From an uncultured Roseburia sp. (GTDB lineage: Bacteria; Bacillota; Clostridia; Lachnospirales; Lachnospiraceae): DNA of 45,811 nt. This document shows, piece by piece, positions 1-45,811 of this stretch. The stretch is taken from contig CANRBT010000002.1 in NCBI GenBank assembly GCA_947628935.1, positions 1 through 45,811 on the forward strand, read 5' to 3'. The translations under genes and the position numbers were made by a program. Within the stretch, counting starts at the first letter, position 1; every line of letters starts with the position of its first letter. Under the pieces are notes generated by a model that saw only the letters and a list, made by a program, of their open reading frames with translations, was not told the DNA's origin and did not search any database.

Positions 1-198
1 AAAGAATATTTAAAAACGGAAGTTCTGGACAGAGGACTGGCGGCAATCATAAAAGAGAGTTCTCTCTGCCGAGAAAAATCGGATTATGATGATTTTTATG
101 TGGCGGGAAAGGCAGAGGCAGAAGAACAACTGAGAAATGCACAATATTTTGTGCAGAAGATTGAAGCATATGTGAGCGTAGCAGGGGAAAAGGTGTGA
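1..198 (+). CDS. HEPN domain-containing protein, C-terminal part (partial)
   Basis: The open frame enters from the left edge and ends at TGA 196-198, leaving 65 residues. The tail has the pattern KESDYDDFY-like (here EKSDYDDFYVAGK), then an amphipathic helix rich in Glu, Gln and Asn. This resembles the C-terminal end of small HEPN proteins of the type paired with nucleotidyltransferase (MNT) antitoxins in Firmicutes. The HEPN R-x4-6-H motif would lie upstream, outside the window, so catalytic competence cannot be judged. A partner MNT gene, if present, would also be upstream. It lies about 40 bases from tRNA-Gly, which is on the opposite strand. The family call rests only on the tail and is moderate. 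Confidence 0.6.
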   Translation, partial: KEYLKTEVLDRGLAAIIKESSLCREKSDYDDFYVAGKAEAEEQLRNAQYFVQKIEAYVSVAGEKV

Positions 199-237
199 TA
201 GTTGTGTTTGCAGGGGGCGATCCTCCGCTTCTGACGA

Positions 238-308
238 AGCGGGTGATGGGAATCGAACCCACGTATCCAGCTTGGAAGGCTGGTGTTCTACCATTGAACT
301 ACACCCGC
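238..308 (-). tRNA. tRNA-Gly (anticodon TCC)
   Basis: On the minus strand the seven-base acceptor GCGGGTG pairs with CACCCGC, with discriminator T as expected for bacterial tRNA-Gly. The anticodon loop reads CTTCCAA, giving anticodon TCC, and the T arm carries GGTTCGATTCC. CCA is not encoded; the next bases are TC. The gene is the distal member of a two-tRNA transcript with tRNA-Phe, nine bases apart. Confidence 0.95.
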
Positions 309-317
309 ATAAGATAA

Positions 318-390
<73 letters not shown>

Positions 391-405
391 ATCTCACAAT
401 TACAA

Positions 406-434
406 ATTTTACAGGATGTAAAAAAGTGTGTCAA
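406..434 (-). promoter_or_regulatory. Sigma-A promoter of the tRNA-Phe/tRNA-Gly unit
   Basis: Read on the minus strand, TTGACA (429-434) is separated by exactly 17 bases from TAAAAT (406-411). Transcription would begin about 8-10 bases before tRNA-Phe, which fits a stable-RNA promoter. Confidence 0.8.
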
Positions 435-473
435 GAAGAAAATGAAAAAACTGTAAATAATGAGGAAAAGTGC

Positions 474-502
474 TTTTCTGCCACTCGATTCCATGATAAA
501 AT
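474..502 (+). promoter_or_regulatory. Possible extended -10 promoter of the small membrane protein gene
   Basis: TAAAAT at 497-502 is preceded by TGA, forming an extended -10. The -35 candidate at 474-479 (TTTTCT) is poor. A six-base-pair hairpin (GGCGGA/TCCGCC, 510-526) lies between it and the Shine-Dalgarno sequence of the gene at 542. Confidence 0.35.
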
Positions 503-541
503 AAAACGCGGCGGACAGACTCCGCCCAAAAGGAGAGAGAG

Positions 542-1036
542 ATGAAAGAGAAGCTGGTGATAGTTCCAAGAAAAAGATCGACGGGAAAGAAGGTGCTGAC
601 GGTCGCGCTGTTCCTGGTGACCTGTCTGATGTTCCTTCTGGCGATGGTATATCCGCTCATACTGACGGTCCCTGCCGTTGTCCTGGCGGTCGCGTGGTAT
701 TTTCTGGCGTTCCAGTCGGACATCGAATACGAGTACACCTATTATGACGGGGAGATCCGGTTCGCAAGGATCCGGGCAAAGCGCAGACGCAAGGAGCTGG
801 GATATGTACCGATGGACGATGTCACGATCATCGCGCCGAAGGGCGACCGGAGCGTGTACAAGTACGAGGAGGACAGGATGATGGACAGGCGTGACCTGAC
901 CTCTGCGATGCCGGGAGCGCGCGTGTATGAGCTGGTCTTTAAGGGAGAGAAAGGGATGTGCCGGTATGAATTTGAGCCGGACGAGGAGATGCTCGATGAG
1001 ATTTTGATCAAGTACCCGCGGTCTGTCATCAAGTGA
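542..1036 (+). CDS. Small membrane protein of a Lachnospiraceae family (DUF6106-like)
   Basis: The 164-residue protein has a basic N-terminus (MKEKLVIVPRKRSTGKK) followed by two closely spaced hydrophobic stretches at about residues 19-37 and 38-56, likely a membrane hairpin. The rest is a soluble, charged domain of about 108 residues beginning with the acidic-aromatic run DIEYEYTYYDGEI, with a later DRSVYKYE. The shape resembles the DUF6106 family of clostridial proteins of unknown function; that assignment is from memory of the family pattern. The ATG has a good ribosome-binding site (AGGAGAGAGAG). No enzymatic motif is visible. It is convergent with the gene at 1137-1541 and shares a terminator with it. 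Confidence 0.75.
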   Translation: MKEKLVIVPRKRSTGKKVLTVALFLVTCLMFLLAMVYPLILTVPAVVLAVAWYFLAFQSDIEYEYTYYDGEIRFARIRAKRRRKELGYVPMDDVTIIAPKGDRSVYKYEEDRMMDRRDLTSAMPGARVYELVFKGEKGMCRYEFEPDEEMLDEILIKYPRSVIK

Positions 1037-1054
1037 TCCTGACGATATAAGATA

Positions 1055-1100
1055 AAAAGTGCCTGCGGACAGACCGCATGAAGCCTGCCGCGGCACTTTT
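1055..1100. terminator. Bidirectional intrinsic terminator
   Basis: Arms AAAAGTGCC (1055-1063) and GGCACTTTT (1092-1100) enclose a second hairpin, TGCGG-ACAGA-CCGCA (1064-1078). The T-rich arm serves the plus-strand gene. On the minus strand the stem is followed by CTTTTTATC, so it can also stop transcription from the opposing side. Confidence 0.7.
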
Positions 1101-1136
1101 CACGTAAGGACACCCACGTATGCGGGATGTCCGTCA

Positions 1137-1541
1137 CTACTTTTTGGGGACATCTTCCAGATAGCGCATACGGCTCGGAGACGTCTCCTGCACTTTTGTG
1201 TGCCCCGCCGTATTTTTCTGGCGCAGACACTTGGCGCAGAGCGTTCCGAACGTGATGGGCGTCCCGCAGCTCATGCAGTGCATCTTGATGGCGTTGAGAC
1301 GCTTGTCTTTGTATTCAATGCGCCCCTCGCGGATCCAGTGCTTGACGCGGCTGAGCGGAATGTTGAATTCTTTTGCGACATCGTATTCATTGACATCGTT
1401 GGTACGGATATATTCCTTGACATCAGCGAAGAGCTGCTGTTCGATGCAGCTTTCGCAGAGCACCTTCTGGTAGGTGACCGGTAGTGCCCTGCCGCACAGT
1501 TCACAGGTGTTAAAATTTTCAAATAGACTACGTGCTTGCAT
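1137..1541 (-). CDS. Zinc-ribbon / helix-turn-helix protein resembling flagellar-operon protein YvyF
   Basis: The 134-residue protein has two zinc-knuckle cysteine clusters: an N-terminal CELC...CESC and a C-terminal CMSC...CAKC. Between them is a helix-turn-helix-like segment (EYDVAKEFNIPLSRVKHWI) followed by EGRIEYK. This layout resembles the YvyF/TIGR03826 flagellar-operon proteins, whose role is not well defined, but no flagellar genes are nearby. The start was set at the ATG at 1541 and not six codons earlier, because the Shine-Dalgarno GGGGGAGGTG lies between the two. The gene is divergent from murI. A sequence-specific regulator is a reasonable guess from the HTH only. Confidence 0.7.
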   Translation of the reverse strand: MQARSLFENFNTCELCGRALPVTYQKVLCESCIEQQLFADVKEYIRTNDVNEYDVAKEFNIPLSRVKHWIREGRIEYKDKRLNAIKMHCMSCGTPITFGTLCAKCLRQKNTAGHTKVQETSPSRMRYLEDVPKK

Positions 1542-1580
1542 GCACAACACCTCCCCCATTACATCTTATCATTACATTTT

Positions 1581-1609
1581 ATTATAACACGAATGTGAAT
1601 AAATGGGAA
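1581..1609 (-). promoter_or_regulatory. Promoter of the zinc-ribbon/HTH gene
   Basis: On the minus strand TTCCCA (1604-1609) and TATAAT (1581-1586) are 17 bases apart. The -10 has the extended TGT in front, which compensates for the weak -35. It lies about 40 bases upstream of the start at 1541. Confidence 0.55.
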
Positions 1610-1648
1610 CTGTTTTATTTATTGACCTGGGAAATTGGAGGATTTGCT

Positions 1649-2452
1649 ATGGAAGACTCGGAACGTCCCATCGGCGTGTTCGATTCGGGCGTCGGCGGGA
1701 TCAGTGTCCTGCGGGAGTTGGTCGCGCTGATGCCGCAGGAAAATTATATTTACTATGGAGATTCCGCACATGCGCCTTACGGCACAAAGACGCTGGAGGA
1801 GGTGAGGGCGTTGACCCTTGCGGACGCCGATCTTCTGGTCGGGCAGGGCGTCAAGGCGCTGGTGGCGGCGTGCAACACGGCGACCAGCGCGGCGATCCAG
1901 CTGCTGCGCGAGCGGTTTTCGGACATTCCGGTCATCGGGATCGAGCCGGCGCTAAAGCCTGCGGTCCTCTCGCGTGTGCATCCGCGTGTGCTCGTGATGG
2001 CGACGCCGATGACGCTGCGGGAGGAAAAGTTCCGCCGGTTGATGGAACGGTTCCGGGAGCAGGCAAGGGTGGAGCCGCTGCCGTGCCCGGGGCTGGTGGA
2101 ATTTGTGGAGCACGGCGAGCTTTCCGGGGAGGCGTTGGAGGCTTTCCTGCGGGAGCTGTTTGCGCCGTATCAGGACGGGACCGTGGACTGCGTGGTGCTG
2201 GGATGCACCCATTATCCGTTTGTGCGGGAGACGATACAGAGCGTCCTCGGAGAGCATGTCAAGATTTTTGACGGAGGTGCGGGAACGGCGCGGGAGACGC
2301 AGCGCAGACTGCGGGAGAGAGGGCTTCTGCGGTCGGGCGGTGAGAAGGGGACGGTGACGTTCCAAAACAGTCTCTCCGATCCCGCGCTGTACGGGCTTGC
2401 CCGCAGGCTGCTGGCAGGTCCCTGCGTGCCGGAGACGCCCTGCGGAATGTAG
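1649..2452 (+). CDS. murI: Glutamate racemase
   Basis: It interconverts L- and D-glutamate, supplying D-Glu for peptidoglycan, in the cytoplasm. The 267-residue protein has the family motifs: IGVFDSGVGG near the N-terminus (catalytic-site Asp/Ser), YYGDSAHAPYG, the first catalytic cysteine in VAACNTATS, and the second in VLGCTHYP. The open frame extends further upstream, but the ATG at 1649 has the ribosome-binding site TTGGAGG at the right distance and begins the conserved MEDSERPIGVFDSG. Length is normal for the family. Confidence 0.96.
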   Translation: MEDSERPIGVFDSGVGGISVLRELVALMPQENYIYYGDSAHAPYGTKTLEEVRALTLADADLLVGQGVKALVAACNTATSAAIQLLRERFSDIPVIGIEPALKPAVLSRVHPRVLVMATPMTLREEKFRRLMERFREQARVEPLPCPGLVEFVEHGELSGEALEAFLRELFAPYQDGTVDCVVLGCTHYPFVRETIQSVLGEHVKIFDGGAGTARETQRRLRERGLLRSGGEKGTVTFQNSLSDPALYGLARRLLAGPCVPETPCGM

Positions 2453-2592
2453 GAATAAGGCATTTTTGCATTGTCAATAGAGTATAATTTTACAGGGAAA
2501 AAACAGGGCTTTTTCGTCGAAATTACTCTTTTCTTTTTCCCGGAAAAGGCTTAAAATGAGCGGAGCTGAAAAGTGAAGAAGGGAGAGAGATT

Positions 2593-3765
2593 ATGGAGTC
2601 ATACGAATTTTTGCTGTTTCTTGCCATCATCATGATCTCCACCAAGCTGCTGGGGTTGTTTTCGAGAAGAATACATATGCCTGCGGTGGTGGGAGCGCTG
2701 GTGGCGGGCGTGGTTCTCGGACCGTCCTGTCTGTCGATGATCACTCTGGACGGGGAGACGGGCGTATTTATCGAGCAGATGGCGGAGATCGGTGTCATTC
2801 TTCTTATGTTCAATGCCGGACTTGATACGGATCTGAGTGAGCTTAAGAAAAATGGCGTCGCATCGCTGGTGACGGCGCTGATCGGCGTTATCGTGCCGCT
2901 GGTGGGCGGATTCCTCGCGTATTCTTTGTATTTCCACACGGACTACAGCGATTACGGCGAGGTGCTGAAGGCTGTGTTCGTCGGCGTGGTGCTGACGGCG
3001 ACCTCCGTGAGTATCACTGTGGAGACGCTGCGCGAGATGGGGAAGCTCAAGGGAAAGGTCGGAACGACGATCCTTGGCGCTGCTGTGCTGGATGATATCA
3101 TCGGCATCATCGTGCTGACCATCGTGACGAGCCTGAAAGATACGAGTGTGAGCCCTGTGAGCGTGCTGTTGAAGATCGTGTTGTACTTTATCTTTATCGG
3201 GGCGATCGTGGTCGTGGTGATGAAGCTGCGCGGCTTCTTGGAAAAGCGCGACGGTGAGCGCCGCATCGTCATCATCTGTACGGCGCTCTGCTTTATCCTT
3301 TCTTATATATCGGAGGAGTTCTTCGGGATCGCGGATATCACGGGTGCGTATTTCGCAGGACTGATGCTCTGCTCCCTGAAGATCGAGGAGTATGTGGCAA
3401 GGCGTTGTGAGATCATCTCCTATCTGGTATTCTCGCCTGTGTTTTTCGCGAGCGTCGGCTTAAAGGTCACGCTGGGAGGAATGGATGCGAGCATCTGGAT
3501 CTTCTCGATCGTGCTTCTGGTCGTGGCGATCCTGACGAAGGTGATTGGCTGCGGTCTGGGCTCGAGGGTCTGCGGATGTACGAACAAGGAGGCGCTGCAG
3601 ATCGGTATCGGGATGGTTTCCCGAGGGGAGGTCGCGCTGATCGTGGCGCAGAAGGGCTATGCGAGCGGGATGCTCGACAGCGTGCTGTTTGCGCCGATCG
3701 TCGTCGTCGTGATCGTGACGACGCTGCTCACGCCGATCCTGTTGAAGATGGTGATGAAGGATTAA
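2593..3765 (+). CDS. Cation:proton antiporter (CPA2 / KefB-type)
   Basis: The 390-residue integral membrane protein has about eleven to twelve hydrophobic helices. Family features include an N-terminal IPAVVGALVAGVVLGP-like segment (here MPAVVGALVAGVVLGPS), MAEIGVILLMFNAGLDTD, AAVLDDIIGII with the paired aspartates typical of the ion-binding helix, and SRGEVALIVAQKG late in the protein. It exchanges Na+ or K+ for protons across the cytoplasmic membrane. There is no C-terminal TrkA-N or TrkA-C domain, so it resembles the short NapA/GerN-like members. The start has GGGAGAG upstream. It is monocistronic, with its own terminator at 3794-3817. Confidence 0.92.
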   Translation: MESYEFLLFLAIIMISTKLLGLFSRRIHMPAVVGALVAGVVLGPSCLSMITLDGETGVFIEQMAEIGVILLMFNAGLDTDLSELKKNGVASLVTALIGVIVPLVGGFLAYSLYFHTDYSDYGEVLKAVFVGVVLTATSVSITVETLREMGKLKGKVGTTILGAAVLDDIIGIIVLTIVTSLKDTSVSPVSVLLKIVLYFIFIGAIVVVVMKLRGFLEKRDGERRIVIICTALCFILSYISEEFFGIADITGAYFAGLMLCSLKIEEYVARRCEIISYLVFSPVFFASVGLKVTLGGMDASIWIFSIVLLVVAILTKVIGCGLGSRVCGCTNKEALQIGIGMVSRGEVALIVAQKGYASGMLDSVLFAPIVVVVIVTTLLTPILLKMVMKD

Positions 3766-3793
3766 GGGAAAAAAGAAGTGTTGTAGCAAAGGG

Positions 3794-3817
3794 CAGGCTC
3801 TACGGAGCCTGTTTTTT
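3794..3817 (+). terminator. Intrinsic terminator of the antiporter gene
   Basis: Stem CAGGCTC / GAGCCTG with loop TACG is followed by six T residues. Confidence 0.85.
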
Positions 3818-3913
3818 GTGCGAAAATTTATATTCTGTTCTTTGCTATGGATGTTCGATTATTTTTCGGAAATTCCATATTTTTTAAAATATTAATAATA
3901 TTCAAAAAATTAA

Positions 3914-3942
3914 TTGACAAATAGTTATGGGAGGGGTATGCT
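3914..3942 (+). promoter_or_regulatory. Sigma-A promoter of the secreted protein gene
   Basis: Consensus TTGACA (3914-3919) and TATGCT (3937-3942) are separated by 17 bases. They sit in a locally AT-rich stretch (about 3840-3925) that contrasts with the GC-rich surroundings. The leader to the ATG at 4015 is about 65 bases. Confidence 0.8.
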
Positions 3943-4014
3943 GGTAGACATAAAATGTAATACGTCTGTCGGGGAATAGGATTTGCCGCATAGACAAAGG
4001 AGGAAAAGAATAGT

Positions 4015-5676
4015 ATGAAACGAAAAGGTATCATGTGGCTCATCTTGCTATGCATATTGGTGGGAATGGTTCCGGTAAACATTCTGGCAAGCGGAGCAGG
4101 ACGGGCAGAGAAAAGCGTGTCCGACATCAAGGTTGACTTCCGTGTCGTTTACAAAGGAGAGGTAGTGCCGAATACGCACATCGAAGCGCGTATGGTAACA
4201 GAATCGGATGAGATTGTAAGCGAGTTGGGGAGCAGTGACAATGGAGAGTTGAATGTCACTATAGATAATGAGCAGTGGGGATTTTTAGAGTTTGTTGTTG
4301 ATTTGCCGGAGGGATATGAGTATGGAAATGAAAATACCTTCGTGAGAAAATGGCTAAGGGTAACGGGAGACGGGTTGAGCGAAGGAGGAACAAATTCATA
4401 TGGATATTTTTCGGGTAGTGGTACGTTTAATTGTGAGGTGACAAAGCCGGCAGAAGACGGATATTTAACAGGCAGTTATAGTCAGTTGTATGTGGTGGAA
4501 GGGGATGTTGTCGATGTTTCAGGAGCACTGTTTTCGACATCTGAAGGGGCGTTTTGCCTGTATCAGGTTATGCCGGACGGAACCCGCACCAGAGTCTATG
4601 CGGACAGGATGGGGTTGGTTGAGGACAACGGCGTGCTGGAGTATGATGATGGCGTCATTGCATTAAAGCCTGGGAAGGCAGAAATCTATTTTATGTATAA
4701 GGGTATGAAATACGTTTTGCCGGTCACTGTCTTTTCCAAGGAAGACCAGGAAGCCATGAAGGAAAAAAGCTTGACAGCAAACGTAGATCATATGACTGTC
4801 AAACAGGGTGAAACCTTGGATCTTCGGGGAGCATGGAAGGAAGAATATACGGATTTTCAACTGTTCCTTGTAGACAAGGATGGTACAAGGACAAGAGCCT
4901 ACTGTGACACTGTGTCGCACGGTCCAGGATTCACTGTGACCGGAAATCCGGAGGGATATCTGGAATATACGGCAAAAGAGGCAGGAACGTCTTATTTAAC
5001 GTTCCGGGTGTATTATAATGAGGCTTACAGTTGGAATTTCAGGCTGACGGTTGATGTGATAGAGGCTGACGGCTCAAATACAGAGACGCCGACAGAGATA
5101 CCCGGTGACACGACGACCGCGCCGACAGAAGCGACGGAAACAACAGAAACGCAGAGTACGGCATCTGCATTTTCTCAGGGGGAATTGACATACAAAGCAG
5201 AGGATGGCAGACAGGTCAGGCAGATTGTATCAGCGGAGAATGCGTCTATTACGGTTGCTGGGAATCCCAAAGTTATTCAGACTGGTATGACGCTTAAGGC
5301 GGCGTATACGGTTGGAGGAGATAGCTATGAACGGGCATATACAGCGCTTCAAAAAAGGATCACGGGCTATGAAGGTTTTCGGGTTTATGATATCGACTTG
5401 TGGGATGCAGCCAATCAGCAAATACATCAGCTGGGCGAGTATGTGAATGTGACGATGCCAATACCGGAAGGACTGTCTTTTGGAAACGGCGTTGTGCTTG
5501 CTGTGTACCGTGTGGAGGAGGATGGGTCATTGACTCATTGTCAGTCGGCGGTAAAGAACGGGATGTTGACCTTTGCGACCAATCATTTCAGTACCTATAT
5601 CATTGTGCAAAATGCCGTGGAAACATCGCCGAAGACCGGAGAAGAACAGGGAAGCTTTTTGGGATGGCTGTTTTGA
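4015..5676 (+). CDS. Secreted multi-domain surface protein with remnant sortase motif
   Basis: The 553-residue protein has a signal peptide (basic MKRKG, hydrophobic core to about residue 24, likely cleavage near ILASG). Residues about 37-145 look like a beta-sandwich. Two related modules follow at about 151-240 and 253-350, each with the shared signature DGTRTR-x-Y; both resemble bacterial Ig-like folds. A Thr/Glu/Pro linker spans about 352-385, and a C-terminal domain (387-535) ends in FSTYIIVQ. SPKTGE at 538-543 resembles the LPxTG sorting motif, but only ten residues follow and there is no membrane helix or positive tail. It has a consensus promoter and AAAGGAGGA before the ATG. No homologue is recognised and the function is unknown; adhesion or matrix attachment is only a guess. 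Base composition is more AT-rich than the neighbours, hinting at separate ancestry. Confidence 0.85.
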   Translation: MKRKGIMWLILLCILVGMVPVNILASGAGRAEKSVSDIKVDFRVVYKGEVVPNTHIEARMVTESDEIVSELGSSDNGELNVTIDNEQWGFLEFVVDLPEGYEYGNENTFVRKWLRVTGDGLSEGGTNSYGYFSGSGTFNCEVTKPAEDGYLTGSYSQLYVVEGDVVDVSGALFSTSEGAFCLYQVMPDGTRTRVYADRMGLVEDNGVLEYDDGVIALKPGKAEIYFMYKGMKYVLPVTVFSKEDQEAMKEKSLTANVDHMTVKQGETLDLRGAWKEEYTDFQLFLVDKDGTRTRAYCDTVSHGPGFTVTGNPEGYLEYTAKEAGTSYLTFRVYYNEAYSWNFRLTVDVIEADGSNTETPTEIPGDTTTAPTEATETTETQSTASAFSQGELTYKAEDGRQVRQIVSAENASITVAGNPKVIQTGMTLKAAYTVGGDSYERAYTALQKRITGYEGFRVYDIDLWDAANQQIHQLGEYVNVTMPIPEGLSFGNGVVLAVYRVEEDGSLTHCQSAVKNGMLTFATNHFSTYIIVQNAVETSPKTGEEQGSFLGWLF

Positions 5677-5716
5677 TTGACAGCGGAGATATAAGAGGAG
5701 AGCTGCTCGTTGTGAT

Positions 5717-5752
5717 AGAGCGCGTAGACGAAACGCTACGCGCTCTTTTTTT
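5717..5752 (+). terminator. Strong intrinsic terminator after the secreted protein gene
   Basis: A perfect 11-base-pair stem, AGAGCGCGTAG / CTACGCGCTCT, is followed by seven T residues. It isolates the secreted protein gene from the downstream sigma-factor pair. Confidence 0.92.
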
Positions 5753-5802
5753 GCCTTTTTTGAGATTTGTTATGAATAAATGAAAAAGATATGACAATGT
5801 AT

Positions 5803-5831
5803 CTGTGAAGGGCAAAAGAGCTGCTTCACAG
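5803..5831. repeat. Inverted repeat upstream of the ECF sigma gene
   Basis: CTGTGAAG (5803-5810) and its exact complement CTTCACAG (5824-5831) are separated by 13 bases, just before the ribosome-binding region of the sigma gene. It has no T tail, so it is not a terminator. It could be a protein-binding site or a leader hairpin. Confidence 0.5.
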
Positions 5832-5854
5832 GACGTCCCAGGGGAGAGAACGGC

Positions 5855-6376
5855 ATGACAAAACAAGAGCTTGAACAGTGCATAGAGGAATACGGCAGGG
5901 ATATCTACTCCTTTTGCAGGTATCTGACAAATGATCTTCCGGAGGCGGAAGACCTGTATCAGGACACGTTTCTGCTGGCGACAGAAGTCAAGGAGAGGAT
6001 AGAATATAACCGCAATCCGAAAAGCTATCTCCTTTCGATCGCGCTGCGCATATGGAAGAACAAAAAGAGGAAATATGCATGGCGGAAACGGATCGCGGAT
6101 GTGCGGTCCGCCGATGATGCACTGGAAGCAGACAGCGGAGGAACTGCGGAACTGTCTTTGGAGGAACAGATCCTTGCGACAGAAAAAGATGAGTCTGTAC
6201 GGATCGCGGTCAGTCACCTGCCGGAAAAGCTTAAGATCGTGGTGCTCCTCTTTTATATGGAAGAGCTTACGACGGCGCAGATCGCCGAGGTGATAAAAAT
6301 ACCTGTGGGAACCGTGCTGAGCAGACTGCACGAGGCGCGAAAAAGGTTAAAGAAGGAATTGGAGGATGTTTTATGA
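5855..6376 (+). CDS. ECF-type RNA polymerase sigma factor
   Basis: The 173-residue protein has sigma region 2 (YGRDIYSFCRYLTNDLPEAEDLYQDTFL, about residues 13-41) and region 4 (about 113-168) with LPEKLKIVVLLFYMEELTTAQIA and the helix-turn-helix IPVGTVLSRLHEARKRL. There is no region 1 or 3, as is usual for extracytoplasmic-function sigma factors. It would redirect RNA polymerase to a small regulon. Its stop overlaps the start of the next gene by four bases (ATGA arrangement), so the two are translationally coupled, typical of sigma/anti-sigma pairs. A canonical sigma-A promoter was not found directly upstream, consistent with but not proving autoregulation. Confidence 0.92.
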   Translation: MTKQELEQCIEEYGRDIYSFCRYLTNDLPEAEDLYQDTFLLATEVKERIEYNRNPKSYLLSIALRIWKNKKRKYAWRKRIADVRSADDALEADSGGTAELSLEEQILATEKDESVRIAVSHLPEKLKIVVLLFYMEELTTAQIAEVIKIPVGTVLSRLHEARKRLKKELEDVL

Positions 6377-7605
6377 AGGAAAAAATACTGGATGATGCAC
6401 TGCGTCAGGCGCTTGCTCCGCAGGAGGAAGCCGATGTTTGGCTGAATCAGAGAATCTTAAAGCGGGCAGAGGAGAAAAGGACGGCAGGAGGAAGAAAAAG
6501 CAGGCTGCCAGCGGCCGTTGCTGCGGTATTGCTGCTGTGCGCTGGTTCCGTGACGGCGTATGCCGCATGGAAATATCTGTCGCCCTCTGACGTCGCAGAG
6601 GAGATGCAGGATGCCGAGTTGGCAGAGGTATTTCAGAGCGCGCAGGCGACCGCCGTTTATGAAACGCAGAGCTGTGAAGGTTACCGGGTTACTCTGCTGG
6701 GGGTTGTCTCCGGGGAAGGATTGTCGGAATATCCGCGTTATCAAAACGGCACACTGGCGCAGGACAGGACCTATGCGGTCGTTGCCATTGAAAAGGAAGA
6801 CGGCGCACCGATGCCGGACATCTCAGAGGAGGGATATGGGGAACTGGAATTTTTTGTCTCGCCGCTTATCGCCGGTTACGATCCGGCGCTCTACAACCTC
6901 GCGAGCATGTCCGGGAATTATATGGATATGGTACAGGACGGCGTTTTGTACAGGCTTGTGGAATGTGATACGGTAGAGATATTTGCAGACCACGAGATCT
7001 ATTTATGCGTTACGGAAGGAACGTTCTATCCTGCGGAAGCCTACCGCTATGACAGACTGACGGGAGAGATCGGCAGAAATGAGGACTATGAGGGTCTGAA
7101 CGCTTTATTTGGGCTGCCGATGGATGCGGCGGGGGCGGATCCCCAAAAAGCTGCGGAATATATCGAAAGTCTCGGGCTCGAGACGGATATTCCGGAAGAA
7201 GGATGGGAAGTGGAGACAGACGGAGCGTTTGAGGTGGAGATCACAGAGGGTCATCAAAAGGGAGCGGAAGTCGCAGAGTATGCCCTGCAGTTTGTCGGTA
7301 ATCCGTATTCCTGGGGCAGCGACAGCCTGACGGACGGTACGGACAGCTCCGGCTTTACAAAAAGCGTATATGCGTATTTTGGCATCTGTATTCCGCATGA
7401 TTCGCGCGGACAGCGCGAGGTCGGGACAAAGGTGGATGCCTTAGATAAGGCAATGCCCGGCGATCTGATCTTTTATGAGACACCTGCGCACGTGGCGATC
7501 TACCTGGGAGAGGGAAAGATCGTTCATGCGATGCCGGAACATGGGATCTGTATTTCCGAGGCAGAGTTTGATGATGTTTCAGAGATCAGACGGATCCGGG
7601 ACTAG
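6373..7605 (+). CDS. Putative transmembrane anti-sigma factor with C-terminal NlpC/P60-like domain lacking the catalytic Cys
   Basis: The 410-residue protein has a cytoplasmic N-terminal segment of about 44 residues (ILDDALRQAL...WLNQRILKRAEEK), one membrane helix at about 45-65, and an extracytoplasmic region. Residues about 70-290 form an unassigned domain. Residues about 295-410 are an NlpC/P60 fold, with VAEYALQFVGNPYSWG, TDGTDSSGF, PGDLIFY, PAHVAIYLG and KIVHAMP. NlpC/P60 peptidases use Cys-His-His: both histidines are present (H373, H385), but the cysteine position is Ser325 (codon AGC at 7345-7347). The paralogous domain in the gene at 37554 reads NGTDCSGF, so the change is direct. From membrane topology and coupling to the sigma gene it is probably the cognate anti-sigma factor. 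The wall-binding sensor role is inference. Confidence 0.82.
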   Translation: MKEKILDDALRQALAPQEEADVWLNQRILKRAEEKRTAGGRKSRLPAAVAAVLLLCAGSVTAYAAWKYLSPSDVAEEMQDAELAEVFQSAQATAVYETQSCEGYRVTLLGVVSGEGLSEYPRYQNGTLAQDRTYAVVAIEKEDGAPMPDISEEGYGELEFFVSPLIAGYDPALYNLASMSGNYMDMVQDGVLYRLVECDTVEIFADHEIYLCVTEGTFYPAEAYRYDRLTGEIGRNEDYEGLNALFGLPMDAAGADPQKAAEYIESLGLETDIPEEGWEVETDGAFEVEITEGHQKGAEVAEYALQFVGNPYSWGSDSLTDGTDSSGFTKSVYAYFGICIPHDSRGQREVGTKVDALDKAMPGDLIFYETPAHVAIYLGEGKIVHAMPEHGICISEAEFDDVSEIRRIRD

Positions 7606-7621
7606 GGGACGCTGCTGTATT

Positions 7622-8188
7622 TTATAAAGACCAGATATCCGCGTTCGTCGACGAGACGCTCGTCACGCCCGCCTGCAGCAGCGCCATAATGTCCTCCTTG
7701 TCGGAGACGAGCCCGCCCGCGATGACCGGGATCGGAGAGATCCTGCACACCTTTGCGACGATCTTGGGCATCAGGGCGGGAAGTACTTCGATCAGGTCAG
7801 GGCGCGCGTTCTTCACCTGACGTTCGATGTTCTCGTATGCCATAGAGTCGATGAGGAACAGACGCAGGATCGTGTAGAGCCCCAGCTCCTTGGCGCGCTT
7901 GATGAGCATCGGCTTTGTTGTGATGATGCCGTCCGCCTCAGTGTATTTTTTGAGAAAATCCACGGCGATCTCCTTGGAGCTTAAGCCTGTGATCAGGTCC
8001 AGATGTACCATGGCGAGCCGGCCGGACGATTTCACCGTCGCTACGATGTCTGCAATGTTCACAATGTCCCCATAGAGGATAAAGACGACGCGGCTGTCGC
8101 TGGATAAGCATTGCTTCAGACCGTCGTCATCCTTGATCGCTGCGATGATGGGGGAATCCTCCAGGGCTTCCCGAAATTCTTTTTTCAT
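7622..8188 (-). CDS. glpP: Glycerol uptake operon antiterminator (GlpP family)
   Basis: GlpP-family proteins bind glycerol-3-phosphate and the leader RNA of glp genes, preventing termination and stabilising the message. The 188-residue protein has a TIM-barrel-like pattern: SPIIAAIKDDDGL near the N-terminus, VHLDLITGLSS, ADGIITTKP, RLFLIDS, and a glycine-rich PVIAGGLVSDKEDI with GVTSVSST near the end. The ATG at 8188 has GGAGAAC upstream, so the ten extra upstream codons were not used. It is the last gene of the minus-strand glp operon. The promoter-proximal leader of that operon contains a terminator-like hairpin, a plausible target. Confidence 0.9.
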   Translation of the reverse strand: MKKEFREALEDSPIIAAIKDDDGLKQCLSSDSRVVFILYGDIVNIADIVATVKSSGRLAMVHLDLITGLSSKEIAVDFLKKYTEADGIITTKPMLIKRAKELGLYTILRLFLIDSMAYENIERQVKNARPDLIEVLPALMPKIVAKVCRISPIPVIAGGLVSDKEDIMALLQAGVTSVSSTNADIWSL

Positions 8189-8255
8189 GTGCGTTCTCCG
8201 TCTTTGTGATAAGGACATTATATCTAAGTTTTCGCCGCAATGCTATAGGCTGCGA

Positions 8256-8621
8256 TCATTTTGCCGGAATATTGCGAGCGGCAACGATGTCAACGCCGGT
8301 TCCAGCAACGTTCGACAGCAGCACGTCCCCGATGGCGATCGGAGCCTTTGCGACAAGACCCTTCAATGCCTCCACGCAGGCAAAGATCTGATCCTTGGGA
8401 ATGTCGGAGGCTGTTTTGACATTCACCATCGGGCAGACGCCGCCCTCGACGCGCACTGTGGAGGTCACGATGCGGGTCGGGTTCGTTACCTCCTTTCTGG
8501 CATAGGCGTCCCCTTTGGGGCAGGTGTTGCCGGTTACATTTGTCACTTCCTTGCCTTCCATCGTCACTGTGATCGGACAGCCCAGCGGACAGCCGATGCA
8601 GGTCAGTTCTCTTGTGCTCAT
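8256..8621 (-). CDS. DUF1667 cysteine-rich protein of the glycerol-3-phosphate oxidation operon
   Basis: The 121-residue protein begins with TCIGCPLGC, then has NTCPKGDAYA and GGVCPMVNV. This four-to-five-cysteine set is the hallmark of DUF1667, which accompanies FAD-dependent GlpA/GlpB-like proteins in clostridia and probably carries an iron-sulfur centre. It is likely the electron-transfer third subunit of a soluble or membrane-peripheral glycerol-3-phosphate dehydrogenase, playing the part that GlpC plays in enterobacteria; this is inference from context. It starts 15 bases after the GlpB-like gene and has AAGGAGGACG before the ATG. Confidence 0.9.
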   Translation of the reverse strand: MSTRELTCIGCPLGCPITVTMEGKEVTNVTGNTCPKGDAYARKEVTNPTRIVTSTVRVEGGVCPMVNVKTASDIPKDQIFACVEALKGLVAKAPIAIGDVLLSNVAGTGVDIVAARNIPAK

Positions 8622-8636
8622 GATCGTCCTCCTTCC

Positions 8637-9899
8637 TTACGCTTCCTCAATGCGGATCGTGATCTTGTTCAGGTTCGGGTAGTCGCCCAGCTTTTTTTTG
8701 TCCAGAACGACCTGTTCCATCTCGCCGGGAGCCATGACCGGGCGTTTGCGCCTGGCGATCAGCTCGTCGTCGAAGTAGGTGGCGATCGAGCAATTCCGGT
8801 ACACGCCGCCCACGCGGAAGCGGACCGTCAGCTTATCGTCCATCTCCTGCGGGCGAATGAATTTCGGCACAGTATAGCGCACGCCGTCCACGGGCAGGAT
8901 CTCCACGGTGCGGGCGTCCGTTTTTGCCCCGTTTTTGATATACTGCGCCGCGTTTCTGCCGGCGGCTGCGGCCTCCTGAGACACGTAATCCACGAGATCA
9001 TGGACGTGCAGGACGTTGCCGCAGGCAAAGATGCCTTCCACGTTCGTCTCCAGATTGTCGCCGACGACGGGACCGGAGGTCACGGGATTTAAGGTGACGC
9101 CCGCGCTCTTGCTCAGCTCGTTTTCCGGGATCAGTCCGCAGGAGAGCAGCAGGGTGTCGCATGTATAGCGCTCCTCCGTGCCGGGAATGGGCTTGCGGTC
9201 GGGACCGACCTCGGCGATCGTGACAGCCTCGACCCGTTTCTTTCCCTCGATGTCGACGACCGTGTGGCTGAGCTTCAGGGGAATGCCAAAATCATCCAGG
9301 CATTGGACGATGTTCCGTTTCAGACCGCCGGAGTAGGGCATGAGCTCCGCGACGACCTTGACCTTGGCGCCCTCCAGGGTCATGCGGCGCGCCATGATCA
9401 GACCGATATCGCCGGAGCCGAGGATGACGACCTCGCGACCCGGCATATAGCCCTCCATGTTTACGAGCCGCTGCGCTGTTCCGGCGGAAAAGATGCCGGC
9501 GGGTCGGAAGCCCGGGATATTCAAAGCGCCGCGGGAGCGTTCCCTGCACCCCATTGCAAGAATGACTGCCTTCGCCTGGATCTCAAACATGCCGTCCTCG
9601 CGGTTCATCGCCGTGACTCTTTTGTCGGAGGAAATATCCATCACCATCGTGTTCAGCTTATAGGCGATGCCGCGCTCTGCGACCTGCGCGATGAATCGGG
9701 AGGCGTACTCCGGTCCGGTCAGCTCCTCCTGAAAGGTGTGGAGCCCGAACCCGTTGTGGATGCACTGGTTTAAAATACCGCCCAGCTCCTTGTCGCGCTC
9801 GATGATCAGAATACTCTCGATACCTGCATCTCTGGCAGATACCGCTGCGGCAAGACCTGCAGGACCGCCGCCGACAATGACTAGATCATAGTTTTTCAT
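8637..9899 (-). CDS. NAD(P)/FAD-dependent oxidoreductase, GlpB-like
   Basis: The 420-residue flavoprotein has an N-terminal FAD-binding GGGPAGLAAAVSARDAG, a second dinucleotide-binding motif GSGDIGLIMARR near the middle, an ILAMGCRERSRG segment, and the late FACGNVLHVHDLVDYVSQEAAAAGRNAA typical of the pyridine-nucleotide-disulphide oxidoreductase-like fold. It is second in the minus-strand operon, between the GlpA-like dehydrogenase and the DUF1667 protein. It probably passes electrons from the dehydrogenase to NAD(P) or to a quinone/ferredoxin. The substrate is not evident from sequence alone. Confidence 0.9.
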   Translation of the reverse strand: MKNYDLVIVGGGPAGLAAAVSARDAGIESILIIERDKELGGILNQCIHNGFGLHTFQEELTGPEYASRFIAQVAERGIAYKLNTMVMDISSDKRVTAMNREDGMFEIQAKAVILAMGCRERSRGALNIPGFRPAGIFSAGTAQRLVNMEGYMPGREVVILGSGDIGLIMARRMTLEGAKVKVVAELMPYSGGLKRNIVQCLDDFGIPLKLSHTVVDIEGKKRVEAVTIAEVGPDRKPIPGTEERYTCDTLLLSCGLIPENELSKSAGVTLNPVTSGPVVGDNLETNVEGIFACGNVLHVHDLVDYVSQEAAAAGRNAAQYIKNGAKTDARTVEILPVDGVRYTVPKFIRPQEMDDKLTVRFRVGGVYRNCSIATYFDDELIARRKRPVMAPGEMEQVVLDKKKLGDYPNLNKITIRIEEA

Positions 9900-9913
9900 G
9901 ATGGATGTCCTCC

Positions 9914-11365
9914 CTATATCTCTTTGTTCGTGCCGATGACGATCGCTCCGCCGACACCGTTCTTTGTGATATCATAGATGCTCATGGACGCCTCCCGCTC
10001 CAGGATCTCCATGGTGCGGGGAGAGCAGAAGCCTGCCTGACAGCGCCCCATGCCGGCGCGTGTTCGGCGTTTGACGCCGTCCAGGGAGCGTGCGCCGAGC
10101 GGACGGCGGATCGCATCGATGATCTCGCCCTCCGTGATCATCTCGCAGCGGCAGATGATGTTGCCGTATGCGGGCTGCTCGCGGATCAGCCTGTTGCGCT
10201 CCTCCATGGAAAGCGTCTCCGGACGGAGAATGCCCTTGCGCGTGGAGACGAAGTCGGACTTCTCCGTCAGGGGAAGGAGCTGCGTGACGATTTCCGCGAC
10301 CATCTCGCCGATCGCCGGTGCGGAGGAGAGTCCCGGGGACTCGATCCCGGCGGCGTTGATAAATCCCCTGGCATCCGCGGCTTCCCCGATGACGAAATCG
10401 TCGCTGTCCTCGTGGGCTCTCAGCCCTGCAAAGGAGGTGATGACCTGGCGCATCGGAACATTTTTGACGCTGCGGGAAGCCGTCGCCGTGAGGGAATCCA
10501 GTCCGTCCTGGGTCGTGTTCAGGGATTCCTTGTCCTCGACATCCACGGCAGTCGGACCGACCAGAAGATTTCCGTGGACGGTCGGGGTGACGAGTACGCC
10601 CTTTCCCATTTTGGAGGGAAGCTGGAAGATGGTGTGCGATACATGTGTTCCGGCATCCTTATCCAACAGGCAATACTCTCCCTTTCTGGCTGTGATGTGG
10701 AGCTTGTGGCTGCTCACCATATTGTTGAAGGTGTCGGCATAGACGCCGGCGGCGTTGACGACGATTTTTGCCTCGAATGTCTCCGCTTCCTTTGTGTCGG
10801 TATGTACCGTCCGGAGCGCATAGCCGTCCGCCGTCTTTGCGATGGATTCGACGCATGTGTTCAGGAAGAAAGATACGCCGTTCGTGTATGCGTTTTCCGC
10901 AAACGCCATCGTCATGTGAAAGGGGCATACAATGCCGCCGGTCGGTGCATAGAGCGCGCAGACGGCGTCGTCGCTGATGTTCGGCTCCATCGAAAGCAGC
11001 TCCCCGCGTTCGATGATCCGGAGATCCGGGACGCCGTTCTTTTTCCCTTTTTCCAGGAGCGTCTCAAGCCCCGCGGGATCCTGCTCCTTTGTGCAGACGA
11101 CCAGGGAGCCGTTGCGCTGGAACGGAATGTCCAGATCCTTTGCGAGCTGATCCATCATCGCGTTGCCGCGGACGTTCAGGCGCGCCTTAAGGGAGCCGCA
11201 TGCCGCGTCGAAGCCGGCGTGGATGATGGCGCTGTTTGCCTTGGAGGTTCCGCTGCATACATCCTCTTCGCGCTCGATGACGCAGATGCTTGCCTGGTAT
11301 TTGGATAATTCTCTTGCTATCGCGCTGCCGACGACCCCGGCGCCGATGATCGCTACATCATACAT
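9914..11365 (-). CDS. FAD-dependent glycerol-3-phosphate dehydrogenase, GlpA-like with BFD [2Fe-2S] domain
   Basis: The 483-residue protein opens with the FAD-binding DVAIIGAGVVGSAIARELSKY. It continues as a DAO-type flavoprotein (AGLRAHEDSDDFVIGE, ESPGLSSAPAIGE) and ends with a BFD-like domain whose cysteines read IICRCEM and then GRCQAGFCSP, as in the bacterioferritin-associated [2Fe-2S] fold of GlpA. It oxidises glycerol-3-phosphate, or a close 2-hydroxy substrate, to dihydroxyacetone phosphate. It is the first gene of the operon, preceded by AAAGGAGATGG and a 5' leader of about 120 bases. The GlpP gene at the end of the operon supports the glycerol-3-phosphate assignment over L-2-hydroxyglutarate oxidase. 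Confidence 0.9.
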   Translation of the reverse strand: MYDVAIIGAGVVGSAIARELSKYQASICVIEREEDVCSGTSKANSAIIHAGFDAACGSLKARLNVRGNAMMDQLAKDLDIPFQRNGSLVVCTKEQDPAGLETLLEKGKKNGVPDLRIIERGELLSMEPNISDDAVCALYAPTGGIVCPFHMTMAFAENAYTNGVSFFLNTCVESIAKTADGYALRTVHTDTKEAETFEAKIVVNAAGVYADTFNNMVSSHKLHITARKGEYCLLDKDAGTHVSHTIFQLPSKMGKGVLVTPTVHGNLLVGPTAVDVEDKESLNTTQDGLDSLTATASRSVKNVPMRQVITSFAGLRAHEDSDDFVIGEAADARGFINAAGIESPGLSSAPAIGEMVAEIVTQLLPLTEKSDFVSTRKGILRPETLSMEERNRLIREQPAYGNIICRCEMITEGEIIDAIRRPLGARSLDGVKRRTRAGMGRCQAGFCSPRTMEILEREASMSIYDITKNGVGGAIVIGTNKEI

Positions 11366-11407
11366 AGTTCCATCTCCTTTTTTGCATTGTGTGAGCGCCG
11401 AGAGGGC

Positions 11408-11460
11408 AAAAAAATAGCAAGAAAAATAAAACGAAGAACCTCGCCTTATCTTACCTTGCT
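11408..11460 (-). terminator. Leader terminator-like hairpin of the glp operon (probable GlpP target)
   Basis: In the minus-strand leader RNA, AGCAAG (11460-11455) can pair with CTTGCT (11421-11416). The long interior is partly paired and contains a CGAG/TTCG sub-hairpin. Seven T residues follow (11414-11408). The upper part of the stem is weak. The region also contains two other complementary pairs that compete with this stem. A GlpP-family antiterminator is encoded at the end of the same operon, which is why regulation is proposed. Confidence 0.5.
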
Positions 11461-11494
11461 CACGTCTCTCGGTAACTCTTATTCATCTGTCTCC

Positions 11495-11522
11495 ATTATA
11501 GCATGGATTTGAGATTTGGCAA
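11495..11522 (-). promoter_or_regulatory. Sigma-A promoter of the glp operon
   Basis: On the minus strand TTGCCA (11517-11522) and TATAAT (11495-11500) are 16 bases apart. The transcript would start near 11488, giving a leader of about 120 bases. Confidence 0.75.
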
Positions 11523-11556
11523 GCGGTAATTTGATTTTTGCGCAGGGGATTCCCGT

Positions 11557-11585
11557 TTGCACCTGTGTGCGTTTTCCATTATAAT
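11557..11585 (+). promoter_or_regulatory. Sigma-A promoter of the YgjP-like metallopeptidase gene
   Basis: TTGCAC (11557-11562), a 17-base spacer and a perfect TATAAT (11580-11585) lie about 38 bases before the chosen start. It is divergent from the glp promoter. Confidence 0.75.
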
Positions 11586-11622
11586 AGGAGACACAGAGGA
11601 GCGGAGGAAGCATGGAGGAACG

Positions 11623-12198
11623 ATGAAGGAGAGGACATATCAGCTCTGCCTGGACGGGGTGACGATCACAGTGACGAAAAAGCGCATGAAGCATATGTAT
11701 CTGCGCATCCGAAGGGAGGACGGAACGGTACGCATCTCTGCGCCCTGGCAGATGAGCGAGGAGCGGATCCGGGCGTTCGCGGAGGAGCGGCTCGACTGGA
11801 TCAGACAACACAGGGAAACGTACATCGAAGCGAGTCGGAAACGGGGGGAACAACGACCGGAGAGCAGGGAAGAGACAGAACGGCAGAAGCGCATATTGAA
11901 GGCGGAGGTCGAGCGGCTGGTGAAGAAGTGGGAACCTGTGATGGGGGTGCAGGTGTCCGGTATTACGATCCGCCGGATGAAGACGCGCTGGGGTTCCTGC
12001 AATACGGGAACGCACCACATCAACATCAATCTCGCGCTGGCGAAAATGCCGCCGGAATGTCTGGAGTATGTCGTGGTGCATGAGATGACGCATATCTTAG
12101 AGCCAAGTCACAGCCCCGTGTTTTGGGGGCATATGACAAGGTATTACCCGGATTGGAAGCGGGTCAGAAACGCGATGAGAGACGAGCTCCCGGAGTGA
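11623..12198 (+). CDS. YgjP-like (DUF45) zinc metallopeptidase
   Basis: The 191-residue protein has an N-terminal beta-rich half (KHMYLRIRREDGTVRISAPW) and a C-terminal metallopeptidase half with MKTRWGSCN and the zinc-binding HEMTH (HExxH) in LEYVVVHEMTHILEPSHSPVFW; the downstream His/Glu region completes the site. This is the YgjP/DUF45 (M48-like, WLM-related) pattern. The physiological substrate is unknown. The ATG at 11623 was chosen because GGAGGAA precedes it and it lies downstream of a strong promoter; the longer open frame begins inside the promoter. It ends one base from the convergent DUF4250 gene. Confidence 0.9.
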   Translation: MKERTYQLCLDGVTITVTKKRMKHMYLRIRREDGTVRISAPWQMSEERIRAFAEERLDWIRQHRETYIEASRKRGEQRPESREETERQKRILKAEVERLVKKWEPVMGVQVSGITIRRMKTRWGSCNTGTHHININLALAKMPPECLEYVVVHEMTHILEPSHSPVFWGHMTRYYPDWKRVRNAMRDELPE

Positions 12199-12199
12199 G

Positions 12200-12388
12200 T
12201 CAGGCAAAGCGGTTCGATGCGGGGTCGTATTGGTAGTCGATCGCGCCGAGTGTGCGGATCAGCTCTGCGGCATCGAGTCCGAGACTGGAGGAAAGCTCCT
12301 CCAGGGAGGCGTAGTGATCCCGGAGCTGCGTATTTACAAAGCTGAGGAGCATGACGGGATCCTTGGGGAGATGATCGTACATTGCCAT
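12200..12388 (-). CDS. DUF4250 small protein
   Basis: The 62-residue protein has the core HLPKDPVMLLSFVNTQLRDHY, then LEELSSSLGLDAAEL and the end IDYQYDPASNRF. This matches the compact DUF4250 family common in clostridia. The pattern suggests a small helical protein with an HTH-like second half; function is unknown. The start could be the first or the third codon (MAM). It is divergent from the gene at 12481. Confidence 0.85.
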   Translation of the reverse strand: MAMYDHLPKDPVMLLSFVNTQLRDHYASLEELSSSLGLDAAELIRTLGAIDYQYDPASNRFA

Positions 12389-12410
12389 ACCGTAAGTCCT
12401 TTCTGCTATC

Positions 12411-12438
12411 TGAGAAGATATCTCATGCTAAAATAGCA
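12411..12438. promoter_or_regulatory. Divergent promoter region with two small inverted repeats
   Basis: TGAGA-AGATA-TCTCA (12411-12425) abuts TGCTA-AAA-TAGCA (12426-12438). The second contains an extended -10 (TGC TAAAAT, 12426-12434) for the gene at 12481; no clear -35 is visible. The adjacent palindromes may be an operator between the two divergent genes, but they are short. Confidence 0.3.
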
Positions 12439-12480
12439 CAGAAGACGAAAAAAAGCAAGGCGCTCAAGGAGGCGGATGCC

Positions 12481-12894
12481 ATGGAAAAGGCGATAGACAA
12501 AGAGGTGTTTGAGAAATTTTTTCACGAAAATTACTGCGAGGTGGAGTATGCGCAGGTCAGGGAGGAGTTTGAGCAGATCGCAAGACGGGAGGAAGGGATC
12601 TTTACGGACGGTTATTCTGTGCGTGGACTGAAGCGGGAGAATTTTATCCTGTACCTGACGAGCGAGAGCTACTGTGATTTTGAGGCTGTGGTACAGGAGA
12701 CGATGGACGACCTGAATCCCGAGATCCTGGATGCCATGCTCGATGTGACAAGCACACAGCCGGACGGGGATGAAGTGACGGAGATCTATTGGGAGACGCA
12801 GCGGGAACTGTTAAACGGGTTCCTGCTGCGTCTGTATGATGAGGTGCTTTCACGCCCGGAATACCGTGGCAGCCGCAACGAAGCCCTTGAATAA
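12481..12894 (+). CDS. Hypothetical acidic protein, no family recognised
   Basis: The 137-residue soluble protein is rich in Glu and Asp, without signal peptide or membrane segment. Visible features are [20 protein letters not shown] near the N-terminus and a helical C-terminal half ([22 protein letters not shown]). The ATG at 12481 has AAGGAGG nine bases upstream, which favours it over the longer frame. The last 45 bases overlap the 3' end of the convergent pyrG gene. I do not recognise a family and assign no function. Confidence 0.7.
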
Positions 12895-14454
12895 GGGATG
12901 CGGACGGTTCGGACGGGATTTCAGCTCGGGATGCGCCTGGGTCGCAAGAAACCATGGGTGATCCGGGATCTCGATCATCTCTACGATCCTGCCGTCGGGG
13001 GAGGTGCCGCAGAGTTTCATGCCCTTTTCCGTCAGCGGTGCGCGGAAATCGTTGTTGACCTCGTAGCGGTGCCTGTGGCGTTCCTCGATCTCCGTCGTGC
13101 CGTATACCTTGCAGGCAAGGGAGGACGGATCCAGGACGCAGGGATAGGAGCCAAGCCGCAGGGTCCCTCCGATATCCTCGACGCCGCTCTGATCCGGCAT
13201 CAATGCGATGACCGGGTGCGTCGTGTTCGGGTCGAGCTCGATGCTGTGCGCGTCGTTGAAGCCGCAGACGTGCCTTGCGTACTCGATGATGGCGACCTGC
13301 ATGCCAAGGCAAAGCCCAAGATAAGGCATGCGGTGTTCCCTCGCATACTGCGCGGCGAGGATCTTGCCCTCGACGCCGCGGGAACCGAAGCCGCCCGGAA
13401 CAAGAATGCCGGAGACATCGGAAAAGATCTCGTCCATATTTTCCGGGGTCACATCCTCGGAATCCACCCATTTGATGTTGACCGTCGTATGTGCGGCGAT
13501 ACCGCCGTGCTTCAACGCTTCGACAACGGATATGTATGCGTCGTGCAGGGCAATGTATTTCCCTACGAGCGCGATGGTCACGTCGCCGTTGGGATGGCGC
13601 AGCGCGTCTACCATCATCTCCCAGTCCTTCAGGTCCGGTTCCGGGCATTCCAGATGAAGCGATTCGCATGCGACCTTCGCAAGGTTTTCCTTCTCCATGG
13701 CAAGCGGCGCCTCATACAGGTACTCCACGTCCAGATTCTGCAGCACATGACTGCTCGGCACGTTACAGAACAGGGCGATCTTGTCCTTCAGGCTCTGGTC
13801 GAGCGGGAGCTCGGAGCGGCAGACGATGATGTCGGGCTGGATGCCCATGCCCTGAAGTTCCTTGACGCTCGCCTGGGTAGGCTTCGTCTTGAGCTCGCCG
13901 GACGCTTTGATATACGGGATTAGCGTCACATGGATGAGGATGGCGTTCTCATGACCGACCTCGTGCTGGAACTGGCGGATCGCTTCGAGGAAGGGCTGAC
14001 TCTCGATATCTCCGACCGTGCCGCCGACCTCGATGATGGCGATATGGGTGTCCTCCGATGTAAAATTCCGGTAGAAACGGCTCTTGATCTCGTTGGTGAT
14101 GTGAGGGATGACCTGTACGGTCCCGCCGCCAAAATCGCCCCGGCGTTCTTTCTGCAGGACGGACCAGTAGACCTTTCCTGTCGTGACGTTCGAGTTTTTT
14201 GTCAGACTTTCGTCGATAAAACGCTCGTAATGTCCCAGATCCAGATCTGTCTCCGCACCGTCGTCCGTCACGAACACCTCTCCGTGCTGGATCGGGTTCA
14301 TCGTTCCCGGGTCGATATTGATATAGGGGTCAAATTTTTGCATAGTTACCTTATAGCCGCGGGCCTTCAGCAATCTTCCGAGGGAAGCCGCTGTGATCCC
14401 TTTTCCCAGTCCGGAAACGACACCTCCGGTTACAAAGACGTACTTTACAGGCAT
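12850..14454 (-). CDS. pyrG: CTP synthase
   Basis: It makes CTP from UTP, ATP and glutamine in the cytoplasm. The 534-residue protein has the synthetase domain at the N-terminus ([17 protein letters not shown], then [16 protein letters not shown]) and a class I glutamine amidotransferase domain at the C-terminus, with the nucleophile cysteine in YLGLCLGMQ and the His-Glu pair in [11 protein letters not shown]. Length is normal. The start has GAAGGAGGAGG upstream. It is monocistronic and convergent with the gene at 12481, overlapping it by 45 bases. Confidence 0.97.
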
Positions 14455-14499
14455 GAATTCCTCCTCCTTCTGATGTTTGTTCGTGGATGCTCTATAATC

Positions 14500-14527
14500 A
14501 ATATAGTATACACCGAAGTAGGGGCAA
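14500..14527 (-). promoter_or_regulatory. Promoter of pyrG
   Basis: On the minus strand TTGCCC (14522-14527), a 16-base spacer and TATATT (14500-14505) lie about 45 bases before the start codon. No U-tailed attenuator was seen in the short leader. Confidence 0.5.
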
Positions 14528-14682
14528 AATCCAGATAATTTTGACAGAGTATCTTTTTTTACAAAAAATAACCGCTCATATCCGGAACCTATGCTGCAAA
14601 AAATAATAAAGCGGTATGCGCAGACGGAGGATTGTTTCGAAAAAATTTAGATGGAAGAAAGAAAAGTTCATGAAGTTCATAT

Positions 14683-14711
14683 TGCTTTTAAAGGGCAATT
14701 TCAATATAATA
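14683..14711 (+). promoter_or_regulatory. Sigma-A promoter of ftsH-uvrC
   Basis: TTGCTT (14683-14688) and a perfect TATAAT (14706-14711) are separated by 17 bases, about 35 bases before the ftsH start. The stretch 14530-14680 upstream is AT-rich and shows no gene. Confidence 0.7.
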
Positions 14712-14745
14712 TAGAAGATATACGACAGGGAAAGGTAGATACAGT

Positions 14746-16794
14746 ATGGATAATCAGGGACCTAATAATGGTTATAACAATGGAAATAATAAAAACGGCG
14801 GAGAGGGTGGCGGCGGAAACGGCAATAATAACCGCAACGGTCAGCTCCTCATGGCGTTTATCCTCGTAGCCCTCATCATGCTTTTTGTGATGAGCCTTGT
14901 CACAAACCAGTTCAATCAGATGAGCACGAAGGAGGTTTCCTACACAGAGTTCCTTGACATGGTGAACGGGACCGGGGACTGGGAGGGAGAGAGCGTCAAG
15001 TCCGTCGAGATCGGCTCCTACCAGATCGACATCACGCTCAATACCGACGAGGAACAGCCGTACCAGATGACCTACTACTGCGGGCGTGTGGCGGATGACG
15101 ACCTGATCCCTCTGCTGAAGGAAAAGGGCGTGGAGATCAACGGCGTGATCCCGGACAACACCTCGACCTGGATCTACAACATCTTAAGCTTTCTGATCCC
15201 GATCCTGCTGCTCTGGGGCGCGCTGGGCTTTTTGATGCGCCGGATGGGCGGCGGCGCCATGGGAGTTGGCAAGAGTACGGCGAAGGTGTATGTGGAAAAG
15301 CAGACAGGCGTCACCTTCAAGGATGTCGCCGGACAGGACGAGGCGAAGGAGTCCCTGCAGGAGGTAGTAGATTTTCTGCACAATCCGAGAAAGTACCGCG
15401 ATATCGGCGCAAAGCTGCCGAAGGGCGCGCTGCTGGTCGGACCGCCCGGAACCGGAAAGACATTGCTGGCAAAGGCGGTCGCGGGGGAGGCAAAGGTGCC
15501 GTTTTTCTCCCTTGCGGGGTCGGATTTTGTGGAGATGTTTGTCGGCGTGGGCGCGTCCCGCGTCCGTGATCTGTTCAAGGAGGCGCAGAAGCAGGCGCCG
15601 TGTATCATCTTTATCGACGAGATCGACGCGATCGGAAAGAGCCGCGACAACCGCTATGGCGGAAACGACGAGCGGGAACAGACGTTAAATCAGCTCCTGG
15701 CGGAGATGGACGGCTTTGATACGAGCAAGGGGCTTTTGATCCTGGCGGCGACGAACCGCCCGGAGGTGCTGGACAAGGCGTTGCTGCGTCCGGGACGTTT
15801 TGACCGGCGCATCATTGTGGATAAGCCGGATCAGAAGGGGCGCCTGGAGACGCTGAAGGTGCATTCGAAGGGCGTGATGATGGATGAGACTGTGGATCTG
15901 GACGCGCTGGCGCTGGCGACGGCGGGGCTGGTCGGCTCCGATCTCGCAAATATGATCAACGAGGCTGCGATCAACGCCGTCAAGCACGGCAGGAAGTTCG
16001 TCAACCAGTCGGATCTGTTCGAGGCATTCGAGTTGGTCGCGGTCGGCGGCAAGGAGAAGAAGGATCGCGTCATGAGCGAGAAGGAGCGCAAGATCGTGGC
16101 GTACCATGAGGTGGGACATGCGATGGTGACGGCTCTGCAGAAAAATACGGAGCCCGTGCAGAAGATCACGATCGTGCCGCGGACGATGGGCGCGCTCGGA
16201 TATACGCTGCAGACCCCCGAGGAGGAAAAGTTCTTACAGACCAAGGATGAACTGCTCGCCAAGATCACGACCTATATGGCGGGACGCGCGGCGGAGATGC
16301 TGGTGTTCCAGTCGGCGACCAGCGGCGCGGCGAACGACATCGAGCATGCGACGGCGATCGCGCGCGCGATGGTGACGCAGTACGGTATGAGCGAGAAATT
16401 CGGGATGATGTGCCTGGCGACGACCGAGAACCAGTATCTGGACAACCGGGCGGGACTCATCTGCGGTGAGGACACGGCGGCGCAGATCGACAAGGAGGTG
16501 CTCTCCATCATCAACCATGCCTATGACGAGGCGACGAGGCTGCTCACGGAAAACCGTGACGTGCTGGACAAGATCGCCGATTATCTGTACCAGCATGAGA
16601 CGATCACAGGCAGGGAGTTCATGAAGATCTTCCGCGAGCTTAAGGGCATTCCCGAGCCGGAGGAGGAGTCGGACAAGAAGACCTTCTTTGAGCAGGCGGA
16701 GCAGGCGCGCCTGGATCTGGAGAGCCGGAAGGGAGCGGTCATCGACCACATTGTCGACGATGATACGCCCCGGACGAAGAGCGATGGTGAGTGA
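14746..16794 (+). CDS. ftsH: ATP-dependent zinc metalloprotease FtsH
   Basis: A membrane-anchored AAA+ protease that degrades misfolded membrane proteins and regulators. The 682-residue protein starts with an unusual Asn/Gly-rich cytoplasmic leader (about residues 1-33). A first membrane helix (about 36-54), an extracytoplasmic domain and a second helix (about 146-164) follow. The AAA domain has Walker A GPPGTGKT, Walker B IIFIDEID and the [23 protein letters not shown]. The protease domain has the zinc motif HEVGH and a distal AANDIEHAT acidic ligand region. The acidic C-terminal tail is typical. Its stop codon shares a base with the uvrC ATG. Confidence 0.97.
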
Positions 16795-18716
16795 TGTTTG
16801 ATATAGCAGAGGAATTAAAAAAACTCCCGGATCAGCCGGGAGTTTACATTATGCATGACAGCCGGGACGCGATCATCTACATCGGGAAGGCGCTGAGCCT
16901 GCGCAAGCGGGTGCATCAGTATTTTCAGCCGAGTCATGACGAGGGCGTCAAGAAGGCGCAGATGGTGCGCCAGATCGCGCGGTTCGAGTATATCGTTACC
17001 GATTCCGAGCTGGAGGCGCTGGTGCTGGAATGCAATCTGATCAAGGAGCATCGTCCCAAGTACAATACCATGCTGCGGGACGATAAGACATATCCGTATA
17101 TCAAGGTGACTCTCGGTGAGGATTTCCCGAGAGTCCTCTTTTCACGTCAGCAGAAAAAAGACAGATCACGTTATTTTGGACCGTACACCAGTGCGGGAGC
17201 TGTGAAGGACACGATCGAGCTCGTGAACCGGATCTATCAGCTGCGCACCTGCAGCCGGAGCTTGCCCCGCGATATTGGAAAGGAACGCCCGTGCCTGAAC
17301 TATCACATCCATCTGTGCGCGGGACCCTGCAACGGCGGGATCGGGCGGGAGGAGTATCGCGCGCGCGTGGATTCCGTGCTCGAGTTTCTGAATGGCAATT
17401 ACGGCCCTGTCCTAAAGCTTCTGGAGGGGAGGATGAACGAGGCGTCGGAGCGTCTGGAGTTTGAGAAGGCGATCGAATACCGGGAGCTCCTGGGCAGCGT
17501 GCGCCAGATCGCGCAGAAGCAGAAGATCACGCACACGGACGGGGAGGACAAGGATATCATTGCGGTCGCCGCAGACGAGCAGGATGCTGTGGTGCAGGTC
17601 TTTTTTGTGCGGGACGGGAAGCTGATCGGAAGGGACCATTTTTATGTGAGGATCGGTGCGGAAGATACGCAGAGCCAGATCCTGGCGACGTTTATGAAAC
17701 AGTTTTATTCAGGCACTCCGTTCATCCCGCATGAGATCATGCTGCCCGGTGAGGTGGAGGAGCGGGAGATCCTGGCGGACTGGCTCTCTCAGAAACGCGG
17801 GGGCAAGGTCTACCTGCGGGTGCCGCAGAAGGGAATGAAGGAAAAGCTGGTGGAGATGGCACAGAAAAATGCCGAGCTGGTGCTTTCGCAGGACAGGGAG
17901 AAGATCAAGCGCGAGGAAGGGCGCACCATCGGCGCGCTGAGGGAGATCGAAAGGCTGCTGCAGCTGGAGGGGCTGGAGCGCGTGGAGGCATATGACATCT
18001 CCAATACCAACGGCTTTGAGTCTGTCGGCTCCATGATCGTCTATGAGAAGGGGAGACCAAAGCGCAGCGATTACCGCAAGTTCAGGCTGCGCACAGTGAC
18101 GGGACCGGACGACTATGCGTCGATGTATGAGGTCCTGACGCGACGGTTTACCCATGGCATCCGGGAGCAGGAAGCGTTGGAGGAGAAAGAGCTGGAAGGG
18201 GAATACGGAAGCTTTACGCGGTTTCCGGATCTGATCATGATGGACGGCGGGCGCGGGCAGGTCAATATCGCGCTGCGCGTGCTGCAGGAGCTGCACCTGG
18301 ATATCCCGGTCTGCGGGATGGTGAAGGATGATAACCACAGGACGCGCGGGTTATACTATCACAATGTGGAGATCCCGATCGACCGGTCAAGCGAGGGATT
18401 TAAGCTGATCACACGCATTCAGGACGAGGCGCACAGGTTTGCGATCGAGTATCATCGTTCCCTGCGCGGCAAGGAGCAGGTACATTCCGTTCTGGACGAC
18501 ATCCCGGGGATCGGTCCCGCGCGCAGAAAGGCGCTGATGAAAAAGTACCAGTCGCTTGATGCGATCAAGGCCGCGGATGAGGCGGACCTCGCGGCGACGG
18601 ACACGATGAATGCGCGTGCTGCGCAGGAGGTCTGCCGGTTTTTTCGGGAGAGGGAGGAGCAGAATCTGCGGGCGCGCGGACAGGGGGTTTCCGTTGAAGA
18701 ATCCGGCGGGGTATGA
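16794..18716 (+). CDS. uvrC: Excinuclease ABC subunit C
   Basis: Makes the dual incisions in nucleotide excision repair with UvrAB. The protein of about 640 residues has an N-terminal GIY-YIG nuclease ([20 protein letters not shown]), a four-cysteine segment (CSRSLP...[13 protein letters not shown]), a UVR motif ([13 protein letters not shown]), the RNase H-like endonuclease half ([30 protein letters not shown]) and a C-terminal helix-hairpin-helix ([16 protein letters not shown]). The ATG at 16794 overlaps the ftsH stop by one base; a GTG one codon earlier is an alternative. Its stop codon is embedded in the promoter of hprK. Confidence 0.96.
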
Positions 18717-18722
18717 TATAAT
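18694..18722 (+). promoter_or_regulatory. Internal promoter driving the hprK-murB-rapZ-whiA block
   Basis: TTGAAG (18694-18699), 17 bases, and an extended perfect -10 (TGA TATAAT, 18717-18722). The TGA of the extended element is the uvrC stop codon itself, so the promoter overlaps the end of the upstream gene. Confidence 0.75.
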
Positions 18723-18760
18723 GACCGAAAAGACGCAAGGACCATAGAAGGAGAAAAGGG

Positions 18761-19714
18761 ATGAACGGTAGCAGCAATGGCGTAAGTGTGGCAAAGGTGG
18801 CGCAGATTCTGGATCTGCTCAATTTTGTGCCGGATATGGAGTTGAAGGGACATCGGATCAAGGTCAGCGACGTCAACCGTCCGGCGCTTCAGCTCAGCGG
18901 CTATTTCGAGCACTTTGAGCAGTCCCGCGTGCAGATCATCGGTTTCGTGGAGTACACCTATCTGCAGCATCTGGACGGGGAGCGGAAGGAGGAGATCTAC
19001 CGTCAGTTTATGTCGTACGATATCCCCTGCATCGTGTTTTGCCGGGATCAGAAGCCGGACGAGCTGTTCTTAAAGATCGCGCAGGAGCAGAATATCCCTG
19101 TGCTGGGTACCAGGCGGAGCACGTCGGGCTTTATGGCGGAGCTGATCTTCTGCTTAAGCGAGCAGCTTGCGCCGTGCATCACGATCCACGGGGTACTGGT
19201 GGATGTCTATGGCGAGGGACTACTCATCATGGGCGAGAGCGGCATCGGCAAGAGCGAGGCGGCGCTGGAGCTGGTCCGCAGGGGGCATCGTCTGGTGACG
19301 GACGACGTGGTCGAGATCCGGAAGATCAACGAGCATATGCTGGTCGGGACTTCGCCGGATATCACGCGCTATTTCATCGAGCTGCGCGGCATCGGCATCA
19401 TCGACGTCAAGACCCTCTATGGCGTTGAGTGCGTGAAGGAAAAGCAGCAGATCGATCTCGTCATCAAGCTGGAGGACTGGAAAAAGGACAACGAGTATGA
19501 CCGTCTGGGTCTGGAGGAGGAGTACACGGAGTTTTTGGGCAATAAGGTGGTGTGTCATTCGCTGCCGATCCGTCCGGGGCGCAATCTCGCCGTTATCTGT
19601 GAGGCTGCGGCGGTCAACCACAGACAGAAGAAGATGGGCTATAATGCGGCGCAGGAGCTTTACCGCCGGGTGCAGGCGAACCTGACAAAGACGACCGACG
19701 AGGATGAAATATAA
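18761..19714 (+). CDS. hprK: HPr kinase/phosphorylase
   Basis: Phosphorylates and dephosphorylates the regulatory serine of HPr and Crh, the signal for CcpA-dependent carbon catabolite control. The 317-residue protein has an N-terminal lyase-like domain (to about 130) and a catalytic domain with TIHGVLVDVYGEG (catalytic His143), Walker A GESGIGKS (158-165), TDDVVEI, and the HprK signature IELRGIGIIDVKTLYG (about 208-223). Length is normal. The start has GAAGGAGAAAAGGG upstream. Its substrate is likely to include the Crh-like protein encoded five genes downstream. Confidence 0.96.
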   Translation: MNGSSNGVSVAKVAQILDLLNFVPDMELKGHRIKVSDVNRPALQLSGYFEHFEQSRVQIIGFVEYTYLQHLDGERKEEIYRQFMSYDIPCIVFCRDQKPDELFLKIAQEQNIPVLGTRRSTSGFMAELIFCLSEQLAPCITIHGVLVDVYGEGLLIMGESGIGKSEAALELVRRGHRLVTDDVVEIRKINEHMLVGTSPDITRYFIELRGIGIIDVKTLYGVECVKEKQQIDLVIKLEDWKKDNEYDRLGLEEEYTEFLGNKVVCHSLPIRPGRNLAVICEAAAVNHRQKKMGYNAAQELYRRVQANLTKTTDEDEI

Positions 19715-19730
19715 CAGGCAGGAGGCAGAG

Positions 19731-21137
19731 ATGGAAAGAAAGAATGCATGGGAGAAATATCCCGTGGGGGAAGGACGCGATAAGGTATTTTTGTTTGCGG
19801 AGGATTATCGTTCCTTTCTCTCAGAGTGTAAGACAGAGCGGGAGTGCGTGACGGCGCTTTCCGCAGAAGCGGAGAAGGCAGGGTTTCGGAAGCTGGAGGA
19901 TGTGCTTCGGGAGAATCGCCGGTTAAAGGCCGGCGACAGGGTCTATGCGAACAATCTGGGAAAAGGGCTTGCACTGTTTGTGCTCGGGAAGGAGAGCCTT
20001 GAGAAGGGCATGCATATCCTGGGCGCGCATATCGATTCCCCGAGGCTGGACTTGAAGCAGGATCCCCTTTACGAGGACGCGGATTTTGCGCTGCTGGACA
20101 CGCATTATTACGGCGGCATCAAAAAGTACCAGTGGGTGACGCTGCCTCTCGCACTGCACGGGGTCATCGCAAAAAAGGACGGCTCCATGGTGCAGGTCAA
20201 TATCGGCGACAGGGCGGGTGATCCGGTGTTCGGCGTGAGCGATCTGCTCGTCCATCTGTCCGCAGAGCAGATGGAAAAGAAGGCGTCCAAGGTTATCGAG
20301 GGAGAGAATCTGGACCTGATCGTCGGAAGCATTCCGCTGGAAAAGGACACAAAGGAGGAGAAGGAGGCGGCAAAGGAAAGAGTCAAAGCAGGCATCATGA
20401 AACTTCTCGAGGAGGAATATGGTATAGAGGAGGAGGATTTCCTGTCTGCGGAGATAGAGGTGGTTCCTGCCGGAGAGGCGAGGGATTACGGTTTTGACCG
20501 TAGTATGCTGATGGGGTACGGACATGACGACCGTGTCTGCGCGTACCCGTCGTTTCGCGCGATGCTGGAGATGAAGGAGCCCGAGATCACGAGCGTCTGT
20601 CTGCTGGTGGACAAGGAGGAGATCGGCAGCGTGGGGGCGAGCGGCATGCAGTCCCGCTTTTTCGAGGACACGGTCGCGGAGATTATGAACGCGGCGGGGG
20701 AGTACTCGGAGCTCGCGCTGCGGCGTGCACTGCGCAATTCCTGCGTGCTCTCCTCCGACGTATCGGCTGCTTATGACCCCAATTTCCCGTCGGTCATGAC
20801 AAAGCGCAATGCGGCATATTTTGGCAGAGGGCTGGTGTTCAACAAGTATACGGGTTCCAGAGGAAAGTCCGGCTCCAATGACGCCAATGCGGAATACATG
20901 GGCGCGCTGCGTGCCGTGATGGATCAAAACGAGGTTGCATTCCAGACAGCGGAGCTCGGAAAGGTGGATCAGGGAGGCGGAGGGACGATTGCATACATTC
21001 TTGCCAATTACGGGATGCGCGTCATCGACAGCGGAGTTGCCGTTCTGAACATGCATGCGCCGTGGGAGATCATCAGCAAGGTCGATCTGTATGAGGCATA
21101 TCGCGGGTATGTCGCATTTCTGGAAGCACAGATATAA
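19731..21137 (+). CDS. M18 family aminopeptidase
   Basis: A dodecameric zinc aminopeptidase family that removes N-terminal residues, often acidic ones. The 468-residue protein has the metal ligands in HILGAHIDSPRLDLK, VDKEEIGSVGASG and GYGHDDRVCAYPS, with the later MHAPWEIISKVDLYEA. The start was set at ATG 19731 because GGCAGGAGG lies seven bases upstream; the frame is open from 19704, which would overlap hprK. It sits between hprK and murB; no functional link to them is evident beyond shared transcription. Confidence 0.93.
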   Translation: MERKNAWEKYPVGEGRDKVFLFAEDYRSFLSECKTERECVTALSAEAEKAGFRKLEDVLRENRRLKAGDRVYANNLGKGLALFVLGKESLEKGMHILGAHIDSPRLDLKQDPLYEDADFALLDTHYYGGIKKYQWVTLPLALHGVIAKKDGSMVQVNIGDRAGDPVFGVSDLLVHLSAEQMEKKASKVIEGENLDLIVGSIPLEKDTKEEKEAAKERVKAGIMKLLEEEYGIEEEDFLSAEIEVVPAGEARDYGFDRSMLMGYGHDDRVCAYPSFRAMLEMKEPEITSVCLLVDKEEIGSVGASGMQSRFFEDTVAEIMNAAGEYSELALRRALRNSCVLSSDVSAAYDPNFPSVMTKRNAAYFGRGLVFNKYTGSRGKSGSNDANAEYMGALRAVMDQNEVAFQTAELGKVDQGGGGTIAYILANYGMRVIDSGVAVLNMHAPWEIISKVDLYEAYRGYVAFLEAQI

Positions 21138-21159
21138 ATTGGTGACAGGAGAGAGAACG

Positions 21160-22068
21160 ATGGAGCAAAGGGTTGTGGAGGAGCTGCGGCAGATCGTCGG
21201 CATCGAAAATCTGTGGCGGGGAGAGCCGATGAGCCGGCACACGACATGGAAGGTCGGCGGTGCGGCGGATGTGTACATTACGCCGCGTGAGGAGCATCTG
21301 ACTGCTGTGGTGCAGCTTTGCAGGAAAAGAGAGATCCCGTTCTATATGATCGGGAACGGCAGCAATCTCCTGGTCGGCGACAAGGGGATCCGCGGGGTGG
21401 TCATAGACATGTCCAAGCATGTGGATCACCTCACGGTCTCGGGGCACCGGGTCGTGGCAGGAGCGGGGGCGCTTCTCTCGCGGGTTGCCAACCTTGCGGC
21501 GGACAACAGGCTGACCGGTCTGGAATTCGCGTCGGGGATCCCCGGCACGGTCGGCGGCGCCGTTGTGATGAACGCGGGAGCCTACGGCGGGGAGATGAAG
21601 GATATCGTCCGGTCTGTGAAGGTTCTGGACCGGGAGGGCAATGAGCTCACTGTGGAGGCAGACGATCTTCAGCTGGGCTATCGCACAAGCTGCATTCCGG
21701 AAAAGGGTTATCTGATCCGGGAGGTCATTCTGGATATGCGTTTTGGCAATTCGGAGGCGATCCGGGAACGCATGAATGAGCTTCGCAGACAGCGTGCCGA
21801 GAAGCAGCCGGTCGAGTTCCCGAGTGCGGGAAGCACCTTCAAGCGCCCGGAGGGAGAGTATGCGGGCAAGCTGATCATGGAGGCAGGGCTGGCGGGGCAT
21901 CTGATCGGCGGCGCTCAGGTATCGGAAAAGCATTGCGGGTTCATCGTCAACCGCGGCGCTGCGACGGCGGCGGATATTCGGGCTCTGATAGAGTATGTGC
22001 AGGCGGAGGTGGAGCGGCAGTTTTCCGTGACGTTGGAGCCGGAGGTGCGTTTTTTGGGTGAGTTTTAG
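21160..22068 (+). CDS. murB: UDP-N-acetylenolpyruvoylglucosamine reductase
   Basis: Reduces UDP-GlcNAc-enolpyruvate to UDP-MurNAc with NADPH and FAD, an early peptidoglycan step. The 302-residue protein has the FAD-binding MIGNGSNLLVGDKGIRG, the GLEFASGIPGTVGGAVVMNAGAYGGE segment, the catalytic serine in SAGSTFKRP and a final FGVTLEPEV-like motif (FSVTLEPEVRFLG). The start at 21160 has AGGAGAGAG upstream; the longer open frame overlaps the aminopeptidase gene. It is followed after 18 bases by rapZ, the usual order in Firmicutes. Confidence 0.96.
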   Translation: MEQRVVEELRQIVGIENLWRGEPMSRHTTWKVGGAADVYITPREEHLTAVVQLCRKREIPFYMIGNGSNLLVGDKGIRGVVIDMSKHVDHLTVSGHRVVAGAGALLSRVANLAADNRLTGLEFASGIPGTVGGAVVMNAGAYGGEMKDIVRSVKVLDREGNELTVEADDLQLGYRTSCIPEKGYLIREVILDMRFGNSEAIRERMNELRRQRAEKQPVEFPSAGSTFKRPEGEYAGKLIMEAGLAGHLIGGAQVSEKHCGFIVNRGAATAADIRALIEYVQAEVERQFSVTLEPEVRFLGEF

Positions 22069-22086
22069 GCTAAGGAGAGATGTGCC

Positions 22087-22965
22087 ATGAAATTCGTGAT
22101 ACTGACAGGAATGTCAGGAGCGGGGAAAAGTACGGCGATCAAGATGATGGAGGACATCGGCTTTTACTGTGTGGATAATCTGCCCATTCCGCTGCTGGAA
22201 AAGTTTGTGGAGCTCTCCAGCATGCAGCAGAACGCGGAGTTACAAAAGGTGGCAGTGGGCATTGATATCCGAAGCGGACAGGCGTTGGAGGAGCTGCGGG
22301 ACGTTCTGGACCGCATCTGGCGCGCGGGCTGTACTTATGAGATCCTGTTTTTGGATGCCGAGGATTCCGTGCTTGTCAAACGGTACAAGGAGACCAGGCG
22401 GAACCATCCGCTTGCCGGAGGGGAGCGCGTCGACCGCGGCATTTCGGAGGAACGAAGACGGATCGCCTTCCTGAAGAAGCGGGCGGATTATATCATCGAC
22501 ACCAGCCGGCTTTTGACGAGAGAGCTGAAGGCGGAGCTGGAAAAGATCTTCGTTCAGAACCAGGATTATAAGAATCTGTTTATCACGATCCTTTCCTTTG
22601 GATTCAAATATGGCATTCCGGCGGACTCCGATCTGGTCTTTGATGTGCGCTTTTTGCCCAATCCCTATTATGTCGAGGGGCTTCGCGCAAAGACCGGGAA
22701 CGACAGGGAGATCCGGGAGTATGTGATGCAGTATGCCGAGGCGCACGATTTTTTACATAAGCTGGAGGATATGCTGGATTTTCTGATCCCGAACTACATT
22801 GCGGAGGGGAAGAACCAGCTTGTCATATCCATCGGCTGTACGGGAGGGAAGCATCGTTCCGTCACGCTGGCGAACGAGCTGTACCGTCTGTTATCCAAGA
22901 GCAAGGAATACGGGTTGAAGATCGAGCACAGGGACATCGGAAAGGATGCATTGAGAGGCAAATGA
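22087..22965 (+). CDS. rapZ: RapZ/YvcJ family nucleotide-binding protein
   Basis: The 292-residue protein has Walker A GMSGAGKST at the N-terminus, VDNLPIPLL, the Walker-B-like CTYEILFLDAEDSVLVKRY, and the C-terminal signature FGFKYGIPADSDLVFDVRFLPNP followed by SIGCTGGKHRSV. In Gram-negatives the family tunes amino-sugar synthesis through small RNAs; in Bacillus it affects competence and wall metabolism. In this operon type it usually precedes yvcK and whiA, but here whiA follows directly with a one-base gap. Confidence 0.95.
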   Translation: MKFVILTGMSGAGKSTAIKMMEDIGFYCVDNLPIPLLEKFVELSSMQQNAELQKVAVGIDIRSGQALEELRDVLDRIWRAGCTYEILFLDAEDSVLVKRYKETRRNHPLAGGERVDRGISEERRRIAFLKKRADYIIDTSRLLTRELKAELEKIFVQNQDYKNLFITILSFGFKYGIPADSDLVFDVRFLPNPYYVEGLRAKTGNDREIREYVMQYAEAHDFLHKLEDMLDFLIPNYIAEGKNQLVISIGCTGGKHRSVTLANELYRLLSKSKEYGLKIEHRDIGKDALRGK

Positions 22966-22966
22966 T

Positions 22967-23821
22967 ATGTCGTTTTCAGGGGAAGTGAAGGAGGAGCTGG
23001 AGAGGCGCGTGGGCAGGAGCCGGCATTGTCAGCTGGCGGAGCTCGCCGCGTTAGTCGCTTTTTCCGGAGGTGCGGGGGAGGCGGAGAATCCGCTGGTGGA
23101 CAGCAAGCAGCGAAGGCTGATCGGTGAGCTGTTTGACTTGGACGGCGTCAATACCGCGGAGGAGGAACGGCGTGTCTACTCCGCGGTCAAGATGTGGGAC
23201 GGGGAGAGCGGCTCCGTGAAGCGGTCCCCTGTGATATCCGGCGTGCTGGTGCAGCAGGACTGCTGTAAGCGTGCTTATATCCGCGGGGCGTTCCTGGCAG
23301 GGGGATCCATCAGCGATCCGAACAAATCCTATCACTTTGAGATCGTCTGCCGGACCCTTGCGCAGGCAGAACAGCTGCAGGAGATCATCAACAGCTTTGA
23401 GATGGATGCCAAGATCGTTGCCCGCAAAAAATATCAGGTGGTATACCTGAAGGAGGGCGCACAGATCGTTGACATTCTGAATGTGATGGAAGCGCATGTC
23501 GCGCTGCTGGATCTGGAGAATGTCCGCATCTTAAAGGGAATGCGAAATTCCGTGAACCGCAAGGTGAACTGTGAGACTGCCAACATCAGCAAGACTGTGA
23601 ACGCGGCGGTACAACAGGCAGCGGATATCCAATATATCAGGGACACGGCGGGACTGGACAGCCTGCCGGATAATTTAAAAGAGATCGCACTGCTTCGGCT
23701 GGAGTACCCCGATGCGCCCTTAAAGGAGCTTGGAACCTATCTGGATCCGCCGGTAGGGAAATCCGGGGTGAACCACAGGCTCAGAAAGATCGGTGAGATC
23801 GCAGAGGCGCTGAGAAAATAG
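22967..23821 (+). CDS. whiA: DNA-binding protein WhiA
   Basis: The 284-residue protein has the WhiA layout: a LAGLIDADG-like N-terminal half (GAFLAGGSISDPNKSYHFEI) and a C-terminal helix-turn-helix in which LREIALLRLEYPDAPLKELG-like residues (here LKEIALLRLEYPDAPLKELG) are followed by VGKSGVNHRLRKI. It is somewhat shorter than the usual 310-320 residues. In Bacillus WhiA influences division and chromosome segregation; in actinomycetes it drives sporulation genes. The ATG follows the rapZ stop after one base (TGATATG), so translation is coupled. Confidence 0.94.
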   Translation: MSFSGEVKEELERRVGRSRHCQLAELAALVAFSGGAGEAENPLVDSKQRRLIGELFDLDGVNTAEEERRVYSAVKMWDGESGSVKRSPVISGVLVQQDCCKRAYIRGAFLAGGSISDPNKSYHFEIVCRTLAQAEQLQEIINSFEMDAKIVARKKYQVVYLKEGAQIVDILNVMEAHVALLDLENVRILKGMRNSVNRKVNCETANISKTVNAAVQQAADIQYIRDTAGLDSLPDNLKEIALLRLEYPDAPLKELGTYLDPPVGKSGVNHRLRKIGEIAEALRK

Positions 23822-23845
23822 GCAGTGCGGCAGGGGAGGCAGAGG

Positions 23846-24094
23846 ATGAAAAAGAAGGTAGTGATCCGCATGAGAGAAGGGATCGGTGCGACGCCGATCG
23901 CGAACCTGGTACAGATGGCGACCGGCTTTGCGAGCCGGACTTATCTGGAGGTTGACAAGAAACGCGTGAATCTGAAGAGCATGATGGGAATGATGAGCCT
24001 TGCGCTCCTGGAGGGTGAGGAGGTCGTGTTGGACGTGCAGGGGGAGGACGAGGAGGACGCGCTGGACGCGCTGGAACAATTTTTGACAAAATAA
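23846..24094 (+). CDS. Crh-like HPr-family protein lacking the phosphohistidine
   Basis: The 82-residue protein aligns with HPr. The usual GLHARPA active-site loop reads GIGATPIA, so His15 is replaced by Gly (residue 14) and the neighbouring Arg by Thr; phosphotransfer from Enzyme I should be impossible. The regulatory serine is kept in NLKSMMGMMSL (Ser45), the site used by HPr kinase. This is the Crh pattern, a catabolite co-repressor. Its position after rapZ-whiA also matches crh in Bacillus, and hprK lies in the same block. The start at 23846 has GGGGAGG upstream. Confidence 0.9.
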   Translation: MKKKVVIRMREGIGATPIANLVQMATGFASRTYLEVDKKRVNLKSMMGMMSLALLEGEEVVLDVQGEDEEDALDALEQFLTK

Positions 24095-24107
24095 GCGGTG
24101 ATTTTTT

Positions 24108-25013
24108 ATGAAGGAAAAGAAAAAACTGTTGTTTGTGTTCAATCCGCACTCCGGGAAGGCGCAGATCAAGAATCAGCTGTTGGATATTCTGGATGTGATG
24201 GTAAAGGCGGGATATGAGGTGACGGTCTATCCGACACAGGCTGCCGGGGATGCCGCGCTTCAGGTGGAGACGGAGGCGAAGGAGTACGACCTTGTCGTTT
24301 GCAGCGGCGGGGACGGGACGCTGGATGAGACGGTCAGCGGTCTGATGCGGTGCGGCGGCTGCGTGCCGTTGGGATATGTCCCGGCGGGAAGCACGAACGA
24401 TTTTGCCAATTCGCTGGGCATCCCGAAGGACATGGCAAAGGCGGCGGCTGCTGCCGTGGGCGGAAGGAGGTTCGCCTGCGATATCGGGGCGTTCAACGAG
24501 GATTATTTTGTGTATGTGGCGGCGTTCGGACTGTTTACGGAGGTGTCCTACAAGACCAGCCAGGAGTGGAAGAATGTGCTGGGGCATGCCGCCTATATCC
24601 TGGAGGGGGTGCGCAGTCTGCGGGAGATCCCCTCGTATCTGATGGAGGTGGAGTACGACAGCATCCGCCTTCAGGATGAATTCATCTACGGGATGGTCAG
24701 CAATTCCACCTCGGTCGGCGGCTTTAAGGGCATGACGGGGAAGGACGTTCTGCTGGATGACGGCGTGTTCGAGGTGACGTTGATCAAAAAGCCCCGCAAT
24801 CCGTTGGAGCTCAATGAGATCGTGGCGTCGCTCATCAATCTGGTGGATGACACGGACATGGTGTATTCGTTCAAGACCGGAATGGTCCGCATCCGCTCGG
24901 AGACAAAGATCCCGTGGACGCTGGACGGGGAATTTGGAGGGGACCATACGGAGATCGTGATCCGCAATCTGGAACATGCTGTGGATATCATGGTACCGGA
25001 GGAGGAGAGCTGA
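24108..25013 (+). CDS. YegS/DgkB-family lipid kinase
   Basis: Phosphorylates diacylglycerol or a related lipid using ATP. The 301-residue protein has the nucleotide-binding set FVFNPHSGKA, CSGGDGTLDE and PAGSTNDFANSLGIP, plus the C-terminal WTLDGEFGGDHTE region typical of the DAGKc/YegS fold. No membrane helix is seen. It lies 13 bases after the Crh-like gene, probably in the same transcript. Substrate specificity cannot be read from sequence. Confidence 0.92.
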   Translation: MKEKKKLLFVFNPHSGKAQIKNQLLDILDVMVKAGYEVTVYPTQAAGDAALQVETEAKEYDLVVCSGGDGTLDETVSGLMRCGGCVPLGYVPAGSTNDFANSLGIPKDMAKAAAAAVGGRRFACDIGAFNEDYFVYVAAFGLFTEVSYKTSQEWKNVLGHAAYILEGVRSLREIPSYLMEVEYDSIRLQDEFIYGMVSNSTSVGGFKGMTGKDVLLDDGVFEVTLIKKPRNPLELNEIVASLINLVDDTDMVYSFKTGMVRIRSETKIPWTLDGEFGGDHTEIVIRNLEHAVDIMVPEEES

Positions 25014-25031
25014 AGGGCGTTGATTTTCCGC

Positions 25032-25060
25032 TTTATTTTTTGCGGCAGGTAATATATAAT
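25032..25060 (+). promoter_or_regulatory. Possible promoter of fba
   Basis: A perfect TATAAT (25055-25060) lies 39 bases before the start codon. The best-placed -35 (TTTATT, 25032-25037) is weak. A separate promoter is expected for a highly expressed glycolytic gene. Confidence 0.4.
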
Positions 25061-25098
25061 ACCGTTAAGGTCAAATATCATCTCAGGGAGGTAGAACA

Positions 25099-25965
25099 AT
25101 GTTAGTATCGGCAAAGGAAATGTTGGAGAAGGCAAAGGCAGGACATTACGCTGTGGGACAGTTCAACATCAACAACCTGGAGTGGACGAAGTCCATCCTG
25201 TTGACGGCTGAGGAGTGCAAGTCTCCTGTGATCCTGGGCGTGTCGGAGGGCGCGGGCAAGTACATGACCGGGTTCAAGACGGTCGCAGCCATGGTGAAGG
25301 CGATGATCGGTGAACTGGGTATCACGGTTCCCGTGGCGCTCCATCTGGACCACGGCACCTACGAAGGCTGCCTGAAGTGTGTGGAGGCAGGGTTCTCCTC
25401 CATCATGTTTGACGGTTCCCACTATCCGATCGAGGAGAATGTGGCAAAGACGACGGAGCTGGTCGCTCTGGCGCACAAGAACGGCATGTCCATCGAGGCG
25501 GAGGTCGGCTCCATCGGCGGCGAGGAGGACGGCGTCGTCGGCATGGGCGAGTGCGCAGACCCGCAGGAGTGCAAGAGGATCGCGGATCTTGGCGTGGACA
25601 TGCTGGCGGCAGGCATCGGTAACATTCACGGCAAGTACCCGGCGAACTGGGCAGGTCTCAGCTTCGAGACGCTGGATGCGATCCAGAAGCTGACGGGAGA
25701 TATGCCGCTGGTACTGCACGGAGGTACCGGCATCCCGGAGGATATGATCAAGAAGGCGATCTCCCTGGGCGTGGCGAAGATCAATGTCAATACGGAGTGC
25801 CAGCTTTCCTTCGCAGACGCGACCCGCAAGTACATCGAGGCAGGCAAGGATCTTGAGGGCAAGGGCTTTGACCCGCGCAAGCTTCTCGCACCGGGCGCGG
25901 AGGCGATCAAGGCGACGGTAAAGGAAAAGATGGAGCTGTTCGGTTCTGTGAATAAGGCGAACTAA
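25099..25965 (+). CDS. fba: Class II fructose-bisphosphate aldolase
   Basis: Cleaves fructose-1,6-bisphosphate to dihydroxyacetone phosphate and glyceraldehyde-3-phosphate with zinc. The 288-residue protein has the zinc ligands in VALHLDHGTYEG, EAEVGSIGGEEDG, GIGNIHGKYP and PLVLHGGTGIPED, and a final KINVNTE. GGGAGG precedes the ATG at a good distance. Dihydroxyacetone phosphate is also the product of the glp operon, so the two loci feed the same pool. Confidence 0.95.
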   Translation: MLVSAKEMLEKAKAGHYAVGQFNINNLEWTKSILLTAEECKSPVILGVSEGAGKYMTGFKTVAAMVKAMIGELGITVPVALHLDHGTYEGCLKCVEAGFSSIMFDGSHYPIEENVAKTTELVALAHKNGMSIEAEVGSIGGEEDGVVGMGECADPQECKRIADLGVDMLAAGIGNIHGKYPANWAGLSFETLDAIQKLTGDMPLVLHGGTGIPEDMIKKAISLGVAKINVNTECQLSFADATRKYIEAGKDLEGKGFDPRKLLAPGAEAIKATVKEKMELFGSVNKAN

Positions 25966-26084
25966 ATTTTCTGTTTTTTACAAAAAAGAGGAGCTTCACG
26001 CGAAATAATTGTCAATTTTTTCCCTTGCATTTTAGGGGAAAATGGTTTATCTTTATTACCAACAAAACAATGTGCGTGATGAAC

Positions 26085-26119
26085 AAGGGTGTTCCAATAG
26101 GCTTGGAATGCCCTTTTTT
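26085..26119 (+). terminator. Intrinsic terminator after fba / before glnN
   Basis: A 13-base-pair stem AAGGGTGTTCCAA / TTGGAATGCCCTT (two G-T pairs) with a five-base loop is followed by six T residues. It lies 120 bases after fba and 84 bases before glnN, so it may instead be an attenuator in a glnN leader. No clear promoter was found between fba and the hairpin. Confidence 0.75.
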
Positions 26120-26202
26120 CGTAGGATCATCAGCATGCACATTGAAAAATAAGCAGATCCGGTCTGAGGGGATTAGGATTGCAAAAAGAAAGGATGTTGA
26201 AA

Positions 26203-28326
26203 ATGAGCGAGACAGGGTATCTGAATGTGGCAGAGATCTTCGGCGAGAACGTATTCAACGATTCCGTGATGCAGGCGCGCCTGCCGAAGAAGGTGTACAA
26301 GAAGCTGAAGGAGGTCATCAACGAGGGCAAGGAGCTGGACCTTGAGACAGCGGATGTGGTCGCACACGAGATGAAGGAGTGGGCGATCGAGAAGGGAGCG
26401 ACCCATTATACGCACTGGTTCCAGCCGCTGACCGGCGTGACGGCGGAGAAGCATGACTCCTTCATCACGGCGCCCATGGAGAATGGCAAGGTGCTGATGA
26501 GCTTTTCCGGCAAGGAGCTGATCAAGGGAGAGCCGGACGCATCCTCCTTCCCCTCCGGCGGGCTGCGCGCAACCTTTGAGGCGAGAGGCTATACCGCATG
26601 GGACTGCACGTCGCCGGCATTTGTGAGACAGGATGCGGCGGGCGCTACGCTCTGCATTCCGACGGCGTTCTGTTCTTACACAGGTGAGGCGCTGGATCAG
26701 AAGACGCCGCTGCTCCGCTCGATGGAGGCGATCAATGAGCAGGCGCTTCGTCTGCTCCGTCTGTTTGGCAACACGACCTCCAAGCGCGTGACGCCGTCTG
26801 TGGGACCGGAGCAGGAGTATTTCATCGTCGATCGGGAGAAGTACTTGCAGAGAAAGGATCTGATCTTTACCGGACGGACGCTGTTCGGCGCGATGCCCCC
26901 GAAGGGACAGGAGATGGAGGATCACTATTTCGGCGCGATCCGCGAGCGCATCGCATCGTTTATGAAGGATGTCAACGAGGAGCTCTGGAAGCTCGGCGTG
27001 ACGGCGAAGACGCAGCACAACGAGGTGGCTCCGGCGCAGCATGAGCTTGCTCCGATCTATGCGGAGGCGAATATTGCGGTCGACCACAACCAGCTCGTGA
27101 TGGAGACGTTAAAGAAGGTGGCGGGGCGTCATGGTCTGCAGTGCCTGCTTCATGAGAAGCCGTTTGCAGGCGTGAACGGATCCGGTAAGCACAACAACTG
27201 GTCGATCACAACGGACGACGGCATCAACCTGCTGGATCCGGGCAAGACGCCGCATGAGAACGTGCAGTTCCTTCTGGTTCTGACCTGTATCTTAAAGGCT
27301 GTGGACCGTCATGCAGACCTGCTCCGCGAGGCGGCGGCGGATGTCGGAAACGATCATCGCCTTGGCGCGAACGAGGCGCCGCCCGCCATTATCTCGATCT
27401 ATCTCGGCGAGCAGCTGCAGGATGTGCTCTCCCAGCTCATCAGCACGGGCTCCGCGACGCACAGCATCAGCGGTCAGAAGCTGGAGACCGGCGTCAAGAC
27501 GCTTCCGGATTTCATGAAGGATGCGACAGACAGGAACCGTACCTCGCCGTTTGCGTTCACGGGAAATAAATTCGAGTTCCGTATGGTGGGTTCCCAGGAT
27601 TCCATCGCGCAGCCCAACGTCGTGCTCAACACCATTGTAGCGGAGGCGTTCTCGGAGGCGTGCGAGGTTTTGGAGAAGGCGGAGAACTTTGACAATGCCG
27701 TGCACGACCTGATCAAGGAGTACGCGACAGAGCATCAGAGGATCGTGTTCAACGGAAACGGTTACTCGGACGAGTGGGTGGCTGAGGCCGAGAAGCGCGG
27801 TCTGCCGAATATCCGCTCCATGGTCGATGCGATCCCGGCGCTGAACACGGAGAAGGCGGTAGCGCTGTTCGAGAAGTTCAAGGTATTTACGAAGGCGGAG
27901 CTCGACTCCCGTGTCGAGATCGAATACGAGACCTACGCGAAGGAGATCAACATTGAGGCTCGCGCGATGATCGACATTGCGGGAAAGCAGATCATCCCGG
28001 CGGTCATCAAATACACGACTGTGCTGGCGGATTCGATCTCTTCCGTCAAGGGCGCCTGCGCAGCGGCGGATGTGAGCACGCAGACAGAGATCCTGACAGA
28101 GGTTTCAGGGCTTCTCGCAGAGGCGAAGAAGGCGCTGTCCGAGCTCGAGAAGATCACGGAGCAGGGCGCTGCGATGTCGGAGGGCAGAGAGCAGGCTGTG
28201 TTCTACAGGGATGACGTAAAGACGGCGATGGATGCGCTTCGCGCACCGGTAGATCAGCTTGAGATGCTGGTGGATAAGTCCATGTGGCCGATGCCGTCCT
28301 ATGGCGATCTGATCTTTGAGGTATAA
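26203..28326 (+). CDS. glnN: Glutamine synthetase type III
   Basis: Makes glutamine from glutamate, ammonia and ATP. The product of about 707 residues has the GSIII length and motifs: an N-terminal [40 protein letters not shown] (metal-binding Glu pair), [28 protein letters not shown] and [10 protein letters not shown], then a long helical C-terminal extension absent from GSI. The start at 26203 (MSETGYL) was chosen because AGAAAGG lies eight bases upstream; in-frame alternatives begin at 26179 or 26194. It is followed by the ammonium transporter, forming a nitrogen-assimilation locus. Confidence 0.95.
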
Positions 28327-28349
28327 AAAATCTCCCTAAAAGGGAGGAT

Positions 28350-28375
28350 TGCCAGGTGATCGAAATCACCTGGCA
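28350..28375 (+). terminator. Perfect hairpin just after glnN
   Basis: TGCCAGGTGAT and ATCACCTGGCA form an 11-base-pair stem with loop CGAA. A smaller CTCCC/GGGAG hairpin precedes it. The T run is delayed (GTTTTTG begins about 12 bases later), so it may be a message-stabilising or processing hairpin and not a simple terminator. Confidence 0.5.
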
Positions 28376-28413
28376 GATTATGAAAAAGTTTTTGTGGGTA
28401 GTAACAAATACTG

Positions 28414-28441
28414 TTGACTATCTTTTGTATGAATTTAGTAT
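28414..28441 (+). promoter_or_regulatory. Possible promoter of the amt-PII gene
   Basis: TTGACT (28414-28419), a 16-base spacer and TAGTAT (28436-28441). If used, the transcript carries a leader of about 210 bases including the terminator at 28542-28595. Confidence 0.4.
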
Positions 28442-28541
28442 ATCCGTGAGAAATGAAATTTTCATGTTTTCGGAATGAAAGAATTTTGAATCTTACATGA
28501 ATAAATTGTGAACGGATAAAAGGAAACGTAAGGTAAGAATA

Positions 28542-28595
28542 GCGGCACTTTCGGAACCACAAAGCTGTGGAACAGGGGAAAGTGCCGCCTTTTTT
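28542..28595 (+). terminator. Terminator / attenuator in the amt-PII leader
   Basis: A perfect 11-base-pair stem GCGGCACTTTC (28542-28552) / GAAAGTGCCGC (28578-28588), enclosing a second hairpin CCACA-AAGC-TGTGG (28557-28570), is followed by CTTTTTT. Upstream, TATCCGT (28441-28447) and ACGGATA (28512-28518) can pair. The rest of the 28376-28660 gap holds no gene. Confidence 0.75.
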
Positions 28596-28660
28596 ATGAC
28601 GGGGCTTTGGGCGTGCCAAATGCCGGAGCTTCGGACAGAGAAATGAAGGAGGAAAGGATT

Positions 28661-30409
28661 ATGACAGAAGAATCAATTATGGAATTGGTCAGCGGCAATG
28701 TCTTTGGCGTGTGGTTTTTGATCGGCGCGGCGCTGGTGTTCTGGATGCAGGCCGGGTTTGCGATGGTGGAGGCAGGTTTTACACGAGCGAAGAACACAGG
28801 TAACATCCTGATGAAGAACCTGATGGATTTCTGCATCGGCACAGTGGTGTTCGTGTTGATCGGATTTTCGCTCCTGCTGGGAGAGGATCTGTTTGGTTTT
28901 ATCGGAAAGCCGGGCTTTGACATTTTTACGGCATATGCGGATTTCGATTTTTCCAATTTTGTATTTAATCTGGTGTTCTGTGCGACAACGGCGACGATCG
29001 TTTCCGGCGCCATGGCGGAGCGCACCAAGTTTTTATCCTACTGTGTCTATTCGGGAGTCATCTCCGCGCTGATCTATCCGATCGAGGCGCACTGGATCTG
29101 GGGCGGCGGCTGGCTGGCGCAGCTTGGCTTCCATGATTTTGCAGGCTCCTGTGCGATCCACATGGTCGGCGGCGTCTCCGCATTGATCGGAGCGGCTTTC
29201 TTAGGACCGCGTATCGGAAAGTTTACAAGGGATAAGGATGGAAATATCACAAAGGTCAATGCTTTTCCGGGTCACAACCTGGCGCTTGGCTGCCTTGGCT
29301 GCTTCATTTTGTGGCTTGGCTGGTACGGATTTAACGGGGCTGCGGCGACGAGTCTGGAGCAGCTCGGATCGATCTTTTTGACGACAACGATCGCGCCGGC
29401 GGTGGCGACCGTGGTATGTATGGTCTTTACATGGATCAAGTATGGCAAGCCGGATATCTCGATGTCTTTGAATGCGTCTCTGGCAGGTCTTGTTGCGATC
29501 ACGGCTCCGTGTGATGTGACAGATGCTCTTGGCGCTACGATCATTGGTTTTGTGGCAGGTCTTTTGGTAGTATTTGGCGTGTGGTTTCTGGATTACAAGC
29601 TGCATGTGGACGATCCGGTCGGTGCGGTTGCGGTTCATATGCTCAACGGCATCTGGGGAACGATCGCAACGGGACTTTTTGCAACCACCTCCGCGCCGGG
29701 CAATGATTCTGTGGTAGGTCTGTTCTATGGCGGCGGCATTCATCAGCTTGGACTTCAGCTCCTCGGCGTAGTGACGGTCGGCGCGTGGGCAGCGGTCTGC
29801 ATCACGATCACCTTCCTGGTGATCCGGGCGATCTTTGGACTCCGTGTGACCGAGGAGGAGGAGATTATCGGTCTGGATGCGACGGAGCATGGTCTTGCTT
29901 CCGCATACGCAGGCTTCTCTCTCATGGATATCGCAAATACCATGACGATGGAGGTCAATGAGAATACGGATCTCGGAGAGTCTGATTATGAGGCTGCATC
30001 GTCTGCACAGAAGAATGCAGCGGTCAAGGTCGAGGCAATGCCGGTATCTTCCACAGGTATCTACAAGGTTGTGATCATTGCAAAGCTGACGCGGTATGAC
30101 AGCCTGCGCAAGGCGATGAACGAGCTGGGTGTTACAGGCATGACCGTGACACAGGTGATGGGCTGCGGCGTCCAGAAGGGTGCCGGCGAGCGGTATCGTG
30201 GTGTTGAGATGGATGCGACACTGCTCCCGAAGGTCAAAGTCGAGGTCGTCGTCAGCAAGATTCCGGTTGCCAAGGTGATCGAGGCCGCAAAGAAGGTGCT
30301 CTACACAGGACATATCGGAGACGGAAAGATCTTTGTATACGATGTCGCACAGGTTGTCAAGGTACGTACCGGAGAAGAGGGTGTTGCGGCATTGCAGGAT
30401 GTGGAGTAA
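28661..30409 (+). CDS. Ammonium transporter with fused C-terminal PII regulator
   Basis: The 582-residue protein is an Amt channel (about residues 1-420, eleven hydrophobic helices; GFAMVEAGFTRAKN, FCATTATIVSGAMAER, AHWIWGGGWL and the pore histidines in AVHMLNGIWGT and the earlier CAIHMVGGVSALIG). An acidic linker (about 421-466) leads to a complete PII domain (467-582). The PII part has TVTQVMGCGVQKG, the T-loop GERYRGVEM with the modifiable tyrosine (residue 512), LPKVKVEVVV, and GDGKIFVYDV with KVRTGE. In most bacteria GlnK is a separate protein that plugs the channel when nitrogen is plentiful; here the plug is tethered. The start at 28661 has GAAGGAGGAAAGG upstream. Confidence 0.95.
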   Translation: MTEESIMELVSGNVFGVWFLIGAALVFWMQAGFAMVEAGFTRAKNTGNILMKNLMDFCIGTVVFVLIGFSLLLGEDLFGFIGKPGFDIFTAYADFDFSNFVFNLVFCATTATIVSGAMAERTKFLSYCVYSGVISALIYPIEAHWIWGGGWLAQLGFHDFAGSCAIHMVGGVSALIGAAFLGPRIGKFTRDKDGNITKVNAFPGHNLALGCLGCFILWLGWYGFNGAAATSLEQLGSIFLTTTIAPAVATVVCMVFTWIKYGKPDISMSLNASLAGLVAITAPCDVTDALGATIIGFVAGLLVVFGVWFLDYKLHVDDPVGAVAVHMLNGIWGTIATGLFATTSAPGNDSVVGLFYGGGIHQLGLQLLGVVTVGAWAAVCITITFLVIRAIFGLRVTEEEEIIGLDATEHGLASAYAGFSLMDIANTMTMEVNENTDLGESDYEAASSAQKNAAVKVEAMPVSSTGIYKVVIIAKLTRYDSLRKAMNELGVTGMTVTQVMGCGVQKGAGERYRGVEMDATLLPKVKVEVVVSKIPVAKVIEAAKKVLYTGHIGDGKIFVYDVAQVVKVRTGEEGVAALQDVE

Positions 30410-30412
30410 CGC

Positions 30413-30437
30413 ACTGGTCTAATCTGATTAGATCAGT
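30413..30437. repeat. Near-perfect palindrome downstream of amt-PII
   Basis: ACTGGTCTAATC (30413-30424), one base, then GATTAGATCAGT (30426-30437); the only imperfection is a G-T pair. The half-motif TCTAATC recurs at 30441-30447. It starts three bases after the amt-PII stop and has no T tail. It may be an operator or a message 3' element. Confidence 0.5.
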
Positions 30438-30474
30438 GAATCTAATCCCCTTAGTTAGCATACATCAACGCGGA

Positions 30475-30503
30475 GGAGCCCGGCTTGCGCCGGGTTCTTT
30501 CGT
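30475..30503 (+). terminator. Intrinsic terminator after amt-PII
   Basis: Stem GAGCCCGGC / GCCGGGTTC with loop TTGC, followed by a broken T run (TTTCGTTT). Confidence 0.7.
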
Positions 30504-30585
30504 TTGGGTCTGTACAATGGGAAAAGAACTGTGATATGATGAAAAGAGAAGCGGAGATGTCCGGTGCAGACAGGGGGGAAGACGG

Positions 30586-31296
30586 ATGGGCGATAGAAAG
30601 ATCTTATTCATCAACAAATATCAGGATGTAGTCTATGAATTTTTGAATGCGATGGGAGAGAATGAGCTTTCGGTTGAGATCGATACTGTGTCCAACGGGG
30701 ACGATGCCATTCGGATGCTGGATCAGAATACCTATCAGATCGTTGTGACAGGGCTGACCCTGGATGGGTACAATGGGGAACAGATCGTTACATATGTGAA
30801 TCAAAATTATCCGAATTCCGTCTGCATCATTTATACGACGACGATCAGTGCGGCGCAGCTGCACTTTTTCATGAATGAGCGGAACGTGTTCCGCGTGTTC
30901 CTGCGTCCGGTCAATTTCCGGGGCGAGTTCTTTCAGGCGCTGGAGGAGGCGTTCGAGTATTACGAGGTGCGTGTGAAGGACCAGGAGGACGCGGATATGC
31001 GCGAGAACGCGTACGAGGAGAACAGGAAGGGGATCGTTTCCATAGAGAGAAAGCTGGCGAACCAGCCCCGGGCGCAACAGATGATGGAGCGCTATCTGCG
31101 CAGGCTTTCGCTTTTGACGCTCAAGGAGTACAGCGGGCTTGCAGGAGCCGATGCGGCGGGGATGGGACCGAGGGAAATGGAAGGACTTGCAAAGCGCAGG
31201 GATCGGGAATGGGAGATCGTTCATCTGTGCTGCCAGCAGGATCAGGCATACGAGGAGCATTTGCAGCGGGCGGAGGAGATGACAGCAGAGCTCTGA
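30586..31296 (+). CDS. Degenerate receiver-domain protein next to amt-PII
   Basis: The 236-residue protein has residues 1-125 patterned like a CheY receiver (KILFINKYQD, YQIVVTGLTLDGYNG, VCIIYTTT, FRVFLRPVNF). However, the acidic pair is Asn10-Lys11, the phospho-acceptor position is Gly56 and the conserved Lys is Arg108, so phosphorylation by a histidine kinase is unlikely. The C-terminal half is helical and charged (about 126-236), with RYLRRLSLLTLKEYSGL; it has no recognised DNA-binding, GGDEF or ANTAR motif. GGGGGGAAG precedes the ATG. A weak promoter (TGTACA, 18 bases, TATGAT) lies upstream. Its place after the Amt-PII fusion suggests nitrogen control, but this is inference. Confidence 0.75.
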   Translation: MGDRKILFINKYQDVVYEFLNAMGENELSVEIDTVSNGDDAIRMLDQNTYQIVVTGLTLDGYNGEQIVTYVNQNYPNSVCIIYTTTISAAQLHFFMNERNVFRVFLRPVNFRGEFFQALEEAFEYYEVRVKDQEDADMRENAYEENRKGIVSIERKLANQPRAQQMMERYLRRLSLLTLKEYSGLAGADAAGMGPREMEGLAKRRDREWEIVHLCCQQDQAYEEHLQRAEEMTAEL

Positions 31297-31312
31297 CAGA
31301 CCCGAGAGAACG

Positions 31313-31359
31313 AAAAAACAGGAGGAGAATCACAGACGGGTGATCTCCTCCTGTTTTTT
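31313..31359. terminator. Bidirectional terminator between the receiver-like gene and the PBP gene
   Basis: CAGGAGGAG and CTCCTCCTG form the base, extended by ATCAC / GTGAT past a single bulged A. Six A residues precede and six T residues follow, so it serves both converging genes. Confidence 0.88.
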
Positions 31360-31374
31360 GTCTTTTTTTATGGG

Positions 31375-33951
31375 CTATGGCGTGGCGCCAGGGATCGTCG
31401 GAACATCGATCTGCGGCACATAGGAGGGAGCGTTGTGCATGGTACAGGTGTTTGCCAGCGCCTCGTCGGTCAGCAGGTAGGGAGCGTCCTCGGTCGTAGG
31501 CGAGCCTCCGATGACATAGACGCCTCCCGTCTGGTAGGTGTTCGGGCAGTTCGGACCTGCAAGCTGACCGGAGTCCGCGCAGACCGCCATCACGATATGG
31601 TGGTCGCAGTATTCCGTCGGAACGGTTCCTGCAGCAAAATATTCTGTGTAGACCGCGTTGCCGCGAGGATCGTTGGTGCAGACCCCGTCGATGGCGAGCT
31701 TGCCGGATTCTCTGCATACCGCTGCTGTGACGATACCCTCCGGACGGATGAAATCGCGTGCGGGCAGCTCCTCATGAATACGGCTCATGACAGAGTGCCA
31801 GATCCGCTTTGGATAGTTGGTGTCGGAGTTCTTCTGAACCGCGTTGTCATCGTAACCGCCCCAGACGACACAGGTATAGTAGGGCGTATAGCCTGCAAAC
31901 AGTGCGTCGCGGCTGGAGGTCGTCGTACCGGATTTGCCGGCCTGCGCCATATCTGTGCCGAAATACGCATACTGCCGGCCTGTGCCCTGTGTCATAACGT
32001 CCTTCATCGCGTCGGTCAAAAGCCATGCGGTCGTATCTTTGAGTACCGTGTGCGATTCGGGCGACGAATTGTCGATCAGTACATTGCCGTCATGATCGAG
32101 AATGCGCGTATAAAACTTGGGCTTGATGTAGGTGCCTTCGTTTGCGATGGTTGCATAAGCGGCTGTCAGCTCCAGGTTCGTCACGCCCTGGCTCAAGCCT
32201 CCCAAAGCCAGCGCCTCATTGCCGCTCTCGTCCAGCCCGACTGTGGTGATGCCGAAGTTGCGGATGTAATCATATCCGAGGGACGGTCCGATCTGCGCCA
32301 GCGTTTTTACGGTCACAATGTTGATGGAATAGGTGATCGCCTCGCGGAGCGTGGTAAAACCACGGTAACGCCCGTCATAGTTGGCGACGGATTTCTGTTC
32401 GCCGGTCGTGTAATTGTAGGGGGCGTCATCCTGTACCGTGGCGAGCGTCAGTCCGCCGGAGTCCAGCGCAGCCGCGTAGGCGGCGATGATCTTGAAGGTC
32501 GAACCGGGCTGGCGGGGGGTGTCGACTGCACGGTTGAGCGTGCGGTTCGCGGTCTTGTCTCCGCGCCCTCCGACGATCGCCTTTACCTCTCCGGTAGACT
32601 GATCGATGATGGTAAGTGCGACCTGGGGCTGTATGGTATAAGAAAGCGTCTCACTGCCGGGCACAATGGTATCGCCCTCCTTCATGATATCCTCCTTGTA
32701 GCCTTCGATCGCGGCGAGCGCATCCTCCTCGCTCGCAAAGTTGATCGTGTAATTGCTGTTGGATGCCTGATAGTAGGAGCGCATCGTCTGCTCGCTGTAG
32801 TGCGCTACCGTTCCGTCCGGCGACTGGATGGATACGCGGTAGGAGAACGAGACCTTGGGATTGTTCGTATAATTGTCCGAATTGTTGACCTCGTCGTCGC
32901 AGATCGCCTGAATGTCGGGATCCTGTGTGGATTCGATCACAAGACCGCCCTGATAGAGCGCCTTGTATGCCTGCGTCTCGGTATAGCCCAGGCGGTCGAT
33001 CAGATCCTCAATGACCTGGTTGGTCAGCTCATCCACAAAATAAGAGTTGACATTTTCCTCCTCGATCTCCGAGTTGACGAGCTGGATGCGGTCGTATACA
33101 TGATCGGCGAGCGCCTCATCGTATTCCGCCTGCGTGATATACTCCTGCTCCAGCATATAGCTCAGAACGGTTTCCATGCGTTTCGCGTTTTCATCCGGGT
33201 GGGAGATGGGGTTGTATGCGCTGGGGCTTTTGGTGATCGCTGCGAGCACGGCGCATTCGGAGAGCGTCAGATCGGACACGTCCTTACCGAAATAGCGCTC
33301 TGCGGCCACGCCGACGCCGAGGGTATTCTGCCCCAGATTGATGACATTGAGATAGTTTTCCAGGATCCAGTCTTTGTCCACGATCTTTTCCAGCTGGAGG
33401 GCGAGATACTGCTCCTGGAACTTTCGCTCGAATTTGTCCGCCATCGACTCCTCGCTCGTCCAGTCCGTAAATACGGTATTCTTCAAAAGCTGCTGCGTGA
33501 TGGTGCTGGCGCCCTCGTGGAAATGAAAGCCAGCCGCGACGCCGCGCACGCCGGCGCGCAGGATTCCCTGGATGTCGATGCCGTTGTGCTCATAAAAGCG
33601 ATCGTCCTCGATCGCGACGAACGCGTGCTGCAGATCGACGGGGATCTCGGAGATCGGCACATATTTGCGGTTGGAGCCGGATGCCACCAGCGTGGCGGTC
33701 TGGTTCCCCTCGCTGTCCAGCACTGTGGTGAGGAAGCCTGTCGGGGTCGCGTCGATATCATCAATGGTCGGCGCGGAGGCGATAATGCCGGAGATCACGC
33801 CGCAGGCGGAGGATGCTCCGACGATGACGACTGCAAAGAAGCAGACCAGCAGCGCCTTGCAGAACATGACATATAATTTTTTCCGGATCATCGTACCCTT
33901 GGAGATCAGCTCCTGCTGACGTTCTCTGGTACGTTTTTTCCCATAATTCAT
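31375..33951 (-). CDS. Class A penicillin-binding protein (PBP1A-type)
   Basis: Polymerises and cross-links peptidoglycan. The 858-residue protein has a basic cytoplasmic N-terminus, a membrane helix at about 31-55, a GT51 glycosyltransferase domain (AIEDDRFYEHNGID, GASTITQQLLKN, then EIVKKD-like EKIVDKDWILENYLN and NPISHPDENAKR), and a transpeptidase domain with the active-site motifs STFK in QPGSTFKIIA, SIN in ITYSINIV, and KSGTT in QAGKSGTTTSS. A C-terminal extension of about 140 residues has paired cysteines (AVCRESGKLAIDGVC, YCDHHIVMAVCADSG). It lies opposite a shared terminator with the receiver-like gene. It is monocistronic. Confidence 0.96.
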   Translation of the reverse strand: MNYGKKRTRERQQELISKGTMIRKKLYVMFCKALLVCFFAVVIVGASSACGVISGIIASAPTIDDIDATPTGFLTTVLDSEGNQTATLVASGSNRKYVPISEIPVDLQHAFVAIEDDRFYEHNGIDIQGILRAGVRGVAAGFHFHEGASTITQQLLKNTVFTDWTSEESMADKFERKFQEQYLALQLEKIVDKDWILENYLNVINLGQNTLGVGVAAERYFGKDVSDLTLSECAVLAAITKSPSAYNPISHPDENAKRMETVLSYMLEQEYITQAEYDEALADHVYDRIQLVNSEIEEENVNSYFVDELTNQVIEDLIDRLGYTETQAYKALYQGGLVIESTQDPDIQAICDDEVNNSDNYTNNPKVSFSYRVSIQSPDGTVAHYSEQTMRSYYQASNSNYTINFASEEDALAAIEGYKEDIMKEGDTIVPGSETLSYTIQPQVALTIIDQSTGEVKAIVGGRGDKTANRTLNRAVDTPRQPGSTFKIIAAYAAALDSGGLTLATVQDDAPYNYTTGEQKSVANYDGRYRGFTTLREAITYSINIVTVKTLAQIGPSLGYDYIRNFGITTVGLDESGNEALALGGLSQGVTNLELTAAYATIANEGTYIKPKFYTRILDHDGNVLIDNSSPESHTVLKDTTAWLLTDAMKDVMTQGTGRQYAYFGTDMAQAGKSGTTTSSRDALFAGYTPYYTCVVWGGYDDNAVQKNSDTNYPKRIWHSVMSRIHEELPARDFIRPEGIVTAAVCRESGKLAIDGVCTNDPRGNAVYTEYFAAGTVPTEYCDHHIVMAVCADSGQLAGPNCPNTYQTGGVYVIGGSPTTEDAPYLLTDEALANTCTMHNAPSYVPQIDVPTIPGATP

Positions 33952-33995
33952 AGAAGCCCTCCATTTCTGAAAAACGAAAACTTACCATTCAATAT

Positions 33996-34023
33996 ATTAT
34001 ACCAAAAAAAACCAATAAATAAA
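33996..34023 (-). promoter_or_regulatory. Probable promoter of the PBP gene
   Basis: On the minus strand an extended -10 (TGG TATAAT, core 33996-34001) lies about 45 bases before the start. The -35 (TTTATT or CTTTAT near 34018-34024) is weak. Confidence 0.45.
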
Positions 34024-34064
34024 GAAGAAAGTGATTTCGGGAGAAAATTTGGGGAGAAATGCGG

Positions 34065-34094
34065 TTGCCAACGGAAAGCCGCCCGTGGTAGTAT
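34065..34094 (+). promoter_or_regulatory. Promoter of the YigZ-family gene
   Basis: TTGCCA (34065-34070), 18 bases, and TAGTAT (34089-34094) with the extended TGG in front. It is divergent from the PBP promoter. Confidence 0.5.
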
Positions 34095-34133
34095 CTTAGT
34101 TGACAGGAAAGGGAGCCACAGGGGGAAAAGGAC

Positions 34134-34784
34134 ATGAAAATGGTATATTCCGGCGGAGAAGGGGAGATCATAGAAAAAAAGTCGCGGTTTATCGCGACTG
34201 TGCGACCGGTCGCCACGGAGGAGGAGGCTGCTGCGTTTATCGGTGAGATGAAGAAAAAATACTGGGACGCAAGGCATAATTGCTCCGCGTTTGTGCTTGG
34301 CGAGCGGCAGGAGATCAGCCGCTGCTCGGACGACGGGGAGCCTGCGCAGACGGCGGGACGCCCGATACTGGAGGTGCTGTTAAAGGAGGACATACACAAT
34401 GCGGTTGTCGTTGTGACACGTTATTTTGGCGGGGTGCTCCTCGGCACAGGCGGATTGGTGCGCGCCTATCAGAGAGCGACGCAGGAGGGGCTTGCCGCAA
34501 GCGTGATCGTCGATGTAAAAGAGGGAAGGCGGTTGTCCGTGACAACGGATTACAATGGGCTCGGAAAGCTGCAATACCTGATCGCGCAAAGACAGCTTGC
34601 ACAGATCGACACGCTCTATACGGAACAGGTCGAGCTTCTTCTGCTTGCGCCGATGGGGCAGCAGGAGCAGATCACGAAGGAAATGGAGGATGCAACGAAC
34701 GGAAGCGCGCGATTGCACTGGGGCGAGGCTGTAAAGTACGCGATGGTGGACAAAAAACCGGAGATTTTTGAAAAAAGTCATTGA
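34134..34784 (+). CDS. YigZ / IMPACT family protein
   Basis: The 216-residue protein has the family signature in its first domain: EKKSRFIA near the N-terminus, DARHNCSAFVLG, RCSDDGEPAQTAGRPILE and VVTRYFGGVLLGTGGLVRAYQ. A second ferredoxin-like C-terminal domain follows. In eukaryotes IMPACT acts on the Gcn1/Gcn2 pathway; the bacterial role is unknown, perhaps nucleic-acid binding. GGGGGAAAAGG precedes the ATG. Its stop codon lies inside the -35 of the tRNA-Gln promoter. Confidence 0.93.
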   Translation: MKMVYSGGEGEIIEKKSRFIATVRPVATEEEAAAFIGEMKKKYWDARHNCSAFVLGERQEISRCSDDGEPAQTAGRPILEVLLKEDIHNAVVVVTRYFGGVLLGTGGLVRAYQRATQEGLAASVIVDVKEGRRLSVTTDYNGLGKLQYLIAQRQLAQIDTLYTEQVELLLLAPMGQQEQITKEMEDATNGSARLHWGEAVKYAMVDKKPEIFEKSH

Positions 34785-34808
34785 CTTTTTCCGAAAACCT
34801 GATAAAAT
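34781..34808 (+). promoter_or_regulatory. Promoter of tRNA-Gln
   Basis: TTGACT (34781-34786), 16 bases, TAAAAT (34803-34808). The -35 overlaps the YigZ stop codon. The predicted 5' leader to the tRNA is about 40 bases. Confidence 0.65.
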
Positions 34809-34853
34809 AGCTTGTGTCAACAGCACGTGTGGTATCGCACAGTGTTCGTATAT

Positions 34854-34925
34854 AGGGCTATCGCCAAATGGTAAGGCAACGGACTCTGACTCCGTCATTT
34901 CAAGGTTCGAATCCTTGTAGCCCTG
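34854..34925 (+). tRNA. tRNA-Gln (anticodon CTG)
   Basis: Acceptor AGGGCTA pairs with TAGCCCT, with discriminator G. The D region ATCGCCAAATGGTAAGGCA is typical of tRNA-Gln, the anticodon loop CTCTGAC gives CTG, and the T arm reads AAGGTTCGAATCCTT. CCA is not encoded. Confidence 0.95.
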
Positions 34926-34931
34926 TTGAGA

Positions 34932-34963
34932 GACCCCAGTGGAGATTCTGCTGGGGTCATTTT
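34932..34963 (+). terminator. Terminator of tRNA-Gln
   Basis: Stem GACCCCAG (34932-34939) / CTGGGGTC (34951-34958) with an 11-base loop, then ATTTT. The T run is short. Confidence 0.65.
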
Positions 34964-34999
34964 AACATAGGGATAGCCTGTGAGGAAGGGAGGAAGGCG

Positions 35000-35734
35000 A
35001 TGTATACCTTTGAGAGCCGCGTGCGCTACAGTGAGGTGGACAGTGAGCACAAGCTGACCCTGCCGGCGCTGCTGGATTATCTGCAGGATTGCTGCACCTT
35101 TCAGTCGGAGGCGCTGCATGTCGGGCTGGATTATCTGGAACGGGAGAAAGTGGGCTGGGTGCTTTCCTCCTGGGAGGTCGAGATCTTGCGTTATCCCGAT
35201 ATGGGAGAGACGATCCGTGTGCATACCTGGCCCTATGCATTCAACGGGTTCTATGGCTATCGGAATTTTCTCGTGGAGGACGCGCAGGGCGGAGTGCTCG
35301 CCCGGGCGAACTCCGTATGGGTGTTTATGGATATGGCGCGTATGCGGCCGACGAAGGTCACGGAGGTTTGCCTGCGCGCGTACGAGGGAGAGTTTGGGGA
35401 GCCGCTTGACGGGGCATGGGGCGACCGTAAGGTTGCAGTGCCGGAGCTCGCAGTGCCGCAGACGCCGGTCAGTGTTGCGCGCTTCCACATCGACACGAAC
35501 CATCACATGAACAACGGAAAGTATGTGCTGGTTGCGGAGGAATATCTGCCGGACGGGTTTGAGGTGGGCGGATTGCGTGTGGAATATAAGAAAGCGGCAA
35601 AGCTGGGAGATGTCCTGTTCCCCAGAGTGACGGAGGAGGGAGATCTCGCCACCGTTGTGCTGGCGCAGGAGACGGGCAAGCCCTATGCGGTTGTTCGGTT
35701 TGCGCGAAGGGAGAAACGGGAGGCTGAGGGATGA
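35000..35734 (+). CDS. Acyl-ACP thioesterase
   Basis: Releases fatty acids from acyl carrier protein. The 244-residue protein has two hot-dog halves: RVRYSEVDSEHKLTLPALLDYLQD and WEVEILRYPDMGETI in the first, and the catalytic-type DTNHHMNNGKYV in the second, with WVFMDMARMRPTKV between. The TE14/FatA-like family is common in clostridia. The ATG at 35000 has AGGAAGGGAGGAAGG upstream; the frame is open through the tRNA, which cannot be coding. The stop overlaps the next ATG by four bases, coupling it to the S1-domain gene. Confidence 0.92.
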   Translation: MYTFESRVRYSEVDSEHKLTLPALLDYLQDCCTFQSEALHVGLDYLEREKVGWVLSSWEVEILRYPDMGETIRVHTWPYAFNGFYGYRNFLVEDAQGGVLARANSVWVFMDMARMRPTKVTEVCLRAYEGEFGEPLDGAWGDRKVAVPELAVPQTPVSVARFHIDTNHHMNNGKYVLVAEEYLPDGFEVGGLRVEYKKAAKLGDVLFPRVTEEGDLATVVLAQETGKPYAVVRFARREKREAEG

Positions 35735-36567
35735 GGCTGGGAGAATATCAGACCCTTCAGGTGGTGCGCAGGGTGGAGTTTGGCGTGTATCTCGCGGAGG
35801 ATCCGCAGGAGGAGCGTCAGGTTCTCCTGCCGGAGAAGCAGATACCGGAAGGCACGAAGATCGGAGATGAGCTGAAGGTATTCCTGTATAAAGATTCCAG
35901 GGACCGGCTGATCGCGACGACCCGCCAGCCCAGGCTCGTGCTGGGCGGACTTGCGGCGCTCCCGGTCGTTGAGGTGGGAAAGATAGGTGCGTTTCTGGAT
36001 TGGGGACTGGAAAAGGATCTTTTTCTTCCGTATAAAGAGATGACGACCAGGGTGGAGGCAGGAGACGAGGTGCTTGTCACGCTCTACATAGACAAGAGCC
36101 GCAGACTTTGCGCCACGATGAGAAAACTGTATGCGCTGCTTCGGACGGATTCCGACTATCAGAAGGGTGACACAGTACAAGGGCGGGTATATGAGTTCGG
36201 AAGGGACTTTGGGACCTTTGTGGCAGTGGATGACTGCTATTCCGCCATGATACCGGCGCATGAGGATTGCAGCAGGCTGCGCATCGGCGACGTGGTCGAG
36301 GCGAAGGTGCTTGGCGTGAAGCCGGACGGTAAGCTGGACATCACGCTGCGGGAGAAGGCATATCTCCAGATGGATGCGGATGCGGAAAAAGTCATGGGGA
36401 TCATTGAGGAGTATGCGGGCGTGCTGCCGTTCACGGATAAGGCTTCGCCGGAGGTGATCCGGAGAGAGACAGGGCTTAGCAAGAATGCATTCAAGCGCGC
36501 GGTGGGAAGATTGTATAAGGAGCGGCGCATTGAGATCACGGAGCGCGCGATCCGCAGGGTACGGTAG
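35731..36567 (+). CDS. CvfB-type S1 RNA-binding protein
   Basis: The 278-residue protein consists of S1-like beta-barrels, one beginning LQVVRRVEFGVYLAE, one with VGKIGAFLDWGLEKDLFLPYKE, and one with VQGRVYEFGRDFGTFVAVDDCYSAMIP, followed by a winged-helix C-terminus (TDKASPEVIRRETGLSKNAFKRAVGRLYKER). This is the CvfB/YitL layout, an RNA-binding regulator of virulence and exoprotein genes in staphylococci; the role here is unknown. It is translationally coupled to the thioesterase gene. Confidence 0.93.
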   Translation: MRLGEYQTLQVVRRVEFGVYLAEDPQEERQVLLPEKQIPEGTKIGDELKVFLYKDSRDRLIATTRQPRLVLGGLAALPVVEVGKIGAFLDWGLEKDLFLPYKEMTTRVEAGDEVLVTLYIDKSRRLCATMRKLYALLRTDSDYQKGDTVQGRVYEFGRDFGTFVAVDDCYSAMIPAHEDCSRLRIGDVVEAKVLGVKPDGKLDITLREKAYLQMDADAEKVMGIIEEYAGVLPFTDKASPEVIRRETGLSKNAFKRAVGRLYKERRIEITERAIRRVR

Positions 36568-36607
36568 TGAGGTATGACATATTTATAATAGAAAGAAGGA
36601 GAGCATT

Positions 36608-36982
36608 ATGAAAAAAGTAATCAGCACAGATCAGGCGCCGGCGGCGATCGGTCCGTATTCCCAGGCAATTGAGGTGAACGGAATGGTTTATACCTCCGGT
36701 ATCATTCCGGTCGTTCCGGCGACGGGAGAGATCCCGGCAGGGTCCGCGGCACAGGCAAAGCAGGCGCTGACAAACCTGTCTCATCTTCTGGATGCGGCGG
36801 GCAGCAGCATGGACCAGGTCGTCAAGACCACGGTGTTCATCAAGGAGATGAATGATTTTGGGGCGATCAATGAGGTCTATCAGACGTTCTTTACCGGAGC
36901 ATATCCGGCGAGGAGCTGCGTAGAGGTCGCGCGTCTTCCCAAGGATGTCTTGATTGAAATCGAGGCGGTTGCATGGAAGTGA
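36608..36982 (+). CDS. ridA: RidA family reactive-intermediate deaminase
   Basis: Hydrolyses enamine/imine intermediates formed by PLP enzymes, protecting against 2-aminoacrylate. The 124-residue protein has AIGPYSQAI near the N-terminus, GMVYTSGIIPVVPATG, LLDAAGSSMDQVVKTTVFIKEMNDF and the substrate-binding arginine in YPARSCVEVARLPKDVLIEIEAVA. Length is typical of the trimeric family. AAGGAGAG precedes the ATG; TATAAT at about 36583 may be its -10, without a good -35. Confidence 0.95.
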   Translation: MKKVISTDQAPAAIGPYSQAIEVNGMVYTSGIIPVVPATGEIPAGSAAQAKQALTNLSHLLDAAGSSMDQVVKTTVFIKEMNDFGAINEVYQTFFTGAYPARSCVEVARLPKDVLIEIEAVAWK

Positions 36983-36989
36983 GAACATA

Positions 36990-37023
36990 AACGGAGGGAG
37001 CCGTATGCCGGCTCCCTCCGTTT
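36990..37023 (+). terminator. Intrinsic terminator of ridA
   Basis: A 13-base-pair stem AACGGAGGGAGCC / GGCTCCCTCCGTT encloses a seven-base loop; the T run is short (TTT). It is also downstream of the convergent yjfB-like gene. Confidence 0.75.
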
Positions 37024-37076
37024 GTGTTTGCAGAGCGATGCTCGTTTCACAGGGCATCCGTTGCACAAAGGACCGG

Positions 37077-37289
37077 CTAGACGTAGAGGTCGATATTGCC
37101 GCCTACAGCCGGATTCACAGAGTGCTCCATCATCTGGACCATGGAAGCGCCGAGCGCTTCGTTCATCTCCAGCGACTGGTCAAGGACCGCGGTGCTGACT
37201 GCGTAGGCGAGACTGCCGCTGCTGACAGAGGAGCTTGCGTCGTAAGCGCTCAGAGTGCCAAGCGCTGCACTGACATTAGCAAAATCCAT
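37077..37289 (-). CDS. YjfB-family small protein (putative motility-associated)
   Basis: The 70-residue protein has the pattern of YjfB proteins: LAYAVSTAVLDQSLEMNEALGASMVQMMEHSVNPAVGGNIDLYV, of which the terminal NPAVGGNIDL is the most characteristic part. The family is linked by annotation to motility, but its function is not established and no flagellar genes are nearby. AAAGGTGGG precedes the start. It is preceded by a good sigma-A promoter and no sigma-28-type promoter was recognised. Confidence 0.85.
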   Translation of the reverse strand: MDFANVSAALGTLSAYDASSSVSSGSLAYAVSTAVLDQSLEMNEALGASMVQMMEHSVNPAVGGNIDLYV

Positions 37290-37322
37290 AAAAATCCCAC
37301 CTTTCTGTCTCTCTGTGTATCT

Positions 37323-37351
37323 ATTATGTCATAAATGCGGGAGATTGACAA
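37323..37351 (-). promoter_or_regulatory. Sigma-A promoter of the YjfB-like gene
   Basis: On the minus strand TTGTCA (37346-37351), 17 bases, CATAAT (37323-37328), with the extended TGA. It is about 35 bases from the start codon. Confidence 0.65.
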
Positions 37352-37467
37352 GGGAGATATGGGGAAAAACATGGTGACAGCGTGCGTTTGAGGAGCGGAT
37401 TTGTAGAAAAAAGAAAATGGGCACCACATCATGGCGGAAAAGATGCGGGACACACCAGAGTTAGCGG

Positions 37468-37496
37468 TTGACATAGTAAAAACCATTTGATATAAT
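37468..37496 (+). promoter_or_regulatory. Perfect-consensus sigma-A promoter of the SH3-NlpC gene
   Basis: TTGACA (37468-37473), 17 bases, TATAAT (37491-37496), plus an extended TGA in front of the -10. It is the best promoter match in the window and implies high constitutive expression. The leader is about 50 bases. Confidence 0.9.
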
Positions 37497-37553
37497 ACAT
37501 GTGCAAAAAAAATGTAACAAAGTTGTAACAAATGAAATTCCCTGGAGGAGTGT

Positions 37554-38960
37554 ATGAACAGAAGAGTATGGAGGGTGACAGGAGCATTATTGGCAGGAGT
37601 ACTGATGATGGGGGATCCTGCAGTCAGTATATATGCAACGCCGTATGCGGGGATTTCCGCGATGACGGTACCGCAGTCCAATACGGTCAAGGGAGGTCCT
37701 GCGGCGGGTGTTTCCCTTGCCGTTTCGGATTATCTGGCGAGCAACAGCACATCGGCGGCGCAGGTGAGTGAGAATCACGCACCGGTCGTTTTGGCGGAGG
37801 AGAATGCAGTGCCTGCCGCGACGGAGGAGAATGCAGCGCCTGCCGCGACGGAGGAGAATGTACCTCCCGTGGCTGTGGATGAGAGTATTTTAGAGGCAGG
37901 TACTGTGACGACGGAGGCGGGGCAGGACGCGCAGACGGAGCAGGTGATTACCGGAGAAACGCTCGACCAGACCGTGACGGCGGATCAGGTCGTACCGGTT
38001 CAGCCGGCGGAGCAGCCTGTGTCCGAGTATGCGGATATCGCGATCGCGCAGGTGGACAACTATGTCAATGTCCGCTCGGAGCCGAGCACGGAAAGCGAGG
38101 TGCTCGGAAAGCTGTATAACAATTCCGCGGCAAAGATTTTAGAGACGACGGCGGACGGATGGTATCGCATCACCTCCGGAAGCGTGGATGGCTATGTGAA
38201 GTGCGAGTATGTGGTGGCAGGCGATGAGGAGCTGGCGCGTTCGGTCAGCACGCGTTATGCGAAGGTGACGACCACGACGCTCTTTGTGCGGACAGAGCCG
38301 TCTACGGATGCGAGCGTTCTGGGAATGGTTCCTCTTGGGGATGATCTTGTTGTGCTCGATGAGTCTACGCCGGGCTGGGCAAAGGTCACGGTAGAGGAAG
38401 GAGAGGGCTATGTGTCTACGGACTACGTCACGCTGACGACCGAGTTCGTGCAGGCGGAGTCCAAGGCAGAGGAGGAAGCGAGACTGGCAAAGGAGGAAGC
38501 GGAGCGCCAGGCAGCGGCGGCGGCAGCGGCGGCGGCGAGGAAAAAAGACGCAGCGGCGCAGTCCTCCGGTGACAGCGGGTCCCAGGAGGCGCAGCAGTCC
38601 TATGCGGCGCCGGCAAGCTCCAACGGACAGGCGGTCGCAAATTACGCATGCCAGTTTGTAGGAAATCCATATGTATATGGCGGTTCCAGTCTGACGAACG
38701 GCACGGACTGCTCCGGTTTTGTCATGAGTGTGTATGCGGCATTTGGGATCGGTCTTCCGCATTCGTCCAGCGCATTGCGCGGATGCGGTTATGAGGTCAG
38801 TCTCTCTTCCGCGCAGCCGGGAGACATTGTATGCTACAGCGGTCATGTTGGGATCTATATCGGCAATGGAACGATCGTGCATGCAAGTACTCCGTCCAGC
38901 GGCATTACCTATTCGAGCGTAAATTATCGCAGCCCGATCTGTGTGAGAAGAATTTTCTAA
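37554..38960 (+). CDS. Secreted SH3b-NlpC/P60 peptidoglycan hydrolase
   Basis: The 468-residue protein has a signal peptide (to about residue 28), a low-complexity region with nine-residue repeats (82-105), two bacterial SH3 domains (about 162-222 with DNYVNVRSEPSTES and 235-293 with TTLFVRTEPSTDAS), a Lys/Glu/Ala-rich linker (299-360), and a C-terminal NlpC/P60 domain (360-468) with an intact triad: Cys386 in NGTDCSGF, His431 in SGHVGIY and His443 in IVHASTP. It probably cleaves D-Glu-diaminopimelate bonds in stem peptides. CTGGAGGAG precedes the ATG. Its NlpC domain is a close relative of the one in the putative anti-sigma factor at 6373. Confidence 0.95.
   Translation: MNRRVWRVTGALLAGVLMMGDPAVSIYATPYAGISAMTVPQSNTVKGGPAAGVSLAVSDYLASNSTSAAQVSENHAPVVLAEENAVPAATEENAAPAATEENVPPVAVDESILEAGTVTTEAGQDAQTEQVITGETLDQTVTADQVVPVQPAEQPVSEYADIAIAQVDNYVNVRSEPSTESEVLGKLYNNSAAKILETTADGWYRITSGSVDGYVKCEYVVAGDEELARSVSTRYAKVTTTTLFVRTEPSTDASVLGMVPLGDDLVVLDESTPGWAKVTVEEGEGYVSTDYVTLTTEFVQAESKAEEEARLAKEEAERQAAAAAAAAARKKDAAAQSSGDSGSQEAQQSYAAPASSNGQAVANYACQFVGNPYVYGGSSLTNGTDCSGFVMSVYAAFGIGLPHSSSALRGCGYEVSLSSAQPGDIVCYSGHVGIYIGNGTIVHASTPSSGITYSSVNYRSPICVRRIF
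37797..37859 (+). repeat. 27-base tandem repeat inside the SH3-NlpC gene
   Basis: Two full copies (37797-37823, 37824-37850) and nine bases of a third, encoding EENA(V/A)PAAT. Only one base differs between the two full copies. It is in frame, so copy-number change would alter linker length only. Confidence 0.85.
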
Positions 38961-38976
38961 TGACGATCCGAAGGGG

Positions 38977-39014
38977 ACAGGGGGGAAGCGCAGCGGCGCA
39001 GCCCCCTGTTTTTT
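38977..39014 (+). terminator. Intrinsic terminator after the SH3-NlpC gene
   Basis: ACAGGGGG (38977-38984) / CCCCCTGT (39002-39009), with an inner GCGC-AGCG-GCGC hairpin, then T residues to 39014. The rest of the gene-free stretch 39015-39340 holds the DnaA boxes and the next promoter. Confidence 0.88.
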
Positions 39015-39113
39015 ATTGCCGCAGTCCCCTGTAAAGAGAGGGTTATACAAAATGCACAAATCGAAAAAGACGCATTGAAAAAAATCGCGAAGGAAAAGGA
39101 AGAGGATGAAAAG

Positions 39114-39184
39114 TTATCCACACGAGAAATCGTGTGAAAAAGGAAAAAAACGAGTTATACACGGAGTTGTTCACATTATCCACA
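39114..39184 (+). promoter_or_regulatory. Cluster of DnaA-box sequences in a gene-free stretch
   Basis: TTATCCACA at 39114-39122, TTATACACG at 39155-39163 and TTATCCACA at 39176-39184 are in the same orientation; the first and last match the bacterial DnaA consensus exactly. Weaker relatives are TTGTTCACA (39167-39175) and TTATACAAA (39043-39051). The first box overlaps a hairpin CACACGA-GAAA-TCGTGTG (39119-39136). The surrounding DNA is AT-rich. No dnaA, dnaN, gyrB or rpmH is in the window, so this is not a standard oriC locus as seen here. Confidence 0.65.
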
Positions 39185-39278
39185 GAAAAAAAGGTCGAAA
39201 ATGCGGTTTACATAGATGGGAAAGCGAACGTATGTTTTGTATAGAAATCATAAACCTGGAGAAATGGCACGAAAAGGA

Positions 39279-39306
39279 TTGACAATTCCAAAATGAAATG
39301 TATATC
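39279..39306 (+). promoter_or_regulatory. Promoter of the tagA-like gene
   Basis: TTGACA (39279-39284), 16 bases, TATATC (39301-39306). It lies about 95 bases downstream of the last DnaA box. Confidence 0.6.
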
Positions 39307-39340
39307 TTTATAGGTGTATGCAAACGAATATAGGTGTAAT

Positions 39341-40060
39341 ATGATAAAAAAGATAGATGTACTGGGGCTTTCACTCGACAACTGCACCGTGCGGGAAGCC
39401 ATGATGCGGGTGGAAGAATACCTGAATGAGGGTGTGCTCCGCACGATAGAGACTGTTACCATGCAGATGCTGCTGGTGCAGGAGGAGGATGCTGTGGTCC
39501 GGGAGGTGCTTTCCGGGCTGGACCTCACCATCATCGGTGAGAAGGAGATCCTGCAGATCGCAGATGCCGCGTCCATGCAGCGCGTGCAGGAGACGGAGGA
39601 AAACGACTTTGCCTATGAATTTTTTAAGAGGGTAGAGCGGAACAAAAAGAGGGTCTTTCTGCTGGGCGAGAGCGAGGAGCGGCTGGCACAGCAGAAGGCG
39701 CAGATCGCAGACCTGTTTCCGAGAATGGAGGTTTGCGGGGAATGTGCGCTGGAGGAGTGTACGGGGGACATTGAGGCGGTCATCAATGAGATCAACGCGA
39801 TGAGCCCGGACGTCATTCTCTCTGTGCTTCCAACGCCGGGACAAGAGCACTTCCTCTCGGAAAACCGGGACAAGATGCATGTCAATCTCTGGTACGGGAT
39901 GGGAGTGCAGGAGTTGGGCAGAAGGAGGCGTGGGCTGGCGGATGTCTTTTGGAGCCTGCTTCACTGGGGAAGGCTTAAGAACAGCGTCGACAAATACAGG
40001 AAGGGCGGACAGGAGGGGACGTCGGCAGAACCTGAAAAAAAGATGAGAGAGAGTAAATAA
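39341..40060 (+). CDS. WecG/TagA/CpsF family glycosyltransferase
   Basis: The family transfers ManNAc or related sugars to lipid-linked GlcNAc in teichoic-acid or polysaccharide synthesis. The 239-residue protein has IDVLGLSLDNCTVREAM at the N-terminus, ETVTMQMLL (in place of the usual VTxN), KRVFLLGESEERLAQ and DVILSVLPTPGQEHFL, then GMGVQELGRRRRG. The motif segments are somewhat divergent, so enzymatic activity is likely but not certain. The ATG at 39341 has AGGTG upstream. Its stop overlaps the start of the YitT gene by one base. Confidence 0.85.
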   Translation: MIKKIDVLGLSLDNCTVREAMMRVEEYLNEGVLRTIETVTMQMLLVQEEDAVVREVLSGLDLTIIGEKEILQIADAASMQRVQETEENDFAYEFFKRVERNKKRVFLLGESEERLAQQKAQIADLFPRMEVCGECALEECTGDIEAVINEINAMSPDVILSVLPTPGQEHFLSENRDKMHVNLWYGMGVQELGRRRRGLADVFWSLLHWGRLKNSVDKYRKGGQEGTSAEPEKKMRESK

Positions 40061-40944
40061 TGCAGGGAATGTTCTATAAAAAGTCCGTGGCGAGGGATTA
40101 TCTGCTGCTGATTGTGGGCACAGCGTTGGTGGCGGCGAGTATACAGTGGATCTATGACCCGATCCACCTTGTCACGGGAGGCTTTACCGGTCTGGCGATC
40201 ATCGTGAGGCGAAGCTCGGAGGGACTGGTCGCGGGCGGCATCCCGCTCTGGTTTACGAACCTTGTGCTGAACATACCGGTATTTCTGGCGGCGTTTCGGA
40301 TCAAGGGGCGGCGCTTTATCGGGCGCACGCTGGCGGGAACCTTCCTGCTGTCCGCATGGCTGTATGCGCTTCCGCCCATGAACCTTGCGGAGGGGGATTA
40401 CATTCTGGCAGCGCTGTTCGGCGGGTTGATCGGCGGAGCGGGAATGGGGCTGGTGCTTCTGGCGCGCGCGACGACCGGCGGGACCGATATGGTGGCAACG
40501 CTGATCCAGCATTATATCAGGCATTATTCCATCGTGCAGATCATGCAGGCGCTTGACGGTCTGATCGTGCTGTGCGGTCTGTTCGTGTTCGGCATTCGCG
40601 CGGGTCTTTATGCGATGGTCGCGATCTTTGTTACAAGCAAGGTGTCGGGCGCGTTGACGGAGGGGTTGAAGTTTTCCAAGGTCGCCTATATCATTTCCGA
40701 CAAATACGAGCAGATCGCGGATCAGATCCTGGATGAGATGGACCGCGGAGTGACCGGTCTGATGGCGAAGGGCATGTATTCCGGCACGGAAAAATGCATG
40801 CTGTACTGCGTGGTGTCGCAGAAGGAGATCGTCGCAGTCAAGGAGATCGCAGCGGAGATCGACCCGCATGCCTTTGTGATCGTATCAGATGCGAGGGAGG
40901 TTCTTGGAGAGGGGTTTCAGGAATATTCCAGACAGGGCTCGTGA
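40060..40944 (+). CDS. YitT family membrane protein (DUF2179)
   Basis: The 294-residue protein has five to six hydrophobic segments (about residues 12-195) and a C-terminal DUF2179 domain (about 205-290) with KCMLYCVVSQKEIVAVKEIAAEIDPHAFVIVSDAREVLGEGF. The membrane half contains DPIHLVTGGFTGLAII and RATTGGTDMVA, typical of the family. Function is not established. It is translationally coupled to the glycosyltransferase gene (TAATG) and followed by a terminator. Confidence 0.93.
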   Translation: MQGMFYKKSVARDYLLLIVGTALVAASIQWIYDPIHLVTGGFTGLAIIVRRSSEGLVAGGIPLWFTNLVLNIPVFLAAFRIKGRRFIGRTLAGTFLLSAWLYALPPMNLAEGDYILAALFGGLIGGAGMGLVLLARATTGGTDMVATLIQHYIRHYSIVQIMQALDGLIVLCGLFVFGIRAGLYAMVAIFVTSKVSGALTEGLKFSKVAYIISDKYEQIADQILDEMDRGVTGLMAKGMYSGTEKCMLYCVVSQKEIVAVKEIAAEIDPHAFVIVSDAREVLGEGFQEYSRQGS

Positions 40945-40956
40945 GAAGGATGAATA

Positions 40957-41002
40957 GAAAGAGGAATTGCATAAAAAATGTGCATTTCCTCTTTCTTTTT
41001 TT
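40957..41002 (+). terminator. Intrinsic terminator after yitT
   Basis: A 15-base stem GAAAGAGGAATTGCA / TGCATTTCCTCTTTC with one mismatch is followed by seven T residues. Confidence 0.9.
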
Positions 41003-41071
41003 GGTGTTTTGCATTAAAATATAATTTAGGTATCTTTGTCAAGAGAACCAGAGGGAGAAGGAGCGAAGCTT

Positions 41072-42160
41072 ATGATTTCCAATCAGATACTTCAGAATAC
41101 GATCGACGGGTTAAAGGGGATAACCAGGATCGATCTGTGCATTATAGATGTGGAGGGGAATGTACTTGCCGCGACGTTTCCTGAGGCGGAGGAGTACATT
41201 GAGCCTGCCCAGGCATTCGTGGAGTCGCCGGCGGACAGTCAGGTAGTGAACGGTTATCAGTTCTTTAAGGTGTTTGATGAGCATCAGTTAGAGTATGTGC
41301 TGCTCGCGAGCGGGGACAGCGAGGACGTGTACATGGTAGGCAAGATCGCCAGCTTTCAGGTGCAGAACCTCCTGATCGCATATAAGGAGCGGTTTGATAA
41401 GGATAATTTTATCAAGAACCTTCTGCTGGATAATCTGCTGCTCGTGGATATCTACAACCGTGCCAAGAAGCTGCACATTGACACGGAGGTGCGCCGTGTC
41501 GTGTTCATCGTGGAGTCGAACCGCGATAAGGAGGGCAATGAGCTGGAGCGCATCCGCGGTATCTTTGGCGGCAAGGTGAAGGATTTCGTGACGGCTGTGG
41601 ATGAGAAAAACATCATCGTCGTGAAGGAGGTCGCAGAGAACGAGGGCTATGAGGAGCTCGGCAAGACAGCGGAGGTCATCGTGGGAATGCTTTCTTCGGA
41701 CGGAGAGGGCGAGGTGCATGTGGCGTACGGCACGATCGTCAACGAGATCAAGGAGGTCTCGCGTTCGTACAAGGAGGCGCGCATGGCGCTCGATGTGGGG
41801 AAGATCTTTTTCGAGGACCGCAATATCATTGCGTACTCCACGCTTGGTATCGGACGGTTGATCTATCAGCTTCCGATCCCGCTCTGCAAGATGTTCATCA
41901 GGGAGATCTTCGACGGGAAGTCGCCGGACGACTTTGACGAGGAGACGCTTACGACCATCAACAAATTCTTCGAGAACAGCCTGAACGTGTCTGAGACGTC
42001 ACGTCAGCTTTACATACACCGCAACACGCTCGTGTACCGCCTGGATAAGCTGCAAAAGAGCACAGGATTGGATCTGCGCGTGTTTGAGGATGCGATCACC
42101 TTTAAGATCGCATTGATGGTAGTGAAGTATATGAAGTACATGGAGTCTCTTGATTATTAG
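41072..42160 (+). CDS. CdaR/PucR-type transcriptional regulator
   Basis: The 362-residue protein has an N-terminal diacid-recognition-like domain (DLCIIDVEGNVLAATFPEA), a middle GGDEF-like degenerate region and a C-terminal PucR helix-turn-helix (FFENSLNVSETSRQLYIHRNTLVYRLDKLQKSTGLD). Such proteins activate uptake and catabolism genes in response to small molecules. The inducer is not evident. The start at 41072 has GGAGAAGGAG upstream; 12 further codons are open but lack a site. TATAAT near 41018 may be its -10. Confidence 0.9.
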   Translation: MISNQILQNTIDGLKGITRIDLCIIDVEGNVLAATFPEAEEYIEPAQAFVESPADSQVVNGYQFFKVFDEHQLEYVLLASGDSEDVYMVGKIASFQVQNLLIAYKERFDKDNFIKNLLLDNLLLVDIYNRAKKLHIDTEVRRVVFIVESNRDKEGNELERIRGIFGGKVKDFVTAVDEKNIIVVKEVAENEGYEELGKTAEVIVGMLSSDGEGEVHVAYGTIVNEIKEVSRSYKEARMALDVGKIFFEDRNIIAYSTLGIGRLIYQLPIPLCKMFIREIFDGKSPDDFDEETLTTINKFFENSLNVSETSRQLYIHRNTLVYRLDKLQKSTGLDLRVFEDAITFKIALMVVKYMKYMESLDY

Positions 42161-42196
42161 GATCCCAGAATATGTGTACAGAAACGAGGAAAGAGC

Positions 42197-43027
42197 ATGA
42201 TTAAGTTGGAACATGTCAGCAAGGCGTATTCGGCGGGGATTCCTGCGCTGAATGACGTGAGTCTGAACATCGAGCAGGGAGAGTTCGTCTTTATCGTCGG
42301 TGACAGCGGTTCCGGAAAGTCGACATTGATCAAGCTTTTGCTTAAGGAGCTTGAGCCGACCGAGGGCGCGATCGCCATAGACGGAAAATATCTGAATAAG
42401 ATCCGAAGGAGGCAAATCCCGAAATTCCGCAGGAACATTGGTGTGGTGTTTCAGGATTTCCGCCTGTTAAAGGACCGGAACATCTATGACAACGTTGCTT
42501 TCGCGCAGAAGGTCATCGGAGAGTCGGGACGCGCGATCCGCAAGAATGTGCCCTCGATGCTTTCCATGGTTGGACTTGCGGCAAAATATCGTTCCTATCC
42601 GAGACAGCTCTCCGGCGGGGAGCAGCAGAGGGTCGCGATCGCGCGGGCGCTCATCAACAAGCCAAAGATCCTTCTCGCGGATGAGCCGACCGGAAATCTG
42701 GACAGCAACAATGCGTGGGAGATCATGAAGCTCATGGAGGAGATCAATGAGCAGGGGACCACGGTCGTTGTGGTGACACACAACATGGATATCGTCCGGG
42801 CGATGAACAAGCGCATCATCACGATGCAGAAGGGCGTGGTCATTGAGGACAGCGGCGGGGATGCCGGCTACGTCCGCTCGGAGCGCACCTATACCGCGGA
42901 GACCTGGGAGGAGGAGCATTCGGAGCCCGCAGAGGAGACGGATGATCTGGAGGATTCCCTGGAGGATGATCTGGACTTTTTTGCCGACGGCATATTTGGA
43001 AAGCGCGGAGGTGAAAAGCGAAGATGA
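42197..43027 (+). CDS. ftsE: Cell-division ATP-binding protein FtsE with acidic tail
   Basis: The ATPase of the FtsEX complex that activates septal wall hydrolases. The 276-residue protein has Walker A GDSGSGKST (about 35-43), Q-loop FQDFRL, signature LSGGEQQRVAIARAL, Walker B ILLADEPTGNLD and THNMDIV. After about residue 220 a tail of about 50 residues rich in Glu and Asp (EEEHSEPAEETDD, LEDSLEDDLD) ends in a basic patch (GKRGGEKRR). FtsE is usually about 225-230 residues, so the tail is extra. The gene overlaps ftsX by four bases. Confidence 0.95.
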   Translation: MIKLEHVSKAYSAGIPALNDVSLNIEQGEFVFIVGDSGSGKSTLIKLLLKELEPTEGAIAIDGKYLNKIRRRQIPKFRRNIGVVFQDFRLLKDRNIYDNVAFAQKVIGESGRAIRKNVPSMLSMVGLAAKYRSYPRQLSGGEQQRVAIARALINKPKILLADEPTGNLDSNNAWEIMKLMEEINEQGTTVVVVTHNMDIVRAMNKRIITMQKGVVIEDSGGDAGYVRSERTYTAETWEEEHSEPAEETDDLEDSLEDDLDFFADGIFGKRGGEKRR

Positions 43028-43932
43028 GGATCGGAACATTTTTTTACACGATCAGGCAGGGGCTTGTCAATATTTGGAAAAATAAGATGTTTTCGCTCGC
43101 GTCGATCGCGACGATGACGGCGTGTATCTTTTTGTTTGGACTTTTTTACATGATCGTGACGAATTTCCAGGCGATGGTGCACGATGCCGAGGCCGGCGTT
43201 GCGGTCACGGTGCTGTTCGATCCGGGGATCTCGGAGCAGCGGATCGAGGAGATCGGAGAGCTGATCGCCGACCGGGTGGAGGTGTCCCGCTACGAATACA
43301 TATCTGCGGAGGAGGCGTGGGACAGCTTTAAGGACATTTATTTTGAGGGAAACGAGGCTGCTGCGGCGAGCTTTGCGGGGGACAACCCTCTGGCAAACTC
43401 CGCCAGCTATGCGATTTACATGAACGATATCTCCATGCAGTCTGTGCTGGTCAGTTATCTGGAGTCTATCGACGGGGTCCGCGAGGTGAAGCAGTCGGAG
43501 ATCGTGGCGAATACTCTGACGGATTTCAACAGCCTGATCGGATATATCTCGGCAGGTATCATTCTCATTCTGCTCGGCGTGGCGGTCTTTCTGATCAGCA
43601 ATACGATCACTGTGGGCATTTCTGTCCGCAGGGAGGAGATCGGCATTATGAAGCTGATCGGCGCGACGGATTATTTTGTGCGTGCGCCGTTTGTCGTGGA
43701 GGGAATTGTGATCGGGCTGATCGGCGCGGCGATCCCGCTCGGCATTCTGTATGGACTTTACGGGAGGATCATTCTCTATATTGAAGAGAGGTTCAGCTTT
43801 ATAGGAAGTATGATGCGGTTCCTAAGTGCGGAGGAGATTTTTCATACGCTTACGCCGGTCGCACTGGCGCTTGGAGTCGGCATAGGCTTTCTGGGGAGCC
43901 GGATCACGATCCGCAAGCACCTTAAGGTGTGA
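43024..43932 (+). CDS. ftsX: Cell-division permease-like protein FtsX
   Basis: Membrane partner of FtsE. The 302-residue protein has the N-terminal RQGLVNIWKNKMFSLASIATM, a first membrane helix (about 22-45), a large extracytoplasmic loop (about 46-170) with VSRYEYISAEEAWDSFK, and three further helices including ILLGVAVFLISNTITVGISVRREEIGIMKLIGATDYF. It transmits ATP hydrolysis to the wall-hydrolase activator encoded next. Confidence 0.95.
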   Translation: MRIGTFFYTIRQGLVNIWKNKMFSLASIATMTACIFLFGLFYMIVTNFQAMVHDAEAGVAVTVLFDPGISEQRIEEIGELIADRVEVSRYEYISAEEAWDSFKDIYFEGNEAAAASFAGDNPLANSASYAIYMNDISMQSVLVSYLESIDGVREVKQSEIVANTLTDFNSLIGYISAGIILILLGVAVFLISNTITVGISVRREEIGIMKLIGATDYFVRAPFVVEGIVIGLIGAAIPLGILYGLYGRIILYIEERFSFIGSMMRFLSAEEIFHTLTPVALALGVGIGFLGSRITIRKHLKV

Positions 43933-43951
43933 CAGTTTGGAAGTGTTGCCT

Positions 43952-45136
43952 ATGAAGAAAAGATATTTGCAGAAAACAATAGCGATGTCCCTTGTGCTGT
44001 TGATGATGACGGGCATGTCCCTGAAGGCGTCGTCGACGTCCACGACGTCGGATTCCCTTGCGCAGGCGCAGGAGGAGAAGGCGGCGCTGGAGAAGGCGCT
44101 TGCGGCGGCACAGGACACGATACGGGACCTCAAGGATTCCAAGGGGGACGTCCAGGAAAAGATCACGCAGCTCAATCGGGAGCTGCTCGACATCTCGGCG
44201 CGTATCACGGAGCTTGAAAATCAGCTCACGGAGAAGAGCGAGGATATCGCTGCGACGCAGGAGGATCTCGCGGATGCGAAGGAGCGGCAGGCGCAGCAGT
44301 ACGAGGACATGAAGCTGCGCATCCAGTTCATGTACGAGAACGGTCAGAGCTCTTATCTGGAGGCGCTGTTGTCCGCAAAAGACCTGGCGGAGTTTTTGAA
44401 CGCGGCGGAATATATCTCGCAGATCCAAAGCTACGACAGGGATAAGCTGCAGGAATTTGAGCAGATGATCGAGGACATCACGAACCTGGAGGCACAGCTT
44501 GAGCAGGAGTACGATGATCTTGAGGCGATGAAGGAGACTGTGGAGGAGAACAAGGCGTCGGTCGCGGCAATGATGCGTCAGAGGGAAAACGAACTGGCGG
44601 GTATCGAGAGCGGACTGTCGGACGCGCAGAGCGAGGCGGCGTTTTACGAGGCGGAGATCCAGGCGCAGGCGGAGCTGATCGCGGCGATCCAGCGTGCGGA
44701 GGCGGAGAAGGCTGCGGCAGGTATCGTGGATTCCTATAACGGAGGGGTATTCCGGTGGCCGTGCCCGAGCAGCACGCGCGTCACGAGCGATTACGGACCG
44801 CGCAGCAGCCCTATGGCGGGCGCGTCCTCCAACCATAAGGGAATCGACATCGGCGCTGCGAGCGGTGCGGATATCATTGCAGCTGCCGACGGAGTGGTAA
44901 AGGCGGCGACCTACAGCAGTTCGGCGGGCAACTATGTCATGATCGACCATGGCGGCGGGTTGTACACTGTGTACATGCATGCGTCTGCGCTGCTCGTGTC
45001 AGAGGGGCAGGCGGTGACGGCGGGTCAGGTGATCGCGAGGGTCGGCAGCACAGGGATATCTACCGCGAGCCATCTGCATTTTGGGGTGTCGTTGAATGGG
45101 AGTTATGTCAGCCCGTGGGGATATCTGGGCGGATGA
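43952..45136 (+). CDS. PcsB/EnvC-type M23 murein hydrolase activator
   Basis: The 394-residue protein has a signal peptide (residues 1-28), a long coiled coil (about 40-255, heptads rich in Glu, Leu, Ala and Gln), then an M23 domain with the zinc-site pattern NHKGIDIG (H-x3-D) and HLHFG, and the strand VTSDYGPRSSP. In streptococci PcsB, and in enterobacteria EnvC, the coiled coil docks on FtsX. The M23 motifs are kept here, so it may be an active endopeptidase and not only an activator. The ATG at 43952 follows ftsX after 19 bases; an upstream TTG at 43937 is less likely. Confidence 0.93.
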   Translation: MKKRYLQKTIAMSLVLLMMTGMSLKASSTSTTSDSLAQAQEEKAALEKALAAAQDTIRDLKDSKGDVQEKITQLNRELLDISARITELENQLTEKSEDIAATQEDLADAKERQAQQYEDMKLRIQFMYENGQSSYLEALLSAKDLAEFLNAAEYISQIQSYDRDKLQEFEQMIEDITNLEAQLEQEYDDLEAMKETVEENKASVAAMMRQRENELAGIESGLSDAQSEAAFYEAEIQAQAELIAAIQRAEAEKAAAGIVDSYNGGVFRWPCPSSTRVTSDYGPRSSPMAGASSNHKGIDIGAASGADIIAAADGVVKAATYSSSAGNYVMIDHGGGLYTVYMHASALLVSEGQAVTAGQVIARVGSTGISTASHLHFGVSLNGSYVSPWGYLGG

Positions 45137-45144
45137 TCTGTGGC

Positions 45145-45196
45145 GGGGCTGCGGATGTGGTATGTAAATATTTTACATGCTACGGCAGCCCCTTTT
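45145..45196 (+). terminator. Intrinsic terminator closing the ftsEX-pcsB unit
   Basis: GGGGCTGC (45145-45152) / GCAGCCCC (45185-45192) enclose a second stem whose tip is ATGTAAA-TAT-TTTACAT (45162-45178) flanked by GTGGT/GCTAC; TTTT follows. Confidence 0.8.
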
Positions 45197-45254
45197 GACA
45201 TATGCTTTACTGTGACGGCAGTGAGCGGGACAAAGAAGGAAATGAGGGAAAAGG

Positions 45255-45811
45255 ATGGAAGAGCGGTGGGAGACGATGGAAATACGGGAAAACAGGGGAC
45301 ATGCAGGACTGGGAACGGGGCTTCTGATCGGTGTGCTCGGGACCTTATTGGCGGGAGCGGCAGCCGTTTTTTTGGTTTGCGGGCTGACAGGGAACCGGAT
45401 CATCCTTGCGCCGGGCAGTGCTGCGTCCGGGTCGGGGAAGACTGTGCTGAACGAGGAAGCGGTGAGGAAGATCGCAGAGCTGGATGCCTATATTGAGACG
45501 TATTACTATGAGGATGTGGATGTGCAGGATCTGCGCAACGGCATCTATGCGGGGCTTCTGGAGGGGCTGGACGACCGCTATTCCCAGTACTATACCGCAG
45601 AGGAATATGAGGAGTCGCGCGTCGGCATGACGGGAAAGTATTACGGGATCGGCGCCGGGCTGAAGCAGGACATAGACACGATGGAGGTGACGGTCTCCCG
45701 TGTGTATGAGGGCACGCCGTCAGAGGCGGCAGGGCTTTTGGAGAAGGATGTGATACTTTCTGTGGACGGGGTAGATGCGACCTCCATGGAGGTGAGCGAT
45801 CTCGTGCTGTT
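45255..45811 (+). CDS. S41 C-terminal processing protease (CtpA-like), N-terminal part
   Basis: The first 185 codons run to the right edge without a stop. The protein has a short cytoplasmic segment, a membrane helix at about residues 18-44, a helical region with YIETYYYEDVDVQDLRNGIYAGLLEGLDDRYSQYYTAEEYEES (the conserved GLDDRYSQYYTxxEY core of CtpA proteins), then the start of a PDZ domain (YYGIGAGLKQD, YEGTPSEAAGLLEKDVILSVDG). The serine-lysine catalytic domain is outside the window. Proteases of this type often follow ftsEX-pcsB in clostridia and process exported wall proteins. AAAAGG precedes the ATG. Confidence 0.9.
   Translation, partial: MEERWETMEIRENRGHAGLGTGLLIGVLGTLLAGAAAVFLVCGLTGNRIILAPGSAASGSGKTVLNEEAVRKIAELDAYIETYYYEDVDVQDLRNGIYAGLLEGLDDRYSQYYTAEEYEESRVGMTGKYYGIGAGLKQDIDTMEVTVSRVYEGTPSEAAGLLEKDVILSVDGVDATSMEVSDLVL

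Follow-up and report, generated by a model that had tools for sequence, protein, structure and literature searches.

The locus analysed here raises the question of what a peptidoglycan-peptidase fold is doing at the C-terminus of a putative anti-sigma factor when serine occupies its nucleophile position. The window, by which we mean the whole stretch of 45,811 nucleotides from an uncultured Roseburia sp., contains an ECF sigma factor gene and, overlapping its end by 4 bases (the ORFs span 5855-6376 and 6373-7605), the gene for the protein in question. Because most relatives of the same layout share the serine, we regard this protein as probably a wall-fragment sensor and not the outcome of a random mutation. 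The relevant features are:

5773..5801, + strand: TGAAY-N16-ACMATRTA, a putative promoter element for autoregulation, upstream of the sigma gene
5855..6376, + strand: ECF sigma factor, 173 aa, with Sigma70_r2 and r4_2 (Pfam) and TIGR02937 sigma70-ECF above cut-off
6373..7605, + strand: DUF4179-like anti-sigma factor with a C-terminal NlpC/P60 domain, 410 aa (Pfam; AlphaFold model)
6373..6504, + strand: cytoplasmic N-terminal segment, residues 1-44, with putative sigma-binding helices (two helices in the model)
6505..6564, + strand: predicted membrane helix (residues about 45-64) ending in an AXA-like signal-peptidase site, A62-Y63-A64 (hydropathy windows within 42-67)
6583..6633, + strand: two short predicted post-membrane helices, residues 71-77 and 81-87 (models)
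6649..7122, + strand: extracellular beta domain, residues 93-250
7255..7602, + strand: NlpC/P60 domain, residues 295-410
7345..7347, + strand: Ser325 codon AGC, nucleophile position, context DGTDSSGF
7489..7491, + strand: His373, catalytic histidine position, kept in 16/16 fused proteins
7525..7527, + strand: His385, third catalytic position, kept in 16/16 fused proteins
7549..7551, + strand: Cys393, present in 15/16 fused proteins and 1/37 hydrolase domains
37554..38960, + strand: P0002, SH3-NlpC/P60 hydrolase with catalytic Cys386, a comparator outside the system

In the AlphaFold model of the 410-residue protein (mean pLDDT 88.7), two N-terminal helices are followed by one membrane helix, the beta domain, a linker and the NlpC/P60 domain. 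The single membrane helix had been proposed in an earlier, sequence-only reading of the locus, and both hydropathy and the model agree with it. The pattern LD..L..AL.P..E..LN within residues 1-44 recurs among the fused proteins, and [AVG]-x-[AG] occupies residues 62-64 in 16/16 of them. The top structural match of the beta domain is PDB 3FBQ, at 13% identity over the aligned part; this is the extracellular domain of BAS1627, a Bacillus anthracis ECF anti-sigma factor (DUF4179) with no NlpC/P60 domain reported. Pfam returned no DUF4179 match at E<=1 in the window anti-sigma factor (the gathering score is not reached). Among relatives, sub-threshold DUF4179 matches were found in 7/10 (12.2-19.4 bits against a cut-off of 30.1) and, at E<=1, in 31/79 rows (best 6.4e-6); 24 of the 79 rows consist of the NlpC domain alone. 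Set apart from its NlpC/P60 part, the protein resembles, in sequence and predicted structure, the DUF4179 (RsiV-like) anti-sigma factors: a transmembrane segment is predicted that carries an AXA-like site and is followed by two short helices, an ECF sigma gene is adjacent, and the extracellular fold is 3FBQ-like.

The excerpted text of PMC6066255 describes ligand-gated signal-peptidase cleavage of RsiV, whose transmembrane segment has a signal-peptidase site and is followed by two short helices, and describes the two short helices of 3FBQ as in RsiV; that RsiV binds lysozyme is stated in the excerpt of PMC5014341. As far as these excerpts go, RsiV of Bacillus subtilis and the window protein are alike in having an ECF partner, a transmembrane segment with a (here predicted) signal-peptidase site, the two helices and an outer module that binds, or in our case may bind, a ligand. 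The modules themselves differ, RsiV having DUF4163/DUF3298, whereas the outer part of the window protein consists of the beta domain and NlpC/P60; no Pfam match to the lysozyme-binding DUF4163/DUF3298 domain was found in it at E<=1. A sigma match accompanies 15/16 fused loci (partial at L093), and the sixteenth, L090, begins at a contig end; the 13 other full-length sigma matches are 59-71% identical to the window sigma factor. These matches support the anti-sigma layout beside an ECF gene, on which the sequence-only reading had relied.

The distribution of the fusion was followed outward from the host genus. A full-protein search of mostly same-genus genomes first returned relatives matching residues 1 to about 270-300 only, these non-fused proteins having a different C-terminus after the shared N-terminal part. 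The N-terminal part was matched in 24 of 62 genomes of the own genus, at 25 places in total, and when all 25 were read an NlpC/P60 C-terminus was found in the window gene only. Matches were present in 36 of 397 family genomes, the own genome included; the 29 that were read as loci yielded one NlpC fusion, L056 in G428, with Ser, while the stretches fetched for the six remaining matches contained no NlpC match, and a weak match in G187 gave no hit upon re-reading. With the L056 protein as query, the full fusion was found in 15 of the 138 genomes of the genus of G428, G428 included, and NlpC in none of the remaining N-terminal matches there (that of G107 was read as L078). The same 15 genomes were recovered among 395 relatives of G428, and 392 genomes of the order gave a full-length match in four, all already among the known fusions; of the other order-level matches listed, ten were read and a few had been encountered already, those of G674, G747 and G816 being assessed from the range of the match. 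In all, 16 fusions were found, the window protein and one from each of these 15 genomes of another genus. The other fused proteins are 52-65% identical to the window protein, their matches are free of internal stops, and the closest, L088 (65%) and L112 (64%), both belong to the other genus. A scan of genome contigs added a single non-fused relative, in a Roseburia MAG, and plasmid records searched with residues 1-286 gave no match. From this exchangeable C-terminus it would seem that DUF4179-like anti-sigma factors acquire new senses through swaps of the outer domain. A distant anti-sigma relative, L084 (G455, minus strand), has a C-terminal part of about 400 residues unlike the others and is possibly another such outer-module swap.

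That the C-terminal part of the window protein is an NlpC/P60 domain, as had been proposed, was upheld by the Pfam NLPC_P60 match (residues 309-396, E 2.8e-19), and re-reading of codon and residues confirmed serine at the nucleophile position with H373 and H385 retained. Profile, fold and both histidines are thus those of the NlpC/P60 family, and the catalytic Cys nucleophile is absent. Residue 325 is Ser in 12 of the 16 fused proteins and Cys in four (L087, L089, L094 and L095), no other residue occurring there, and D324, S326, G327, F328, H342, G363, D364, H373 and H385 are invariant in 16/16. Cys is found in 37/37 non-fused NlpC domains, a biased sample made up of P0002 and 36 loci picked by similarity. 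Set against this, Ser in 12/16 fusions goes beyond chance. The sequence-only reading had suggested a conserved pseudo-enzyme, with Cys in sister-strain orthologues as evidence against it; Ser does recur in 12/16 orthologues, but Cys in 4/16 counts in part against the proposal, and the pseudo-enzyme condition is not universal among the fusions. Similarly, its single-base route from TGC to AGC suits the window gene, though not the family as a whole: the Ser325 codons are AGY in ten proteins and TCY in two (L092 and L093), those of the 11 other Ser-type genomes including AGT, TCC and TCT besides AGC. P0002 does have NGTDCSGF, with Cys386, where the window protein has DGTDSSGF, but it is not the closest relative of the window NlpC/P60 domain, its identity being 51% compared with up to 75% for other anti-sigma fusions. 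We also rejected recent duplication of the hydrolase domain present in the window as the source of the module, because the fused NlpC domain groups with L159 (below) and with the remaining fused domains, a group to which P0002 does not belong; P0002 falls by tree position with the window's own genus. Cys393, which judged by strand register may lie beside His385, occurs among the 37 hydrolase domains in L159 alone, a sister protein.

When residue 325 was masked, a tree of the NlpC domains placed the fused ones and L159 in one group (support 99/98). L159 (G579, contig C11, 331-1020) is a small membrane-anchored NlpC/P60 protein with an intact Cys and, of the non-fused proteins, the one nearest to the sensor domain. 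Because the fused domains group with this Cys protein, Cys is probably ancestral at residue 325, and L159 possibly represents the donor type of the sensor domain; its host genome also carries a Ser-type fusion. A single clade of the 12 Ser rows was rejected on the NlpC tree (AU p 0.022), at least six changes being needed. A second, combined tree was built from joined sigma and anti-sigma rows of 16 systems (the sigma part is missing for L090 and incomplete for L093); it rejected a separation of the 4 Cys rows from the 12 Ser rows (AU p 0.0011) and gave a minimum of four Cys/Ser changes (3-4 in bootstraps), with many branches weak, and on it the Ser/Cys label clustered no more than in shuffles. 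A test in which L056 was left out of the Ser rows, giving 11 against 5 (p 1.5e-5), was set aside, because it parts L056 from a supported partner, and the 4-versus-12 split was used instead. The partner of L056 varies with the tree: L159 in the NlpC tree, L090 in the combined tree and, in that of the N-terminal parts, 11 rows of non-fused proteins. A single origin of the fusion, with all 16 as one clade, was not rejected (p 0.234, NlpC tree). The interleaving of Ser and Cys on the trees, together with the two Ser codon classes, indicates repeated Cys/Ser exchange: serine may have originated on many occasions, or may have given way again to Cys, perhaps via gene conversion from Cys paralogues. 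Since the two residues are inseparable on the tree, a conserved function must work with either, and a function that tolerates Cys or Ser fits binding better than turnover.

The model that we favour, with somewhat better than even confidence, is that of an ECF pair with a modular anti-sigma factor, in which the outer NlpC/P60 module binds a peptide, cleaving it scarcely if at all, and thereby gates destruction of the protein by signal peptidase. An NlpC/P60 domain would have taken the place of the outer module at the C-terminus of a DUF4179-like anti-sigma factor, while the N-terminus would hold the sigma factor and the two short helices would shield the AXA-like site outside the membrane, as in RsiV. 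With the cleft kept and Ser in place of Cys, the most likely ligand of the domain is a stem peptide of peptidoglycan, or a muropeptide, which it would cleave little or not at all, catalysis presumably having been lost in the Ser325 form. Occupancy by the ligand would be relayed via the beta domain, exposing the AXA site, whereupon signal peptidase and then site-2 protease would destroy the anti-sigma factor and free the sigma factor, the presence of ligand thus switching the response on. Beyond the domain anatomy, we infer these steps from RsiV and RipD.

The restriction of residue 325 to Ser or Cys also leaves room for a slow or acylated serine. Ser325 has a fairly small chance of being a working or acyl-trapping nucleophile: a slow reaction with the peptide, through a long-lived acyl-ester or slow turnover, would make sensing covalent, as in BlaR1-type sensors, or self-resetting. 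The Cys/Ser restriction holds in 16/16, as does retention of the two His and of the Asp and Ser on either side of residue 325, and from TGY only 2/7 of single-base missense changes lead to Ser, so that the four changes of the combined tree, if free and all from Cys, would do so with a rough probability of (2/7)^4, or about 0.007. The hydroxyl may, however, be kept for hydrogen bonding of the ligand alone, and a Cys-to-Ser change usually abolishes papain-fold activity. A further version of covalent sensing, which we think quite unlikely, is that a wall peptidase became a covalent receptor several times over, by a BlaR1-like logic on an NlpC/P60 fold, with the catalytic site retained entire, Ser325 acylated by stem peptides and the long-held acyl-enzyme triggering signal-peptidase cleavage; wall turnover products, not antibiotics, would then be sensed, and the Cys-type proteins would be the fast-resetting version. 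Alternatively, the NlpC domain could be a passive wall anchor that tethers the anti-sigma factor to peptidoglycan, with wall strain or detachment instead of a soluble ligand triggering cleavage. Its position at the C-terminus, beyond a linker in the model, would suit an anchor, as would the binding of peptidoglycan by RipD, an inactive NlpC protein, in the excerpt of PMC12067865, but the whole cleft is conserved, both His included, a feature that agrees no less well with specific recognition of a peptide, and we consider the anchor unlikely.

Two explanations would deprive Ser325 of any function. There is a slim chance that the NlpC domain is a decaying passenger that has lost catalysis and is drifting; the repeated Cys/Ser exchange and the absence of the usual catalytic residue from 12/16 proteins, in which it is evidently not required, point that way, whereas the invariance of nine catalytic-site positions in 16/16 at 52-65% identity to the window protein, the absence of stops within the matches of the other 15 and the occurrence of only Cys or Ser at residue 325 argue against decay. 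The alternative that Ser325 reflects an error in sequencing or assembly, or a mutation confined to one strain, gains from the draft state of the genome, which is fragmented into 223 contigs and 81.91% complete; against it, the same architecture with Ser is present in 11 other genomes, where the codons AGT, TCC and TCT occur in addition to AGC, and the gene downstream is that of the host genus. The recurrence of Ser in orthologues makes such an error very unlikely, almost to the point of dismissal, and for the family a sequencing error or private mutation was rejected.

RipD of Mycobacterium tuberculosis is presented, in the excerpted text of PMC12067865, as a non-catalytic NlpC/P60 protein with the triad Ala-Ser-Glu, and that text mentions no sigma link. 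The window protein differs in that Cys alone is changed (to Ser) and both His are kept, so that the joint replacement of Cys and His is not seen, and in that it pairs with an ECF sigma factor. For the RsgI anti-sigma-I factors of Clostridium thermocellum, the excerpt of PMC6056542 describes extracytoplasmic sensory module(s) and an autoregulated sigma operon. Those factors work with sigma-I in a polysaccharide setting, whereas the window system has an ECF sigma factor and a peptidoglycan-peptidase fold. Glycoside hydrolases were reportedly named as sensor components by Bahari in 2011. Judging from the excerpts, non-catalytic peptidoglycan-binding NlpC proteins, and anti-sigma factors that bind a wall-related ligand or bear outer sensors, are known already; their combination, with Ser and Cys versions in one family, appears to be new, as no anti-sigma/NlpC fusion with natural Ser and Cys versions was found in the open-licence literature searched, where the search phrase 'NlpC P60' misses the spelling with a slash. 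If the peptide-binding model is correct, the protein would be a one-protein peptidoglycan-fragment receptor wired directly to transcription, made from an enzyme through a one-residue swap that recurs in relatives. The natural Ser-type and Cys-type members of the family offer a comparison of receptor and enzyme states.

The genomic setting bears on how the window genome came by the operon. At 3766-7621, about 3.9 kb containing a wall protein, the sigma factor and the anti-sigma factor lie between a Na/H exchanger and a G3P antiterminator; in G072 (L179), a genus relative, these two neighbours stand about 30 bases apart, leaving an empty site, and no sigma or anti-sigma match was found in five genus-relative stretches (L179-L183, of which L183 ends inside the antiterminator). 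Because the neighbours are joined in G072 and the fused protein is closest to those of another genus, the operon looks horizontally acquired, the alternative to insertion being repeated loss in relatives. Misbinning of the contig was considered and found unsupported, since the FAD oxidoreductase downstream (9914-11365) is of the own-genus type, 85% identical to its match in G072; in a comparison of 16 genomes, ten of which matched, the own genome included, three of the seven donor-type genomes had a match, at <=66% identity.

The sequence-only reading had also envisaged a wall-stress regulon. A block at 5773-5854 is conserved upstream of many relatives, fused or not, and consists of a promoter-like element, GTGAAGG and often a palindrome; GTGAAGG stands near the likely transcript start, and a palindrome like AAGACGTCTT often precedes the ribosome site. 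The promoter pattern was drawn from the upstream regions of the window and of fused and non-fused relatives, and its match at 5773..5801 is by construction because the window was in the source alignment. The own genome contains one exact occurrence of the pattern and likewise one of a backward-read control. Extended by the downstream GTGAAGG and allowing up to 3 mismatches, it occurs at three places against none for the control, a weak test in that the alignment held the window and the downstream part may lie outside the promoter. These places are the window operon, a second sigma operon (C70, 3 mismatches) and C23; with two of the three before sigma operons, a wall-stress regulon is unsupported. 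The second sigma/anti-sigma pair is non-fused (L169, 647-2339 of C70). An Rfam search of 3700-7700 gave 0 matches, and the 5' leader folds no better than shuffles (z -0.31).

Directly upstream of the sigma operon lies the gene for the protein encoded at 4015-5676, in which a Pfam search gave no match at E<=0.001. Its C-terminal end, SPKTGEEQGSFLGWLF, resembles what we take to be a shortened sortase signal, and a partial relative of it stands at the same place in G065 (L181).
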